Virus record (IMG/VR): IMGVR_UViG_3300031857_000254
Coordinates: 1 to 53,562 of that record
Origin: a virus
DNA length: 53,562 nucleotides
Reading direction: 5' to 3' (one strand)
The notes below the pieces were generated by a model. The model saw nothing but the letters and a program-made list of their open reading frames with translations, was not told where the DNA came from and did no database searches. A program made the position numbers and the translations under genes. This document shows, in pieces, positions 1 through 53,562 of the stretch. How positions within the stretch are numbered: position 1 is the first letter of the stretch; every line of letters starts with the position of its first letter.

Positions 1-23
1 GCACAACTAGAAGGAAACTAGGT

Positions 24-515
24 GTGACACAGGAAGACGCGATCCGGCTTTTTGAGTACCGCGATGGCACGCTGTATTGGCGTGAAAGGGCTGATGCTCT
101 TAAGCGGTGGAACTCTAAGCACGCAGGTAAGCAAGCTGGTTGTCCTAGCGGCCACGGATACATCAAAATTCGCCTTGCTGGTCGCTCGTATTATGCGCAC
201 CAGATCGTTTTTCTGATGCACCACGGATATATTCCGGATGTCGTGGATCACGTTGATTGCGACGCGGGCAACAATTCTATTGAAAACTTACGTGCCGCAA
301 GCAAATCGCTTAACGGCATGAACCGCGATAGGCCTATTAACAACACTTCGGGCAACAAAGGGGTTGTCTGGCACAAGGCTGCACGCAAGTGGATGGCAAG
401 TGTTGTTGTGGCTGGTAAGAAAGTATATTTAGGACTTTACACTGACTTTGATGCGGCTTGTCAGGCTGCGAACGAAGGCCGTTTACGGCATCACGGCGAT
501 TTTGCCAGAATATAG
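24..515 (+). CDS. HNH endonuclease with C-terminal AP2-like DNA-binding domain
   Basis: A 163-residue protein that should cut DNA, probably as a free-standing homing endonuclease. The HNH core is visible at residues 59-90: His59, the Asp75-His76 pair, Asn83/84 and the ENLR segment, as in the HNH_3 family. Residues 109-150 (NKGVVWHKAARKW, then a YLGLYTDFDAA-like stretch) match an AP2 domain, the DNA-binding module often fused to phage HNH enzymes. The start is GTG at 24, with AAGGAAA seven bases upstream. It lies next to tail genes and shares its architecture with the gene at 2628-3173. Seen: motifs and order. Known: HNH/AP2 fusions are mobile endonucleases in phages. Inferred: homing activity and its target, which the sequence does not reveal. 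Confidence 0.88.
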   Translation: MTQEDAIRLFEYRDGTLYWRERADALKRWNSKHAGKQAGCPSGHGYIKIRLAGRSYYAHQIVFLMHHGYIPDVVDHVDCDAGNNSIENLRAASKSLNGMNRDRPINNTSGNKGVVWHKAARKWMASVVVAGKKVYLGLYTDFDAACQAANEGRLRHHGDFARI

Positions 516-524
516 GAGATGAAC

Positions 525-851
525 ATGACAACAACTTACAACTGGACCGTTGTTCAAATGCAAGCGTATCCAGAAATGGATGGCGAAGCCGATGTGGTGT
601 TTGTAGTGCATTGGGTGTTAAACGGAACAGACGGCACCTACAACGGCAGCGTATACGGCTCGGTTGGCGTCACGCTCGACGAAGGCGCAGCCTTCACACC
701 CTATGCCTCGCTCACCGAAGCCCAAGTAATTGGCTGGGTGCAAGATGCACTTGGCGAAGAGCAAGTTGCGGCCTATGAAGCTAATGTGGCGCAGCAGATC
801 AGCGATCAGGTCGATCCACCTGTTGTGACGCCACCATTACCTTGGAGCTAA
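525..851 (+). CDS. Small conserved phage protein in the tail region, function unknown
   Basis: A 108-residue acidic protein starting MTTTYNWTV and ending in a proline-rich tail (PPVVTPPLPW). I chose the ATG at 525 rather than the in-frame ATG at 519 because AGGAG sits six bases before 525 but touches 519. The pattern (YNWTVVQM, an FTPY-LTEAQVIGWVQ stretch, then LGEEQVAAYE) looks like small proteins found beside structural genes in many marine and freshwater phages. The central segment reads as beta strands followed by a helix. It sits between an endonuclease gene and a tail gene, so a virion or assembly role is plausible. No catalytic motif is visible. Confidence 0.7.
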   Translation: MTTTYNWTVVQMQAYPEMDGEADVVFVVHWVLNGTDGTYNGSVYGSVGVTLDEGAAFTPYASLTEAQVIGWVQDALGEEQVAAYEANVAQQISDQVDPPVVTPPLPWS

Positions 852-856
852 TAACA

Positions 857-1015
857 ATGGAAATAGAACTTAAACTGACCGTCGATGAGATCAACGCAGT
901 CCTCCAGACGCTGGGCAACCTGCCTACGTCTTCAGGCGCATGGCCTCTCGTAGTAAAAATCAAGGAACAGGCGGAAGCTCAGGTTGCCCCAGAGCCAGAG
1001 CAGACCTCGGAATAA
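857..1015 (+). CDS. 52-residue hypothetical phage protein
   Basis: A short reading frame (MEIELKLTVDEINAVLQTLG...) filling the gap between two structural genes, with three bases before the next start. The predicted shape is a strand, a helix and a Pro/Glu-rich tail. The pattern ELKLTVDEINAVLQTLGNLP, followed by KIKEQAE, resembles very small proteins encoded beside tail genes in other phages, which supports a real gene. The upstream site is weak (GGAGCTAATAACA), so it is probably translated by coupling to the preceding gene, which stops at 851. Function unknown. Confidence 0.6.
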   Translation: MEIELKLTVDEINAVLQTLGNLPTSSGAWPLVVKIKEQAEAQVAPEPEQTSE

Positions 1016-1018
1016 GAT

Positions 1019-2626
1019 ATGCTCCAACCCGTCAACGTAAAATCTAAGGCCGGCATCAAGCGTGACGGCACGAAGTTTGAAGGCGATTATTACGTTGACG
1101 GGCAGTGGGTTCGGTTTCAGCGCGGACTCCCGCGCAAGATTGGCGGCTATAGGCAGATCAGCAATTACATGGCGGGGATCGTTCGGCAGCTGCACACGCA
1201 GGCTCTGAATAACTTCGTCTATACGCATGCTGGCAACCAGAATGGCATTCAGCAATTCACGATTGACGTGTCTGGAAACACCAGCGCGCCTATCGACCGC
1301 AGCCCTGTCGGCTACATAGCTGATGATAATTTCAACTGGATGTTCGATGCCATGTATGACGGCGCTGGTGGCGGCAACGTCATCATCGCGCATCCGGCTG
1401 AGACGCTGCTCGATATTTCCAGTTCTGCAACTTACCCGGCTTACATCGGAAACATCTATGGGTCTTCGGCGCTCACTGAGATTCCGACCGCAGGCGTTTC
1501 TGGCGGCATCGTGGTCCTGCACCCGTACCTATTTATGTATTCCAGCAACGGTTTCATTAAGTGGTCTGACGCAAACGACCCAACGAACTTTACGACGGGT
1601 GATGCGGGCGATGCCTTCATTACCTCCTCGAAGATCATCAAGGGCCTCCCTCTGCGTGGCGGCGGCCAGAACCCTGCTGGATTATTCTGGACGCTGGACA
1701 GTCTTGTCAGGGCTTTTTACACGGGTGGCACGGATGTGTTCTCGTTCGACACGATCACGTCGGCCTCATCAGTGCTCGCGGCCAATGGTATCATTGAGTA
1801 TGACGGCATCTATTATTGGGTCGGGCTCGACCGATTCCTGATGTACAATGGTGTTGTCCGTGAAGTCCCGAATGAGCTGAACATCAACTTCTTCTTCGAC
1901 AACCTGAATTACACCTATGCCAATAAGGTGTTCGCCTATAAGGTTCCTCGCTTTGGTGAGATCTGGTGGTGCTTCCCCAAGGGTGACAGCACTGAGCCGA
2001 ATCACGCTGTAATTTATAACGTCCGCGAAGGTACGTGGTACGACACCGCGCTGCCAAACGGCGGGCGCTCAGCGGGCATTTACGCGCAGGTATTTCAGTC
2101 ACCCATTCTTGCTGGCGTTGCGCCTATCTTGCCGCCAGCTGGCGATCTGCGCATCACGGAAGCCAGCGACAGCCGCATCACGGAAGCTGACAATGATTTC
2201 CGCATCACGGACACAGGCTTTACGCAGTATAAGATATGGCGGCATGAATCCGGCGTTGATGAGATCGATGGCTCGTCGATCAATGCCGTTCAGAGCTATT
2301 TCGAGACGGGCGACGTATCACTGCTCACGACACCTGACCCGAAGTCGCGCTCCATTCACGTCAGCATAATTGAACCTGACTTTGTGCAGACTGGCGACAT
2401 GACGGTGCAGATCACTGGGCGTATCAACGCTCGCTCGCCTGAAGTTAATGGACCCATCATGACCTTCCCGGATCAGGCAACGACGCCGGAGCAGCAGCAG
2501 GTGTTCTTTAAGGAGCAGCGGCGTGAGTTGCGCTTTAAATTCCAGAGCAATACGATTGGTGGGGATTACCAAGCCGGGCAAATCATCGTCCACCTGCAGC
2601 CTTCAGATGGGAGGTATCAGAGTTAA
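1019..2626 (+). CDS. P22 gp10-like tail hub / packaged-DNA stabilisation protein
   Basis: A 535-residue protein rich in beta strands, with repeated blade-like segments containing Trp/Tyr and Gly turns. Its N-terminus (residues about 20-50, with WVRFQRGLPRKIGGYR) matches the start seen in P22 gp10-type proteins, which close the portal channel below the head-tail adaptor. Residues about 370-400 hold three near-repeats of a DLRITEA/DSRITEA/DFRITD type. The C-terminal part looks like a beta sandwich. It begins three bases after the previous stop and is followed directly by an endonuclease gene. Seen: composition, N-terminal motif and repeats. Inferred: gp10-like role, from the motif and the P22-like particle set. 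A general tail structural protein is the alternative. Confidence 0.65.
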   Translation: MLQPVNVKSKAGIKRDGTKFEGDYYVDGQWVRFQRGLPRKIGGYRQISNYMAGIVRQLHTQALNNFVYTHAGNQNGIQQFTIDVSGNTSAPIDRSPVGYIADDNFNWMFDAMYDGAGGGNVIIAHPAETLLDISSSATYPAYIGNIYGSSALTEIPTAGVSGGIVVLHPYLFMYSSNGFIKWSDANDPTNFTTGDAGDAFITSSKIIKGLPLRGGGQNPAGLFWTLDSLVRAFYTGGTDVFSFDTITSASSVLAANGIIEYDGIYYWVGLDRFLMYNGVVREVPNELNINFFFDNLNYTYANKVFAYKVPRFGEIWWCFPKGDSTEPNHAVIYNVREGTWYDTALPNGGRSAGIYAQVFQSPILAGVAPILPPAGDLRITEASDSRITEADNDFRITDTGFTQYKIWRHESGVDEIDGSSINAVQSYFETGDVSLLTTPDPKSRSIHVSIIEPDFVQTGDMTVQITGRINARSPEVNGPIMTFPDQATTPEQQQVFFKEQRRELRFKFQSNTIGGDYQAGQIIVHLQPSDGRYQS

Positions 2627-2627
2627 T

Positions 2628-3173
2628 ATGGACCCTGAGATCTTGCGCCAGTTACTTTCATATAATCCTGACACGGGTGAGCTTGTTTGGCTCATGCGTG
2701 ATGAAAGCTGGTTTAAAAACCCCAAGGATGCGACGGGTTGGAATAAGAAGTATAGCGGCACAAAAGCGTTTCAAACGCTGCATTACGGTTATCTTAACGG
2801 GCACATTTTTAAAAAACATTACTTCGCACATAGAGTGGCATGGGCGATGCACTATGGCTCGTGGCCAACAGGCCAAATTGATCATGTCAATGGGCTGAGA
2901 TCTGACAATCGAATTGCAAACCTTAGAGACGTTTCACATTCGGATAACCAAAAAAACGTAAAGTTAAGGCACGATAATAAATCTGGAATGCCCGGAATAG
3001 ATTGGAAAATTAACGCCTCTGCGTGGCGAGTTCGTGTTAGTCGCGAAGGGAAAAGGCATCTTGTTGGCTATTTTAAGAATCTAGATGACGCCTTTGTGGC
3101 CCGTAAAAAGGCGCAGAATCAAGCCGCGTATCATGAAAATCATGGTCGTATAGCTGCGAGGCACTTCATATGA
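2628..3173 (+). CDS. HNH endonuclease with C-terminal AP2-like DNA-binding domain
   Basis: A 181-residue relative of the enzyme at 24-515. The HNH core is His68, Asp85-His86, Asn94 and the ANLR segment near residue 98. The AP2-like region runs from about residue 117 to 160 (KSGMPGIDWK, then VRVSREGKRHLVGYFKNLDDA). The frame is open further upstream, but the ATG at 2628 directly follows the stop of the tail gene, so I take that start. Runs of A and T are more frequent here than in the neighbouring tail genes, which fits a recent arrival. It overlaps the next gene by four bases (ATGA). Inferred role: a mobile endonuclease inserted between tail genes. Confidence 0.88.
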   Translation: MDPEILRQLLSYNPDTGELVWLMRDESWFKNPKDATGWNKKYSGTKAFQTLHYGYLNGHIFKKHYFAHRVAWAMHYGSWPTGQIDHVNGLRSDNRIANLRDVSHSDNQKNVKLRHDNKSGMPGIDWKINASAWRVRVSREGKRHLVGYFKNLDDAFVARKKAQNQAAYHENHGRIAARHFI

Positions 3174-3421
3174 TTGGCATCGATCCTCGTGGCATTGATC
3201 ACTTCATTGACTGGGCTGATTATATGTATCCTGATCTGCAGCAGTTTGGCGTGGTAACGCAGATGATGCCCGGCGCGAACTGGCAGGACTGGGCGGCTGG
3301 CTTGCAGGCTTTGAATAAAATAGCTGAGATTGGTGCTCCCAATCCATATCAGTTTGATGACTGGAAACTTTGGGCAATGCGGTTTATACAGTTGCTTGAT
3401 AGCGGCGGGAGTGGTTCGTAG
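3170..3421 (+). CDS. Small tail-region protein, function unknown
   Basis: An 83-residue protein rich in aromatic residues (many Trp, Tyr and Phe) with a pattern of WADYMYP, NWQDWAAGLQALN, then NPYQFDDWKLWAMRF. It is mostly helical. It overlaps the endonuclease stop by four bases and the next giant gene by one, so it is translationally coupled within the tail operon. The position just before the ejection-type proteins suggests a structural or assembly role. No known motif is visible. Confidence 0.65.
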   Translation: MIGIDPRGIDHFIDWADYMYPDLQQFGVVTQMMPGANWQDWAAGLQALNKIAEIGAPNPYQFDDWKLWAMRFIQLLDSGGSGS

Positions 3422-6400
3422 TGTTTGAAGATTTTTACATGCCACAGTTTGATGCGGACTATTTCAATAGCCCCGCGTTTCAGCAGGCCATTGCTGCGGC
3501 TGTGCAACAGTATTCTCCAGCTCCCGTTGAGCCTGTGTATTATGCGCCGGAGCCGGTGTATTATGCACCGCCGCCTGCTCCAGAGATCACTGCCGGTATT
3601 GGCGACATTCCTCAGTATATGGTTGAGGATTACGGCCTGATCGGTGGAGCGCCAGATCGATTCACAGCGCCGCAAATATCAGCTGAACAGTTGGCTGCAG
3701 AGCGCTATGCTGCAGATCAGGCAGCGCAACAGATAGAAGCTCAGAGAGCAGCTGCTGAACGCTACGCCGCAGAACAAGCGGCAGCACAGCAGGCGGAAGC
3801 TCAGCGTGTCGCTGCAGAACAGGCCGCCGCAGCGCAGTATGCCGCTCAGCAGGCTGAAGCACAGCGCGTAGCGGCAGCACAGGCAGCCGCAGAACAGGCA
3901 GCGGCACAACAGGCAGCCGCCGCCGCTGAAGCCCAGCGCGTTGCCGCAGCCCAAGAACTGGCTGAGAGAGCCGAGGCCGAAAGAGTTGCAGCGGAACGAG
4001 CAGCAGCAGCTGAAGCCGCCGCTCAAAGACAGCAAACCGAACTGAATGAAAGGCGCGCCCAAGCAGCACAGGCAGCCGCCGAACGCGCAGCTCAGGAGCG
4101 AGCTTTGGCAGAGCAGGCCGCAGCTCAGGCTGCAGCAGAGGCTCAGGCCGCAGCACAGGCTCAGGCTGAAGCAGCAGCACGGGCAGAGGCTCAGCGCGTT
4201 GCTGCCGCTCAGGTTCAGGCTGAAGCGCAGGCACAAGCACAAGCAGCAGAGCAGGCGCGTGTTCAAGCAGCACAGCAGGCAGAAGCACAGCGTGTTGCGG
4301 CGCAGCAAGCAGAAGCTCAGCGTGTTGCAGATGCACAAGCCGCACAGCGCGCTGCTGAAGTGCAGGCAGAAGCACAGCGGGTTGCTGCCGCTCAGGCTGC
4401 CGCTGAGCGCGAAGCTGCAGAACAGGCATCTATTCAAGCAGAAGTGGCTGCCCAAGAACAGGCGCGTGTCCAAGCGGAACAAGCCGACGCAGTTACTCCA
4501 GCTCCAGAACCAGTCTTTACGCCAGAGCCGCAGCCATTGAGCGGAATCGGTCGCAGTGTTGATGAGAACTATTATGTGCCTGAGGTTCAGGCTCCTGAGC
4601 AGATATACACGCCTGCTCCAGTGGTTACTCCAGAGGCCGATGTTGTTCGCGGTATAGGAGGTAGAGAGGTTTCCGCTGAGCCTGATTATGGTTTCGTGCC
4701 AGAGCAGATCTATGCTCCAGAGCCAGTTCCCGCTCCCGTTTACACGCCTCCAGCTGCTCCTACTTATTACGAGCCAGCGCCTGTCGCGGGCATAGGTCGT
4801 GACGTAAATTATTACGAACCCGATGCCTACTATGGCATGCCTGAGGAAACATACGCTCCAGTTCCAGAGTCTGTTTACACGCCAGCCGTAGAGCCCGTGA
4901 CCGTTGAGGCTGAGCCTGTAGCTGGTATCGGTTCTCCTGCCGTTGCTGCGCCAGCCGAGGCTCCTTCGGTTATTGAGACTGCTGTGGCGGCTCCGGCATC
5001 TCCGGCTACGGCTCCCGCTGCTGGCACGCAGGTCATTAACAACAATGACTACTCGCCAAGTGATACCGATCTTCAGACCATGCAGATGTCTAGGGATCAG
5101 TGGAACGAAATGATGGCTTCGCTTGCCACGTTGGATCTTGGCAATCTGAATTTTGGTAACTTCGGGGTGACAAACCCTGATTACACAAACAATTTCAGAA
5201 CCTTCACGGCACCAAAGTCAAACAAAGGCAACCCCACTTCCACGGTGGCAAAAAAAGACAACACGTTCAACGTAATTGAAAACCAGCCGGTACGTCTTGT
5301 TGACATGAGAACCAAGAAGGTTGTCTTCCAAGGCACTGGATATGAGGCCGCTGAAAAGGCCATAGAGCTTGCTGCAGGATTGACTAAAGCGGGTGGTAAC
5401 AAGGCTGACTGGGAGATCCAGACTGGTCAATTCAAGAACCCCGGCTCTGGAGACTTGTCATTCGGGGACACCTTTAAGACCGTTGCGAATGAGAAGAGAA
5501 ATACAAGCATATTTAATCAAGCCCTTGATATTATTGGTGATGCTGCCCTTGGCTTCATCATTGGTGGCCCAGTAGGTGCGGCGATTGCTGCTGGTGCAAG
5601 TGCGGCTGGCGTCAACGTATCTGATATTGCTTATCCAATTATTGCAACAGCTGTCCTTGGCCCGGTTGGGCCTGCGGCGACGGCTGGCGCTGCTGCTCTT
5701 GGGTCTGCCGTTTCGAGCGCAGTTCAGGGCCGCTCCATTGAGGAGACATTGATACGCGCCGCAGCGGCTGGTGCGACAGCGGGCGTTATGTCGGGCACTG
5801 ATATTGGTGGTGATATTTCAGAAGCTGTTGGTGGCGTTCTCAAGGATATTGGGGTGGAATCTCAGGTTGGAGACATCATAAGCGGCATCGGAGGAAGTGG
5901 CACTGTTGATGCAGTGACTGGTGACATTGTTATCAACGCGGCCACTGACGCGGCGGTATCCGCAATATCTGCGGGAGCAACTGGGGCCGCTGTTAGCTCT
6001 GCAGTTGTTGATGCAGTCCAGCAGGTTGTGCCTGACTATCAACCAAGCCCAGAAACAAACGCTGCCCTTAATAAACTTGATGAGGCGGCAGCAAATTCGG
6101 CTGCGGTTGCGGCAGATCCAACAATTGTTGTTTCGGCCAACCCGGTTACGACGGCTGTATCTGGAGCGAACCCAATTGTGGAGACGGCAGCTGGTGTTGC
6201 AGGCGGCTTTGCAGGTATTGGCGACTTGGTTAATTCGCCGGAACTTCAAGACGCACGCGCTGAAGAGCGGCAGCCAGAAGTCAAAGAAGATATAGTTGTC
6301 ACGGCCACGCCGGAACCCGAAGTTATTCCTGTTCCTGAAACCGCTGGTATTGGCAATATTATTCCTGTCGAAATTCCGCCTTCGACGGTTTCGACTGAGC

Positions 6401-7410
6401 CTCCTAAGGAAGAAATTGTCGTCACAGCTCCGGAGTCTGATGTCGCTCCTATTCCAGAAACAGCTGCAGGAATTGGCGGGATTCCGCCTATTAATACAGC
6501 GGTCACAACCACTCCGGCGCAACCAGTGGAAGAGCAGCCTGTCGTCGAAGAACCCAAGGAAGAAATCTTGGTCACGGCCCCAGAGACTACAACTCCGCTT
6601 CCTGATGTTGCCGCTGGTATTGGCGGTGGTATTCCCGGCGTTGAAGACTTAATCAAATCGCCTGAGTTCCAAGAAGATCTTGCTGATGAGCAGGCGGGCA
6701 AAGACAAAGATAAGTCCCTATTGGAAAAAATAGGCGACGTTGCTGATATAGTACAGGTAGCTGCGCCTATAATCGGAGGCGTTATCGGAGGCGGTGGTGA
6801 CGGTGGCGGCACGATTGCCCCAGATACCAGCAAAATAAACTTCACGAAAACCACGCTGAGGCCGACTATTCCTGTAGGCGGAATCGGTGGTGTTGGTGGC
6901 TATCCCTATACGCCACAGACTTATGGCCGGCGTGGCGGCGATCAGGAGACAGAGTATCTGTTCTTCACCAAAGATCCTGTGACGGGACAAGAATTATTGC
7001 AGTCTGCCCCTGCACCTATCACTACACCTATTGCAAATGAGTCTGCTGGCCCAGCGATGATTCTTCCATCCGGAAACACTTTTGCTGAAGGTGGCGAAGT
7101 CGATGATGATATGGTAAAGCATCTCGTCGAGTATCATAAGAACGGCGGTCATCAGGGCCCCGGACAGGTAAAGGGCATCGGCAGCGGTCAGGACGATAAG
7201 ATCCCGGCGTGGCTGTCCGATGGCGAATATGTCTGGAGCGCGCAGGATGTTGCTGATCTTGGTGATGGATCAAATGATGAAGGCGTGCGCCGTCTTGACA
7301 AAATGCGCCAAATGGTGCGTCGTCAGGCTGGACGTAAGGATGTAAAAAAGATTGCAAAACCCCAGAAGGGTATAGATACAATGCTTAAAGCTGTTGGAGG
7401 ATTGGCGTAA
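3421..7410 (+). CDS. Giant Ala/Gln-rich virion protein with coiled coil and GIG repeats
   Basis: A 1329-residue protein of unusual design. Residues 1-85 are Pro/Tyr-rich. About 87-358 form a long Ala/Gln/Glu coiled coil built on AEQAAAQQAEAQRVAA-type units. About 360-540 are Pro-rich, with YTP/YAPEP motifs. A hydrophobic Gly/Ala segment (AALGFIIGGPVGAAIAAGA) follows near 710. The later part has three units of a VTAPE...IPETAAGIGG type. The C-terminus (about 1245-1300, KIPAWLSDGEYVWSA) carries a motif shared by phage tape-measure and internal virion proteins. At least ten GIG tripeptides are scattered along it. Translation starts at GTG 3421, or possibly ATG 3439. Position and motif suggest an ejected or tail-lumen protein that interacts with membrane. 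The exact function is inferred. Confidence 0.72.
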   Translation: MFEDFYMPQFDADYFNSPAFQQAIAAAVQQYSPAPVEPVYYAPEPVYYAPPPAPEITAGIGDIPQYMVEDYGLIGGAPDRFTAPQISAEQLAAERYAADQAAQQIEAQRAAAERYAAEQAAAQQAEAQRVAAEQAAAAQYAAQQAEAQRVAAAQAAAEQAAAQQAAAAAEAQRVAAAQELAERAEAERVAAERAAAAEAAAQRQQTELNERRAQAAQAAAERAAQERALAEQAAAQAAAEAQAAAQAQAEAAARAEAQRVAAAQVQAEAQAQAQAAEQARVQAAQQAEAQRVAAQQAEAQRVADAQAAQRAAEVQAEAQRVAAAQAAAEREAAEQASIQAEVAAQEQARVQAEQADAVTPAPEPVFTPEPQPLSGIGRSVDENYYVPEVQAPEQIYTPAPVVTPEADVVRGIGGREVSAEPDYGFVPEQIYAPEPVPAPVYTPPAAPTYYEPAPVAGIGRDVNYYEPDAYYGMPEETYAPVPESVYTPAVEPVTVEAEPVAGIGSPAVAAPAEAPSVIETAVAAPASPATAPAAGTQVINNNDYSPSDTDLQTMQMSRDQWNEMMASLATLDLGNLNFGNFGVTNPDYTNNFRTFTAPKSNKGNPTSTVAKKDNTFNVIENQPVRLVDMRTKKVVFQGTGYEAAEKAIELAAGLTKAGGNKADWEIQTGQFKNPGSGDLSFGDTFKTVANEKRNTSIFNQALDIIGDAALGFIIGGPVGAAIAAGASAAGVNVSDIAYPIIATAVLGPVGPAATAGAAALGSAVSSAVQGRSIEETLIRAAAAGATAGVMSGTDIGGDISEAVGGVLKDIGVESQVGDIISGIGGSGTVDAVTGDIVINAATDAAVSAISAGATGAAVSSAVVDAVQQVVPDYQPSPETNAALNKLDEAAANSAAVAADPTIVVSANPVTTAVSGANPIVETAAGVAGGFAGIGDLVNSPELQDARAEERQPEVKEDIVVTATPEPEVIPVPETAGIGNIIPVEIPPSTVSTEPPKEEIVVTAPESDVAPIPETAAGIGGIPPINTAVTTTPAQPVEEQPVVEEPKEEILVTAPETTTPLPDVAAGIGGGIPGVEDLIKSPEFQEDLADEQAGKDKDKSLLEKIGDVADIVQVAAPIIGGVIGGGGDGGGTIAPDTSKINFTKTTLRPTIPVGGIGGVGGYPYTPQTYGRRGGDQETEYLFFTKDPVTGQELLQSAPAPITTPIANESAGPAMILPSGNTFAEGGEVDDDMVKHLVEYHKNGGHQGPGQVKGIGSGQDDKIPAWLSDGEYVWSAQDVADLGDGSNDEGVRRLDKMRQMVRRQAGRKDVKKIAKPQKGIDTMLKAVGGLA

Positions 7411-8339
7411 TGGCTGTCACACAAACTGTCACGGAGACCAAGCTGCCCCAGTGGCTTGTTGATGCCTATACCAAGAGCATCGAACGGGCCGCAACGGCCA
7501 CAAGTGCTGACTATCAGCCCTATACTGGCGGCCCGCGCCTTGCTTCTATCTCCCCGCAGGAACAGCAAGCCTATCAGATGACATCTGCGAACGTCGGAAA
7601 CTTCCGGCCTTACACGCAGGCAGCTGGCCAATACATTGCAGGTGGCACGCAATCGTTCACTGATCCGGGCGTCGCGTCGCGGTTCATGAATCCGTACACT
7701 CAGAACGTCGTTGCTGGTATTGGCGCTGCAGCTGGTCGCAACCTGTATGAGAATCTATTGCCTCAGGTTAACCGCACGTTTGTCGGTGGTGGTACGTTTG
7801 GCGGAAGCCGGAGCGCAGAGTTCACGGCGCGTGCGGTGCGTGACGCTAACGCTGCTGCTCTGTCGGCTCAGAACGAGGCTCTGCAGAAGGGCTATGAGAG
7901 CGGCATGGGCCAGTTCAATACTGAAGCTGGACGCTACCTCACGGCAGCTGAGAAGGCTGCGGGGCTTGGTAGCGACATTCAGAGATTGGCTGGAACTGAA
8001 ACGGCTGCTCTTGAAGCGGCTGGCCGCGCACAGCGCGGGTTCGAGCAGGAGTCGCTTGACCTAGCGAAATCCGACTTTGAAGCCCAGCGCGATTATGATT
8101 ACACGCAAGCCCAGCGCTTTTCAAACATTGTTGGCACACCAAGCGCAAGCGGATCAGGCACTCGTTATGAGACGGCTCCCGGCGTAAATAAGACGGCATC
8201 GACAATCGGTGCGATTGCCACTGGCATTGGCGCTCTTGGAAACATCTTCGGTAAGAAGGATGGTGGCCCAATCGACGCCAACGGCAAGCGTAACATCAAG
8301 CACCCAATGCACGGGCTTGGATGGCTGAAAGGCAAATAA
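7410..8339 (+). CDS. Internal virion / ejection-type protein
   Basis: A 309-residue, mainly helical Ala/Gln-rich protein. Residues about 20-170 contain Pro/Tyr/Gly motifs (YTGGPRLASISPQEQQAY, RFMNPYTQNVV, GGGTFGGSRSAE) of the kind found in small internal proteins of podoviruses. A Gly/Ala hydrophobic stretch (STIGAIATGIGALGNIFG) precedes a C-terminal KKDGGPIDANGK motif resembling DGG motifs in other structural proteins of this window. Its start overlaps the previous stop (TAATG). Inferred: part of the set of proteins carried in the head and released with DNA, possibly membrane-inserting. Structural motifs are seen; function is not proven. Confidence 0.66.
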   Translation: MAVTQTVTETKLPQWLVDAYTKSIERAATATSADYQPYTGGPRLASISPQEQQAYQMTSANVGNFRPYTQAAGQYIAGGTQSFTDPGVASRFMNPYTQNVVAGIGAAAGRNLYENLLPQVNRTFVGGGTFGGSRSAEFTARAVRDANAAALSAQNEALQKGYESGMGQFNTEAGRYLTAAEKAAGLGSDIQRLAGTETAALEAAGRAQRGFEQESLDLAKSDFEAQRDYDYTQAQRFSNIVGTPSASGSGTRYETAPGVNKTASTIGAIATGIGALGNIFGKKDGGPIDANGKRNIKHPMHGLGWLKGK

Positions 8340-8340
8340 G

Positions 8341-9762
8341 ATGGCGATGACAATTCAGCAGGCGAAAATGAGAGCCATGCAGTTGCGGGCAGATAGGCCT
8401 GAGCTGCAGAACATGGCTGTTGACGATCTCATTGCGCAGGTCATGGCGACCGAAGGCATGGGCGCTCCGGGCGCTGGTGGTGGCGGACTCGCGGATATAT
8501 TCCAGCCAGCTACGGTTCTAACCCCGTCATCTCCAGCGCCTATGGCTGTTGCACGACTGCAAGCTCCGAAGCCTACCTCTCAGTTGGTTCCGGTTTCAAA
8601 TGCGCGCCGCGTTGATCCCACGGTACCAGTTGGGGCGACTGGCAGAACTTTAGTTGTAGACCCTCAGAGTGTGCCGCTTGCACCTTGGCAAGAAGAAATG
8701 ATTGCCGGAATGCAGGCTGGTAAGGGCACTGCTCAGCCAGATGCGCGTGAATCTGCGGTAGCTGCTGCGGCACCTGCTGCCCCTGCGGAGGAGGCTCCGG
8801 AAAAACCAAAATACGCATCACGTTTTAGGCCACAGTTTGAGCAGGCAAAAGCTGAGCTTGATCAGCTGAAGGCGACTGTGCCAGCGGGTGCCGCAACTCC
8901 TCCTGAACTGGCGTCTAAGATAACAAACCTATCCGGGGTGGTTACTCGTCTGCAGGGGCTCGTCGCAGCTGAAGAGGGCGCTGTTGTCGATGTTGATCGC
9001 GCAGCTCTATTGGAGCGGCAGGCGGCGCGTCTTGGCCGTGAAGAAGAGCTGGTTGAGAAGGCACGTAAGCGCGCTCCGTTTGATGCGCTGATTGCTGGAG
9101 GCGCTGCACTTGCAGGCGCGAGGCCCGGTGAGAGCTTCGGCTCTGCCTTGGCTCGCGGGCTGCAGGCTGGATCTGAAAAATATACTGGTGCGCGTGATGC
9201 GCGTGAAGCAGCTCTTCGTGGCATTGAAGAGAAGCGTGACGCGTATGCTCTGCAGAAGATGGATGCGCTTCAGGCCGCCCGTGACAAAGCGATTGCCCTG
9301 AGCGATGCTGGCGTTAAGTTGACCCAAGAAGGTTACGCGATGTCGAAATTAAGTAATGACGATATTGTCGCATTATCTACTAGGGACGATGTTATTAGTC
9401 AGGCCAAGTCAGCGGCCTCTGAAGCTAAGACCAAGGCTGATACTGCTGAGGAAACTATTCGGTCCGAGAATGATCTCAGGGCAGCTCAGGCCGCGTATTA
9501 CAGACTGGGCGGAGGTCGCGGAAGCAGTGGCGGCAGTGGCGATAAACCCATGACGCAGAATCAGATCCAGACAAAGATCGGCGATCTTAGCAAGGAGCGT
9601 CGCGGCTTGATGATTGAACTTAACAGCGCTACGACTGTAGGCGCTGAGAAGGCGGCTATTAAACTGGCAATAGCATACATAGATAGGGAGCTGGGAGAGT
9701 TAAGAGGGACACGTCCTCCCGCTGGCACGACTGGTAAAGTTCTTAAAAAAGAAAAAATCTAA
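8341..9762 (+). CDS. Coiled-coil internal virion protein
   Basis: A 473-residue protein with an N-terminal helix (MAMTIQQAKMRAMQLRADRPELQ), a Gly/Pro-rich linker, and long charged helices from about residue 155 to 440 that are likely coiled coils (QFEQAKAELDQLK, AALLERQAARLGREEELVEKA, AREAALRGIEEKRDAYALQKM). A central hydrophobic Gly/Ala patch (ALIAGGAALAGARPG) lies near 245. It starts one base after the previous gene. The next gene follows after 20 bases with a good AGGAG. The location between other ejection-type genes suggests a DNA-delivery component. No enzymatic motif is seen. Confidence 0.62.
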   Translation: MAMTIQQAKMRAMQLRADRPELQNMAVDDLIAQVMATEGMGAPGAGGGGLADIFQPATVLTPSSPAPMAVARLQAPKPTSQLVPVSNARRVDPTVPVGATGRTLVVDPQSVPLAPWQEEMIAGMQAGKGTAQPDARESAVAAAAPAAPAEEAPEKPKYASRFRPQFEQAKAELDQLKATVPAGAATPPELASKITNLSGVVTRLQGLVAAEEGAVVDVDRAALLERQAARLGREEELVEKARKRAPFDALIAGGAALAGARPGESFGSALARGLQAGSEKYTGARDAREAALRGIEEKRDAYALQKMDALQAARDKAIALSDAGVKLTQEGYAMSKLSNDDIVALSTRDDVISQAKSAASEAKTKADTAEETIRSENDLRAAQAAYYRLGGGRGSSGGSGDKPMTQNQIQTKIGDLSKERRGLMIELNSATTVGAEKAAIKLAIAYIDRELGELRGTRPPAGTTGKVLKKEKI

Positions 9763-9782
9763 TAGTGCGATAGGAGCGCTAC

Positions 9783-12700
9783 ATGGCAAACTATCGGTAC
9801 ACATATGAATCCGGCGGATACCGCTACGTAATCGAAGCCCCTGACGGAGCTACGCCAGCTGACCTTCAAGCAATCGTTGACGGTGCCGGGCGGGCGGCTG
9901 CTCTGCCACCGCCTGCTGCAAAGCCGAAGCCGAAGCCGAAGAAGAAAGAAGACGAGTCGTTTCTTAGCGATGTTGGCGCAAGGTTTAAGGGTGGCATCGG
10001 AAGCCTCGTGTCCGAGCTTGGCTTAACATTCAAGCAGGCAGCAAATCTTACTAAATCAGTTCCTGTTATTGGCGAGATAGATAGACAGGTAGACGCGCTA
10101 CTTGGGGATTACCTTCGGAAATCCGGTGAGGGAATTAAGACTAGGGCTGAGGCTGAACTATCTGAGGCGAGCCTTGAAAATCAGGCTAGGCAGCAGAGAG
10201 AAATAGCTCAATCCGATCCCGGCATGGGTTCTAAAATTTACTCTGGGATTGGCAGATATTTGGCAGCGCCTCCAAGTACTAGTACGAAAATATTTAGTCC
10301 AATAGATTACGCCATCAACGCATTCGCCCGTAACTTATTGCCTCAAACGCCGAAAGAGGCTGCTACTCAAATAGCTACAGTTCAAACGGCAGTTGATACG
10401 CCGCGAAGTCTTGCTGAAACTACAGCGTCAATGTTGCCTGCCACGCTTGCTACGGTCATTCCGGGTAAACTCGTTCAGTCCGGTGCTCGCGCAATACTGC
10501 CGCGCTTAGGGGCTGAGGTTTCTGAAGCGGCACTCAACAAAGTGGTTAGGCGCGGCGTTGTTGGTTCTGGTGCCACAATAAACGCAGCTAGTGCTGGTAG
10601 CCAAGCCTACGAAGATGTGCTTGCCAAAGGCGGAACCCAAGAAGAGGCTGACCGTGCATTCCAGATAGCATTTTCTGGCGCAGCAGCTACGTCTGCCGTC
10701 GCGGCAAAAATACCGGGCCTTGAGCAGCGAGTATTCGCCGGTCAACCAGTGCGGGAAGGTATCCTCCGTTCTGCGGGTCGAGCGGCTATTGGCGAGGCTC
10801 CGCAGGAGTTTGTTGAAGAAGCTGGATCTAAGCTGGCAACAAACATCGCCAAGCTCGGAACCGCAGCGGAAGTGCCTATCGGCGAAGATGTTATGTCCTC
10901 CGGCGCTCTGGGCGCAATCGGTGGAGCGACAATCGCAGCCCCTATCGGCGGTCTTCAGGGTGTGTTCTCTGGGCGTGACACGGGGCCAACCGCTCCAACG
11001 TCCGGTGCTGCACAAGCTCCTCGCACTCCACCGCCTCCTCCGCCTCCGCCACCGCCACCAGCAGACATGGAGGCCCTTGCTAAAGCTCTTGGCCCTGTCG
11101 GCGGCAAAGTCATTCTTCAGGAACCAACCGGGCCGCAGGAATATACATTCCAAGGCTTCGATGAAGACGGCGGCGTTGTCCTCGCGGATGCTGACGGCGT
11201 AGTATTCTCTGAAGATCCAGATCAGATTCAGGCTGCGATCAAAGCTGGCGTCGCTGAGCCTGAAAGCGGCTTGGGCGGCATGGCCTTTGGCATGGATATT
11301 ACAGAGGGTCTGGATGATGTGTTTGCTCCACCGCCTCCTCCACCACCACCGCCTACTGCACCTACTGAGAAACCGAAGTTTACCATTGAAACGGCGGAAG
11401 AAGAAGCGGCGCGGGAAGCTAAGGCCGCAATCAAGTCTGGTGCTGTAGCACCACCGGTATTTTCTCCGGATGTGGCCCCACCGATATTTTCACCGCCTGC
11501 TGGGAAGCCGAAGTTCACCATCGAGATGCCTCCTCCTTCGCCAATGAATGCGCAGGGCAAGTCTCAGGTTGGCAAGGTAATCTTTGACCAAGAAAATGGC
11601 GTCGGTCAGGTTCCGTTGAACCAGAACGTGAAGTATCGCGGCTTCACAGCCATGATGCGTCCATCAAAGTTCCTTGAGCTGGCTGCTGATCTTGAAAAGC
11701 CAAAGCAGTCGAGTCTCGATTACATCCGGCAATCCGTAGAAGAAGGTAAGGGCGTTGGATCGCCATTCCTGAATCTGGATTTTGAAACGGGTAAGGTCAA
11801 GAGCCATGATGGTCGTCACCGGATGATGGTCATTCAGGAAAAGAATGGGGACGTTCCTGTCCCGGTTCACATCTTTGGTAAAGGCGAACAGCGCGCAAGG
11901 TCGCTCGATGAAGGCAAGATCAACTCGTTTGCTTCGAGCATGACTGGTGAAGACGGTAGGCAGTCTACGGACAATTTCTCAGAAGCGTTTCTGGATGAGG
12001 CCGCTGTGCCTGTGTCTGCGCCTGCACCTGTACAAGAACCTGTACAAGAGCCTGAGCTCCCGCCGCCACCACCAGAGCGTGTCCGCACCGTAACCACTCC
12101 CGGTGGATCGAAAGTAAAAACTGCCTTCGAGGTCGTGGATGCAGCCAATCTGACAGCGGCTACAGGCGACCTGCAGAACCGCGACCGCAGCCGATCTTCC
12201 ACTGACCTGCAGGTTCAGGACATCTTCGCTAAGTTTGACCCTGAGCGCCTTGGTGAGAGCCTTGAGAGCGACCGTGGTTCTCCGATTGTTGGCCCAGACA
12301 ATGTGGTCGAGAGCGGCAACGGTCGCGTCTTGGCGATTAACAAAGTGTACGACGAGTCTCCTGAGAAGGCTGATGCCTATCGTAAGTTCATTGAAGATCA
12401 GGGCTTCGACATATCTGGTCTTGATCGTCCAGTTCTGGTGCGCCGCCGTATTGACCGGATGACGCCGGAGGAGCGCTCGAAGTTCGTGCGCGAAAGCAAC
12501 ATGGACACGAAGCTGCAGCTCAGCACCAGCGAGAAAGCTCAGACTGACGCAGCGTCTTTGACCCCAGATGTCATGAGCCTCATGGCGTCTCCTGATGTCA
12601 ATGCTTCAACCAATCAGGGATTTGTGCGTGCGTTCCTGTCGAAGCTGCCAACGCAAGAGCAGGCTGCGTTCCTTGATAAAGATGGTCGGTTGTCAGCTGA

Positions 12701-15275
12701 AGGCACTCGCCGCCTTCGCACCGCTGTTAAATCATCGGCATACGGTGATGCTGACCTGATCAACACCCTTGATGAATCTCAGGACAATAACATCAAGAGC
12801 ATTGGTGGTGCGCTTGAGGATGCTGCCCCGGCATGGCGTCGTATGCTCGATGCAATCAAAGAGGGTGATGTCGAGCCAGAAATGGACACGACCAAGCAGC
12901 TTGTTGAAGCGGCAAAGATTGTTCGCGATGTCCGCAACAAGGGCATGAAGATTGGCGACTTCCTAAGCCAGCAGGACGCATTCAATCCGTTGAATCCTGT
13001 GACGGAGCGGTTCATTCGTTCGTTCTATAATGAAACCTTGGGTCGCGCAGCTGGCCGCGAAGCCATTGCTGACGTGCTTGAAAAGTATGCGCGCCGGGCT
13101 TCTGAGCAGACAACGAGCGAGGGCTTGTTTGAGAGCGATTCAATGTCGCCCGTTGAAATCCTTGACGGCATCTTGGACGAACGCGGCAGTGGCGCTGGGC
13201 AGTCCAATATGTTTGCCAGCATCCAGCCGATCTCGCCAAAGCGTCGAGAGGAGATACTCGATGAGGCCCGCAGGGTTCCGTCATTGTCCCGTGGCGTTAC
13301 CAAGCTCATGAAGCTGTGGGCTGACGGCAAGATAAATGCCAATGAGTTTGCTTTTGAGGTAGCGTCGTACTCTAACTTCATTGAAGACATGAAGAACTGG
13401 AAGCGCTGGGAAGATCTTGGTAAGCTGAAGGTTCGTGGCCCTGACAGGATCAGGTCGGTTCTCCTTGAGCAGAAGCGCAAAGGCAACATATCTGAAGAGG
13501 AAGCTAATTTTGCAGAGTGGTTCATTCTGCGCAATGAAAACCTGCTTAATGATCTTGGCATTTCTGTAGTAAAGCAGCCTAAGGATAGTAGTTTCTTAGG
13601 AGAATATGATCCGCTTTCCCGTGTCATGCGCTTGATTAAAGGCCGGGCTAACGATGGCACGACGGTCCATGAAATCATGCACCACCTTGAGCGCATGATG
13701 CCGCAGGATATTCGTGCAGCAATCAAGCGGGCTTGGGCGAAGGAGCTGAATGAAGTTGAGGTGCTTTCTTACGATGGCAAGAATGAAAACGATACCCTGT
13801 TTTTCCAAGCCATCCGTGCGTTCCATAACCAAGAGCAGATTAAGCTAAAGGATAAATACTATAGCCCTAGCTCGGCATTCAAGTTTGCGACGGGGCTGAT
13901 TTCGTCTGGGAAAGTTGACGGACGCCTCTACCAATATGTGAACCCGTCAGAGTTCTGGGCCGTCAACGCCACTGAAATTTTGCAGGGCCGGTATGATGTG
14001 CAGGGTTCGCTGCTTGGACGCCTGAAGAATTGGCTGCGTGAGCTTTCGATAAAGATCAAGGGTCTCTTCAAGCTGGATTCAAACGCGCCAATCATCAAGG
14101 CGCTGGATAGCTTGGCGAAGAGCGATGGTAAGTTTGTTTCTAACCAGATGCTCGAAGACAAGGCTTTTGAATATGCCAACATACGCGACTCTAAGCCTGT
14201 AACTGCCATTGCAGCAGCGGCGGCATTGGCTTCATCGCCAGCAAGTGCGACTATTAACGATACCCCGATTGCGCCGAACAGCGCTCTCTACAAAACGCTT
14301 GAAAGTGGTGACACGAAGAAGGCCATTGAGTTAATCCAGAAGAGCAGCAAGAACCCAGACGCACGGAAAATGGCCGCCATTCTAGCCTTGAACGGCGTTG
14401 GTGATCAGAAGACGGTTATCCTTGATCCGGTCAACGACTATGACAAAGCGATAGCTACGCTCTCAAAGAACGGAGCTGACGAAGATTCCATTTATCTTGT
14501 GACTATCGGTGACGTTCGCGGCATGGTTCTTTCGACGCCAAAAGATAAGAACATCTACCTTATAAAGAACAAATACCAAGCAGCGAACGGTGTTAATGAG
14601 CAGACGTTCCTGCATGAAGCGATCCACGCTTACGTGAAGGCGCGTTGGTCAAGCGTTGGAGTTTACAATGAACGCAATCGTGAGCCTCTGGAAGATCGCG
14701 GTTTATACAATGAAGATGTCGCGGCAGAGGTCCAGAAATTTAATAACATGTGGCGCAAATTCGGTAATGTTATTAAGAAAGAATACGAGGGTGGCGCAGG
14801 CATCCCCAGTACCGTTATAAGCGCAGCGGAATCTCCGAATGAAGCGCTGGCATACCTGCTGACCAATAAGGATATTCAGGATTTCGCTAAGCGTGTCGTG
14901 AAGGATGGCAGCGGTTACCGTCTCATGAGTGAGAAGGAAGCTGGTAAGCGGTCATGGTGGGATGACTTTGTGGATATGATCCGCAAGATATTCGGCATGG
15001 GCCCGGCGCGAGATCAGTTCTTCAACGACTTCCTAGACGCTGCTAATAGCGTAATAGCGGCGGGTGACAAGGCGAAGGCCGACTTCCGCGTAGCTGCAGT
15101 AAACGAAGAATCGGTTTCACCTGAGAAGGTAACAAACAACAAGCAGGCTGTTCAGGCTCTGATTAATGGGACGCCTAAGCAGATGCGGAATGCGGTTGCC
15201 AAAGCGCAGAAACCCAACGATAAGATCATCAAAGAAGGCGCTGACTTGCAGAAAGAAAACCGAGGGTGTGACTGA
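9783..15275 (+). CDS. Large polyvalent ejection protein: ParB-like, DdrB-ParB-like and two metallopeptidase motifs
   Basis: An 1830-residue multidomain protein. Residues about 1-35 form a small N-terminal module. About 340-640 contain several poly-proline linkers. A ParB-like segment near 620-700 has a DGRHRM motif at about 676. From about 784 to 1110 the sequence follows the DdrB-like ParB pattern (LQNRDRSRSSTDLQVQ, SGNGRVLAI near 844, then RFIRSFYNE), which is typical of phage large polyvalent proteins. Two zinc-protease motifs follow: HEIMH at 1296-1300 and HEAIH at 1611-1615. Such proteins are known to be delivered with DNA to act on host defences or DNA. Here the delivery role is inferred from position among internal virion genes. 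The stop overlaps the next start (TGATG), so the next protein is probably a partner. Confidence 0.82.
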   Translation: MANYRYTYESGGYRYVIEAPDGATPADLQAIVDGAGRAAALPPPAAKPKPKPKKKEDESFLSDVGARFKGGIGSLVSELGLTFKQAANLTKSVPVIGEIDRQVDALLGDYLRKSGEGIKTRAEAELSEASLENQARQQREIAQSDPGMGSKIYSGIGRYLAAPPSTSTKIFSPIDYAINAFARNLLPQTPKEAATQIATVQTAVDTPRSLAETTASMLPATLATVIPGKLVQSGARAILPRLGAEVSEAALNKVVRRGVVGSGATINAASAGSQAYEDVLAKGGTQEEADRAFQIAFSGAAATSAVAAKIPGLEQRVFAGQPVREGILRSAGRAAIGEAPQEFVEEAGSKLATNIAKLGTAAEVPIGEDVMSSGALGAIGGATIAAPIGGLQGVFSGRDTGPTAPTSGAAQAPRTPPPPPPPPPPPADMEALAKALGPVGGKVILQEPTGPQEYTFQGFDEDGGVVLADADGVVFSEDPDQIQAAIKAGVAEPESGLGGMAFGMDITEGLDDVFAPPPPPPPPPTAPTEKPKFTIETAEEEAAREAKAAIKSGAVAPPVFSPDVAPPIFSPPAGKPKFTIEMPPPSPMNAQGKSQVGKVIFDQENGVGQVPLNQNVKYRGFTAMMRPSKFLELAADLEKPKQSSLDYIRQSVEEGKGVGSPFLNLDFETGKVKSHDGRHRMMVIQEKNGDVPVPVHIFGKGEQRARSLDEGKINSFASSMTGEDGRQSTDNFSEAFLDEAAVPVSAPAPVQEPVQEPELPPPPPERVRTVTTPGGSKVKTAFEVVDAANLTAATGDLQNRDRSRSSTDLQVQDIFAKFDPERLGESLESDRGSPIVGPDNVVESGNGRVLAINKVYDESPEKADAYRKFIEDQGFDISGLDRPVLVRRRIDRMTPEERSKFVRESNMDTKLQLSTSEKAQTDAASLTPDVMSLMASPDVNASTNQGFVRAFLSKLPTQEQAAFLDKDGRLSAEGTRRLRTAVKSSAYGDADLINTLDESQDNNIKSIGGALEDAAPAWRRMLDAIKEGDVEPEMDTTKQLVEAAKIVRDVRNKGMKIGDFLSQQDAFNPLNPVTERFIRSFYNETLGRAAGREAIADVLEKYARRASEQTTSEGLFESDSMSPVEILDGILDERGSGAGQSNMFASIQPISPKRREEILDEARRVPSLSRGVTKLMKLWADGKINANEFAFEVASYSNFIEDMKNWKRWEDLGKLKVRGPDRIRSVLLEQKRKGNISEEEANFAEWFILRNENLLNDLGISVVKQPKDSSFLGEYDPLSRVMRLIKGRANDGTTVHEIMHHLERMMPQDIRAAIKRAWAKELNEVEVLSYDGKNENDTLFFQAIRAFHNQEQIKLKDKYYSPSSAFKFATGLISSGKVDGRLYQYVNPSEFWAVNATEILQGRYDVQGSLLGRLKNWLRELSIKIKGLFKLDSNAPIIKALDSLAKSDGKFVSNQMLEDKAFEYANIRDSKPVTAIAAAAALASSPASATINDTPIAPNSALYKTLESGDTKKAIELIQKSSKNPDARKMAAILALNGVGDQKTVILDPVNDYDKAIATLSKNGADEDSIYLVTIGDVRGMVLSTPKDKNIYLIKNKYQAANGVNEQTFLHEAIHAYVKARWSSVGVYNERNREPLEDRGLYNEDVAAEVQKFNNMWRKFGNVIKKEYEGGAGIPSTVISAAESPNEALAYLLTNKDIQDFAKRVVKDGSGYRLMSEKEAGKRSWWDDFVDMIRKIFGMGPARDQFFNDFLDAANSVIAAGDKAKADFRVAAVNEESVSPEKVTNNKQAVQALINGTPKQMRNAVAKAQKPNDKIIKEGADLQKENRGCD

Positions 15276-18200
15276 TGATAGGATCTAACTGCTCCCTTGA
15301 TATTGCTGATGTTGCTCTGGACAATCCTCCGGAGGCTCCGGTCTTTTTGGACCCCGTGCAAAACATTGGGGCCTTTTCGTCGTGGCTGCGTCCAGCGACT
15401 GCCGTTGCCCGGAAAAGCAAGTTCTTTGCCCGCATGCACAAGGCAACGAACGACAAGATCAAGATGCGCAACCTTCTCATGGCTGACTTTGAAGGGCTGC
15501 TGCATGAAGTGAACCAGCTGCCGAAGGAATCCAAGCAGAAGCTCAACGCGGTTTTCGAGTATCTCCGCCTGTCAAGGACACCTGTCCGCGACACTGGGCG
15601 TAACTTTTCCCTCAAGACCCGTGAACTTCGGCGCGAAGGTGCGGACGGGATCGAGCGACGCGTCGCTCCTGAACTATCGAAGCCCGGCGAAATACTGAAG
15701 CTGGATGCAAATGAAACCCGCCTGCTACATGAGGTGCGGGATTATCTGGATAGTCGCTTTACGCTGGATGCCAAATCGCGACTGGCTGCGCTTGGTTACG
15801 ATGGTGAATACAGCCGTGAAGGTATTGAAAAGGGTGTTGAGGACGAGGAGTTCCGCGACGAACTTCTCCGCCTGTTCGATGCCATTGAGTCGCAGCGTCT
15901 GATATCTTACATCCCGTTCATGCGCTCAGGTGATACGCGCATCATGGTCTATGGCCCCGATGGCACGATAGACAGTGGCGCTTTCTTCATGCTGGACAGC
16001 CTTCAGTGGCTGAAGAATATGGTGGGACCGAAGGCTGCCAAGCTGATTCCAGATCCGGGCATCAACAAAAAGATTGCTGAGATTCAAAAGAAGTACCCAT
16101 CCAGTGAAGGATACAAGGTGGTCGTGAGTCGCCGCGCTGCCGACGTGAATGAGCGCCTGACTATCGACGACTTATCCGGCTTGGATAAGCTGCTGAACTT
16201 GATGGATGCCAACGCTGGCAAGATCATCAAGAATTACTTCGACCGGACTATGGGCGGCATGTTCTCTCAGGATACCGTTGGTGAACTCAGCGCAGCAAAC
16301 GCAGAGCAGGTTGCGCGTGGCGTAATTGCTGATCTCCCGAAGAGCGTGCGCTCCGTCCTGATGGAAGATCTGATCTCCAGCTACATGAAGCAATCCCGCG
16401 ACATTCCGGGTTATGATACGAACTTCACGGATCGGCTGCTCGATTACAATCGCATCGTGGCATCGACGGTTTCTCACCGGATGTATCGTGAGGAATACTC
16501 CGAGGCGTTTGATGATCTGAAGCGCAACGTAAGCGATGCTGAGCGTGAATATGCTGAGGGCTGGGACGAATACGTAGATAGCCCTGAGCATGGTATATTT
16601 CGCGCTCTCCGGACGATTGGCTTTTTTAACTCTATGTGGGGAAGCATTGCGTCATCATCGGTGAACGCCATGTCTGTCTGGACAGTCACTGCCCCACAGA
16701 TGACGATCATGAAGGGTTCGGCTGGTCTTGATATTTATAAGATGTCAGCTCAGGTCATCGCCGGATTCCGTGGTCAGGTTGGCTATGGAATGCACGTTGA
16801 TCCATACGCGATACCGGGCCTGACCGACGAAGAGCGCGACGCTCTCGTTCTTGCGAACAAGCGTGGAACCGTCCGGGCCCAGATGAACCCAGAGCTTATG
16901 GGTGTTGAAACCGAAATCATGGCGTCTCGCGGCGGCGGTATTAGGCAGGCGGCACAGCGATACTTCCAGTACGGATCGAGCGTCATCTCTGTCACTGAAG
17001 AGATGAACAAGGCGGCTGCGTTCATTGTGGCGTATCGCTATGCCAAAGATCAAAAAGCTCTGAAGAACTGGCAGGAAGCCTACAAGGACAACGAGCGCGC
17101 CAAGATAATCATGGATGAGGGCTCCGATCCCTTCGACGTTGCTGAATTTATGGTTGAGACAGCGACGTTCATGGGCGGTCAGATCGAGAAGCCGCCCGTC
17201 ATGCGTGGTGCTGGCGGCGTGCTGCTACAGTTTTCCCAGTATGCTCTGCAGACTATGTTCTTATTGTCTGAGAATCTCCGCAAGCAGGGCCCGCGTGGTA
17301 AGATAGCTGCCATGTTCACGATCATGACGATGTGGACTGTGGCTGGCCTGTTGTTTGCTATTCCATTTGGCGACGATGCGATCAATATCTTCCAGTATAT
17401 TTATAACAAGCTCAACGGGAAAAAATTAGACATGCGCACTGAGGCGCAGATGATGCTGGCCGAGATGTTTGGCGGCGACGAAGATGCGCGCCGGGATGCA
17501 GAAGCAATCTTCCGTGGGCCGTCACGGGCATTTGGTTTGAATATCAGTGAGCGTATTGGATTCACGTCCATCATCCCTGAATTTGAAGACGGTCTCAGTA
17601 TCGTTCCGGCTATCTCAACCAGCGTCCTGAAGATCTCAGAGTACCTTGATCGTCGCGCATCTGGGGTGCAGCCGATTGGCGCTTATGTGGCAGCTGTATC
17701 GCCGTTCATTGGTAAAGGGCCGTCGGATCTCTTAAAGGGCTTCGTGCAGTATCCGCAGGAGGGCGTCAGGACGCGCTACGGTACGCTTGTAAAACCAGCT
17801 GAGGAAATGGGTTTCTTTGAAGAGCAGCTCCCTCGCGCCGGGGGTTTTCAAACAACTGATATTGCGCGCCGGCAGCAGGCGAGGCAGGCAGTAAAGAATC
17901 TTAATGAGTCCACTCGTGACGCAGAGCGGAGAAATACATTGCGTCTTGGCAAGCTACTGGCTGATGCAGTCAAAGCTGACAAGGCTGGCAAAAAGGCTGA
18001 AGCAGAAAAGATCCGCATGCAATTCGATAGGGAAATACGCAAGATTTCCAGTGAGTATTCAGCTGAAATCCAAGCTGGTAATATGGAAGACGCCATCAAG
18101 CCGCCGTCAGATCAGACTCTTAAAAACGCCATGATGTCGGAGCTATACCCGGGCATGAAGCTCGACAGAGTGGGTAAGCTGAAGCGTCAGGCAGTTGAAG

Positions 18201-18298
18201 ATATTTACCAGACGATTATGGTTGAGGATCAAGAAGACGAATCCGAAGATGGCGAGTATGAAGCGGAGGGCGGGATTGAACCCGCCCTACCCCAGTAA
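15275..18298 (+). CDS. PLxRFG-like large polyvalent protein partner
   Basis: A 1007-residue helical protein. Residues 213-219 (IPFMRSG, followed by DTRIMVYGPDG) look like a divergent PLxRFG motif. The downstream order also fits that family: a helical DSLQWLKNMVG and EIQKKYP region, a DIPGYDTNFTDRLLDYNRIVA segment near 375-395, and an S-VNAMSVWTVTAPQM stretch near 465. A Trp/Gly-containing hydrophobic segment (TIMTMWTVAGLLFAIPFGD) near 685 could be membrane-active. The C-terminus is a charged coiled coil. In related phages this module is often the C-terminal end of one giant protein. Here it is a separate gene coupled to the 1830-residue one. The gene ends one base before a convergent gene. 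Confidence 0.75.
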   Translation: MIGSNCSLDIADVALDNPPEAPVFLDPVQNIGAFSSWLRPATAVARKSKFFARMHKATNDKIKMRNLLMADFEGLLHEVNQLPKESKQKLNAVFEYLRLSRTPVRDTGRNFSLKTRELRREGADGIERRVAPELSKPGEILKLDANETRLLHEVRDYLDSRFTLDAKSRLAALGYDGEYSREGIEKGVEDEEFRDELLRLFDAIESQRLISYIPFMRSGDTRIMVYGPDGTIDSGAFFMLDSLQWLKNMVGPKAAKLIPDPGINKKIAEIQKKYPSSEGYKVVVSRRAADVNERLTIDDLSGLDKLLNLMDANAGKIIKNYFDRTMGGMFSQDTVGELSAANAEQVARGVIADLPKSVRSVLMEDLISSYMKQSRDIPGYDTNFTDRLLDYNRIVASTVSHRMYREEYSEAFDDLKRNVSDAEREYAEGWDEYVDSPEHGIFRALRTIGFFNSMWGSIASSSVNAMSVWTVTAPQMTIMKGSAGLDIYKMSAQVIAGFRGQVGYGMHVDPYAIPGLTDEERDALVLANKRGTVRAQMNPELMGVETEIMASRGGGIRQAAQRYFQYGSSVISVTEEMNKAAAFIVAYRYAKDQKALKNWQEAYKDNERAKIIMDEGSDPFDVAEFMVETATFMGGQIEKPPVMRGAGGVLLQFSQYALQTMFLLSENLRKQGPRGKIAAMFTIMTMWTVAGLLFAIPFGDDAINIFQYIYNKLNGKKLDMRTEAQMMLAEMFGGDEDARRDAEAIFRGPSRAFGLNISERIGFTSIIPEFEDGLSIVPAISTSVLKISEYLDRRASGVQPIGAYVAAVSPFIGKGPSDLLKGFVQYPQEGVRTRYGTLVKPAEEMGFFEEQLPRAGGFQTTDIARRQQARQAVKNLNESTRDAERRNTLRLGKLLADAVKADKAGKKAEAEKIRMQFDREIRKISSEYSAEIQAGNMEDAIKPPSDQTLKNAMMSELYPGMKLDRVGKLKRQAVEDIYQTIMVEDQEDESEDGEYEAEGGIEPALPQ
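18268..18287. terminator. Hairpin at the convergent gene junction
   Basis: A perfect 7-bp stem (GGGCGGG / CCCGCCC) with a 6-base loop lies in the last codons of the rightward gene, 11 bases before the two convergent stops. No T-run follows on either strand, so it is not a standard intrinsic terminator. It may slow or stop polymerases arriving from both sides, or protect transcript ends. Confidence 0.4.
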
Positions 18299-18595
18299 TT
18301 AAAACGGAACATCATCCCCGCCTAAGTCACGCGCTGCAGGCTGATAGCCGTCTGCCTTAGCGGCTGAGTGCGCCTGCTGGCCGCCGCCATCCTTAGGCTC
18401 ATAGAGCGACACGATGATGCTCTCACGGCCTTCATTGCCGCCAACGCCAGCTGGATTGAACGTGCGGTCGAGCAGGATGTAAGGGCCCTTGTCCCCGTCC
18501 ATCATGACGCCGACGTTCTTGAACCGGCCCTTGGTCTGGCCTTGGCCATCTGTGTATTCGCCAACCTTGACGACGAGATCATACTTTTTACCCAT
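18299..18595 (-). CDS. ssb: Single-stranded DNA-binding-like protein
   Basis: A 98-residue protein with an OB-fold-like strand pattern (KKYDLVVKVGEYTDGQGQTKGRFKNVGV, then GPYILLDRTFNP and ESIIVSLYEP). It ends in the acidic tip GGDDVPF, the hallmark by which SSB proteins contact replication partners. It is shorter than bacterial SSB (about 170 residues), as in some phage versions. It sits last in the leftward operon, just after recT (12-base gap, GGAG before the start), which suits annealing recombination and replication. Seen: tip and strand pattern. Inferred: ssDNA binding. Confidence 0.72.
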   Translation of the reverse strand: MGKKYDLVVKVGEYTDGQGQTKGRFKNVGVMMDGDKGPYILLDRTFNPAGVGGNEGRESIIVSLYEPKDGGGQQAHSAAKADGYQPAARDLGGDDVPF

Positions 18596-18606
18596 TTACT
18601 TTCTCC

Positions 18607-19641
18607 TTATTGAAACAGCTTCATTAACTTGGTGGTGTTGCGTGGGGCCATTAGCTCTGCCTCTTCAAGCATTGCTTCGTGCAATACGCGCCATGCTTCG
18701 CGTTCTTCAGGGGACAGGCTTGCAACAATCTCACACGCAGTGATTGCCCACCCATCCCAATCCGTCATGCCTTCTTCGTCTTCGCCAGCCTCCAGCACAT
18801 CGATGTGCAGCGGAGCCTTAGGCTTAGCCTTGGCTACAATCTTTTCCTCAAGGGTCTGCACCTGAGCTTCGGCTGCAGGAACGTCATCGAAGTCGGTGAT
18901 GTCCATCTCGCTGCCGCTATACTCATCGGCCTCGATGATGCCTTCAGCCTGATTGTCAGCCATCACAGCACGCTGCGCTTCGGTGGACAGTGGCATATAC
19001 TTGCTGGCTCGGCGGACCACAGTCTTGCGCCACATCTCAGCTTCATCAGTCTTCCAAGGGCCGACGATAGTGCCGTCCTTAGTCTTCGATGATGAGCGGT
19101 CACGGATCGAAAGGATCTCTTCCTTGCTCATGATCTCGAACTGCGTCTCGCCGTTCTTCAACTTCCACACACAGTACGCGCCGATCTTCTCACCGCGATC
19201 AGACAGGCCATGCTTGTGGATGATGCGCGACTCGATGCCTTCTTCGACCTCGAACAAGTCTTTGCTATATACCAGACGGCTCTCGATCTTCAGAACCTCA
19301 CCAGCCTGCAGCGCCAGCTTCATCAATCCCTTATAACGTGGACGGAACTGCGCGACATTCTTCTTCATGCGGCCATCCCAAACCTTCAGGATGTCAGCCT
19401 CACCCATGCTCTTATTGAGCGACAGGCCAAGCTCAGCGGCGCTCAGGCACGCCTTCAGCAGTGAACCACGGTCGCAGTCCAGCAAGTCCATGTTGTCAGC
19501 GACAGCCGCCACCACAATGCCTTGGAACTTATCGACTGTCATAGACTGCGGGAGAAGGCTGCGGAGATGCCCTTCGCGCATGGCCAGCTCCTGCTTAAAC
19601 CGATCTATCGGCTTCACGGGAACCATCTCATTACTTTGCAT
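18607..19641 (-). CDS. recT: RecT family single-strand annealing protein
   Basis: A 344-residue RecT-type recombinase that anneals complementary single strands made by the partner exonuclease. Family features are clear: an N-terminal helix ending LPQSMTVDKFQGIVVAAV, the CDRGSLLKACLSAAELGLSLN helix, the FRPRYKGLMKLALQAG motif near residue 105, and WRKTVVRRASKYMPLS near 210. The C-terminal 100 residues are acidic and variable, as usual. The start overlaps the preceding 53-residue gene, and the exonuclease gene lies just upstream, forming a classic exonuclease-annealing module. Such modules serve in concatemer formation and repair. Confidence 0.93.
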   Translation of the reverse strand: MQSNEMVPVKPIDRFKQELAMREGHLRSLLPQSMTVDKFQGIVVAAVADNMDLLDCDRGSLLKACLSAAELGLSLNKSMGEADILKVWDGRMKKNVAQFRPRYKGLMKLALQAGEVLKIESRLVYSKDLFEVEEGIESRIIHKHGLSDRGEKIGAYCVWKLKNGETQFEIMSKEEILSIRDRSSSKTKDGTIVGPWKTDEAEMWRKTVVRRASKYMPLSTEAQRAVMADNQAEGIIEADEYSGSEMDITDFDDVPAAEAQVQTLEEKIVAKAKPKAPLHIDVLEAGEDEEGMTDWDGWAITACEIVASLSPEEREAWRVLHEAMLEEAELMAPRNTTKLMKLFQ

Positions 19642-19792
19642 TTTTCAATTCCTCTTCTAGATCATCAATCATTAATTCAATGGCACGTTCGACAACGGCT
19701 CGAAGCGTAGGCTTTAGCGGGTGCTTGGCTGCGACATCGCGCAGCCTTGCCAGCAGATCCCTATCGACCCTCATCATAACAATATCTTTCAT
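19631..19792 (-). CDS. Small ribbon-helix-helix-like protein
   Basis: A 53-residue frame between the exonuclease and recT. It starts at an ATG overlapping the exonuclease stop (TGATG) and ends 11 bases inside recT. The sequence is a short strand (DIVMMRVDRDLLARL) followed by two helices (RDVAAKHP, then TLRAVVERAIELMIDDL), the layout of ribbon-helix-helix DNA-binding proteins such as Arc. It could regulate the recombination operon or bind as a partner. Tight coupling on both sides supports that it is translated. Function is inferred from fold pattern only. Confidence 0.6.
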   Translation of the reverse strand: MKDIVMMRVDRDLLARLRDVAAKHPLKPTLRAVVERAIELMIDDLEEELKNAK

Positions 19793-20727
19793 CAGGTAAT
19801 CCTTACTGTAGTGTAGCCAGAACGCTTGCCCGTCAGGGTGCCAACCATGTCAGCCGTGATTTCCTTGCCGGGATTATCAGCAACCACACTGATCGACATC
19901 TTATGTTCTCCGCACTTCACGGAAGCCTTGTCCTTCGATGTGTTCATAAGCTCCAGCTTTGCACGGGCCTTCATCAAGATCTCAGCCTTAGCCTCGTCGG
20001 CGCGGGCAGCTGCATACTTCTCGTCTTGCTTGGCAGTCTTATATTCCAAGAAGAGCAGCGCGTCTCCGTCATCGAGCACGACATCGCTCTTAGGCAGCGT
20101 GCCCATGAGCTTGGTGATAGCGCCCACGTCGGTCGTGTAATCCGGCTCAGGCTCCTTGCCTTCAGCAATCGACTGCCAGAACGATGTAATCTCATGCTTG
20201 ATTGCATCAATGATGTTGTCGTTGCGCGGGATCTTCATGCGGCGCGGCTCGTCATCGATCAGGGCAACAAGCCATGCGTGATCCGAAGTCGTGCAAGCCA
20301 GCTGGTGCTGCACCTGAAGCAGATAGTTCTCAGGCGCTTCGTCAATCTCTTCGCCATTGTAGTGCCAGCCATAGCCACGGGCAGACCATTTGATCTCCAC
20401 AGGTGCGCCGCCTGCCGTGATGTAATCGAACGATGCACCCATACCGGGGCAGTCATCGACCGTGTAATAGTCACTGACCTTACCAAGATCCATCGACCAA
20501 CGGTGCGACGCCCAGTTTGCAATGCCACTCTCAAGGAATGTCCCAGCTTGCACAGCCTTGTTGCCAGAGATGTCCTCCGGCGGCAGCTTGCCAGCCTTCT
20601 CCATCCACAGTTGCCAGCGGCTCGAATAGGGCGACAGCCCAAACAACGCAGCAACATCGCTCCCACCAACGTGCTGAGAACGCAACTCGTGCCAGTGCTT
20701 CTGGTCACGTACTTGTATAATAGCCAT
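19792..20727 (-). CDS. YqaJ-family (lambda exonuclease-like) recombinase nuclease
   Basis: A 311-residue nuclease expected to resect one strand of double-stranded DNA ends for RecT. The N-terminus has WHELRSQHVGGSDVAALFG and WQLWMEKAGK, typical of YqaJ proteins. The catalytic core shows GMGASFDYI (Asp near residue 100) and APVEIKWSARGYG (Glu-x-Lys near 113), then LLQVQHQLACT, corresponding to the metal-binding Asp, Glu, Lys and Gln positions of the family. About 220-311 form a charged coiled coil and a C-terminal domain. GGAG lies before the start. A promoter with operator-like repeats lies just upstream (20750-20800). Confidence 0.9.
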   Translation of the reverse strand: MAIIQVRDQKHWHELRSQHVGGSDVAALFGLSPYSSRWQLWMEKAGKLPPEDISGNKAVQAGTFLESGIANWASHRWSMDLGKVSDYYTVDDCPGMGASFDYITAGGAPVEIKWSARGYGWHYNGEEIDEAPENYLLQVQHQLACTTSDHAWLVALIDDEPRRMKIPRNDNIIDAIKHEITSFWQSIAEGKEPEPDYTTDVGAITKLMGTLPKSDVVLDDGDALLFLEYKTAKQDEKYAAARADEAKAEILMKARAKLELMNTSKDKASVKCGEHKMSISVVADNPGKEITADMVGTLTGKRSGYTTVRIT

Positions 20728-20749
20728 TTATTTTCTCCGGTTACTGGCC

Positions 20750-20800
20750 GTATACAGTCGGCCTACATTGTGTATACAGATGTCTACGGAGTTATGTCAA
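20750..20800 (-). promoter_or_regulatory. Leftward promoter with two GTATACAG repeats
   Basis: On the minus strand a perfect -35 box TTGACA (20795-20800) is followed after 18 bases by TATACA (20771-20776). It would start transcription about 37 bases before the exonuclease gene. Two copies of GTATACAG (20750-20757 and 20772-20779), 22 bp or two helix turns apart, cover the -10 box and start point, as expected for a repressor or activator site. The -35 box is inside the end of the VRR-NUC gene. The TTGACATA string recurs at two other leftward promoters of this window. Confidence 0.5.
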
Positions 20801-21107
20801 GTCCCTTGTAAACATCTTCAACAGATCGCGCCAACACGTATATTCCACCGCGTTTTTCCCATGCGCTCTGCCATGCTGCCTGCGCAAGCCGCTGCTTTCC
20901 CTTCTCGGTCTTGACCTCGATAGCAAACGCTCGGCCCGGTGACATGACGCCAAGCAGGTCGGGTGTCCCCTCAGGCGCGGACTGGATGACACGGGCTCCG
21001 CCATCGAGCGGTCGGAACTTACCGACGTTGATCCGGAACATCATGATGTCCTGCCTCTGGCCCAGTGCAAGACGAATCGCCTGCTGGATTGCAGCTTCAC
21101 TGCTCAT
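20784..21107 (-). CDS. VRR-NUC domain nuclease
   Basis: A 107-residue stand-alone VRR-NUC enzyme, a structure-selective DNA nuclease of the PD-(D/E)XK class. Motifs in order: an N-terminal SEAAIQQAIRLALG helix, GKFRPLDGGARVIQ, GTPDLLGV (catalytic Asp), and AIEVKTEKGK (Glu-x-Lys), followed by QAAWQSAWEKRGGIYVLAR. The length is that of the minimal domain. It overlaps the upstream gene by four bases (ATGA) and lies directly before the exonuclease-recT module, so a role in resolving branched replication or packaging intermediates is likely. Confidence 0.9.
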   Translation of the reverse strand: MSSEAAIQQAIRLALGQRQDIMMFRINVGKFRPLDGGARVIQSAPEGTPDLLGVMSPGRAFAIEVKTEKGKQRLAQAAWQSAWEKRGGIYVLARSVEDVYKGLDITP

Positions 21108-21328
21108 TGCAGGGTTAGCTCCTGTCCGTCATTGTCCAGCTGCTCAAGCACAGCCTCAGTCGCGGCCATCATGGCGGCGAAGCATTGCCGGTGATCAATC
21201 ACATCAATCTTCCGATCTTCATGCCACTGATCCAGCACATGCAACATCTCGAATGTCAGCGCATGGATCAGGGACAGCGGCACAACTACCGAATGGAACT
21301 CTGTTTCGTTCCCATCGTCATCTTCCAT
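21104..21328 (-). CDS. 74-residue hypothetical protein
   Basis: An acidic helical protein (MEDDDGNETEFHS...). I take the ATG at 21328, preceded by GAGAGG, although it lies 43 bases inside the end of the helicase gene; the frame stays open further upstream. The helix SLIHALTFEMLHVLDQWHEDRK, followed by FAAMMAATEAVLEQL, suggests a small helical bundle. It overlaps the VRR-NUC gene by four bases. No function can be assigned; the context is recombination and replication. Confidence 0.55.
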   Translation of the reverse strand: MEDDDGNETEFHSVVVPLSLIHALTFEMLHVLDQWHEDRKIDVIDHRQCFAAMMAATEAVLEQLDNDGQELTLQ

Positions 21329-22776
21329 ATCGAAGCCCTCTCTTCTGCCGTCAGGCCGTTGGTTGTCTGAGCATCGCGCATACCCACCTTCTTGGCAAGG
21401 CGTGATGCCTCTTGCCCGCAGATAACATTGAATGCCCATTGCGTCGGGTTATTGTAGCCGCGCTTGCGGGCCACGCTGGTGAGGACGCGGAACTTCTTCT
21501 GCATCATCCCCTCTATGGTTTCAGTTTCAGGATCACCCTCGCGGCGTGTGACAACCAGATCGCCATCCACATGCTTCACTTTTCTGGCCGTGATAGGATA
21601 GACATGGCCGCACATGGGGCAGGTAGGTGTCGGCTTGTGGACCGCGAAGCAGGCAGTGCATGTCCGAACGGATACAACCTTTTCTCCACTCTTGCCGCGA
21701 TTCGCAACGAACCCATCAGCAAGGCTCCAATCCCGCTCATCGTCAATGAACCCATGCCTTGCGGTGTTGCCGGCATGATCAAGGATGATCGTCCTCTCCT
21801 TGTCAGGGTGCGGCCTGATTGCTCGACCGCATTGCTGCAGGAACAGGCCAAGGGATTTCGTCGGGCGCAGTAGGATCGCGACCTCAACGGACGGAAGATC
21901 GAAGCCCTCGCTCACCAGATCGCAGCTCGTCAGGATCTGAATCCGGTCTTCCTCGAAGGCTTTCAGAACAGCATCCCGCTCAGTATCATCCATGCCGCCA
22001 TCGATGTGGCTGGCTGCATAGCCAGAGACACGGAAGTCTTCGGCCACATCCTTGGCGTGCTTAACGCTCACGCAGAACGCGATTGCCTTCTTGCCCGGCG
22101 CGTATTTACCATAGTGCTTGACCGCGCTGCCAGTGATGATCGGCTTGTCCATCGCGTCTTCGAGCTGCTTGGATACGTAATCGCCCATGCGCGTACCAAC
22201 AGAGCCAAGATCAGGTGCGCTTGGTGCATAGACCACAGCGTGCGACAGGAAGCCCTGTGCGGTCAGCTCTGCGACTGTAGGGCCCATCACCATATCATCG
22301 AACATCTGGCCCATGCCTTTGCCGTCAAGGCGCTCAGGCGTAGCCGTAACGCCCAGCACACGGGCAGAGGGGAAGCCAGCCACGACCTTGCCCCAGCTGC
22401 TGTCAGGGGTGAAGTGATGCGCCTCGTCGCCAATGATCAGGTCGAACGGCTTCATCATCTTCATGCGCCGCACCAGCGTGAACACGGATGCCACCACGAC
22501 ATTGGCAATAGGAATACCCGGCGTCCCGCCAGATAGGACAGCATGACGCACGCCCACCTTCTTCAGCGCGCCGCTGATTTGCTTGAGCAGCTCGCGCCTG
22601 TGCGCCACGATTAGGATGCGCTTGTTATTCTTCGCCATGCCTGCCGCGATGTAGCTGAAGATCACCGTCTTGCCCGATCCCGTAGGGGAAACGAGCAGGG
22701 TTTTCTTGTGCCCATTGCGAAAGCTGTCGCGCACAGCCTGAACGGCTGATTCTTGATAGTCTCTAAGCTGAACCAT
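21286..22776 (-). CDS. DEAH-box superfamily 2 helicase with C-terminal zinc finger
   Basis: A 496-residue ATP-dependent DNA translocase or helicase. Motif I is PTGSGKT (31-37), motif Ia VAHRREL, motif II DEAH (117-120), motif III VTATPERLDGKG near 150, and motif VI QQCGRAIRPHPDKE near 330. A four-cysteine zinc finger (CTACFAVHKPTPTCPMCG) follows near 400. This layout matches phage helicases of the T7-like and Mu-like accessory type and bacterial SSL2/RadD relatives. The ATG at 22776 has AAGGA seven bases upstream; the frame extends 18 codons further without a better site. Likely role: unwinding forks or recombination intermediates with the nucleases encoded downstream. Confidence 0.92.
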   Translation of the reverse strand: MVQLRDYQESAVQAVRDSFRNGHKKTLLVSPTGSGKTVIFSYIAAGMAKNNKRILIVAHRRELLKQISGALKKVGVRHAVLSGGTPGIPIANVVVASVFTLVRRMKMMKPFDLIIGDEAHHFTPDSSWGKVVAGFPSARVLGVTATPERLDGKGMGQMFDDMVMGPTVAELTAQGFLSHAVVYAPSAPDLGSVGTRMGDYVSKQLEDAMDKPIITGSAVKHYGKYAPGKKAIAFCVSVKHAKDVAEDFRVSGYAASHIDGGMDDTERDAVLKAFEEDRIQILTSCDLVSEGFDLPSVEVAILLRPTKSLGLFLQQCGRAIRPHPDKERTIILDHAGNTARHGFIDDERDWSLADGFVANRGKSGEKVVSVRTCTACFAVHKPTPTCPMCGHVYPITARKVKHVDGDLVVTRREGDPETETIEGMMQKKFRVLTSVARKRGYNNPTQWAFNVICGQEASRLAKKVGMRDAQTTNGLTAEERASIWKMTMGTKQSSIR

Positions 22777-22862
22777 AGATTTCCTTATGTGGCAGACTAT
22801 CTTCGCCCCGGCCTGCCAGCAGGGTTCCAAAGTGCCTTAACGACACGACCGAAGCTGATCCG

Positions 22863-23396
22863 TCACTCTGCCCGCCATACCTGCGTTGATGTCGCAATGT
22901 CGGTAGGCCAGCCGCTGTCCTCAGTGAAGCTACGCTCCTCGAACAGAACCATATTCGTCGGCCTTATCAGCAGGCGATCACCCGTCGTTCGCATGAACAT
23001 GAACTCCTTGCTCTGGTCTGGCGCTGCGCTGAACCCATCGCTGTGCGGGCAGGCAGTGAACAGGCAGGTCGCTCGGTCATCGCTGCCATCGTAACGCGCC
23101 TCAAGGTTTGCCAGATATTCATAGCGGATAACATCGAACTCAGTGCCGTAGCAGTCCCAGACCTGCGCCTTCTCCAACGGCCAGTAAACATCTGGTTTGT
23201 CAGAGAACGCCAGTGCATGAGGCGGCACGTTCCGATAGACCGCGCCACATTCCAGCATGAGGTGACAACCCCACGCCCGGTCAGGCTCGGATCTCAGGGC
23301 GAACCAAACAGCAGGCTCGAAACCTTTGCCATCCCTGCGAATGAATGCGCTGTCCACATAAACGTAAAGATGGTTTGGTAGGTTTCTGCTGCTCAT
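22863..23396 (-). CDS. Conserved phage protein, function unknown
   Basis: A 177-residue globular protein rich in beta strands (LYVYVDSAFIRRDGKGFEPAVWFAL, then GCHLMLECGAVYRNVPPHALAF). Several Cys, Trp and His residues could form a metal site or active centre. The opening YVDSAF resembles the acidic strand of RNase-H-like folds, but I cannot confirm the other residues. It overlaps the upstream gene by four bases and ends 86 bases before the helicase start. Its position among replication genes suggests nucleic-acid metabolism. Confidence 0.68.
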   Translation of the reverse strand: MSSRNLPNHLYVYVDSAFIRRDGKGFEPAVWFALRSEPDRAWGCHLMLECGAVYRNVPPHALAFSDKPDVYWPLEKAQVWDCYGTEFDVIRYEYLANLEARYDGSDDRATCLFTACPHSDGFSAAPDQSKEFMFMRTTGDRLLIRPTNMVLFEERSFTEDSGWPTDIATSTQVWRAE

Positions 23397-23593
23397 CTAA
23401 CCCTCATGATACGGATAGTGTCGCCCTTGGCGGTGGTCGCATAATGCCGATCCGTCCGCTCGTTTTGATTGTGCGCAGCGCGACGGATTCGTCTTTTGTC
23501 AGCGGCCTCCGGTGCATCAAACGTGCGAATATCACCGACTTCCATTGAGCTTAGGTTATACTTTGAACTGCGGATGTCAAAATCTGATGTCAT
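23393..23593 (-). CDS. Small basic protein, possible nucleic-acid binder
   Basis: A 66-residue protein with an acidic start and a basic second half (MEVGDIRTFDAPEAADKRRIRRAAHNQNERTDRH is the core region, seen here as two segments). The layout of a strand (VGDIRTF), an Arg-rich helix (KRRIRRAAHNQ) and a strand (GDTIRIMRV) is common in small early phage proteins. It overlaps its downstream neighbour by four bases. A regulatory or RNA/DNA-binding role is guessed from charge and size only. Confidence 0.6.
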   Translation of the reverse strand: MTSDFDIRSSKYNLSSMEVGDIRTFDAPEAADKRRIRRAAHNQNERTDRHYATTAKGDTIRIMRVR

Positions 23594-23654
23594 CTATTTC
23601 CCATTCATAAATATCCCAGCCGAAATTATCGAACAGGAATTGGCGCAGGGTCAC
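23577..23654 (-). CDS. Possible 25-residue coupled peptide
   Basis: A mini-frame starting at GTG 23654, which overlaps the upstream stop (GTGA), and ending 17 bases inside the next gene. It exactly spans what would otherwise be a 57-base gap in an operon without gaps. The peptide (VTLRQFLFDNFGWDIYEWEI...) is acidic and aromatic. It may be a coupling leader or a real micropeptide. Too short to be certain. Confidence 0.3.
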   Translation of the reverse strand: MTLRQFLFDNFGWDIYEWEIDDIRF

Positions 23655-23938
23655 TGCGCTTGCTCCCTCAAACGCGCCTCAAAGAACTGATGCAGTGCCT
23701 TGAGCAACGCATTGGATCCATCTCTTGCATCGATGTAGCGCTTGTTGTCAGGCTCACTGCTCACTGGAGTGGTCGCGGTATTCCGGGAAACATATGACTT
23801 CTTCGGCACCTCAGCACTGCGCCTGCTGATCTGCTTACGCAGATTAGAAACACGCCGCACATCAACACCGTGATAGGATGCGATATACTTATCGTCGGTT
23901 ATGTATCCAATCGTGCGGATGATTTCTCTGTCGCTCAC
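23651..23938 (-). CDS. Putative helix-turn-helix DNA-binding protein
   Basis: A 95-residue protein whose first half (REIIRTIGYITDDKYIASYHGVDVRRVSNLRKQIS) reads as a helix-turn-helix: a positioning helix, the turn at HGVD, and the recognition helix VRRVSNLRKQI. The second half is a Ser/Thr-rich linker and a C-terminal helix. GTG 23938 is my start, since it forms a GTGA overlap with the mini-frame upstream; TTG 23947 is an alternative. It may regulate the early operon. Its DNA target is unknown. Confidence 0.6.
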   Translation of the reverse strand: MSDREIIRTIGYITDDKYIASYHGVDVRRVSNLRKQISRRSAEVPKKSYVSRNTATTPVSSEPDNKRYIDARDGSNALLKALHQFFEARLREQAQ

Positions 23939-24003
23939 TGTTCCCAATCCCCATATCCATCAAACAGGCGCGTCAACACCCAGTCGATTAAGCATTTAAT
24001 CAC
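23935..24003 (-). CDS. Possible 22-residue coupled peptide
   Basis: A second mini-frame, from GTG 24003 (overlapping the end of the upstream exported-protein gene) to TGA 23935 (overlapping the next GTG). The peptide VIKCLIDWVLTRLFDGYGDW has alternating hydrophobic and charged residues. Like the one at 23577-23654 it fills an intergenic gap with stop-start overlaps at both ends. It may only serve translational coupling. Confidence 0.25.
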   Translation of the reverse strand: MIKCLIDWVLTRLFDGYGDWEQ

Positions 24004-24178
24004 ATTCGATCTCGCGGGTCGCCGTCCATACGAAGGGCATGTAGCAGATGTCCTCGCCGTCCTTGGTCACGCTCCAGCCGAACAGGTAACCAGTATCGCC
24101 AACAAGTTTAGCTGCTGCTGCCGGAGCCGCTGCGCCTGCAGCCAACCCAATCATAAATCCAATCGCCAACTTTTTCAT
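23996..24178 (-). CDS. Small exported protein with signal peptide
   Basis: A 60-residue protein with a clear Sec signal peptide: MKK, a hydrophobic core LAIGFMIGLAAGAAAPA, and an Ala-x-Ala cleavage site near residue 23. The mature part is about 37 residues with two Cys (DICYMPF and REIECD), which may form a disulfide in the periplasm. The pattern GYLFGWSVTKDGEDIC...VWTATREIECD looks conserved in kind. Early expression and export suggest a role at the cell envelope, for example in superinfection control, but that is a guess. It overlaps the upstream gene by four bases. Confidence 0.7.
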   Translation of the reverse strand: MKKLAIGFMIGLAAGAAAPAAAAKLVGDTGYLFGWSVTKDGEDICYMPFVWTATREIECD

Positions 24179-24354
24179 TTCGATTCCTCCTTTATTTTTC
24201 GCAACAATGAACGCAGCTCCATTAAGGAGCTAAAGATACTCGGCGTTACCCGCACATCATTTTCCATGCAGAACTCAACGAAGCGGCTATGGATGTCGAT
24301 GCGCCCTTGGATTATACCCACAATACGGGCGCGCTCTTCCTCTGCCTCAGTCAC
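24175..24354 (-). CDS. Small helical protein related to its upstream neighbour
   Basis: A 59-residue helical protein. GTG 24354 is chosen because it overlaps the upstream stop (GTGA) and has AAGGA nine bases before it; GTG 24381 is the other option. The opening EEERARIVGIIQGRID resembles EIERARIVAWLRDD of the gene upstream, so the two may be diverged duplicates. No domain with known function is seen. Confidence 0.55.
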   Translation of the reverse strand: MTEAEEERARIVGIIQGRIDIHSRFVEFCMENDVRVTPSIFSSLMELRSLLRKIKEESK

Positions 24355-24566
24355 TCCACGGAATCCTTCATATGGACGCACTCCTCGATCTGTATGCTGA
24401 TCAAGTCGCTTATCACTGTGGCAACGTCATCACGCAGCCACGCCACGATGCGGGCGCGTTCGATCTCCGCGCCTCGTTCCATAGCGCGCTCAAGAAATTG
24501 CGGTAGATTGTGGCCGGACACATACAGCTGCCCGTCAATGTCCATTGCCTCGACTATATCACTCAT
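24351..24566 (-). CDS. Small acidic helical protein
   Basis: A 71-residue protein, MSDIVEAMDIDGQLYV..., with ERAMERGAEIERARIVAWLRDDVATVI as its main helix region. The ATG at 24566 overlaps the upstream stop by eight bases. It shares an ERARIV motif with the next gene. Function unknown; part of the early small-gene cluster. Confidence 0.55.
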   Translation of the reverse strand: MSDIVEAMDIDGQLYVSGHNLPQFLERAMERGAEIERARIVAWLRDDVATVISDLISIQIEECVHMKDSVE

Positions 24567-24786
24567 AGCGCCAGACCCGGACGCCACCTTCGGACTCACG
24601 GGCAATGAACTTCTTGCCGTTGCGACGGCCAGCGTGAGACGCAGTGCTGCTCATTGAGCGAAGCGCAACATCCTTCACAAAGAAGCTCTGGCCCACATCC
24701 AGCTGCGACCAAGGGTATTTTTCTCGGCGTCCACTATGCTGCCGCGCAGCAGGAATCGCATGTTCATCTTCAATTTCAAAACTCAT
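24559..24786 (-). CDS. Small conserved-type protein, beta-rich
   Basis: A 75-residue protein with the pattern YPWSQLDVGQSFFVKD, a Ser/Ala-Arg helix (SSTASHAGRRNGKKFIAR) and a closing strand GGVRVWRYE. This layout recurs in small early phage proteins that I recognise by shape but cannot name. GGAG lies six bases before the ATG. Its basic helix could contact nucleic acid. It follows a 53-base gap in which I see nothing clear. Confidence 0.62.
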   Translation of the reverse strand: MSFEIEDEHAIPAARQHSGRREKYPWSQLDVGQSFFVKDVALRSMSSTASHAGRRNGKKFIARESEGGVRVWRYE

Positions 24787-24839
24787 ATCATTCTCCGGTT
24801 GTTTTTATCAATCTCGCACATTCATCACTGTAATTCAAC

Positions 24840-25007
24840 TCAGAAATTACGGCGACGACGCTCTTCTTTCAACAGTCTTTCAGCAGTATCCAAGCTGATA
24901 CCAAACGCCGCAGAAACTTGATGCGGACGCTTGCCCAGAAGCGTAGTGTCCGGCCAATCGCGGATGATCTGGAAGGCTAATTCAGTGCCTTCGTGTTTAT
25001 TCTTCAT
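24840..25007 (-). CDS. Small helix-turn-helix protein
   Basis: A 55-residue protein. LLGKRPHQVSAAFGISLDTAERLLKEERRRR gives a positioning helix, turn (FGIS) and basic recognition helix, typical of a DNA-binding helix-turn-helix. ATG 25007 overlaps the primase stop by four bases (ATGA); in-frame ATG codons a little upstream would lengthen the overlap. It may regulate transcription or act with the primase. Function inferred from the motif. Confidence 0.6.
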   Translation of the reverse strand: MKNKHEGTELAFQIIRDWPDTTLLGKRPHQVSAAFGISLDTAERLLKEERRRRNF

Positions 25008-27418
25008 TCCCATAGTCCTACTGGCCACTCCTGTTTAGGTAGATAAATCGCTCGTGAAGTCGCGCCCCCGAAGCGAACACTCTCGGTGCTCTTCTTGGCG
25101 TATGGGTGGCGCAGCAAGACACCAGCCCAGCCCTCGAAATAGACAGACGTTTGCATGATCCGGTTCATCGGCTGGATGCTCTGGCCTATCCATACTCCTA
25201 CGACATTCCCATATTCACGTTCGATCTTCATTCCATAACGGGAAAGCGTGGACTCTGCCACTTTCAACCGAACGTCCGTCGTGTCATCGCGGGTAAAGCA
25301 AACTATCAGCAGCTCGCCAATCGTCCGCTCCTGTGCGCCGTGAACAGTCTCAACGCGGATCATGCTCCCCACGATGTGATGCAGCAGCGATATGTCCTCG
25401 CGCTCCGACTTCACCTGCAGGAACTCATCTAGGTTCACCGTGTTCAGGTATTTCTCGCACTGCTTCATGTCCAAACGCTTCGTGCTATACAGGCTATAGC
25501 AGCCAGCCATCAGCGTCCCCAGCTGGTCGCCAATGCGTCGGTTCGCCAGCACAGTAGCAATCGTTTCCTTGAATATCTCCACGTTGTGACGCAGCGTAAA
25601 TATGTTATGCAACTGCCGTGCCAACAGGCGCTGCGGCATATCCTGCGGTATCTCCGATGCAAGGCTCAGGAAGTCCTTGAACTCCTGCTCCTTCTTCTTC
25701 CGCTCGTCATGGCTGTAACTGTCCAGCGGCTTGATCGTCAGCACTGCCGTTCTCGTAAGGTCAGCTGCTTCCTTCAGGCCAACACCAATCGATGACATCA
25801 GGAACGACGACCGCATCGTAAACGCCTGTGCGCTATGGTTCGCCGACCCCTTCAGAATGCGGCCACGCCCCTCGCTCGAAGCCTGCCGCATCAGATCCAG
25901 AACCGCCTTGCGCCGCGCCTCGGCCTGCATCTTCTGCTTATCGTCAGCCTCGCTCTCATCGAACACCACTGGCATAGCATCATTACGCACCACCTGACGG
26001 ATGCCAGCCTCGGTCGTTGCCCCTAATGGATAGATAGCCAAGTCCCCAAGGCACGCGCCCGCAATCTCATTGACCACTGTCGATTTACCCGAACCCTGAT
26101 TGCCTGTAACCCAAGCGTGCGTCCGCCACTGCAGACCACCGCAAACTACCGCCGTCGCAATCCAGCCAGCCAATAGGTCGCCATAGATCGGCGCATCCCA
26201 GCGCACCTTGTTGCACAGCTCACGGATCATGCGGCCATCGTCATCGCTGGCCCGTGTGTTATAGTCGTCCACATCCAAGATCAGGTCGGCGTTCTTCTCG
26301 TAAATCCAGCGGCTCTTGAACCGAACAAACGGAATCTCCCGTGTCGCACCACCAGACCGACTGACCACCAGCTTACTGCCCGTGTTCATCACTGCCCGCT
26401 CGACGTTATCGTCAGCCTTATCAATCCAGATGCCGCGCCCACGCAGGCGCTTCGGATCATAGACGCCAAGCTCATGGCAACGATCCATGATAGTAATCCC
26501 AGACTGTATCCAGTCCACGCCCTTGCCGTCCGGCTTGCCTTGCTGGCCGCCCCAGTAGGTCGGGTCGCCATAGATATTCATGCAGCCCTTCTGGCTCATC
26601 AGGCGGTCGGGATCGAACACATCCACCTGCTCCCGTTGCTGCGTCATCAGCATATATTTCATGTGATCATAGCCCAGCGGTCGCCACTCACGCTCCGCAT
26701 CCTCGTCGTAGTCAATGACCTTCTTCTCTTTCACAGGCTCCGGCGCGTCCGGTGTAGCCACAGCAGCACGCTTCAGCTCCCGCCGCAGCAGGCCCGTGAT
26801 ATTCTCCGGCTTTACCTTCGCTGGCAGCTCGTCGCCCAAGTCCCAGCCATCAGGAAACGCAGGGCTCAGCCCCACAATCGAAACCGGAACAGCGTGACGC
26901 GCCAGAATAGCCTGTATCTCCATCGCAGCCTGCGCCCCAGCGCCATCATTATCCGGCCAGACAACAACACTGTGACCCTCAAGCACAGCCCAGCTACTCT
27001 GATCCACAGCGTTCGCGCCACCCTGCCACGTCGCAACAACCCAACCCTCAGGCAGATACTGCTGCGCTGCATCCGCAGCCTTCTCACCCTCGACAATCAG
27101 CACAGGCGAGTTCGGCGCGGACGCAATCATGTCGCTGTTATACAACGGACGGCCAGTCCCAAACCCAGAGGTCAGAAACTTCTTTCCGTCCCAAACAATC
27201 GGTCGGATTTCTTTGCGCTTCCCTTCAGGGTTCCAGCGTGCCACCGCACCAAAGGCAGAGCCATCAGCAAGGCGGTATATCCACATCGAGTCCGGCTCAC
27301 CGCCCAGTGCAGCCTTCAACTTCGCAGGAACCTCAATCGGCTCTGGCATGGGTGTGACTATGCTCGGTGTGTCCGTTATGTCCTCGGCCTTAACCGCCGT
27401 CAGGTCTATCTTACGCAT
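25004..27418 (-). CDS. Primase-helicase: Toprim domain and superfamily 3-like helicase
   Basis: An 804-residue replication protein. A Toprim domain shows EGEKAAD (110-116, catalytic Glu) and PDNDGAG (155-161, Asp-x-Asp). A linker near 230-250 is Pro/Glu-rich. The helicase core has Walker A GNQGSGKS near 439-446 and Walker B-like PVVFDES near 480, then an SSEGRGRILKGSANHSAQAF region near 510. The C-terminal third is a mixed domain that may bind DNA. The N-terminal zinc-binding domain normally fused to Toprim primases is missing here and appears to be supplied by the gene upstream, whose end overlaps this start by eight bases. Role: primer synthesis and fork unwinding. Confidence 0.9.
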   Translation of the reverse strand: MRKIDLTAVKAEDITDTPSIVTPMPEPIEVPAKLKAALGGEPDSMWIYRLADGSAFGAVARWNPEGKRKEIRPIVWDGKKFLTSGFGTGRPLYNSDMIASAPNSPVLIVEGEKAADAAQQYLPEGWVVATWQGGANAVDQSSWAVLEGHSVVVWPDNDGAGAQAAMEIQAILARHAVPVSIVGLSPAFPDGWDLGDELPAKVKPENITGLLRRELKRAAVATPDAPEPVKEKKVIDYDEDAEREWRPLGYDHMKYMLMTQQREQVDVFDPDRLMSQKGCMNIYGDPTYWGGQQGKPDGKGVDWIQSGITIMDRCHELGVYDPKRLRGRGIWIDKADDNVERAVMNTGSKLVVSRSGGATREIPFVRFKSRWIYEKNADLILDVDDYNTRASDDDGRMIRELCNKVRWDAPIYGDLLAGWIATAVVCGGLQWRTHAWVTGNQGSGKSTVVNEIAGACLGDLAIYPLGATTEAGIRQVVRNDAMPVVFDESEADDKQKMQAEARRKAVLDLMRQASSEGRGRILKGSANHSAQAFTMRSSFLMSSIGVGLKEAADLTRTAVLTIKPLDSYSHDERKKKEQEFKDFLSLASEIPQDMPQRLLARQLHNIFTLRHNVEIFKETIATVLANRRIGDQLGTLMAGCYSLYSTKRLDMKQCEKYLNTVNLDEFLQVKSEREDISLLHHIVGSMIRVETVHGAQERTIGELLIVCFTRDDTTDVRLKVAESTLSRYGMKIEREYGNVVGVWIGQSIQPMNRIMQTSVYFEGWAGVLLRHPYAKKSTESVRFGGATSRAIYLPKQEWPVGLWE

Positions 27419-27803
27419 GGTTCATGCCCAGCATATCTGCGAATCCTTTTAATGTTTCATGCAGGCTATCCCCGAATAGCCTCATAGACAGGTCGATCAT
27501 GTCGCCATGTTCCCCAGTCGCAAAATCTTTCCAACGCCCCGTGCTAAGCGAAACGCCCAGCGAAGCACTGCGATCCTCGCGCCACGGAGTGCGGCAGACA
27601 AACCACCCACCCTGCCGCTTGCCATCCGGCAGCCAAGCCTTGCACAGTGCCTCGATGTGTGTGGAACTCAAGCGATCCTTGATGTCGCTTATAGATATTG
27701 ACCGGAGATTGACGGCCTTGCCAGCGGCGGGGAAAGGAGGCCGCTCGCTGGAAGCTATGTGGTTTTTAGGCAAGCCTTGGACATTGCCACATTTTCCGGT
27801 CAT
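27411..27803 (-). CDS. Primase N-terminal domain protein
   Basis: A 130-residue protein resembling the N-terminal zinc-type module of phage primases: CKAWLPDGKRQGGWFVCRTPWREDRSAS (as two segments), then STGRWKDFATGEHGDMIDL. Only two Cys remain in the expected zinc region, so metal binding may be reduced or lost. It overlaps the primase-helicase gene by eight bases, so the two together form a split primase. The upstream 79 bases hold only a weak start region. Inferred role: template recognition for primer synthesis. Confidence 0.78.
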   Translation of the reverse strand: MTGKCGNVQGLPKNHIASSERPPFPAAGKAVNLRSISISDIKDRLSSTHIEALCKAWLPDGKRQGGWFVCRTPWREDRSASLGVSLSTGRWKDFATGEHGDMIDLSMRLFGDSLHETLKGFADMLGMNHA

Positions 27804-27882
27804 GTTGTTAATACCTTTCTAAAATCGCGCCGTCAAACGCACAAACACTAATGCTTGCATACGGAACCGAAACTTACAAGCC

Positions 27883-28212
27883 TTAACTCTCGCTGTCGTA
27901 AACGCCTCCGACAAAACTATATCGGTGGAAGCGTATCGGAATAGCCTCGGTGCGATACACCTTTCCCGCTGCATCCTTCCATTTCCCATGCTTGTCCAGC
28001 CGGATACGGAACGTCAGTGCTTGCGGGTCAGGTGCTATCGTCCAGTCCTGCTCTTCCTCATTCGTGCAATGGCCCATGATCATGGCCGGACGCCAACCTT
28101 TCTTCAGGTCAGCCGCCATCTCCCGAATCACAAGCTCGTGCCCGCTTATCACCTCGACCACCTCGAAGGGAAGAGTCCCCTTCTCCTCATAGCGGTTCGC
28201 ATAGCCCAGCAT
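27883..28212 (-). CDS. Hypothetical early protein
   Basis: A 109-residue protein with mixed strands: LPFEVVEVISGHELVIREM, a Lys-rich WRPAMIMGHCTNEEEQDWTI stretch, then FRIRLDKHGKWKDAAGKVYR. The last part looks like a small beta barrel. It overlaps the upstream gene by one base. Related-looking proteins occur in early regions of other phages, often near replication genes. No function assigned. Confidence 0.6.
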   Translation of the reverse strand: MLGYANRYEEKGTLPFEVVEVISGHELVIREMAADLKKGWRPAMIMGHCTNEEEQDWTIAPDPQALTFRIRLDKHGKWKDAAGKVYRTEAIPIRFHRYSFVGGVYDSES

Positions 28213-28406
28213 TACGCAGCGTCGCCCAGCCTCGCACGCACAGCCTGCCTCAACATTAGCGCCGTGAAGCCCCAGACCTTAGTCGCCAAGCTATACGCCT
28301 TCACCAGCTCCTTGATCTCACCATCAATCTCTTGCAGCCTACGCGCCGCCCTATCACGTTCACTAAAGGCATCGCGTGCCTTCAGTATAACTTCGGTATC
28401 AGTCAT
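28212..28406 (-). CDS. Small coiled-coil protein
   Basis: A 64-residue helical protein. RDAFSERDRAARRLQEIDGEIKELVKAY is a heptad-like coiled coil, followed by a hydrophobic helix. It is overlapped by its neighbours on both sides (ATGA upstream, one base downstream). It probably forms dimers. Function unknown. Confidence 0.58.
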   Translation of the reverse strand: MTDTEVILKARDAFSERDRAARRLQEIDGEIKELVKAYSLATKVWGFTALMLRQAVRARLGDAA

Positions 28407-28684
28407 CCCACAATCTCCAAAATCTCCGGCTTGTCCGTGCAGTCCGCGACCACCTCGTCAGCGTCATTGCCGTAGACCAGATAAATAGAACCAATCCGCT
28501 TGCGGTCAGCGTTCGCCACCTGCAGCCACTCTTCGTCGCAGTGCCCCAGCTCGACCATCACCGCTTCAGGGTCATCGCTGTGCATGATAGGATATTCCTC
28601 GCCGTCAAACACCGACAACAAATAGCCCTTGTCCAGAGCGCGCCCCACTATCTGTTTCACCACGAATCGTTCTTCCGTGTTCAT
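28403..28684 (-). CDS. Hypothetical early protein
   Basis: A 93-residue acidic protein: a helix EERFVVKQIVGRALDKGY, an acidic strand region, an ADRKRIGSIYLVYGNDADEVVAD strand pair, and a C-terminal EILEIVG. The strand SIYLVYGND followed by DEVVADCTD is a shape I have seen in other phage and bacterial small proteins. Four-base overlaps join it to its neighbours. Confidence 0.6.
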   Translation of the reverse strand: MNTEERFVVKQIVGRALDKGYLLSVFDGEEYPIMHSDDPEAVMVELGHCDEEWLQVANADRKRIGSIYLVYGNDADEVVADCTDKPEILEIVG

Positions 28685-28869
28685 CTCTTCCTCCTCGGCT
28701 CTCTGCGGCCATACTCAACCAGCGTGTCAAACGCCGTGTAATAGTCATCCCATAAAGACGGGTCGATATACGGGCTGTCATCCCCATTAACGTGTTCATC
28801 AATCGAATTGACAAGCAAATCCAGCACATCGAGCAGCTCACCTGCGTCTGCTGCGTCTAGCTCTCTCAT
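28681..28869 (-). CDS. Small acidic protein
   Basis: A 62-residue acidic helical protein (AADAGELLDVLDLLVNSIDEH, then LWDDYYTAFDTLVEYG) with a basic C-terminal RREPRRKR. It is overlapped by its neighbours by four bases at both ends. Acidic small proteins in early regions can act as inhibitors of host proteins, but nothing here proves this. Confidence 0.55.
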   Translation of the reverse strand: MRELDAADAGELLDVLDLLVNSIDEHVNGDDSPYIDPSLWDDYYTAFDTLVEYGRREPRRKR

Positions 28870-29126
28870 GGCTGCACCTCGCTTGATGAGGATTTATTCT
28901 TGCGCGATGAGGATTTATTCTTGCTACCAGCCGGACGGCCCATGTTCGCCTTATTGCGCGGCTTCTTATCCTTGCTGCCAAGCGGACGGCCAACCTTCTT
29001 CTTCGGGGTAAATAATTTCTCCTCCTTGGCCTCGATCATCACAACTTCCAATGACATTATAAAAACCGCATCCCAGTCCAGACGAACAGCCCAATCAAAA
29101 AACTTCTCTGCTAACCATTTACGCAT
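28866..29126 (-). CDS. Basic protein with two AT-hook-like motifs
   Basis: An 86-residue protein with an N-terminal hydrophobic helix (FDWAVRLDWDAVFIMSLEVVMI) and a basic tail holding two GRP repeats, VGRPLGSKDKK and MGRPAGSKNKSSS, about 20 residues apart. GRP flanked by basic residues is the AT-hook core that binds the minor groove of AT-rich DNA. Start: ATG 29126 with GGAG seven bases upstream; ATG 29129 is equally possible. It could act on the AT-rich origin-like region of this phage, but that is inference. Confidence 0.6.
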   Translation of the reverse strand: MRKWLAEKFFDWAVRLDWDAVFIMSLEVVMIEAKEEKLFTPKKKVGRPLGSKDKKPRNKANMGRPAGSKNKSSSRKNKSSSSEVQP

Positions 29127-29277
29127 CATCCTTCTCCTCTTCCTCATCCACAATCTGCATTGCCCACAAAATCTCTTCCTTGCTAATCGCCTTCAGCAAT
29201 TCCTTCAGCTTCACCCGTGCGTCCAGCTCGTGACTAGCCATCACGGAAAAGCCCAGCGTGAAATCAAACTTCCTCAT
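29119..29277 (-). CDS. 52-residue helical protein
   Basis: A small frame (MRKFDFTLGFSVMAS...) not longer than its gap, with helix ELDARVKLKELLKAISKEEILWAMQIV and an acidic C-terminus EEEEKDDA. It overlaps the upstream gene by 14 bases and the downstream one by eight. It keeps the operon free of gaps, which supports translation. Function unknown. Confidence 0.5.
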   Translation of the reverse strand: MRKFDFTLGFSVMASHELDARVKLKELLKAISKEEILWAMQIVDEEEEKDDA

Positions 29278-29494
29278 CTGCTACCTCCACGCTCGTCACC
29301 ATGTCCTCAATGTCGCAGCCCAATTCCAGCGCCTCATCGCGGGTCAAATCCCGCTCGTCGTTCCATTCCAGCGTTGCCCAAGGCTTTACGAAATCCCCAT
29401 TGGGCAGAACCCAGCCGCGCCCACCTGCCATGTCCATCGACGCACTGTCATCCGGCAGGGTCAGCGTCACTTCCAGTGTCATATTCACAATCAT
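29264..29494 (-). CDS. Small acidic beta-rich protein
   Basis: A 76-residue protein starting MIVNMTLEVTLTLPDD and ending EDMVTSVEVADEEV. ATG 29494 has AAGGG eight bases upstream and lies one base after the previous stop; a longer start six codons upstream has no spaced ribosome site. Strands at both ends and an acidic middle (LEWNDERDLTRDEA) suggest a small globular domain. Function unknown. Confidence 0.55.
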   Translation of the reverse strand: MIVNMTLEVTLTLPDDSASMDMAGGRGWVLPNGDFVKPWATLEWNDERDLTRDEALELGCDIEDMVTSVEVADEEV

Positions 29495-29495
29495 A

Positions 29496-29669
29496 TCAAT
29501 ATCCCTTCCCATTGCGGTATTCGATCACTGTCACCTCGCTGTCGCGCTCATCAGTCACAGTCCAAAGCCTATCGTCCTCCATGCTCAAAGACCGCGCCGC
29601 CCACATGGCGTGAATGCCATACTCGAACCGCGCAACTTCCTTGCAATCCACCTCCAGCCGCACGTTCAT
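29496..29669 (-). CDS. 57-residue hypothetical protein
   Basis: MNVRLEVDCKEVARFEYG..., ending YRNGKGY. A strand, a helix with AMWAARSLSM, and a strand EVTVIEY. It begins with a four-base overlap on the upstream gene and stops one base before the next start. Short, but fitted exactly to the operon pattern. Function unknown. Confidence 0.52.
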   Translation of the reverse strand: MNVRLEVDCKEVARFEYGIHAMWAARSLSMEDDRLWTVTDERDSEVTVIEYRNGKGY

Positions 29670-29926
29670 CCGTCTATCTCCTCCAGCAGCCGCGCAGCAT
29701 CAGCCACGAAGGTGTCCGTCACCCGACCAAACGCAGCATAATTCAGAACCATGCTTTGCAGTGCCGTCCGCATCGCGTCATAACGCTCCTGCATCGCCAA
29801 GATCGCGGTCAGGTTCGCTACGCTATCGTCATACAGCTTGCCTTCCGTGTTCACCGCATTGCCCATCAGCACGCAATCGCTGCTCTCCAGAAGCTCACGC
29901 ACTGTGCGGAATATATCGTCAGTCAT
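29666..29926 (-). CDS. Small helical protein
   Basis: An 86-residue all-helix protein (DDIFRTVRELLESSDCVLMGNAV, then NLTAILAMQERYDAMRTALQSMV, DTFVADAARLLEEI). ATG 29926 overlaps the upstream gene by eight bases; the open frame continues upstream but without a ribosome site. Probably a helical bundle. Function unknown. Confidence 0.55.
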   Translation of the reverse strand: MTDDIFRTVRELLESSDCVLMGNAVNTEGKLYDDSVANLTAILAMQERYDAMRTALQSMVLNYAAFGRVTDTFVADAARLLEEIDG

Positions 29927-30224
29927 CGTCCCGATCCTTCCCCGCCAAGCTATCCGAAGCCATCTGCCCAGCTTCAAACAACTGCTCCAGCGTTGCCGCA
30001 TGGCACTGGTTCAGCGCATCCGCAGCCACCTCTACAAATTCACAGGCGTAAAAGTCCTCGCCAGCTTCTCTGGCCGCCTCGCGCCGCCGAATCGCCTCCT
30101 CTGCTACCGATATGCACAGCTCCGCCATCTCATCGGTGTAGCGTTCATCATAATACAGCGCGTCCGTCCCTGCATCGGCAGCAAAAATCGCCGCATATCT
30201 CGCCAAATCCTTCGCTTCATTCAT
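29919..30224 (-). CDS. Acidic helical protein
   Basis: A 101-residue protein, MNEAKDLARYAAIFAADAGTD..., with strongly helical, Ala/Glu-rich repeats and an acidic C-terminal DRDDD. It overlaps the ferredoxin-like gene upstream by eight bases. It has two Cys in the middle (ELCIS, YACEF). Function unknown. Part of the early small-gene block. Confidence 0.55.
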   Translation of the reverse strand: MNEAKDLARYAAIFAADAGTDALYYDERYTDEMAELCISVAEEAIRRREAAREAGEDFYACEFVEVAADALNQCHAATLEQLFEAGQMASDSLAGKDRDDD

Positions 30225-30693
30225 CGTCCCACTCCTCAAACGCAAACGCGAAACAATCGCGCAGCTCTTCATCCTCGCACTCACCGATCATCATGGTCAC
30301 TTCAACGCCAGCGCCATAGCGCCCAATATAATCCATGCCCGTTTCGCAATACATCGCAGCCACAGACAAGCCCTGCTCCTCCTCGGCATAACGATACGCC
30401 TCAACAGGTGGCGACCATGCGCTGTCAAAGCGGAACGTCACGCTCTCGCCCTCGTCCTCAATGCCAACGTCACCAACCTCCCATTTCGTCCCCCAATGCT
30501 CAACGCTCCAGTCATACCAATTATTCGAGCCATGCTTCTCGCGCTCGGCACTGCCCACGTTCCCCCGAAAGACGCTATCCGGCATCGGGCGGATTGTGTT
30601 CAACAATTCCCGCTTGCCAGCGCCATCAATCAGCGCGTCTAGCTTCGCCCTCGGCCCCGTAAACGTCACCACATTTTCACACCAATTCGGCAT
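30217..30693 (-). CDS. Api92/YubB-type ferredoxin-fold protein
   Basis: A 158-residue protein starting MPNWCENVVTFTGP, the signature start of the Api92/YubB family found on phages and plasmids. Other matching segments are the LLNTIRPMPD loop, NWYDWSVEHWGTKWEV, and a FRFDSAWSPPVEAY strand. The fold in the family is ferredoxin-like, and its role is unknown. I take the second ATG (30693) because GGAG lies seven bases before it. The acidic C-terminal end (ECEDEELRDCFAF) is typical. It is in the early operon, which suggests a host-takeover function. Confidence 0.85.
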   Translation of the reverse strand: MPNWCENVVTFTGPRAKLDALIDGAGKRELLNTIRPMPDSVFRGNVGSAEREKHGSNNWYDWSVEHWGTKWEVGDVGIEDEGESVTFRFDSAWSPPVEAYRYAEEEQGLSVAAMYCETGMDYIGRYGAGVEVTMMIGECEDEELRDCFAFAFEEWDDE

Positions 30694-30850
30694 CATTCTT
30701 CTCCTCGTAAATCATCTCTATCAGTTCAAACGCGCCGCTATCCTCGCCGCGAACCATCATAGCCAGCAATTCCAAGAGGCCATCCCGTGCCTCCTCCAAG
30801 CTATCCGCACCGATATATAAATCCGTGCTAAAAACGTATGTCGCAGCCAT
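30677..30850 (-). CDS. 57-residue acidic helical protein
   Basis: MAATYVFSTDLYIGADSLEE..., a strand followed by a helix LLELLAMMVRGEDSGAFELIEM. It ends 17 bases inside the next gene. The start overlaps the upstream stop by one base. Its acidic nature matches the rest of this block. Function unknown. Confidence 0.5.
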   Translation of the reverse strand: MAATYVFSTDLYIGADSLEEARDGLLELLAMMVRGEDSGAFELIEMIYEEKNDAELV

Positions 30851-31134
30851 CACGCATCCTCCTCTTCATCTTCATCCGCCTCTGGCCGATACGCATCGAT
30901 ATTCATCGACGCGATTTCATACCAATTCACCTGCGCTAGAAACGCCTCGGCATAATCCAAAGCAATCCCCGATGCCTCTGCGCCAACAGTCTCCATCGCC
31001 ATGTCGCGCAAGTTCTGCCCCAGATCGTAAGCGTCCATGTCATTGTCGCTGGAAAAATCAGCGTCGAACATCTCCAGATTAACGCGCCAAGTCTCGTAAT
31101 TCGTCCAGCCGTTATATGTCGTATCTTTATCCAT
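30850..31134 (-). CDS. NYETW-type small phage protein
   Basis: A 94-residue protein with MDKDTTYNGWTNYETWRVN at the N-terminus, a pattern I recognise from many phage early regions. A helix-rich middle follows (YDLGQNLRDMAMETVG, IALDYAEAFL), with an acidic C-terminus EADEDEEEDA. The biochemical role is not known. ATG 31134 (TGATG overlap with the upstream stop) is chosen; ATG 31137 is possible. Confidence 0.68.
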   Translation of the reverse strand: MDKDTTYNGWTNYETWRVNLEMFDADFSSDNDMDAYDLGQNLRDMAMETVGAEASGIALDYAEAFLAQVNWYEIASMNIDAYRPEADEDEEEDA

Positions 31135-31382
31135 CATGCCTCTCCCTTCGCGGCCTTAATCGCAGCCGATGCGATATACCGCATACCTATGGCCGAACCG
31201 CCATTGCCCTCGACCTCAACAATCCGCTCCAGAGCCGCCAGCATATCCGCGACAATCGCCCGTGCCTCTCCAAGCTCCGCCAGCGTATCGCGTATGGAAG
31301 CCCCCTCAGGAGCCTCCAACGCCATCACCGCATAGTGCAGCGCCCCAGACGCATCACGCAGGGCTTCGGTTACATTTACCAT
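31134..31382 (-). CDS. Small helical protein
   Basis: An 82-residue helical protein (MVNVTEALRDASGALHYAVMALEAPEGAS..., then TLAELGEARAIVADMLAALERIVEVEG). ATG 31382 overlaps the upstream stop by one base (TGATG). The frame runs on upstream through the neighbour, but the stop-start overlap fixes the real start. A dimeric helical bundle is likely. Function unknown. Confidence 0.55.
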   Translation of the reverse strand: MVNVTEALRDASGALHYAVMALEAPEGASIRDTLAELGEARAIVADMLAALERIVEVEGNGGSAIGMRYIASAAIKAAKGEA

Positions 31383-31690
31383 CACGCCGCCTCCTTCGTA
31401 ACGTAACGCTTCACAACATCCCATGCCGATGCCACCTGCTCGGCAGGGAAATATTCCGGAAACGAAACAACCACACACTGCGCCGCGCAATCCTCCTCAA
31501 ACCATTGCGACGAACCAGACCAATAAGCCGCATAGTCTTTCATTTCTTTCGTGATACGGGGAAGCAATTCACGGGCAACCCAGATGCCGCCGTGCGATGC
31601 AGTCGAAACATAAATGATGCCCTCGGCAATGACCTCTTCGTCCTGCACGATGCCCCAAGGGGAAGATTTTCCATTCAACGTAAGCGTCAT
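31382..31690 (-). CDS. DUF7007-like protein, first gene of the leftward operon
   Basis: A 102-residue protein. The segments STASHGGIWVARELLP and SSQWFEEDCAAQCVVVSFPEYF resemble the DUF7007 type found in phages and plasmids, with its TASHGG and EEDC signatures. AAAGGA lies before the ATG at 31690. It is the first gene after the non-coding region and probably the first transcribed from the promoter at 31749-31778. Function unknown; a host-takeover role would fit its early position. Confidence 0.65.
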   Translation of the reverse strand: MTLTLNGKSSPWGIVQDEEVIAEGIIYVSTASHGGIWVARELLPRITKEMKDYAAYWSGSSQWFEEDCAAQCVVVSFPEYFPAEQVASAWDVVKRYVTKEAA

Positions 31691-31748
31691 ATTAAATATC
31701 CTTTCTCATATCATCCGGCTGTCAACGTCACATTGCAACCTATCGCCA

Positions 31749-31778
31749 GCCATAGTTTATCCGATTTACATATGTCAA
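31749..31778 (-). promoter_or_regulatory. Candidate leftward early promoter
   Basis: On the minus strand TTGACA (31773-31778) and, after 18 bases, TATGGC (31749-31754). Transcription would begin near 31742, about 50 bases before the first gene of the 31690-18299 operon. The -10 box is weak, but the context GCTGTTGACATA is repeated in front of the other leftward operon (33929-33940) and TTGACATA again at 20793-20800. Confidence 0.45.
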
Positions 31779-31822
31779 CAGCAAAACGACAATTATCACA
31801 TCATCCTTTATATTTTCCAAAA

Positions 31823-32195
31823 TGTCACGGATTTGCCCAAAAATGTCACGGAAAGCGTGACAAGCAAGTCGTTGTTTTTAAACGATAAAAATAGGGCCGA
31901 ATCGGACCTGTGACAAGTTTGTGACAAGCAAGTGCCTGTTATTGCAGGGGAATCCCAAAAATGTCACGGATTTCGGAAAAATACATCCCTATATATATCC
32001 CCCACCCCCTATCTCTCATAGGCCCTCTTTTTATTTTCAGGGGGTTGTATATATATAAATATCGTTACATTTATAAATATATATAAAAAAGGGCGGATTT
32101 CTGCGGTTTTTTCTGTCACATCGTCGTGACATTTTCGAAAAATCCGTGACAAACTGGCCTCAAACCCGCAGGAATCCTAGGGTTTTTTTGTGACA
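31823..32195. repeat. TGTCAC/GTGACA repeat field with AT-rich core; candidate replication origin
   Basis: TGTCACGGA occurs at 31823, 31844 (21 bp apart) and 31962. Its inverse appears as CGTGACA at 31856 and 32125 and TCCGTGACA at 32143. Shorter GTGACA/TGTCAC copies lie at 31910, 31921, 32114 and 32190. A 13-bp direct repeat GTGACAAGCAAGT is at 31857 and 31921. Between the two clusters lies a strongly AT-rich segment (32041-32096). Repeated protein-binding sites beside an AT-rich unwinding stretch is the layout of an iteron origin. No gene fits in 31691-32325. Alternative: operators for an early regulator. Confidence 0.6.
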
Positions 32196-32216
32196 TTGCC
32201 CAAAATCCGCGCCAAC

Positions 32217-32283
32217 CTATCTAATTCAACCATTTGACAACAGCGTCAACAGGGTGGGCCGCGCTTCCCTATGTAATTCAACC
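32217..32283. repeat. 15-bp direct repeat pair next to the repeat field
   Basis: CTATcTAATTCAACC at 32217-32231 and CTATgTAATTCAACC at 32269-32283 differ in one base and are 52 bp apart. Between them lies GTCAAC/GTTGTCAA-type sequence. They sit between the candidate origin and the terminator of the next operon, so they may be extra binding sites of the same region. Confidence 0.45.
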
Positions 32284-32295
32284 CAAGCGGTGGTC

Positions 32296-32320
32296 AAAAA
32301 AAGGGGAGCCGGAGCCCCCC
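32296..32320 (-). terminator. Intrinsic terminator of the small leftward operon
   Basis: On the minus strand a 7-bp GC-rich stem (GGGGGGC / GCTCCCC, one G-T pair) with a TCCG loop is followed by seven T. It begins six bases after the stop of the last gene (32326). This is a textbook intrinsic terminator and it separates the 33839-32326 operon from the origin-like region. Confidence 0.87.
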
Positions 32321-32325
32321 TGTGG

Positions 32326-32628
32326 TTATCCGTAAATCAGGTTCGGGCATGGCGGCATCGAGTCCCACATGGTGCGCCAAGAATCCGAATAGGCGGGTGG
32401 CTGTCCGATACGCATCCATGAAGCGCCATAGGAGCCATGCTCAACGCTTTGCTTGCTGTATCGGGTATCGATGCCTAGCCATAGGTCTTTGATGCGCTCC
32501 TGAGCCTCCTGAGGCGCTTCACGGGCACGGGCGGATAATTCTATCATGACTTCCTCTAGGTTGTCGCCTTCGACCGATAGCGGGCGATACTTGCCCAGAA
32601 AATAGATTGTGCCGATGTAATGGCTCAC
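32326..32628 (-). CDS. Hypothetical protein, last gene of the small operon
   Basis: A 100-residue protein starting at GTG 32628, which overlaps the upstream stop (GTGA). Strand SHYIGTIYFLGKYRPLSV is followed by a helix NLEEVMIELSARAREAPQEAQERIKDLWLG and a C-terminal Trp/Pro-rich part. The terminator follows at once. No recognisable domain. Possibly an early or middle host-interaction protein. Confidence 0.55.
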   Translation of the reverse strand: MSHYIGTIYFLGKYRPLSVEGDNLEEVMIELSARAREAPQEAQERIKDLWLGIDTRYSKQSVEHGSYGASWMRIGQPPAYSDSWRTMWDSMPPCPNLIYG

Positions 32629-32918
32629 TTCACGGCTCCCATGTCGATTGCAGTCCAGTCCTCGTCCTCGCAAGCCTCACCGACTGAATAGATATCTTCG
32701 CGGTGGTAGGCTTGGGTGTCGGTGTCGTTCAGCTGCAGCAACATTAGCATGGCTCGGACTGTGCCATTCCATAGGTTATCATCGTCGATGGTCTCGCCGT
32801 TCAGCGCACCGACGATTTCATAATCGCCATCGCTGCGCTCCCATGCGAACGTGATGTGGTTCGGATAGCGGCGCGACTTTAGGTCGGCAATCATCGCTTC
32901 GATTTCGGTCTGTGTCAT
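32625..32918 (-). CDS. Acidic hypothetical protein
   Basis: A 97-residue protein with helix TQTEIEAMIADLKSR, a strand pair (ITFAWERSDGDYEIVGALNG), and an acidic C-terminal half (EACEDEDWTAIDM). AAAGGA lies before the ATG, so it can be translated independently. The upstream 65 bases hold no gene. Function unknown. Confidence 0.62.
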   Translation of the reverse strand: MTQTEIEAMIADLKSRRYPNHITFAWERSDGDYEIVGALNGETIDDDNLWNGTVRAMLMLLQLNDTDTQAYHREDIYSVGEACEDEDWTAIDMGAVK

Positions 32919-32983
32919 AAGGTTCCTTTCCTTGTTGGCGCTAGTGCCAGCCTCGGCGCGGATTGCTCCGCGCTCCGGTGGTG

Positions 32984-33073
32984 CTAGTTTCCTTCGATGG
33001 TGTGCTTGATAACAAGTATCGATAGGAGCAGGACGCCCCAGAAGAACGATAGCACTGCGATGTGGCTAATCAT
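32984..33073 (-). CDS. 29-residue membrane peptide
   Basis: MISHIAVLSFFWGVLLLSIL... is almost wholly one hydrophobic helix of about 20 residues with a short polar end, so it should span the membrane once. Its ATG overlaps the upstream stop (ATGA). A similar membrane peptide is encoded two genes upstream. Such peptides can act as early membrane modulators, but nothing here shows the target. Confidence 0.52.
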   Translation of the reverse strand: MISHIAVLSFFWGVLLLSILVIKHTIEGN

Positions 33074-33306
33074 GCGATGCGCTCCGCATCCAGTTGGCAG
33101 GCGTTGATGAAGCGCTTGTGGTCGAACCTTGAATTGTCGTTCCGCAGCTTCTCGGCGAGCCTGTGGGCGATTGTGTAGGTCGCCAGTCGTTCGCCGGATA
33201 GGATTGCCTTAGCTCTATCTGACAGGTTGTCGGATTGCTCCTGCGCGATTTCGCGGCGAACCTGCGCGATGGTTTCGGCGATTAATACATAGTCTTTGCG
33301 TGTCAT
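33070..33306 (-). CDS. Small conserved-type helical protein
   Basis: A 78-residue helical protein: KDYVLIAETIAQVRREIAQEQ, then RLATYTIAHRLAEKLRNDN, then SRFDHKRFINACQLDAERIA. The closing N-x-RFD-x-x-RF-x-x-AC pattern is familiar from small phage proteins with unknown roles. It overlaps the membrane peptide gene by four bases. It may bind nucleic acid or form a helical dimer. Confidence 0.65.
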   Translation of the reverse strand: MTRKDYVLIAETIAQVRREIAQEQSDNLSDRAKAILSGERLATYTIAHRLAEKLRNDNSRFDHKRFINACQLDAERIA

Positions 33307-33307
33307 G

Positions 33308-33400
33308 TTATGCTCCAGTCATTGCGTATAGGTTGGCGGTGATTACTATCAGGGCGAATAGGCCCAAGCGGATTGCTAGGTGGATTTGCGTGTCGGTCAT
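33308..33400 (-). CDS. 30-residue membrane peptide
   Basis: MTDTQIHLAIRLGLFALIVI... forms one membrane helix with a polar start. It has a strong GGGAGG site nine bases before the ATG, and that ATG overlaps the upstream stop (TAATG). The good ribosome site makes real translation likely. Single-pass membrane peptide of unknown role. Confidence 0.58.
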   Translation of the reverse strand: MTDTQIHLAIRLGLFALIVITANLYAMTGA

Positions 33401-33651
33401 TATGCGTCCTCCCTTTCGACTCGATAGAAGCAATACCCGTCATCCTTCGCGCTGCGGGCCATCGTGTATTCGACGCGCTCGTCGCCGCTGTCATCCATCA
33501 GGATAAGCATCAGCTTCTCAGCTGCTAGGGCGTGAGCGTCCTCGACGTTCAGCTCGTAGGGATAGGGGATTGTCACCTGACGCGCCCCGTTCGTTGCCTT
33601 GATGCGCGAGCCTCGCGTGTCGGTCGGGCCTTGATAGCGTGTCCGTATCAT
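33400..33651 (-). CDS. Hypothetical protein with nucleic-acid-binding look
   Basis: An 83-residue protein. The N-terminal part is basic (MIRTRYQGPTDTRGSRIKAT), then RQVTIPYPYELNVEDAHALAAEKLM, and a C-terminal strand YTMARSAKDDGYCFYRV. ATG 33651 overlaps the upstream stop (TGATG). The mix of basic N-terminus and mixed fold could suit RNA or DNA binding. Unproven. Confidence 0.6.
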   Translation of the reverse strand: MIRTRYQGPTDTRGSRIKATNGARQVTIPYPYELNVEDAHALAAEKLMLILMDDSGDERVEYTMARSAKDDGYCFYRVEREDA

Positions 33652-33839
33652 CAGTTGAGCCCCTTCATTGCAGCGCCAGTGTGAAGCGCGTCCTCGGCAT
33701 CGCTGGTGTAATAGGCGACTGCCTCCTCCCGTGCCGGTGATAGGTCGGGCAGCGTCACCCGATACTCTTGCCAGTCCCGCGAGTAGGTGGCCTTGCATCC
33801 CATTGCCTTAAGCTGGGCCAGTGTTTGCTTGATGCTCAT
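33651..33839 (-). CDS. Small protein, first gene of the second leftward operon
   Basis: A 62-residue protein: helix SIKQTLAQLKAMGCKATYS, then RDWQEYRVTLPDLS, then an acidic helix. The AAGGA site before ATG 33839 is good. It is the first gene after the promoter-like sequence at 33906-33934 and so may be expressed very early. Similar LKAMGCKATYSRDWQEYRV patterns occur in small phage proteins. Function unknown. Confidence 0.6.
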   Translation of the reverse strand: MSIKQTLAQLKAMGCKATYSRDWQEYRVTLPDLSPAREEAVAYYTSDAEDALHTGAAMKGLN

Positions 33840-33905
33840 GTTGTGTTTCCTTAGAACTGTGCCGAGGGATACGCCGCGGCTCGCTGGGCATCTCGCCCGC
33901 CGCAA

Positions 33906-33951
33906 TTAATCTCAGATGTCAGCAGCTATGTCAACAGCTATGTCATCAATT
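33906..33951 (-). promoter_or_regulatory. Leftward promoter inside three tandem 12-bp repeats
   Basis: Three head-to-tail repeats ATGTCAgCAGCT, ATGTCAaCAGCT and ATGTCAtCAATT occupy 33916-33951. On the minus strand the middle copy gives TTGACA (33929-33934); 17 bases on is GATTAA (33906-33911), a weak -10. A transcript would start near 33898 and lead into the gene at 33839. The repeats overlap the -35 region, so a regulator binding there would control the operon. Confidence 0.5.
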
Positions 33952-33976
33952 AAACACCAGGTCGAAAACCGGATAC

Positions 33977-34027
33977 ATCACAGTGCAATGTGAGCCTGGA
34001 CTTGTTGGAAATCACAGCGCAATGTGA
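33977..34027. repeat. Pair of palindromic 17-bp repeats (TCACA-N6-TGTGA)
   Basis: ATCACAGtGCAATGTGA (33977-33993) and ATCACAGcGCAATGTGA (34011-34027) differ in one base and are 34 bp apart. Each has arms TCACA and TGTGA around six bases, so it can bind a dimeric regulator. They lie between divergent transcription units, about 40 bp from the tandem 12-bp repeats. Confidence 0.58.
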
Positions 34028-34075
34028 CATTGACCGCCAGAAATCAGGGCAGGTCGGCCCCAGCTGCAGCCAGAC

Positions 34076-34200
34076 ACCCCCACCCACCCACTTTTGGCAG
34101 GTTATGGGTATTTTATATCTATATATACCCACTCCCACCCACATTTTCCGCCAAAACAGTTTGCCTTCTTGGCCGACCCCCCACCCCCTGATATGACCCC
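34076..34200. other. C-rich tracts and AT-rich hairpin upstream of terS
   Basis: Non-coding. CCCCCACCCACCCAC (34076-), CCCACTCCCACCCAC (34128-) and CCCCCCACCCCCT (34179-) give runs of G on the minus strand. Between them TGGGTAT/ATACCCA (34105-34111 with 34125-34131) pairs around an AT-rich 13-base loop. The string CCCCCACCCCCT recurs near 31998 in the other non-coding region. Function unknown; packaging-site or structured-DNA roles are possible. From 34201 to 34273 I see AT-rich DNA without a clear -35/-10 pair. Confidence 0.35.
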
Positions 34201-34273
34201 CTTTGTTCTAATCGCTGGCTCCATAAAAATTTATATATTGTTTTAACTTGGATGATGATTATAAAGGATGGAT

Positions 34274-34804
34274 ATGGATTGGGATGATGACGATTTTGGG
34301 TTGGGTTCGCTGATCAGCGAGGGTGCTGAAGTTGCGATGCGTGAGGACCGTGACTTGGTTTTTGCGCGTGAGTATGTGCGTTTGAAGGCGGTGAAGTCGA
34401 AGAACGCTGCTGAGCTGGCGTGCGTCCGGGCTGGGATTACGAATCCTGAGTATCACATCAAGGTAGTTGCGGAGCGGCAGCTGGCGCGTGTGGAGGTTCA
34501 GCGGCTGATTGCTGAGGCTGAGACTTCCGGGCTGACGATTGAGCGGACGGAGTACACGCGGGATTTGTTTTTGGATGAGCTGCAGGCGGTGCATGAGCGG
34601 GCGTTGGATGCGAAGAATTTCACGAGTGCGATTAGTGCGGTGAAGACGCAGGCTCAGTTGCTGGGGATGATGGACCAGACGGTGAATATCAATCACACGG
34701 TGACGGCGAAGGATCTGGATTTGCAGACGTTAAGAGCGATGGTTGCTGACCGGGCGAAGCCGGTGGCGGTTATTGAGGCGGATTATAGGGAGGTTGAGGG
34801 ATGA
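34274..34804 (+). CDS. terS: Terminase small subunit
   Basis: A 176-residue DNA-recognition subunit of the packaging motor. A helix-turn-helix lies in the N-terminal third (SKNAAELACVRAGITNPEYHI, followed by a VVAERQLARVEVQRLI helix), matching small terminases. A central coiled helix (FLDELQAVHERALDAKNFTSAI) is the usual oligomerisation part, and the C-terminus is the likely contact for the large subunit. AAGGA lies five bases before ATG 34274; the ATG at 34268 overlaps this site. It is first in the rightward late operon, two genes before terL. Confidence 0.82.
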   Translation: MDWDDDDFGLGSLISEGAEVAMREDRDLVFAREYVRLKAVKSKNAAELACVRAGITNPEYHIKVVAERQLARVEVQRLIAEAETSGLTIERTEYTRDLFLDELQAVHERALDAKNFTSAISAVKTQAQLLGMMDQTVNINHTVTAKDLDLQTLRAMVADRAKPVAVIEADYREVEG

Positions 34805-35049
34805 AGATTAATCAGGCGTTTTTGCGTGGATTTACGGGTGACGGCGATAAGCTATGTACGCCGCTGACCATAATTGGGGATGAGAACTCAATCACGCTGA
34901 CCAAGGGCGAGGGCTTTGACGAGTGGTTGGCGGATGACACCGAGATTGTTCTGCACGACGGTACTGAGACTACCTACACCGCCCAGAACCAAGAGGCGCT
35001 TCGCAGGATTGTGGCGGCATGGCTTCATGGTGAAGAGTTCGAGGGGTGA
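34801..35049 (+). CDS. Small acidic protein between terminase genes
   Basis: An 82-residue protein (MKINQAFLRGFTGDGDKL..., then SITLTKGEGFDEWLADDTEIVLHDG) that overlaps terS by four bases. A beta-rich first half and a C-terminal helix. No catalytic motif. Placement between terS and terL suggests a packaging accessory, but there is no direct evidence. Confidence 0.55.
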   Translation: MKINQAFLRGFTGDGDKLCTPLTIIGDENSITLTKGEGFDEWLADDTEIVLHDGTETTYTAQNQEALRRIVAAWLHGEEFEG

Positions 35050-35210
35050 TATATATCCGCGACGAGGGGCAGCTGATTCGCAATGGGATTAACGTGTACC
35101 CGCGTCGATCCAGCAGTGTTGGGTTTATCGTAGCTCTGGGCCAGCGGCGTTGGATGCTGCGTTATTCGCGGGTTTTGGGTCGGCTGTATTGCACTGTGGT
35201 GGCGCGATGA
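35046..35210 (+). CDS. 54-residue basic protein between terminase genes
   Basis: A GTG-started frame overlapping the upstream stop (GTGA) and the terL start (ATGA). The product (VIYIRDEGQLIRNGINVYPRR as two parts, then RRWMLRYSRVLGRLYCTVVAR) is basic, with Arg and aromatic residues. It closes what would be a 157-base gap in a gapless operon. Function unknown; it may be a coupling frame or a packaging accessory. Confidence 0.5.
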   Translation: MIYIRDEGQLIRNGINVYPRRSSSVGFIVALGQRRWMLRYSRVLGRLYCTVVAR

Positions 35211-36739
35211 ATCCTGACCTATCGATGGATGACTTGCTGGCGGAGCTGGTGGCCCGCGAGGAGGCGATGGCATCGTTTGCGGCGTATATTGAGTATGTGA
35301 GCGGGATGAAGCCGCCGCCGCACTTGAAGCTGATTTGCGACAAGCTGGACGAGGTGGCGAACGGTAAGATTCAGCGGCTGATGATCTCGATGCCGCCGGG
35401 GCATGGTAAGTCGTTTGCCGCGTCGCATTACTTCCCGGCCTATTACTTGTCGAAGAACCCGACGAAGAATGTGATCTTTGCGACGCACAAGCAGGAGCTG
35501 TCGGATTCGTTCGGTCTGAAGGTTCGTAACGTGATCAAGGGCGACGAGCATCGGCGCTTGTTCCCGGATGTGGGTATTAGTGCGGACAAGACGGCTGCGG
35601 GCGAGTGGATGACGACGCAGGCTGGTGGTTATCACGCGACGGCGGTTGGCGCGAACGTGACGGGTCGGCGCGGGGATATATTGATTGGGGACGATTTGCT
35701 GTCGGGTATTCAGGCGGCGGAATCGGACAGTGAGCGGAACAAGCTATGGGCATGGTACGGTGCGGATTTTTTCACGCGCCGTAAGAACAAGGACACGCCG
35801 ATCATCCTGATTGGAACGCGCTGGCATCTGGGGGACCACATGGGTCGCTTGGATCAGGGCGAGCGGGATGGTGAGGGCGAGAAGTGGGAGCGGGTGATTT
35901 TGCCCGCGCTGGCGGTGGATAACGACATTTTGGGGCGTGAGCCCGGAGATGCACTGTGGCCGGAACAGTTCCCGAAAGAGGAACTGGAGAAGATCCGCCG
36001 CCAGCCTTCCACGACGAGCCGCATCTGGTCGTCGCTGTATCAGCAGAATCCGGTTGTGGATGATGGTGGTATTATCGATCAGACGTGGTTCAAGTGGTGG
36101 CGGTCGCCCGATCCGCCGGAGGTGAAGTATGTGATACAGGCGTGGGATACGGCACTGACGGCGAACAAGACATCGGCGTATAGCGCGTCAACGACGTGGG
36201 GCGTGTTTGATGACGATAACGGGATACCGAATCTGATATTGCTGTCGGTGTGGCGCGACCGTGCGGAGTGGCCGATACTGCGGCGAATGGTGCAGCGGAT
36301 GGCGACGGATTACCGGGACGATAACTACCGCACGCCGATCAAGGCATCGAAGAACCGGATGCCGGATACGGTGCTGGTGGAGGCGAAGGCGAACGGTCAG
36401 ATGCTGATTCAGGATTTGGGCCGTGCAGGAATTGTTGCAACGCCGTTTAATCCTGATAAGTTTGGTGATAAGATAGCGCGTGTTCGTCTGGTTACGGATT
36501 TGATCGAGAACGGGCGTGTGTGGTTGCCGGCGATGAAACCGGCGTATGATCAGTTGAGGCCGTGGGCGCGTGACTTTATGGAACAGTGCGTTCAGTTTCC
36601 AGCGGCTGATTCGAGGGACTGGGTTGATACGATGACGATGGCGTTTTTGCGGGTCAAGCAGTCTGGGTGGGTTCACAATACCGAGAACCCGTATGAAGAG
36701 GTTTATGACGTACCGCTTGAACGCGCATCGTTTTATTGA
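35207..36739 (+). CDS. terL: Terminase large subunit
   Basis: A 510-residue packaging ATPase and nuclease. The ATPase has a Walker A variant MPPGHGKS (about 62-69), a Walker B ILIGDDL (about 158-164) and a coupling motif ILIGTRWH near 205. The RNase-H-like nuclease shows QAWDTALT (about 310, first Asp), VEAKANGQ (about 390) and DWVDTMTMAF (about 472, last Asp). ATG 35207 overlaps the previous stop; the upstream in-frame region is not conserved in type. The length is typical for this class. It drives DNA into the procapsid at the portal encoded next. Confidence 0.95.
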   Translation: MNPDLSMDDLLAELVAREEAMASFAAYIEYVSGMKPPPHLKLICDKLDEVANGKIQRLMISMPPGHGKSFAASHYFPAYYLSKNPTKNVIFATHKQELSDSFGLKVRNVIKGDEHRRLFPDVGISADKTAAGEWMTTQAGGYHATAVGANVTGRRGDILIGDDLLSGIQAAESDSERNKLWAWYGADFFTRRKNKDTPIILIGTRWHLGDHMGRLDQGERDGEGEKWERVILPALAVDNDILGREPGDALWPEQFPKEELEKIRRQPSTTSRIWSSLYQQNPVVDDGGIIDQTWFKWWRSPDPPEVKYVIQAWDTALTANKTSAYSASTTWGVFDDDNGIPNLILLSVWRDRAEWPILRRMVQRMATDYRDDNYRTPIKASKNRMPDTVLVEAKANGQMLIQDLGRAGIVATPFNPDKFGDKIARVRLVTDLIENGRVWLPAMKPAYDQLRPWARDFMEQCVQFPAADSRDWVDTMTMAFLRVKQSGWVHNTENPYEEVYDVPLERASFY

Positions 36740-36750
36740 TAGGAAGCATA

Positions 36751-39102
36751 ATGGCCCGTAAACCAATGACACTCGAAGATACGCTGCGTCCCCAGTTTGA
36801 GGGGATTGGCGGCGTTGACGTTGACATGCCTGAGGGCGACGCGGAATACGAAATCGAAATGGGCGGCCCTGAGATGGTCGATGGCGCTGAGATCACCGAA
36901 TTGGATGATGGCGGCGTTGAGATTGATTTTGAACCATCGGAAGATGAAGAAGAAGAAATCACGCACGAGTCGAACCTCGCGCTGTACATGGACGATATGG
37001 ACCTAAATGGTCTGGGTGAGATGCTGCTAAGCGGCGTTGAGGAAGATAAACAGAGCCGCAGTGAGTGGGAAACCACGATGTCTGAGGGCATCAAGCTGAT
37101 GGGCCTGAAGATCGAAGACCGCCAGACGCCGTTCAAGGGGGCGTGCGGCGTTTACGATCCGCTGTTGGCTGAGGCTGTGGTGCGCTGGCAGGCTGTGGCT
37201 TGCGGCGAGCTGTTACCGGCTGCTGGTCCGGTTAAGACGCAGATCACGGGCGTTGCGAACGAGCAGTTGGAGGCGCAGGCGTCGCGGGTTAAGGACTTCA
37301 TGAACCTTTACCTTACGGAATTGGCCCCTGAGTTCTACGAAGAGTTCGACCAGATGCTGTTCTGGTTGGCGCTGGTGGGTTCGACGTTCAAGAAAGTTTA
37401 TCAGGATCGGCTGCTGGGACGCCCGGTGAGCCGATTTGTTTTGCCGGACAACTTCATTGTTTCCTATGGCACGACTGATTTAGAGACATCGCCACGTTTC
37501 TGCCACATTACGCCGATGACGCGCCGGAATTTCCGCTTGGCGCAGCTGGCGGGTGTGTATCGCGATATCAAGGTTGGCGATCCGCAGCCGGATGATGAGG
37601 GCCAGAGCCCGATTCGCGCAGAGGTTGACGGCGTTCAGGGCGTTGAGCCGGGCGCGGAAGGCACGGAAGAGTATCGGATCTATGAGGTTTATGCGGATCT
37701 GAACCTCGAAGGCTTTGAAAACGAGGATGGTATTCCTCTGCCGTATATCGTGACGATTGATGAGGGGACTCGCAAGGTTCTGTCGATCTATCGTAACTAT
37801 GAAGAGGGTGATCCGACGTTCAAGCGTCAGGATTGCTTTGTTCACTATAAGCTGATGCCCGGCGTTGGCTTTTATGGCCTTGGCTATGCGCATTTGTTGG
37901 GCAACTCGGCGAAGACGGCGACATCGATCCGTCGTCAGCTGATTGACGCTGCGACGCTGAACAACTTCCCCGGCGGCTTGCGCGTTAAGGGCATGCGCCT
38001 CGACGACAATAACATTGGGATTGGCCCGACTGAGTTCCGTGAAATTGACACGGGCGGTATGCCGATTCAGAACGCGATCATGACGATGCCGTATAAGGAA
38101 CCTTCGCAGGTTTCTTTGGCGCTGCTGAAGGAAACGTATGAGAGTGCGCGGAATCTTGCCAACACAGCCGAAATTGCGGTGGGTGAGGGCAGACAAGATG
38201 CTCCAGTTGGAACGACTGTGGCTCTTATGGAAGCGGCAACCCGACTCCAGTCGGCGACGCTCAAGCGGTCGCATAAGGCGTTCAATCGGGAACTGAAGAT
38301 GATTGCGAATTTGTTTGGCAAGTATCTGCCAGACGAACCGTATCCATTCCCAGTTCGCGGCGGCATGTCGGCGATCATGCGCGAAGACTTCTCGGACAAC
38401 ATCGACGTTATTCCTGTCAGCGACCCGAACATTTCGTCGTCCGCGCAACGCATGATGCGTGCGGAAGCTCTATTGCGTTTTGCGACACAGCAGCCTGACC
38501 AGCACAATCTGCGCGCAGCCTATCGTCAGATGTATGTCGAGATGGGAATTGACGAAGAGAAGATTGAAATGCTCCTGTTGCCTGAGCAAGAGAAGCCGAA
38601 GCCGCTGGATCCTCTGTCTGAGAACCAGAATGCACTGACGGGCAAGCCATTGGTGGCCGGCGCGTATCAGGATCACGACGCACACATCGCGGCGCACGCC
38701 CCGATTGCTGAAGAGAACCCAGCGCTGCAGGCGCACATCAACGAGCATTTGGCCCTGAAGATGCGCTTGCAGGTTGAGCAGATCATTGGCCAGCCGTTGC
38801 CGCCTCCGGGCCAGCCGCTGCCGCCTGAGATTGAGAACCAGCTCGCGGTTATGGTTGCACAGGCCATGCAGCAGCTTGCGCCATCCTATAAGCCACAGCC
38901 TCCGGGCCCTGACCCAATGGTTCAGATTGAGCAGATGAAGGTTCAGCAGCGCGATGCTGACAGCAAACTTGACGCCCAAGTCGAAATGACGAAGGCGCAA
39001 ATAGAAGCACAGACTGACGCGGAAGACCGTGCTTCGAGAGAGCGGATTGCAGCAATGAAGCTCCAGTCCGAAGCCCTGCGTAATAATGGAGGTTTTCAAT
39101 GA
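36751..39102 (+). CDS. Portal protein
   Basis: A 783-residue portal that forms the dodecameric DNA channel at one capsid vertex. Recognition rests on its place after terL, its size (P22-type portals are about 725 residues) and typical segments: an acidic N-terminus, LYLTELAPEFYEEFDQMLFWLALVGSTF (in parts), VGFYGLGYAHLLGNSAKTAT, RRQLIDAATLNNFPGG and FNRELKMIANLFGKYLPD. The C-terminal 150 residues are Pro/Gln-rich helices, like the barrel of long portals. ATG 36751 has AGGA eight bases before it; the upstream TTG lacks a site. It overlaps the next gene by four bases. Confidence 0.9.
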   Translation: MARKPMTLEDTLRPQFEGIGGVDVDMPEGDAEYEIEMGGPEMVDGAEITELDDGGVEIDFEPSEDEEEEITHESNLALYMDDMDLNGLGEMLLSGVEEDKQSRSEWETTMSEGIKLMGLKIEDRQTPFKGACGVYDPLLAEAVVRWQAVACGELLPAAGPVKTQITGVANEQLEAQASRVKDFMNLYLTELAPEFYEEFDQMLFWLALVGSTFKKVYQDRLLGRPVSRFVLPDNFIVSYGTTDLETSPRFCHITPMTRRNFRLAQLAGVYRDIKVGDPQPDDEGQSPIRAEVDGVQGVEPGAEGTEEYRIYEVYADLNLEGFENEDGIPLPYIVTIDEGTRKVLSIYRNYEEGDPTFKRQDCFVHYKLMPGVGFYGLGYAHLLGNSAKTATSIRRQLIDAATLNNFPGGLRVKGMRLDDNNIGIGPTEFREIDTGGMPIQNAIMTMPYKEPSQVSLALLKETYESARNLANTAEIAVGEGRQDAPVGTTVALMEAATRLQSATLKRSHKAFNRELKMIANLFGKYLPDEPYPFPVRGGMSAIMREDFSDNIDVIPVSDPNISSSAQRMMRAEALLRFATQQPDQHNLRAAYRQMYVEMGIDEEKIEMLLLPEQEKPKPLDPLSENQNALTGKPLVAGAYQDHDAHIAAHAPIAEENPALQAHINEHLALKMRLQVEQIIGQPLPPPGQPLPPEIENQLAVMVAQAMQQLAPSYKPQPPGPDPMVQIEQMKVQQRDADSKLDAQVEMTKAQIEAQTDAEDRASRERIAAMKLQSEALRNNGGFQ

Positions 39103-39635
39103 AGATGACTGACTTGCGGGCGAAAGCTCGTGCAATTTTCGGCCCAGCAATCGCTGAGCCTATGCCTAAACAACCCAATGGCGCGAAGGCGCTTCAGGAG
39201 CGTGCAAACGCCCGTCCTATCCCGACCTATAAGGTTGGCGGTGCTGTAAAGAAGAGCATGCCTCCTCAGCCGACTGCAGCTGAGCGTGAAGCAGATCGCA
39301 AACGTCGCGAAGAGTATGCGAAGATGAAGGTGTCGAAGGAACAGGGTGCAGCCATTACCCGTGGTAATCGCGCCGCTGACATTGAAGGTGGTCGCTATAA
39401 GGATGGCGGCAAGGTTCAGACATCGGCTGACACTGCCAAAAAGCTGGCCACAGAAATGGGCGGCATGAAAAAGGGCGGCAAGGCAAAGAAGGATGGCCTC
39501 GCTGTCATGATTGCTATTGGTGAGCCTAAGAAGCCAGTTAAAAAAGCTGCTGGCGGCGCTGCCAAGGTTCGCAAGGGCATGATGACACCTGAAGGTAAAA
39601 TTACGCACGCCATGAATAAGATGCGCGACAAGTAA
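39099..39635 (+). CDS. Basic Lys/Gly-rich structural protein
   Basis: A 178-residue, strongly basic protein, with AREADRKRREEYAKMKVSKEQ-type coils and Gly-Gly-Lys motifs (YKVGGAVKKS, YKDGGKVQTS, MKKGGKAKKD). Such GG motifs recur in structural proteins of this window. A GGAGG site six bases before the ATG suggests high expression. The charge fits an internal DNA-contact or scaffold-linked protein. The gap after it holds a hairpin (39643-39671). Confidence 0.6.
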   Translation: MKMTDLRAKARAIFGPAIAEPMPKQPNGAKALQERANARPIPTYKVGGAVKKSMPPQPTAAEREADRKRREEYAKMKVSKEQGAAITRGNRAADIEGGRYKDGGKVQTSADTAKKLATEMGGMKKGGKAKKDGLAVMIAIGEPKKPVKKAAGGAAKVRKGMMTPEGKITHAMNKMRDK

Positions 39636-39642
39636 CAGGGGC

Positions 39643-39671
39643 CGCGACCGTGCCTTAACAGTGCGGTCGCG
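39643..39671 (+). terminator. GC-rich hairpin after the basic structural gene
   Basis: CGCGACCG (39643-39650) pairs perfectly with CGGTCGCG (39664-39671) around 13 bases. No T-run follows, so full termination is unlikely. It may reduce read-through from packaging to head genes or protect the upstream message. Confidence 0.4.
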
Positions 39672-39734
39672 ACTACCTAACCCTAGCAGAAGGTGGGCAA
39701 AGACTCGCCGCTGCAAAACTACCGGAGAATAAAA

Positions 39735-40016
39735 TTGAGCGCAGAGGAACTAAGCCGCAGAGCGGTTGAGCGTATCAGTGAGCTGCGAGATCGCGCCACA
39801 GAATACTCATTAAATGCACGTTTTAGGCCGTCCAGCCAAGGGGAGAAATACTTCCCGGCATCGACGGCGGAAGAGATTGCCCTTCAGGTTCTGGAGGGGA
39901 ATGCGTTGGTGCGTGGCTATACAGCTGCAATTCAGGTCATTGCCGACGAGTATAAACGTATGATGCAGCCTGACGATGATAAAATACCGGAACAAAAAAC
40001 AAGGAGTCATTACTGA
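39735..40016 (+). CDS. Small helical protein in head operon
   Basis: A 93-residue protein starting at TTG 39735 (GGAG seven bases upstream); GTG 39693 is the other option. Helices SAEELSRRAVERISELRDRA and STAEEIALQVLEGNALVRGYTAAIQVIADEYKRMM dominate. Its stop overlaps the GroES-like start (TGATG). It could be a helper of the co-chaperonin or of capsid assembly. Function unknown. Confidence 0.6.
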   Translation: MSAEELSRRAVERISELRDRATEYSLNARFRPSSQGEKYFPASTAEEIALQVLEGNALVRGYTAAIQVIADEYKRMMQPDDDKIPEQKTRSHY

Positions 40017-40474
40017 TGAGCATGAGTAACATTGAGCCGCATGAAGAAGAGCTTGCGAAGCAATTCATAGACGGGCATTTTGTGGAGATGACGGGTCAGC
40101 CGTTTGATATGCGCCCAGCTGGGTATCTTGTGGCTGTAAAAATTTACATCCGCCCTGAAGAGCTGAAGACGATCAAGAAGGAAGACGGCACGGAAGTGAC
40201 GCTTTACCTGCCAGACACGGTTCGCGCTGAAGATAAGTTCTCATCGGTTTCGGCTTTGGTATGCGCTGTTGGACCGGAAGCCTATCAGGGTGAGAAGTTC
40301 GAACGCTCTGGGCCTTGGTGCAAGGTCGGGGACTGGATCCTGATCCCACGCTATGAATCGACAATGGTTTCTTATCGCGGCGTTGCAATGGCGCTTCTGC
40401 CTGATGATCGCGTTATGGCGGTTATCACTGGCCCAGAAGATGTCGAATCAGGCAAGGCTGCTAATAATTATTAA
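40016..40474 (+). CDS. GroES-like co-chaperonin
   Basis: A 152-residue protein following the GroES pattern: RPAGYLVAVKIYIRPEEL (as the first strand pair), a loop KTIKKEDGTEVTLYLPD in the place of the mobile loop, SALVCAVGPEAYQG, KVGDWILIPRYES, and ALLPDDRVMAVI at the end. GroES subunits are about 97 residues; this one has an N-terminal extension and longer loops. It lies between portal and scaffold/coat genes, so it may replace host GroES on GroEL to fold the coat protein, as T4 gp31 does. That use is inferred; the fold pattern is seen. Confidence 0.8.
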   Translation: MSMSNIEPHEEELAKQFIDGHFVEMTGQPFDMRPAGYLVAVKIYIRPEELKTIKKEDGTEVTLYLPDTVRAEDKFSSVSALVCAVGPEAYQGEKFERSGPWCKVGDWILIPRYESTMVSYRGVAMALLPDDRVMAVITGPEDVESGKAANNY

Positions 40475-40484
40475 GGAATAGAGC

Positions 40485-41510
40485 ATGGATGAAGAAAACG
40501 AAATTCCAGAACTTCCGTTGACGGAAGAGGGGCCCACCGAAGACATCGAAATTGAGATAACCGAAGACGATCTTGGTGAAAGCCTCGCGGATTACGAGGA
40601 AGAAGAATCCGAAGAAACCGTTGAGGAAGAAGAGCCTGAGGAAGAAGAAGAACCCGAAGAAGAGCCTGAAGAAGAGGCCCCGAAGCGGAAGCGTTCACCT
40701 GACAAGCGAATAGCTGAGCTGGCCCGCAAGGCCGCTGACGCTGAGCGCCGTGCGCAGGAAGCTGAGTCTCGCCTGCAGAACGAAGCCCAGATGCGTCAGC
40801 AATCTGACTTCGCCATGATGACGCACTACAAGAACAACCTCATCAACGAGGCTGGTGCGGTCAAGCAGAAGCTCATGGATGCGCATTCTATGGGCGACAG
40901 CGAACAGATTGTTGAGCTGCAGAGCATTTACTACAAACTGCAGAATGATCTGGCCGGCGTTGAGAACTGGGAAGCTGAGCAGAAGGTAACAGCTCCAGAG
41001 GTGCAAAAGCAAGCGCAGCCAAAGGCCCAGCCTCAGCCTTCGCTTGAGCCGCGCACAGCTGGATGGATTCAGAAGAACGAGTGGTTTCAGCCACAGTCTC
41101 CTGAGTTCGATCCTGAGATGCACGAAGAGGCAACGCTGTATGCACGCCGCATCGAGCGTCGGTATCGTTCTGAGGGTCGTGACGACGAAATCGGTGGCGT
41201 TGATTACTTCACGGAAATCGACCGTCACATGCGTAAGGAATACCCTGACGCATTCTCAGCCGTATCAACCCCAAGCAAGAGAACTCCACCGATGTCTCGT
41301 GAATCTAATGTTGCCCCTGTCCAGCGCAGCGCGCCAAACCAGCAAGGCAAAAGCGCCAAGACCATACGACTAACAGCCGATCAGCGCCGCATGGCACACC
41401 AGTTGGCCCAGTCTGGGGCTATTCGCAATCAGAAGGGAGGTCGCATGACCGATCTTGAGGCGGAAAAATATTACGCAGTTCACATGATAAAACAGAGTAA
41501 AGGATCTTAA
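40485..41510 (+). CDS. Scaffolding protein
   Basis: A 341-residue highly charged protein: an acidic Glu-rich N-terminal quarter (about 1-65), a basic KRKRSPDKR, then coiled coil (RIAELARKAADAERRAQEAESRLQ as parts), a Gln/Pro linker, and a C-terminal helix that usually binds coat protein. Composition, size and position before the coat gene match phage scaffolds. AAGGA precedes the ATG. It should fill the procapsid and leave before or during DNA entry. Confidence 0.82.
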   Translation: MDEENEIPELPLTEEGPTEDIEIEITEDDLGESLADYEEEESEETVEEEEPEEEEEPEEEPEEEAPKRKRSPDKRIAELARKAADAERRAQEAESRLQNEAQMRQQSDFAMMTHYKNNLINEAGAVKQKLMDAHSMGDSEQIVELQSIYYKLQNDLAGVENWEAEQKVTAPEVQKQAQPKAQPQPSLEPRTAGWIQKNEWFQPQSPEFDPEMHEEATLYARRIERRYRSEGRDDEIGGVDYFTEIDRHMRKEYPDAFSAVSTPSKRTPPMSRESNVAPVQRSAPNQQGKSAKTIRLTADQRRMAHQLAQSGAIRNQKGGRMTDLEAEKYYAVHMIKQSKGS

Positions 41511-41512
41511 TA

Positions 41513-41992
41513 ATGGCACGAGCATCAAGAATCTCGCAGAGCCGAGCAGCAGAATCACGCGAATCCAGCATGCGCAAGCGTCCTGAAACGCACTTCCAAT
41601 CCAAACTATATGTTCCGAAGGACAAAATCCCTGCGGGCATGACATACGCTTGGGTTCGCGAATCAACCCTCAACGAACCCGATCCCGACAACATGACGGA
41701 TCGCATGATTAAGGGCTGGGCTCCAGTTCCTGCGTCACGCCACCCTGAGATGGTCCCTCCTCCCCTTCCCGGCTATGAAGGCTTGGAAGTGCAGGTTATC
41801 CGTCGCGGCGGTCTAATGCTCTGCGAATGCCCGACACGGGACGTTCAGGAGCGTAACGAAGATCGCGATCTGGAAAACATTGAAACCTTGCAAGACGTGG
41901 CATGGACTGGTCAGAGCGACCCGAACCTTCCGCGCTTTGAAGACAAAGACAGTGGCGTCTCGTTCGAGCGCGTCACGTCATTTAAGGATTAA
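41513..41992 (+). CDS. Head-associated structural protein
   Basis: A 159-residue protein, basic at the N-terminus (RASRISQSRAAESRESSMRKR), with KIPAGMTYAWVRES, and LEVQVIRRGGLMLCECP in the middle. It looks like a capsid-associated protein; similar YAWVR segments occur next to coat genes in other short-tailed phages. It is the last gene before a strong terminator, so it shares a transcript with portal and scaffold. Confidence 0.62.
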   Translation: MARASRISQSRAAESRESSMRKRPETHFQSKLYVPKDKIPAGMTYAWVRESTLNEPDPDNMTDRMIKGWAPVPASRHPEMVPPPLPGYEGLEVQVIRRGGLMLCECPTRDVQERNEDRDLENIETLQDVAWTGQSDPNLPRFEDKDSGVSFERVTSFKD

Positions 41993-41999
41993 CCTCCGG

Positions 42000-42028
42000 C
42001 CACAGCGTTATTTCCCCTTGCGCTGTGG
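42000..42028 (+). other. Stem-loop directly after the head-associated gene
   Basis: CCACAGCG (42000-42007) pairs perfectly with CGCTGTGG (42021-42028) around 13 bases. It lies eight bases after the stop and six bases before the terminator hairpin. No T-run of its own. It may protect the message end or help termination. Confidence 0.5.
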
Positions 42029-42034
42029 GAACTT

Positions 42035-42069
42035 CCCTCCGCTCACTCAACTGGGCGGGGGGTTTTTTT
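42035..42069 (+). terminator. Intrinsic terminator before the coat genes
   Basis: An 8-bp stem (CCCTCCGC 42035-42042 with GCGGGGGG 42055-42062, one T-G pair) is followed by seven T (42063-42069). This is a clear intrinsic terminator. It separates packaging/scaffold genes from the coat cluster, so coat genes probably have their own promoter or need antitermination. Confidence 0.86.
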
Positions 42070-42117
42070 ATGTTGTTGACGCAGGTGTTGAATTGAGTTA
42101 GTTCTGATGTCCTCGAC

Positions 42118-42205
42118 GCAGGTCACGTATCCTGCACCTCGATAGTGGTCACGTACCCACTCCTACGGCGGGTAGCCGATTCGATGTCGCGTCACGTATC
42201 GCGTC
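42118..42205 (+). other. Three hairpins with a common TCACGTAY loop
   Basis: In the non-coding leader before the coat cluster three stem-loops share an eight-base loop TCACGTAT or TCACGTAC but have different stems. 42118-42135: GCAGG/CCTGC. 42144-42161: AGTGG/CCACT. 42188-42203: CGCG/CGCG, with an outer G-C pair after a mismatch. Stem bases change while pairing is kept, which argues for a structured RNA or DNA site. The centre ACGT is self-complementary. The rest of 41993-42257 holds the terminator and a possible weak promoter (TTGACG near 42076). Confidence 0.55.
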
Positions 42206-42257
42206 ACCTAGCAGGCAGGTTAAAGCCGAATCATTCATTTTAGCATGGAGAAACCGT

Positions 42258-42854
42258 ATGTCTTACGGAACGAATGCGCCAAATGGTTTTCAGCCCGTCA
42301 AAAAACTTGATGGATCTGCTTGGACTGGCGCGACAAACCCTTACGAGATTGTTACCACCTACGCGACTGCCATTTTCCGTGGCGATCCTGTCACCGTTGC
42401 AAACACAGGCTACCTTCAGGTTGGCGTTGCAGGCTCCGCTTGCGTTGGCGTCTTCTGGGGTGTCAAGTACACCGACAGCACTGGCGTCGTAAAGTTCATG
42501 AACTACTGGCCGGGTAATCCGGGCGTTCTCACCGGCTCGACCGTTGAAGCTCTCGTGATTGATGATCCAGACACAGTGTTCTCGATTCAAGAAACAAGCG
42601 GCACCGGCACTGCTGGCACTCCGCTGGCACTTGCTGATCGTGGCCTGAACATCAACTTCCTTTACACTGCTGGTTCGACTTCGACGGGTTCGTCCGCCGT
42701 TTCGATCAACAACGCAACGGAAGCCGACACCAGCACGCTGAACTGCAAAATCCTCCAGCTCGACCCGACTCCGGGTAACGCTGTTGGCGCTTTTGCTAAC
42801 TGGCTCGTTGTCCTCAACAACCACCTCTATCGTGGCGGCGTGACCGGCATCTGA
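42258..42854 (+). CDS. Capsid-associated / decoration-type protein
   Basis: A 198-residue beta-rich protein (MSYGTNAPNGFQPVKKLDG..., then DPVTVANTGYLQVGVAGSACVGVFWGVKYTDSTG in parts, and a Ser/Thr/Gly-rich second half). Its place just before the coat gene and its Gly/Thr-rich sandwich-like sequence fit a head decoration or cement protein. GGAGA lies before the ATG. It is the first gene after the triple hairpin leader. Confidence 0.62.
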   Translation: MSYGTNAPNGFQPVKKLDGSAWTGATNPYEIVTTYATAIFRGDPVTVANTGYLQVGVAGSACVGVFWGVKYTDSTGVVKFMNYWPGNPGVLTGSTVEALVIDDPDTVFSIQETSGTGTAGTPLALADRGLNINFLYTAGSTSTGSSAVSINNATEADTSTLNCKILQLDPTPGNAVGAFANWLVVLNNHLYRGGVTGI

Positions 42855-42877
42855 TAAGCCAGTAGGGAGAATTTAAA

Positions 42878-43783
42878 ATGGCTATTAATACAACCGCAAT
42901 CCGCGATCTGCTCCGGCCCGGTTTGGCCGCCGTTTTTGGCGACTATCCGATGTACCCCGGTCAGTGGTCGGAAATCTTCGAGAAGCACACATCCGATAAG
43001 GCTGTTGAAATCGAAGTCGAAGTCAAGCTGCTTGGCTTGGCGCAAATCAAGGCAGAAGGTGCCTCGACCGCTTACGGCGAAATGGGTCAGCGCTATGTAA
43101 CGAACTATGTAAACCGTTACACCAGCATTGGTTTCATCATCACCCGTCAGGCGATCAAGGACAACTTGTACCAATCGTCGTTCCCACTGCAGGCGAAGGC
43201 TCTTCGTCAGTCGATGGAACAGACCAAAGAAGTTCTCGGCGCATCCGTTTTGAACAACGGCTTCTCGTCGAACTTCCCAATTGGTGACGGCCAGCCACTG
43301 TTCTCGACGGCTCACCCCATCGAAAACGGCACGGTTGCCAACACCTTCTCGGTACAGGCTGACTTGAACGAAACGTCGCTTCAGGATGCCATCGTTGGCG
43401 TTCAGCGCTTCCGTGATGCTGCGGGCCTCCGCATCATGACGAAGCCTACAAAGCTCATCGTTCCAGCCGAACTGCAGTGGACCGCGACTCGCTTGCTGCA
43501 ATCGCAGTTCCGCGTCGATACGGCGAACAACGACATCAACGCGATCTATAACAACTCGGCGGTTCCGCAGGGTCATCGCGTCAACATGTTCTTGACGGAC
43601 ACGAACTCGTGGTTCTTGCTCACCGACGCTCCAAACGGCTTCAAGCACTATGAGCGTGAAGCTCTCGAAACCGATGTCTACACGGACTTCGACACCGACA
43701 ACCTCAAGGCGAAAGCCATTGAGCGTTATTCGTTCGGCTGCTCGAACTTCCGCGCAGGCTGGGGTTCACAGGGCGCTTCCTAA
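42878..43783 (+). CDS. Major capsid protein, HK97 fold
   Basis: A 301-residue coat protein. The sequence has an N-terminal arm, an extended loop region, and the GDGQPLFSTAHP motif (136-147) common in Mu gpT-like coats, followed by the domain with PTKLIVPAELQWTATRLLQ and NMFLTDTNSWFLLTDAPNG. The C-terminal AGWGSQGAS is typical. The strong GGGAG site and its place after scaffold and decoration genes support this. It is the best choice for the most abundant virion protein. A stable hairpin follows the stop. Confidence 0.92.
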   Translation: MAINTTAIRDLLRPGLAAVFGDYPMYPGQWSEIFEKHTSDKAVEIEVEVKLLGLAQIKAEGASTAYGEMGQRYVTNYVNRYTSIGFIITRQAIKDNLYQSSFPLQAKALRQSMEQTKEVLGASVLNNGFSSNFPIGDGQPLFSTAHPIENGTVANTFSVQADLNETSLQDAIVGVQRFRDAAGLRIMTKPTKLIVPAELQWTATRLLQSQFRVDTANNDINAIYNNSAVPQGHRVNMFLTDTNSWFLLTDAPNGFKHYEREALETDVYTDFDTDNLKAKAIERYSFGCSNFRAGWGSQGAS

Positions 43784-43792
43784 TCGGACTCT

Positions 43793-43814
43793 GGGGGTGG
43801 CATCCGTCACCCCC
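43793..43814 (+). terminator. Hairpin after the coat gene
   Basis: GGGGGTG (43793-43799) pairs with CACCCCC (43808-43814) around eight bases, ten bases after the coat stop. No T-run. It may stabilise the abundant coat message or reduce read-through to minor structural genes. Confidence 0.5.
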
Positions 43815-43832
43815 TAACTATGGAGAAAATTT

Positions 43833-44498
43833 ATGACTCACTTCTCTGATGGTGTCCGGGTTGGGCGTAGCTTCAGCCTCAATGGGGCCGCTCCGATTCC
43901 GGGTGCCCCCATGTCTCCGATGTTCGTCTATGACGTTACTCCGGTGGCTTTGGATGCAGATGGCATCTGCGCTCAGCAGACGCTTGCTGCGGCAGGCAAT
44001 GCCCTGATCAACGGTGCTTTGGCATCCAGTGGCGTTGTAACCCTCGACGTTCCTCGCAACGTCATTGTTGACGCTGCCGGTGCGGCTACTGCTGTTCTTA
44101 CGGTTACTGGTACGGACGTTTATGGCGTTCCGATGTCGGAAGCTATCACCCTGAATGGCACGACTGCTGTTGCTGGCAAGAAGGCATTCAAGACAATCAC
44201 CAGCGTAGCAGCTTCGGCTGCAGCCACCGATTTCTTCGTTGGCACTGGCGATGTGTTTGGTCTTCCTTTCCGCTCGGATAGCCGTAACTACTGCTTGACC
44301 GCTTGGAACAGCGCATTTGTTACGACTGGCACGTTTGTGGCAGCTGTAACGACCGACCCCGCGACCACCACTACTGGCGACGTTCGCGGAACCTACGCGG
44401 TTCCAGACGCAGCTGATGGCTCTAAGCAACTGACTGTTTGGATGTTCATTGAAAATCCAGACTCAGTGACGGGCCTCTATGGCGTGACACAAGCCTAA
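43833..44498 (+). CDS. Virion structural protein, beta-sandwich type
   Basis: A 221-residue Gly/Ala/Thr/Val-rich protein with many strands (GVVTLDVPRNVIVDAAGAAT in part, VLTVTGTDVYGVPMSEAITL, FKTITSVAASAAATDFFVG). It reads as two Ig-like beta sandwiches. Position right after the coat gene suggests a head decoration or structural protein. A UUCG hairpin follows its stop. Confidence 0.65.
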   Translation: MTHFSDGVRVGRSFSLNGAAPIPGAPMSPMFVYDVTPVALDADGICAQQTLAAAGNALINGALASSGVVTLDVPRNVIVDAAGAATAVLTVTGTDVYGVPMSEAITLNGTTAVAGKKAFKTITSVAASAAATDFFVGTGDVFGLPFRSDSRNYCLTAWNSAFVTTGTFVAAVTTDPATTTTGDVRGTYAVPDAADGSKQLTVWMFIENPDSVTGLYGVTQA

Positions 44499-44504
44499 TG
44501 ATTG

Positions 44505-44524
44505 GGGCGGCCTTCGGGTCGCCC
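44505..44524 (+). terminator. Hairpin with TTCG tetraloop
   Basis: GGGCGGCC (44505-44512) pairs with GGTCGCCC (44517-44524, one G-T) around TTCG, the loop that makes very stable RNA hairpins. It is six bases after the previous stop and has no T-run, so it may attenuate transcription or protect the upstream message. Confidence 0.52.
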
Positions 44525-44543
44525 TAGTTACATGGAGACGGTG

Positions 44544-44795
44544 ATGCGGGCGAAGAAGGACTTTCAGTTTAAGGCGAAGCATAAGAACCCCAAGGGCGGT
44601 CTCAACGAGGCTGGTCGTAAGGCGTATAATGCAGCCACTGGATCGAACCTTAAGCGTCCGCAGCCGGAAGGTGGCTCTCGTCGTGATAGCTTTTGTGCCA
44701 GAATGAAGGGCATGAAAAAGAAACTGACATCCGCCGAGACCGCCAAAGATCCGAATAGTCGGATCAACAAATCACTCAGAGCGTGGAACTGTTAA
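44544..44795 (+). CDS. DUF6321-type small protein
   Basis: An 83-residue basic protein with the pattern HKNPKGGLNEAGRKAYNAATG, then LKRPQPEGGSRRDSFCARMKGMKKK, matching the conserved DUF6321 type of phage structural clusters. GGAG lies six bases before ATG 44544; an upstream ATG (44532) has no spaced site. The single Cys in SFCARM is conserved in that type. Role unknown; probably a minor virion or assembly protein. Confidence 0.75.
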   Translation: MRAKKDFQFKAKHKNPKGGLNEAGRKAYNAATGSNLKRPQPEGGSRRDSFCARMKGMKKKLTSAETAKDPNSRINKSLRAWNC

Positions 44796-44796
44796 C

Positions 44797-44976
44797 ATGC
44801 GTGGAAAAAAGAATTTCATTGCTGAGGCTATCAAGAAGCCCGGCGCACTTCGTAAAGCGCTTGGCGCTAAAGCTGGAAAGCCTATCCCCGCAGGAAAGCT
44901 GGAGGCAGCCGCTAAGGCACCCGGTAAAATGGGCCAGCGCGCACGCTTCGCTATGACACTTAAAGGAATGAAATAA
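44797..44976 (+). CDS. Small basic protein
   Basis: A 59-residue basic protein (MRGKKNFIAEAIKKPGALRKALGAKAG as parts, then GKMGQRARFAMTLKGMK). It looks like helices with many Lys and Arg. It ends in a TAATG overlap with the next gene. The KKPGALRKALG and RARFAMTLKG segments are of a kind seen next to structural genes of other phages. Possibly DNA-binding or virion-internal. Confidence 0.6.
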   Translation: MRGKKNFIAEAIKKPGALRKALGAKAGKPIPAGKLEAAAKAPGKMGQRARFAMTLKGMK

Positions 44977-45377
44977 TGGCTGACGCAGTTAATTCCCAGA
45001 CTCTATTTGACGGCGAAAGCCAAGCCGTCATGAAGTTCAATAACGTGTCCGATGGCACGGGTGAGAGCGCTGTTCTCAAGGTTGATGTATCAGCTTTGAC
45101 TGCGAACAATGTCGGAAAGGCATGCTCTGCCGTTTCAATTCGTCGGATTACAGCGATGGTTAACGGCATGTCGGTTAACCTCCTGTGGGATGCAGATACT
45201 GACGTGAGCGCGGTTATTCTTGCTCCGGGCATGTACACCCTGAACTTTGATGACACAGCTATTCTGGGCAACAATGCCGGCACGGGTAAGACTGGCGACA
45301 TTCTTTTCACAACCGTCGGCGCTTCGTCCGGCGACACATACAGCATCATCCTTGAGATGATCAAAACTTACGCCTGA
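44976..45377 (+). CDS. Structural protein, beta-sandwich type
   Basis: A 133-residue protein with alternating strands (LFDGESQAVMKFNNVSDGTGES in part, AVSIRRITAMVNGMSVNLLWDADTD in part, TLNFDDTAILGNNAGTGKTGDI). It looks like a beta sandwich as used in minor virion proteins. Context: late structural cluster. The specific role is not known. Confidence 0.65.
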   Translation: MADAVNSQTLFDGESQAVMKFNNVSDGTGESAVLKVDVSALTANNVGKACSAVSIRRITAMVNGMSVNLLWDADTDVSAVILAPGMYTLNFDDTAILGNNAGTGKTGDILFTTVGASSGDTYSIILEMIKTYA

Positions 45378-45389
45378 TAGGAGTTTATT

Positions 45390-45677
45390 ATGATTCTTCG
45401 TAGATACACAAACGCAAATGGTGACCAGCAGGAAATCAGCCTTTCTCAAGAAGATTGGGAAAAGGTGACTGAAGAGTCGCTTGAAATGATGCTCGGCTTT
45501 AAGGATGCGCCTGAACCTGCTGCTGAGGCCGCTGTCGTTGAGGAAGCTCCCGTCGTTGAAGAGGCTCCTGCCGCTGAAGAAGCGCCAGTTGTCGAAGAAG
45601 CCCCTGCTGCTGAAGAGGCCCCCGTCGCTGAAAAAGCGGCAGTTGTCGCAGAAGCGCCTGCCAAAAAGGGCAAATAA
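45390..45677 (+). CDS. Repeat protein with VEEAP pentapeptides
   Basis: A 95-residue protein. The first 40 residues form a small domain (MILRRYTNANGDQQEISLSQ..., EDWEKVTEESLEMMLGF). From about 45 on it has tandem five-residue units of the VEEAP / AEEAP type, about nine copies, ending in basic AKKGK. The acidic, extended repeat tail suggests a flexible binding arm. A strong AGGAG precedes it. Function unknown. Confidence 0.65.
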   Translation: MILRRYTNANGDQQEISLSQEDWEKVTEESLEMMLGFKDAPEPAAEAAVVEEAPVVEEAPAAEEAPVVEEAPAAEEAPVAEKAAVVAEAPAKKGK

Positions 45678-45841
45678 TGCGCGGGAAAAAGGAGGTTTGG
45701 GAAAAGCCACGGCCCAAAGGTCTTGGCTCACCCAAACCTTTATCATCTTCTCAGAAGCAAAAAGCTAAAGCCATTGCCAGCAAGTCAGGGAGCAAGTATC
45801 CTTCGCTGGTAGCAAACATGCAGGCGGCGAAGAAAAAATGA
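45677..45841 (+). CDS. Small basic protein
   Basis: A 54-residue Lys-rich protein: EVWEKPRPKGLGSPKPLSSSQ, then a helix KQKAKAIASKSG, then SKYPSLVANMQAAKKK. It overlaps the previous stop (TAATG) and the next start (ATGA). Similar small P-KGLGSP-like proteins occur beside connector genes. Possibly a virion minor protein. Confidence 0.6.
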   Translation: MRGKKEVWEKPRPKGLGSPKPLSSSQKQKAKAIASKSGSKYPSLVANMQAAKKK

Positions 45842-46521
45842 CCACTAGCGGCACGTACACATTCGGTGACACCGAACAGATCGATATCATCACTGAGGCG
45901 TATGAGCGCGTCGGTCGGCTTCCGTCTACGCTTGCGTCCAATGACATCGATAGTGCGCGCCGCTCCATTAATTACATGTTCTCCGACTGGGCCAACAACG
46001 GCCCAAACCTGTGGGCTGTGGATCTCCAGAGCATCACTCTGACTCCGGGCACACTGTATTACGAACTTGAGCCGCGCACGGTTTCAATCCTTCAGGTGTA
46101 CACGCGCACCACATCTGGTGGCATAAACACTGACCTGATGATGTCGCCGATTAGTCGGGCGGAATACGACGCGATTCCAAACAAGGCGCAGCTTGGCCAG
46201 CGCCCTTTCCAATACTATTTTCAGCGCACCATCACTCCACGCCTGTATATTTGGCAAGCTCCGCAGGATGCTGGCGTTACGCTATTTTATCACCGCATGA
46301 AAATCCAAGAGGATGCCGGTGACTTCACTGATAGCATGGATGCGCCAAACCGTTGGATGGAGGCTATTGCCGCCGGCCTTGCCGCTAAGCTCGCGGTGAA
46401 GTTTGCGCCGGATCGCCTTAGTTTCCTTCAGGGTTTAGCGGATAGTTCATACGAACGCGCCGCAGCCGAAGATCGCGAAAAGGTTCCGCTTCGTATCACC
46501 ATTAATCCTTGGGGCTACTAA
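45838..46521 (+). CDS. Head-tail adaptor, gp4-like
   Basis: A 227-residue, mostly helical protein with TEQIDIITEAYERVGRLPS, SARRSINYMFSDWANNG, LYIWQAPQDAGVTLFYHRM, and WMEAIAAGLAAKLAVKFAPDR. This helix order and size fit the P22 gp4 adaptor family that binds under the portal. ATGA overlap upstream, TAATG downstream. A second protein of related kind lies at 52696-53349. Inferred from pattern; strand and helix layout support it. Confidence 0.72.
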   Translation: MTTSGTYTFGDTEQIDIITEAYERVGRLPSTLASNDIDSARRSINYMFSDWANNGPNLWAVDLQSITLTPGTLYYELEPRTVSILQVYTRTTSGGINTDLMMSPISRAEYDAIPNKAQLGQRPFQYYFQRTITPRLYIWQAPQDAGVTLFYHRMKIQEDAGDFTDSMDAPNRWMEAIAAGLAAKLAVKFAPDRLSFLQGLADSSYERAAAEDREKVPLRITINPWGY

Positions 46522-46871
46522 TGCAGTACGGATTCGGACGCGGTAAAAAACATCGGACGCAACCGAAGTTTGCCGTAAAGTCGCCGCAGGGTCTTGCGAT
46601 ATGTGACGGCTGCGGCTTTATGGTTCAGCACACGGAGCTGCGTCAGAAGCAAGACTATCGTGGTGGCTCAGTGCCTGTTGGCCTTAGCTTGCGCGTTTGC
46701 GCCTCTTGCGATGATGTACCGCAGCCATATTTTGGCCGCTTACTTCTACGAGCCGATCCTATACCACTGCAAAATCCTCGTCCAGATTCACAGGACGCAC
46801 AAACGAATGCGCAAGAAGCGGCTGCCAATGCAGTTTCTTTATATCTCAACCAGCTTTATGGATTATCATAA
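46521..46871 (+). CDS. Zinc-ribbon structural-cluster protein
   Basis: A 116-residue protein with two Cys pairs: ICDGCGF (CxxC) and RVCASCDD (CxxC), which could hold a zinc ion in a ribbon. A basic N-terminus (GRGKKHRTQPK) and an Asn/Gln/Ala-rich C-terminal helix surround it. The ATG at 46521 overlaps the adaptor stop. Its role near the connector could be in DNA or protein binding at the neck. Zinc binding is inferred from Cys spacing. Confidence 0.66.
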   Translation: MQYGFGRGKKHRTQPKFAVKSPQGLAICDGCGFMVQHTELRQKQDYRGGSVPVGLSLRVCASCDDVPQPYFGRLLLRADPIPLQNPRPDSQDAQTNAQEAAANAVSLYLNQLYGLS

Positions 46872-47581
46872 TGGCAAATAAAAAAATCACAGACCTCACG
46901 GCGGCCACAACTCCACTCAGCGGCAACGAGCTGCTGGAAGTCGTGCAATCTGGCAGCAGTGCTAAGGCAACCGCTACATCGATTGCGAACACGTTCAGTA
47001 GCACACTGGGCGTCGCCAATGGCGGCACCGGGGCAACCACCCTCACGGGATATGTAAAGGGCAGCGGAACATCAGCAATGACGGCGGCTGCGACAATCCC
47101 TTATGCGGATGTGGCTGGCCGGGCTTACATTTCTGCGTATGATAGCACAGATCAAACTGGCAGCGTTTCGGCTGCCACTGCGATAAAACTTGCATCAACG
47201 TCTTTCAGCTCAGGCATAACCATTGCGAATAACGGAAGCGGAGATCCAACGCGGATTACATTTGCTGTCGCCGGCACATACGCAATAATGCCAAGCCTAC
47301 AGTTCGCCAACTCTGATGCAAATGATCACGAAGTTAATATCTGGTTCCGTAGAAACGGCACTGATATAGCTAACTCAAATACGGTAATCAGCGTTCCAAA
47401 GGCAGCTGATGGCGGTAATACATTCTTCCAGATTGCCCTGTACGAACAGGTGACTGCCGGCCAATACATTGAGGTTATGTGGCTGCCTGTGAACACGAGC
47501 GTCACGCTTGATTACATTGCCGCTGGGGCAATTGCTCCCGCAGCGCCCTCCGTCATTATCTCGTCTGAGCGAATCGCATAA
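46871..47581 (+). CDS. Tail-fibre-like protein with C-terminal jelly-roll-type head
   Basis: A 236-residue protein. The N-terminus MANKKITDLTAATTPLSG..., ELLEVVQSG is the common start of phage fibre proteins, with a Gly/Thr-rich shaft-like segment at about 30-65. Residues about 90-236 look like a C1q/TNF jelly roll: ITFAVAGTYAIMPSLQF, EVNIWFRRNGTDIANSN, QYIEVMWLPVNTSVTLDYI. It could bind a host receptor or close the capsid/tail. One base overlap with the gene before and after. Confidence 0.72.
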   Translation: MANKKITDLTAATTPLSGNELLEVVQSGSSAKATATSIANTFSSTLGVANGGTGATTLTGYVKGSGTSAMTAAATIPYADVAGRAYISAYDSTDQTGSVSAATAIKLASTSFSSGITIANNGSGDPTRITFAVAGTYAIMPSLQFANSDANDHEVNIWFRRNGTDIANSNTVISVPKAADGGNTFFQIALYEQVTAGQYIEVMWLPVNTSVTLDYIAAGAIAPAAPSVIISSERIA

Positions 47582-47943
47582 TGATTGAGCAGCTCATCTC
47601 TCGCGTATTTTACGCCCGCAACCTCGCTCACTTTGCGCACTGGCGCGCCAAGGGTGATGGTAGCTATGCCAAGCACAAGGCACTGGGGAAGTTTTACGAT
47701 GGCGTAATCGATGCGATTGATCCGTTGGTCGAGGCTTACCAAGGCGCATATGAGCTGATCGGCGCTATTCCAGTTCCCGGTGAAATGGAGAAGGATATTC
47801 TGAAGTGCCTTGAATCCGATGCTGCTTGGATTGAGGCCAACCATGAGAAGATCTGCAAGGGCAACCGAGCCGTTGCGAATCTGATTGACACGCTGACCGC
47901 CGTATATCTCTCTGCAATCTATAAGCTGCGGAACCTCAGATGA
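47581..47943 (+). CDS. Ferritin-like four-helix protein (DUF5856-type)
   Basis: A 120-residue helical protein: RVFYARNLAHFAHWRAKGD, YAKHKALGKFYDGVIDAID, PLVEAYQGAYELIG, then a fourth helix RAVANLIDTLTAVYLSAIYKL. The His/Trp/Glu placement resembles Dps-like or DUF5856 proteins of phages. It may bind a metal or act as a small oligomer. Its function in phages is not known. It overlaps its neighbours by one and four bases. Confidence 0.7.
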   Translation: MIEQLISRVFYARNLAHFAHWRAKGDGSYAKHKALGKFYDGVIDAIDPLVEAYQGAYELIGAIPVPGEMEKDILKCLESDAAWIEANHEKICKGNRAVANLIDTLTAVYLSAIYKLRNLR

Positions 47944-48170
47944 TGGATACCGGCACCCTCTTTACCATTCTCGGCTTCGTCATCACCGCCTTGAGCTTTA
48001 TAGGGGCTTTGATAACCGTCTGGGTTAATCTTACCAATAAGCTGACGCTGCTTGAGGCGCGTCTCGGCTTTGGCGACGAGAAATTCAACGCCATCGATAA
48101 AAAGTTTGACGAGGTAATGATGCACCTCCGACGCATTGAGGATAAACTGGACAACAAGGCGGATCGGTGA
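47940..48170 (+). CDS. Small membrane protein with coiled coil
   Basis: A 76-residue protein: one membrane helix (TLFTILGFVITALSFIGALITVWVNL, read as about 6-31), then a charged coiled coil (KFNAIDKKFDEVMMHLRRIEDKLDNK). The shape fits an inner-membrane spanin or holin accessory. Start ATG 47940 overlaps the previous stop (ATGA); ATG 47943 is possible. It precedes two exported proteins. Confidence 0.64.
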   Translation: MMDTGTLFTILGFVITALSFIGALITVWVNLTNKLTLLEARLGFGDEKFNAIDKKFDEVMMHLRRIEDKLDNKADR

Positions 48171-49195
48171 TGAATAAAAGGTATTGGGTTCTTGTGTCTC
48201 TCGGCTGGTGTAGCATGGCGCTTGCGCAGACCGCTCCGGTGTCTGTGGCCCCGACCGAATACGTCTACACCACGACAACAACCAGCACATCGGACAACAA
48301 CAATACGTCCACCAGCACGAATACGAACAACAACAACAACAATTCGACCAGCACATCGACGAACACGAATAACAATAACAGCACGTCTGCCAGCACGTCG
48401 GTAAACACCAATACGAACTTCAACACCAGCGAAAGCACTAGCACGTCGGTCAACACGAACAACAACGTGAATGCCAGCACGAGCACGTCGCTGAACACGA
48501 ACAACAATAACAACGTCAGTTCGTCAACCAACACCAACATAAATCAGAACACTGGGACGATGACCAACATCAACCAGAATACGAACATAAATTCTGGCAC
48601 GATGACGAACATTAACCAGAACACCAACGCCAGCACATCCGAAAATACGAACCGCAATTTTAATACGGATGTCAGCAACAGCACCGTAAATCAGACGGTC
48701 AACAGCACCGTCAACACGAACAACACGAACAACGACACCAGCACGATTAACCAAACGACAAGCAGCGATAACCGCAACGTTAATCAGAACAACAACGTCA
48801 ACGTCTCCGACAGCAAAAGCTACAGCGAGAGCGTTAATCGTCAGGTTATCGACCAGAATATTAAGTCGCCACCGCCCAGCGCCATCGCGCCGTCGATGAT
48901 GTCCTACAGCCAAGACCTTTGCACCACCGGCCAGTCTGGCGCAGTGCAGACGCAGATTATTGGCCTCTCGGCAGGCCGCACCGTGCGTGATCAGAACTGC
49001 GAGCGGATGAAGCTGTCGAAGACCCTGTACGACATGGGTATGCGCGTCGCCGCCGTGAGCCTCCTGTGCCAAGACCCCCGCGTATTCGGCGCGATGGAGA
49101 TGGCTGGCACGCCCTGCCCCTTCATGGGTTTGATTGGCGAGGAAGCCCGCGCCGCGTGGACCGAGAACGTCGAGCTTCGCCCTGTCGAGGACTAA
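48170..49195 (+). CDS. Exported Asn/Thr/Ser-repeat protein with conserved C-terminal domain
   Basis: A 341-residue protein. A signal peptide (NKRYWVLVSLGWCSMALAQ, cleavage after ALA near 20) is followed by about 185 residues almost entirely of Asn, Thr and Ser with NTNNN, STSTN and INQNT units, likely a beta-solenoid or extended fibre. The C-terminal 100 residues form a globular domain with conserved-looking Cys (DLCTTGQSG, RDQNCERMKLS, LLCQDPRVFG, AGTPCPFMG). Start ATG 48170 overlaps the previous stop. Possible roles: virion appendage, exported adhesin-like factor or envelope protein. Confidence 0.72.
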   Translation: MNKRYWVLVSLGWCSMALAQTAPVSVAPTEYVYTTTTTSTSDNNNTSTSTNTNNNNNNSTSTSTNTNNNNSTSASTSVNTNTNFNTSESTSTSVNTNNNVNASTSTSLNTNNNNNVSSSTNTNINQNTGTMTNINQNTNINSGTMTNINQNTNASTSENTNRNFNTDVSNSTVNQTVNSTVNTNNTNNDTSTINQTTSSDNRNVNQNNNVNVSDSKSYSESVNRQVIDQNIKSPPPSAIAPSMMSYSQDLCTTGQSGAVQTQIIGLSAGRTVRDQNCERMKLSKTLYDMGMRVAAVSLLCQDPRVFGAMEMAGTPCPFMGLIGEEARAAWTENVELRPVED

Positions 49196-50858
49196 GACAT
49201 ACGTCTTGCAGGCGGCTCTCCTGCTGACTTGCGCGACGCCTCTGTGTGCGCAGACCTATGAGCCTGCCTTAATCCCCCCGCAAATAAACGGCGCGCCCAC
49301 CACAATGACGCCTCTCAATCTGGGCGATGACGGCACGCGGAACGTATCTCTTGGCTTTGAGTTTGAATACTGGGGCCAGACGTTCACCAATGCGTGGGTG
49401 TCGTCCAATGGCTTTGTGTCGTTCCAGAGTGGCGCGCATCTGTGCTGCAACGGCCAGCCCATAGAACTGGCGCAGCGCAACACAATATACGCCTATTGGT
49501 CTGACCTGATTAGCTACACCGGTAATCCATATTATCGCCGCGATGATGGCTCGATCCTCTTCGGCTGGTACGGCGTGAACGAGTACGGCACGAACAACAG
49601 CAGCACCTTCGAGATCGGCCTCTTTGCTGACGGCAAGATACAACTGAACTTCGGCAGTCTGGGTTTCTCCGGTCGGCGTGACTTTACCGCAGGCATCACC
49701 GGCCCAACTGCGGATGACAACATACCGCTTTTCTACGGTCGCAACGCGCAGTTCCTACAGAACCAGTCTGGCATCCTGTCGTGGATTGCGCCGGAACCGG
49801 ATGTCGTGGCAATCGACTGCAACGCAACGCCCATGCACCCAAGCTGCCCACCAGCATCAATAGCCATTGATGTCGGCGCACCTGACCCAACTGAGAGTGC
49901 GCTCGAAGCTGCCGTGGCTTCCGTCGAGCAGGCGGCGATGGAAGAAACGCAGCAAGAAGTGCTGGTTGAAGATATTGCTGACATCGAACAGGTGCTTGAA
50001 ACCGCGCAAGAGGCATTGGAAACAGCAGACACGTCTGTTGAAGCCGAAACGGACGAGCCTGTCGCGGACGAGGAGCCTGCCGGTGAGGACGCCCTTGAGG
50101 AATTGATTTCGGAGCGGGATTTAGAAGATACCGGCTCCAATGCAGAGCGACTGTCGCCGGACGAATTGGCGGCGCTGGCAGCGCAGGGCCCAGAGGATGC
50201 TACCGCTGACGAAACGGAAGCACTGGCGCCATTGGAGCTGGATGGCACAGAGAACGCCGTAGGGGGCCAAGACGCATCGTCAGGCGCGTTGGAGCAGGAA
50301 GTATCCAATCAGCTTGCTACGGCGCTGGAAGAAAGCGGACAGGGTATGCAATCCGCATTCTTTGAAGAAGCAGCGGAAGTAAGCCAAGCATCGGCGTTTG
50401 AAAGCGGGTCGCAATCGTCGCAAAGTTTCGGCAGTTTTCAAATGCGCGTTGATTTCGGGTCAAGCACTTCGGTTAGCAGCGGGATTGGTTCTGGCGTCGG
50501 ATCATCACCACTGGACGCTGCTGTCTCGGCAAGCAGTCCCATGTCGATGTCCACCACATTCGAGATACTGAACAATGTCGGCGGTCAAAGCAGCGCAGCG
50601 CCCGTTACAGCAACCGCGTCATCTGAAAAATCAGAAAGCGAAATGGCAGAAGGTCAGAGCGAAACTATTTCTGAGATGGGGTCCGTACCGGGCTTCGCTG
50701 CGTACACTCAGGCGTCCTTGCAAGATAGGGCTGACTTTTACGCAATACGTGATATATACCGCAGACGTGTGCTGCAGGACGCAAACTTTGAATTGTATCG
50801 CATGATGCAGACGAACGATGCCCGTTGGCAGGAGATGGTAGATGAGCAGTACAGATGA
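49134..50858 (+). CDS. Exported NIDO-like protein with acidic and Ser-rich C-terminal region
   Basis: A 574-residue protein with a hydrophobic signal-like segment (VLQAALLLTCATPLCAQ, ending near residue 40). Residues about 50-220 form a nidogen-like beta domain (LNLGDDGTRNVSLGFEFEYWG in part, TNAWVSSNGFVSF, NTIYAYWSDL). Then follow an acidic coiled region (about 240-380) and a Ser/Gly-rich tail ending in a helical Arg/Glu segment. The annotated start is TTG 49134, inside the preceding gene; a TTG nearer 49206 would also keep the signal. NIDO domains occur in adhesion proteins, so a surface role is plausible. Confidence 0.7.
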   Translation: MARKPAPRGPRTSSFALSRTKTYVLQAALLLTCATPLCAQTYEPALIPPQINGAPTTMTPLNLGDDGTRNVSLGFEFEYWGQTFTNAWVSSNGFVSFQSGAHLCCNGQPIELAQRNTIYAYWSDLISYTGNPYYRRDDGSILFGWYGVNEYGTNNSSTFEIGLFADGKIQLNFGSLGFSGRRDFTAGITGPTADDNIPLFYGRNAQFLQNQSGILSWIAPEPDVVAIDCNATPMHPSCPPASIAIDVGAPDPTESALEAAVASVEQAAMEETQQEVLVEDIADIEQVLETAQEALETADTSVEAETDEPVADEEPAGEDALEELISERDLEDTGSNAERLSPDELAALAAQGPEDATADETEALAPLELDGTENAVGGQDASSGALEQEVSNQLATALEESGQGMQSAFFEEAAEVSQASAFESGSQSSQSFGSFQMRVDFGSSTSVSSGIGSGVGSSPLDAAVSASSPMSMSTTFEILNNVGGQSSAAPVTATASSEKSESEMAEGQSETISEMGSVPGFAAYTQASLQDRADFYAIRDIYRRRVLQDANFELYRMMQTNDARWQEMVDEQYR

Positions 50859-51363
50859 GGAACCCAAGGTCTCTTTCGACGAGAGCGGCTTTAGCTTTAA
50901 CATTGGTGGTCTGAGCAGCGGCAAGATTGCTATCATCTTTGCTGCATTCTCAACAATCCTTGGTGGTCTATGGGCTGGCTTCCAAGTGTATCAGCAGTTC
51001 TTGACCATGCAGGAAGTTACGGCTGCGTATGTGCCGCCAGACCTTTCTGGTATTGAAGGTCGCATTTCTGTGCTTGACGAGCGCGTCACGAGTGTAGAGC
51101 GCCTGACTAAGATTAACAGCGAAGCTCTAAACTACATGACTGGTTCAATCTCTAGCAGTGTCAGCGGCACGCGACAGACGGTTGACGCGGTGTCAAGTAG
51201 CGTTAGAAACAGCGATGCACAGAATATGGCAATGCAGCGAGCCATCATAGATCAGCTGCGCGAGCAGGATAAGGAACAGCAGCGCCGGATCAAGGAACTG
51301 GAGACTGAAACTACTGCACGTATTCAAAAGACGCTGGCGAACCCGCTGGCCGGAAAGGAATGA
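50842..51363 (+). CDS. Membrane-anchored coiled-coil protein
   Basis: A 173-residue protein with one membrane helix (KIAIIFAAFSTILGGLWAGFQVY, about 28-50) and a long C-terminal coiled coil (EGRISVLDERVTSVERL, then EQDKEQQRRIKELETETTARIQK). Membrane anchor plus coiled coil next to lysis genes fits an inner-membrane spanin-like or structural anchor role. Overlaps the previous gene by 17 bases and the next by a few. Confidence 0.66.
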   Translation: MSSTDEEPKVSFDESGFSFNIGGLSSGKIAIIFAAFSTILGGLWAGFQVYQQFLTMQEVTAAYVPPDLSGIEGRISVLDERVTSVERLTKINSEALNYMTGSISSSVSGTRQTVDAVSSSVRNSDAQNMAMQRAIIDQLREQDKEQQRRIKELETETTARIQKTLANPLAGKE

Positions 51364-51365
51364 AC

Positions 51366-51869
51366 ATGGAAGATAAACTAATGGATGCCCGCATCAAGGC
51401 GCTCCTTATGGCTGCGCGCACGATGGCGTTTGTCATCTGCACGATCACCATCGCCATGATTGCCGGCCTATTCGTATCGAACGAGATCATCGACAACAAG
51501 GATGTCTTCGGCCTCCTTAGCTACGTAATGACCTCCGTCGTCGGCGCTGTTGCTGGCTCCTACGCCACGCTGATGGGCATGAAGGGCGAACTGGTCCCGC
51601 CACCGCCAGAAGACCGCGATGATCCTGAGCCGGAGCCTGTGGCCCCTGTAGCGCCTGAACCAGACCCGCTACCCCTTACACCTGAAATGGTTGCGCCAAA
51701 AGCGTATGACGACCCGCAGGCCACTGTCTTTATCGACACACCTGAAGACGATGATGATGACGATATGGAGCCTTGGGAGAAGTACCGCAACGATATGCGT
51801 TATGACGCCAATGGCGACGGCGTTGTTGATGAACTTGATTTCCCTGATTGGCGGAGTGCTGGCAAATGA
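51366..51869 (+). CDS. Holin-like protein with EF-hand-type loop
   Basis: A 167-residue protein. Two membrane helices (TMAFVICTITIAMIAGLFV near 19-37 and LLSYVMTSVVGAVAGSYATL near 50-69) match small holins. The tail is Pro/Glu-rich, then an acidic DDDDD run, and ends with DANGDGVVDELD (about 146-157), a perfect EF-hand calcium loop (Asp 1, Asn 3, Asp 5, Asp 9, Asp 12). ATG 51366 has AAGGA at good spacing; ATG 51360 overlaps it. It sits just before the endolysin gene and overlaps it by four bases. Lysis timing by calcium is only a speculation. Confidence 0.7.
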   Translation: MEDKLMDARIKALLMAARTMAFVICTITIAMIAGLFVSNEIIDNKDVFGLLSYVMTSVVGAVAGSYATLMGMKGELVPPPPEDRDDPEPEPVAPVAPEPDPLPLTPEMVAPKAYDDPQATVFIDTPEDDDDDDMEPWEKYRNDMRYDANGDGVVDELDFPDWRSAGK

Positions 51870-52480
51870 GCATGATTGAACTTCAGAAGAAGATTGGGGT
51901 AACGGCAGATGGTGCGTTCGGTCCGGGTACACTTAAGGCGGCTGCGGCTTACTATAAACTATCACCTAATCGGGCTGCACATTTCTTTGCTCAGTGCGCG
52001 CATGAGTCGGGCAACTTCAAAGCGTTCAGCGAGAACCTCAACTACGGAGCCAAAGGGCTGCGCGGAATCTTTGGAAAGTATTTCCCGACTGACGCAATGG
52101 CCCGTGCCTACGAGCGTCAGCCAGCCAAGATCGCCAACCGTGTCTATGCCAACCGCATGGGCAATGGCGACGAAGCGTCAGGCGAAGGTTTCGCATACAA
52201 AGGCCGAGGCCCGCTCCAACTCACCGGGAAAAACAACTACCGCGCATTCGGCAAGTACATTGGTCGTGAACAGGAAATTTTGGACAATCCAGATCTCGTG
52301 GCTACTGAACTGGGCTTCGAAAGCGCCTTGTGGTTCTTTGACGCAAACAAGCTGTGGTCCATCTGCGATCAGGGCATCAACGACGCTGCGATCCTCGCAC
52401 TGACGAAGCGGATCAACGGGGGCACACATGGCCTTGATGACCGCAAACAGAAAACCAAGAAATATGCTGCTTGGTTGTAA
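51866..52480 (+). CDS. GH19 (chitinase-like) endolysin with N-terminal peptidoglycan-binding part
   Basis: A 204-residue lysin that should cut cell-wall glycan chains. The first 30 residues (IELQKKIGVTADGAFGPGTLKAAAAYY, in parts) look like a PG_binding_1 repeat. The GH19 catalytic core follows: AHESGNF (Glu47), SENLNYGAKGLR, then FAYKGRGPLQLTGKNNY (110-126), the family signature, and a final ALWFFDANKLWSICDQGINDAA region. ATG 51866 overlaps the holin-like stop (ATGA). Exported or released by the holin-like neighbour, as no signal peptide is present. Confidence 0.9.
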   Translation: MSMIELQKKIGVTADGAFGPGTLKAAAAYYKLSPNRAAHFFAQCAHESGNFKAFSENLNYGAKGLRGIFGKYFPTDAMARAYERQPAKIANRVYANRMGNGDEASGEGFAYKGRGPLQLTGKNNYRAFGKYIGREQEILDNPDLVATELGFESALWFFDANKLWSICDQGINDAAILALTKRINGGTHGLDDRKQKTKKYAAWL

Positions 52481-52491
52481 GGAGAATGACT

Positions 52492-52686
52492 ATGGTTAAT
52501 CTGAAGAAACTTATCCGTAAGGAGGCCGAGAAGGCAATCGTCAACAAAACTGTTGGCAAAATCCTGCCTATGGAAGATGCTCCAAAACTGACGCTGATGG
52601 CTAAATTGATGAACGCCAAGGGTAAGCTGGCAGTCGCAATTGCTGCTATTACAGCTTTGATTGCAGCCGTCACTGAATTGATGTAA
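52492..52686 (+). CDS. Small membrane protein after the endolysin
   Basis: A 64-residue protein: a basic N-terminal part (NLKKLIRKEAEKAIVNK) and a C-terminal membrane helix (GKLAVAIAAITALIAAVTELM). ATG 52492 with AAGGAG seven bases upstream; ATG 52486 lies too close to the site. Size and location suit an accessory holin or antiholin. Confidence 0.62.
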   Translation: MVNLKKLIRKEAEKAIVNKTVGKILPMEDAPKLTLMAKLMNAKGKLAVAIAAITALIAAVTELM

Positions 52687-52695
52687 GGCTATCCC

Positions 52696-53349
52696 ATGCC
52701 AACCGCGATGACGTATAACAGTTTGCTCAACGACCTCAGGGCCTACCTTGAGCGCGGAGCTACGCTGGCGACTGACCCCACTGTTTACGAAATGCTCCCG
52801 ACGCTTATCGGCATGGCTGAGCGTCGTCTTGCGCGTGAGCTGAAGATCCAAGGGACTGTTAACGTCGTCACTACCGCCCTCATCGCAGGGCAGTCGGTAT
52901 ATGATAAACCGGACCGCTGGCGCGAAACCGTCAGTATTTTCGTTGGCACGGGGACGGGCAATAACACCCGCAGTGAAGTCTATCCCCGCGCCTATGAATA
53001 TATCCGGAGCTATTGGCCGAATCCAACGACAACAGGAACGCCACGCTTTTACGCCGACTATGACTATTCGCATTGGCTGATTGCTCCTACACCATCCAGC
53101 GCGCTGCCGATGGAGATTTTGTATTACGAGATTCCGCCACTGCTCGATGATTCAAATCAGACCAACTGGTTTACTGAGTACGCGCCAAATGCGTTACTCT
53201 ACGCAGCTCTTCTTGAGGCAACTCCGTTCCTGAAAAACGACGAACGTATTGCAACTTGGGAAGGATTCTATAATCGTGCTGTCGCGGCTCTCAACGGCGA
53301 AGACATTCGCCAAATTTCTGATCGTGGCATAATTCGCAGGGAAGATTGA
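52696..53349 (+). CDS. Phage adaptor / connector-type protein
   Basis: A 217-residue protein: TYNSLLNDLRAYLERG, LPTLIGMAERRLARELKIQG, then VYDKPDRWRETVSIFVGTG, TTTGTPRFYADYDYSHWLIAPTPSS (in part), and a C-terminal helix FLKNDERIATWEGFYNRAVAALNGE. This helix-strand-helix layout matches head-tail connector proteins of the gp11/phage-adaptor type. It follows the lysis genes, which is unusual, and precedes another structural gene. Connector role inferred from pattern. Confidence 0.72.
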   Translation: MPTAMTYNSLLNDLRAYLERGATLATDPTVYEMLPTLIGMAERRLARELKIQGTVNVVTTALIAGQSVYDKPDRWRETVSIFVGTGTGNNTRSEVYPRAYEYIRSYWPNPTTTGTPRFYADYDYSHWLIAPTPSSALPMEILYYEIPPLLDDSNQTNWFTEYAPNALLYAALLEATPFLKNDERIATWEGFYNRAVAALNGEDIRQISDRGIIRRED

Positions 53350-53350
53350 T

Positions 53351-53562
53351 ATGGCGTTTACTGAAACATTTGGCGGCACGACCATTTATCCGTCCGATGT
53401 CAGCTATCGGGCTATCAGCCTGTCTGCGAATCAGGAGCTTTCTTGGCCGCTTGAAGTCGCAACCAGCGGCAATGTCGTTGCCCAGATCATGGATGTTACG
53501 CCCAGTGCGAGTGGCTTCACTATCACTATGCCGCCTGCCAATGAAGCAAGCCCCGGTGAGAC
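53351..53562 (+). CDS. Structural protein, cut by the window end
   Basis: The first 70 residues of a protein (MAFTETFGGTTIYPSDVSYRA as two parts, then LSWPLEVATSGNVVAQIMDV). The pattern TIYPSDVSYRAISL-LSWPLE is typical of structural proteins encoded next to connector genes in short-tailed phages. It starts two bases after the connector stop. The frame is open to the window edge. If the genome is circular it may continue before position 1. Confidence 0.7.
   Translation, partial: MAFTETFGGTTIYPSDVSYRAISLSANQELSWPLEVATSGNVVAQIMDVTPSASGFTITMPPANEASPGE

What the first reader, a model, noticed from the sequence alone, without database searches (positions are those of the whole stretch)
42118..42205. 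Three hairpins with one loop sequence and three different stems before the coat genes
The loop TCACGTAY occurs three times within 90 bases, each time closed by a complementary stem (GCAGG/CCTGC, AGTGG/CCACT, CGCG/CGCG). The stem bases differ but pairing holds, so the structure seems to be selected, not the sequence. The elements lie in the leader between a strong terminator and the coat cluster. They could bind a regulator of late genes, act as antitermination or translation control, or form loop-loop contacts through ACGT. I know no phage element of this exact form.
Basis: partly seen in the sequence, partly recalled or inferred. Interest (0 to 1): 0.8.

Follow-up and report, generated by a model that had tools for sequence, protein, structure and literature searches.

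The report
Triple-hairpin leader on phage capsid mRNA
A group of uncultivated phages starts the messenger RNA for its capsid genes with three small RNA hairpins that keep the same loop while their stems change in a matched way, which is strong evidence for a so far undescribed RNA control element whose partner molecule is still unknown.

Summary
The three hairpins (loop TCACGTAY, stems GCAGG/CCTGC, AGTGG/CCACT, CGCG/CGCG) are at the stated place and are the only good matches in the window (CM E 3.5e-6 to 1.4e-5; next best 0.12). About 100 related phage contigs carry the element in the same place, normally three copies per leader and one cluster per genome. Among 125 distinct copies, selected without regard to pairing, every one can form a stem (90% uninterrupted; shuffled arms 21%). 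The unit is larger than described: CGA-N, a 4-6 bp helix, then loop U-N-ACGU-A-Y closed by G-C. A sigma70-type promoter lies between terminator and hairpins, and hairpin 1 starts 8-11 nt after the -10 box, so the array is the predicted 5' end of the capsid mRNA. It is absent from more distant relatives, from unrelated viral contigs scanned and, apart from chance matches, from bacterial genomes. No Rfam family matches. Most likely it is a multivalent protein-binding leader RNA that controls stability or translation of the capsid mRNA; antitermination is a weaker rival. The element is well supported; its function is inferred and its partner is unidentified.

The parts
42035..42069 (+). rho-independent terminator (11-bp stem plus T7) that closes the upstream packaging/portal/scaffold operon
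   Evidence: 11 pairs, 8 G-C; -19.8 kcal/mol; strong terminators at this place in several relatives
42076..42104 (+). sigma70-type promoter: TTGACG (42076-42081), 17 nt, TAGTTC (42099-42104); start expected near 42110-42112
   Evidence: TTGAC plus 16-18 nt plus a -10-like hexamer in all 58 distinct leaders where TTGAC was within reach; the window's own -10 is a weak match and was not called by the strict scanner
42114..42135 (+). repeat unit 1: CGA + hairpin GCAGG-TCACGTAT-CCTGC
   Evidence: 26.6 bits
42140..42161 (+). repeat unit 2: CGA + hairpin AGTGG-TCACGTAC-CCACT
   Evidence: 27.6 bits
42166..42178 (+). optional spacer hairpin CGGC-GGGTA-GCCG that fills the long gap between units 2 and 3
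   Evidence: nearly all long linkers fold into a small hairpin; short linkers are 1-8 nt
42182..42203 (+). repeat unit 3: CGA + hairpin CGCG-TCACGTAT-CGCG
   Evidence: 25.8 bits
42214..42227 (+). possible second small hairpin GGC-AGGTTAAA-GCC before the ribosome site, present in only some relatives
   Evidence: by eye; weak (3 bp)
42247..42250 (+). GGAG, likely ribosome-binding site of the first gene
   Evidence: ATGGAGA before the start codon is conserved in most relatives
42258..42854 (+). first gene of the operon, 198 aa, just upstream of the major capsid gene in the relatives (called DEC here; a head-decoration role is a guess)
   Evidence: phrog_37556, unknown function; synteny
42878..43783 (+). 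major capsid protein, 301 aa
   Evidence: phrog_371 major head protein

Best explanation
The array is a cis-acting RNA element at the 5' end of the capsid-operon mRNA. It normally holds three copies of one recognition unit: CGA next to a short helix of free sequence capped by the loop U-N-ACGU-A-Y. Shown by sequence comparison: the structure, its conservation, its fixed place after a promoter-like site, and its restriction to this one operon in one phage clade. Inferred: each unit is a binding site for the same RNA-binding protein (phage- or host-encoded), and several units give cooperative binding. Inferred with less certainty: binding acts after transcription has started, by protecting the 5' end of the mRNA and/or setting how well it is translated, so that capsid proteins are made in large amounts or in proportion.
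For: Structure: 125 distinct units chosen only by CGA and T.ACGT; 90% have at least 4 uninterrupted pairs against 21% (max 31%) when 3' arms are shuffled, and the rest pair with one bulge, one mismatch or one extra loop base. Alignment A2: 88.9% of cells paired against 52.9% shuffled, changes on both sides at all 6 pairs, covariation 0.818 against 0.201; sliding the partner by one column drops pairing to 36-39%. Sense strand: G-U cells outnumber C-A cells 28 to 7 at pairs 2-5, and arrays lie on the coding strand. Sequence recognition: A follows ACGT in 128 of 131 and the closing pair is G-C in 128 of 131 units (ACGT itself was a selection criterion). Copy number: 67 of 76 leaders have exactly three; the six long carrier genomes G001-G006 have exactly three good matches each. 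Anchoring: end of -10 to CGA of unit 1 is 8-11 nt in 58 of 58 leaders, whereas last loop to start codon varies 42-69 nt; this ties the array to the RNA 5' end. Location: only upstream of the DEC-capsid pair.
Against: No binding protein is identified. Proteins shared by carriers and missing from the non-carriers compared are mostly replication proteins and small unknowns, and none has a recognised RNA-binding domain. No expression data exist. The promoter's -10 in the window is weak. Stems come from a limited set and may spread by copying between positions, so the number of independent compensatory changes is smaller than the raw counts suggest. Clade restriction would also fit a non-essential element.
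Confidence: 0.5

Rival explanations
1. Elongation control: the nascent hairpins, alone or with a protein, modify RNA polymerase so that it reads the long capsid/tail operon without pausing or terminating (like HK022 put RNA or lambda N at nut sites).
For: The array sits directly after the promoter, as putL does after PL (PMC9378689); the operon downstream is long; a hairpin with a conserved loop resembles boxB.
Against: No strong intrinsic terminator is seen downstream in the window's capsid/tail genes; the strong one lies upstream of the promoter. Put RNA is two stem-loops with a specific bulge and junction, not repeated identical loops. No N-like protein was found. Rho-dependent termination was not testable.
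Confidence: 0.2
2. Autogenous translational operator: a capsid-operon protein binds the hairpins when in excess and blocks translation of its own mRNA, as T4 gp43 and RNA-phage coat proteins do.
For: Phage precedent with a loop-recognised hairpin about 40 nt upstream of the start codon (T4 gp43, PMC3014915). The last loop here lies 42-69 nt from the start codon.
Against: Spacing to the start codon is loose while spacing to the promoter is tight. DEC and capsid proteins are shared with relatives that lack the element.
Confidence: 0.15
3. Loop-loop (kissing) contacts through the ACGU palindrome, within one leader or between two mRNAs.
For: ACGU is self-complementary; copies occur in tandem.
Against: No leader was seen whose loops had moved together to another palindrome; three loops cannot all pair within one molecule; the longer palindrome UACGUA (N=U) is the minority form.
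Confidence: 0.06
4. The element acts as DNA (extruded hairpin bound by a polymerase or replication protein, or duplex operator).
For: Hairpin promoters exist in phage N4 (own knowledge).
Against: A duplex operator needs no variable complementary stem; fixed strand, fixed distance from a promoter, and excess of G-U over C-A mismatches favour RNA of the coding strand. No phage RNA polymerase was recognised among the window proteins searched.
Confidence: 0.05
5. Leader-peptide attenuation: translation of a short frame in the leader switches the hairpins.
For: An ATG in unit 3 of one subgroup opens a 19-codon frame.
Against: 31 of 69 distinct leaders have no such frame, it has no evident ribosome site, and no terminator follows the hairpins.
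Confidence: 0.02

Closest known systems
ANTAR (EutV/NasR/AmiR) dual-hairpin target RNA
   Same: Tandem small hairpins with variable stems and conserved loop bases, joined by linkers of variable length, in a leader RNA (PMC3369931).
   Different: ANTAR loops are hexanucleotides with conserved positions 1 (A) and 4 (G) and lie at a terminator; here the loop is UNACGUAY, there are usually three units with CGA feet, and no terminator follows.
HK022 put RNA
   Same: Structured RNA; putL lies immediately downstream of a phage promoter (PMC9378689).
   Different: Two stem-loops of about 70 nt with a specific bulge and junction, acting on early operons; no repeated loop.
Lambda boxB / nut site
   Same: Short hairpin with a conserved loop in a phage leader (own knowledge).
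   Different: Pentaloop boxB with boxA and N protein; no N-like protein was found here.
T4/RB69 gene 43 translational operator
   Same: Phage hairpin with conserved loop bases upstream of a start codon, bound by a protein (PMC3014915).
   Different: Single hairpin, loop -UAAC-, binding extends over the ribosome site; here usually three units anchored to the transcript start.

Membership tests
ANTAR target RNA | two hairpins with hexanucleotide loops, A at position 1 and G at position 4 | tested here: not met
   Loop is UNACGUAY, 8 nt, closed by G-C; read as a hexaloop inside U and Y it has no fixed A at position 1.
ANTAR target RNA | hairpins lie at an intrinsic terminator that they can displace | tested here: not met
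   No terminator follows the hairpins; the only strong one is upstream.
HK022 put RNA | located just downstream of a phage promoter | tested here: met
   8-11 nt from -10 to unit 1 in 58 of 58 leaders; true of putL, not of putR.
HK022 put RNA | two-stem V-shaped RNA that binds the beta' zinc-binding domain and suppresses termination | not testable with these tools
   Needs transcription assays; the primary architecture differs (repeated identical loops).
Lambda nut / boxB | boxB pentaloop hairpin | tested here: not met
   Loop is 8 nt.
Lambda nut / boxB | boxA and an N-type antiterminator protein | tested here: inconclusive
   No N-like protein in domain searches, but N proteins are short and diverse; boxA was not searched for separately.
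Any Rfam 15 family | match at or above the gathering score | tested here: not met
   No match over the window; below threshold only hits on the terminator region 41922-42074, none on the hairpins.
T4 gene 43-type translational operator | protein bound from the hairpin over the ribosome-binding site | not testable with these tools
   Needs binding data; the loose spacing to the start codon argues against it.

The most novel reading that the evidence does not exclude
A previously undescribed class of phage leader RNA: a three-site array of CGA-stem-UNACGUAY units read by a dedicated, as yet unknown RNA-binding protein that controls the capsid mRNA in a widespread uncultivated phage group.
Probability: 0.4. 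Interest if true: 0.75.

Novelty: new variant of a known kind. Interest (0 to 1): 0.6.

Why it matters
Post-transcriptional control of structural genes in tailed phages is known from a handful of model phages. Here comparison of uncultivated phages defines a compact, repeated RNA recognition unit precisely enough to test and to use as bait for its partner. If a dedicated protein reads it, it is a new RNA-protein pair and a possible RNA-tagging tool.

Tried and rejected
Rfam at gathering and permissive thresholds: nothing on the hairpins. Presence in bacterial genomes: 78 pattern hits in genome contigs, close to my rough expectation of about 58 by chance; those with two stems were simple repeats or phage contigs binned in MAGs. 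Model R1 in 96 and 99 bacterial genomes: the further hits inspected are single, mostly inside long reading frames, and without the array. Unrelated phages: looser loops GTAACGTAYC and GTTACGTAYC gave true arrays only in this family. Distant isolates (HTVC023P, HTVC027P, CRP-902, DSL-LC04, QDWS535, GB2A, ct7L0027): no array. Co-occurring RNA-binding protein: no convincing candidate. Start-codon hairpin CCGUA-UGUCU-UACGG as a conserved switch: absent in several relatives. Leader peptide: rejected. Literature search for the loop and for tandem phage leaders: only ANTAR came close.

Full report
Observation. The loop octamer alone is unremarkable in the window (5 found, 1.9 expected). What is not chance is its combination with stems and tandem spacing: the pattern including CGA occurs once and in none of 100 shuffles, and a covariance model built from the family finds exactly these three sites with low E-values (3.5e-6, 7.7e-6, 1.4e-5; next 0.12). 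The model's alignment includes the window's own units, so this is a check of uniqueness and not independent proof. The leader's overall folding energy is ordinary (z -0.12), as expected for short hairpins; the case rests on comparison.

Setting. The window is a virus record of 53,562 bases. The genes in order are terminase, portal, a GroES-like protein, an acidic scaffold-like protein, a 159-aa unknown, then the leader, a 198-aa unknown (called DEC here), and the major capsid protein. The best annotated phages share only about 28-47% capsid identity.

Relatives. A capsid-protein search brought 80 close loci; most that hold the leader carry one to three exact copies. A search by pattern alone, independent of the protein, found 95 stretches in viral contigs. 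Of those read, all but a few (L086, L087, L113, L118, L124, L145, L149) belong to this phage family, and those few lack the full stems. True arrays lie between the 159-aa gene and DEC, on the coding strand. Looser loop patterns again gave arrays only in this family. Carriers reach down to about 64% capsid identity (L103/L243-L245). Relatives at 55-63% whose leader could be read, and the named isolates, lack it.

Covariation. Units were re-collected using only CGA and T.ACGT, not pairing. Of 125 distinct units, 112 have at least 4 uninterrupted pairs. The other 13 have one inserted loop base (TCACGT[TC]AY), one bulged base, or one mismatch, and by eye still close. Shuffling the 3' arms gives 21%. 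Counting on alignment A2 gives a covariation score of 0.818 against 0.201 for shuffles and 0.13-0.26 for slid partners. The sequences are related, and the stems form a limited set (17 four-base types), some of which recur at different positions, so part of the diversity may come from copying of whole hairpins and not from paired point changes. Either way complementarity is kept.

Anatomy of the leader. In all 58 distinct leaders in which TTGAC lay within reach there is a -10-like hexamer 16-18 nt on (17 in 47), and the CGA of unit 1 begins 8-11 nt after it. A transcript would be expected to start a few nt before the first unit. Three units is the rule (67 of 76). Loop-to-loop spacing is 25-32 or 42-49 nt; the long spacings nearly all contain an extra hairpin without the UNACGUAY loop (CGGC-GGGTA-GCCG in the window), and the short linkers are only 1-8 nt. 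The distance from the last loop to the start codon is looser (42-69 nt).

Mechanism. A fixed loop sequence on a free stem, repeated three times, with a fixed CGA beside it, is the pattern expected of sites read by a protein. The tight link to the transcript start and the loose link to the start codon favour action at the RNA 5' end or on the elongating polymerase over an operator that covers the ribosome site. Antitermination is weakened because the window's strong intrinsic terminator lies before the promoter and none of similar strength was found after it in the capsid genes. I therefore favour control of stability or translation through a bound protein, at about 50%, with the structure itself close to certain. 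The binding partner is inferred, not shown: comparison with seven carrier and four non-carrier genomes and domain searches gave no clear candidate. A host protein is equally possible, and the host is unknown. Two MAGs contain contigs of these phages (an alphaproteobacterium, L212, and an actinomycetote with two such contigs, L230/L355), but binning of phage contigs is unreliable.

Known systems. ANTAR target RNA is the nearest in form (PMC3369931) but fails on loop size, loop bases and terminator. HK022 put (PMC9378689) matches in position only. The T4 gene 43 operator (PMC3014915) matches in being a phage hairpin with a recognised loop. No Rfam 15 family matches. I file it as a new variant of the known kind 'phage leader RNA hairpins read by a protein', and not as a member of any named family.

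Noticed in passing
42000-42028: A perfect 8-bp inverted repeat CCACAGCG/CGCTGTGG directly after the 159-aa gene and before the terminator.
   Followed up: no
42166-42178 and the long linkers of relatives: Spacer hairpins in the long linkers have varied stems but loops that tend to contain GG followed by T or C (GGGTA, ATGGCAG, AGGTCA); possibly a second, weaker motif.
   Followed up: partly
42254-42268: The start codon of the 198-aa gene lies in a possible hairpin CCGUA-UGUCU-UACGG, present in most but not all relatives.
   Followed up: partly
L247:2160-2345: A relative without the motif also has a promoter-like site and a strongly structured leader before the same gene pair, with unrelated loops.
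   Followed up: partly
40016-40474: A GroES-type co-chaperonin gene in the head gene cluster, shared with most of the distant phages.
   Followed up: no
9783-15275: A single 1830-aa reading frame in the late region; not analysed.
   Followed up: no
44502-44795: DUF6321 protein, which matches the C-terminal end of many longer phage protein families in PHROGs.
   Followed up: no
48167-49195: A 342-aa frame rich in Asn, Ser and Thr with long low-complexity repeats.
   Followed up: no
L355, L356 (MAG G011): Two separate contigs of this phage family binned into one actinomycetote MAG; a weak host hint.
   Followed up: partly
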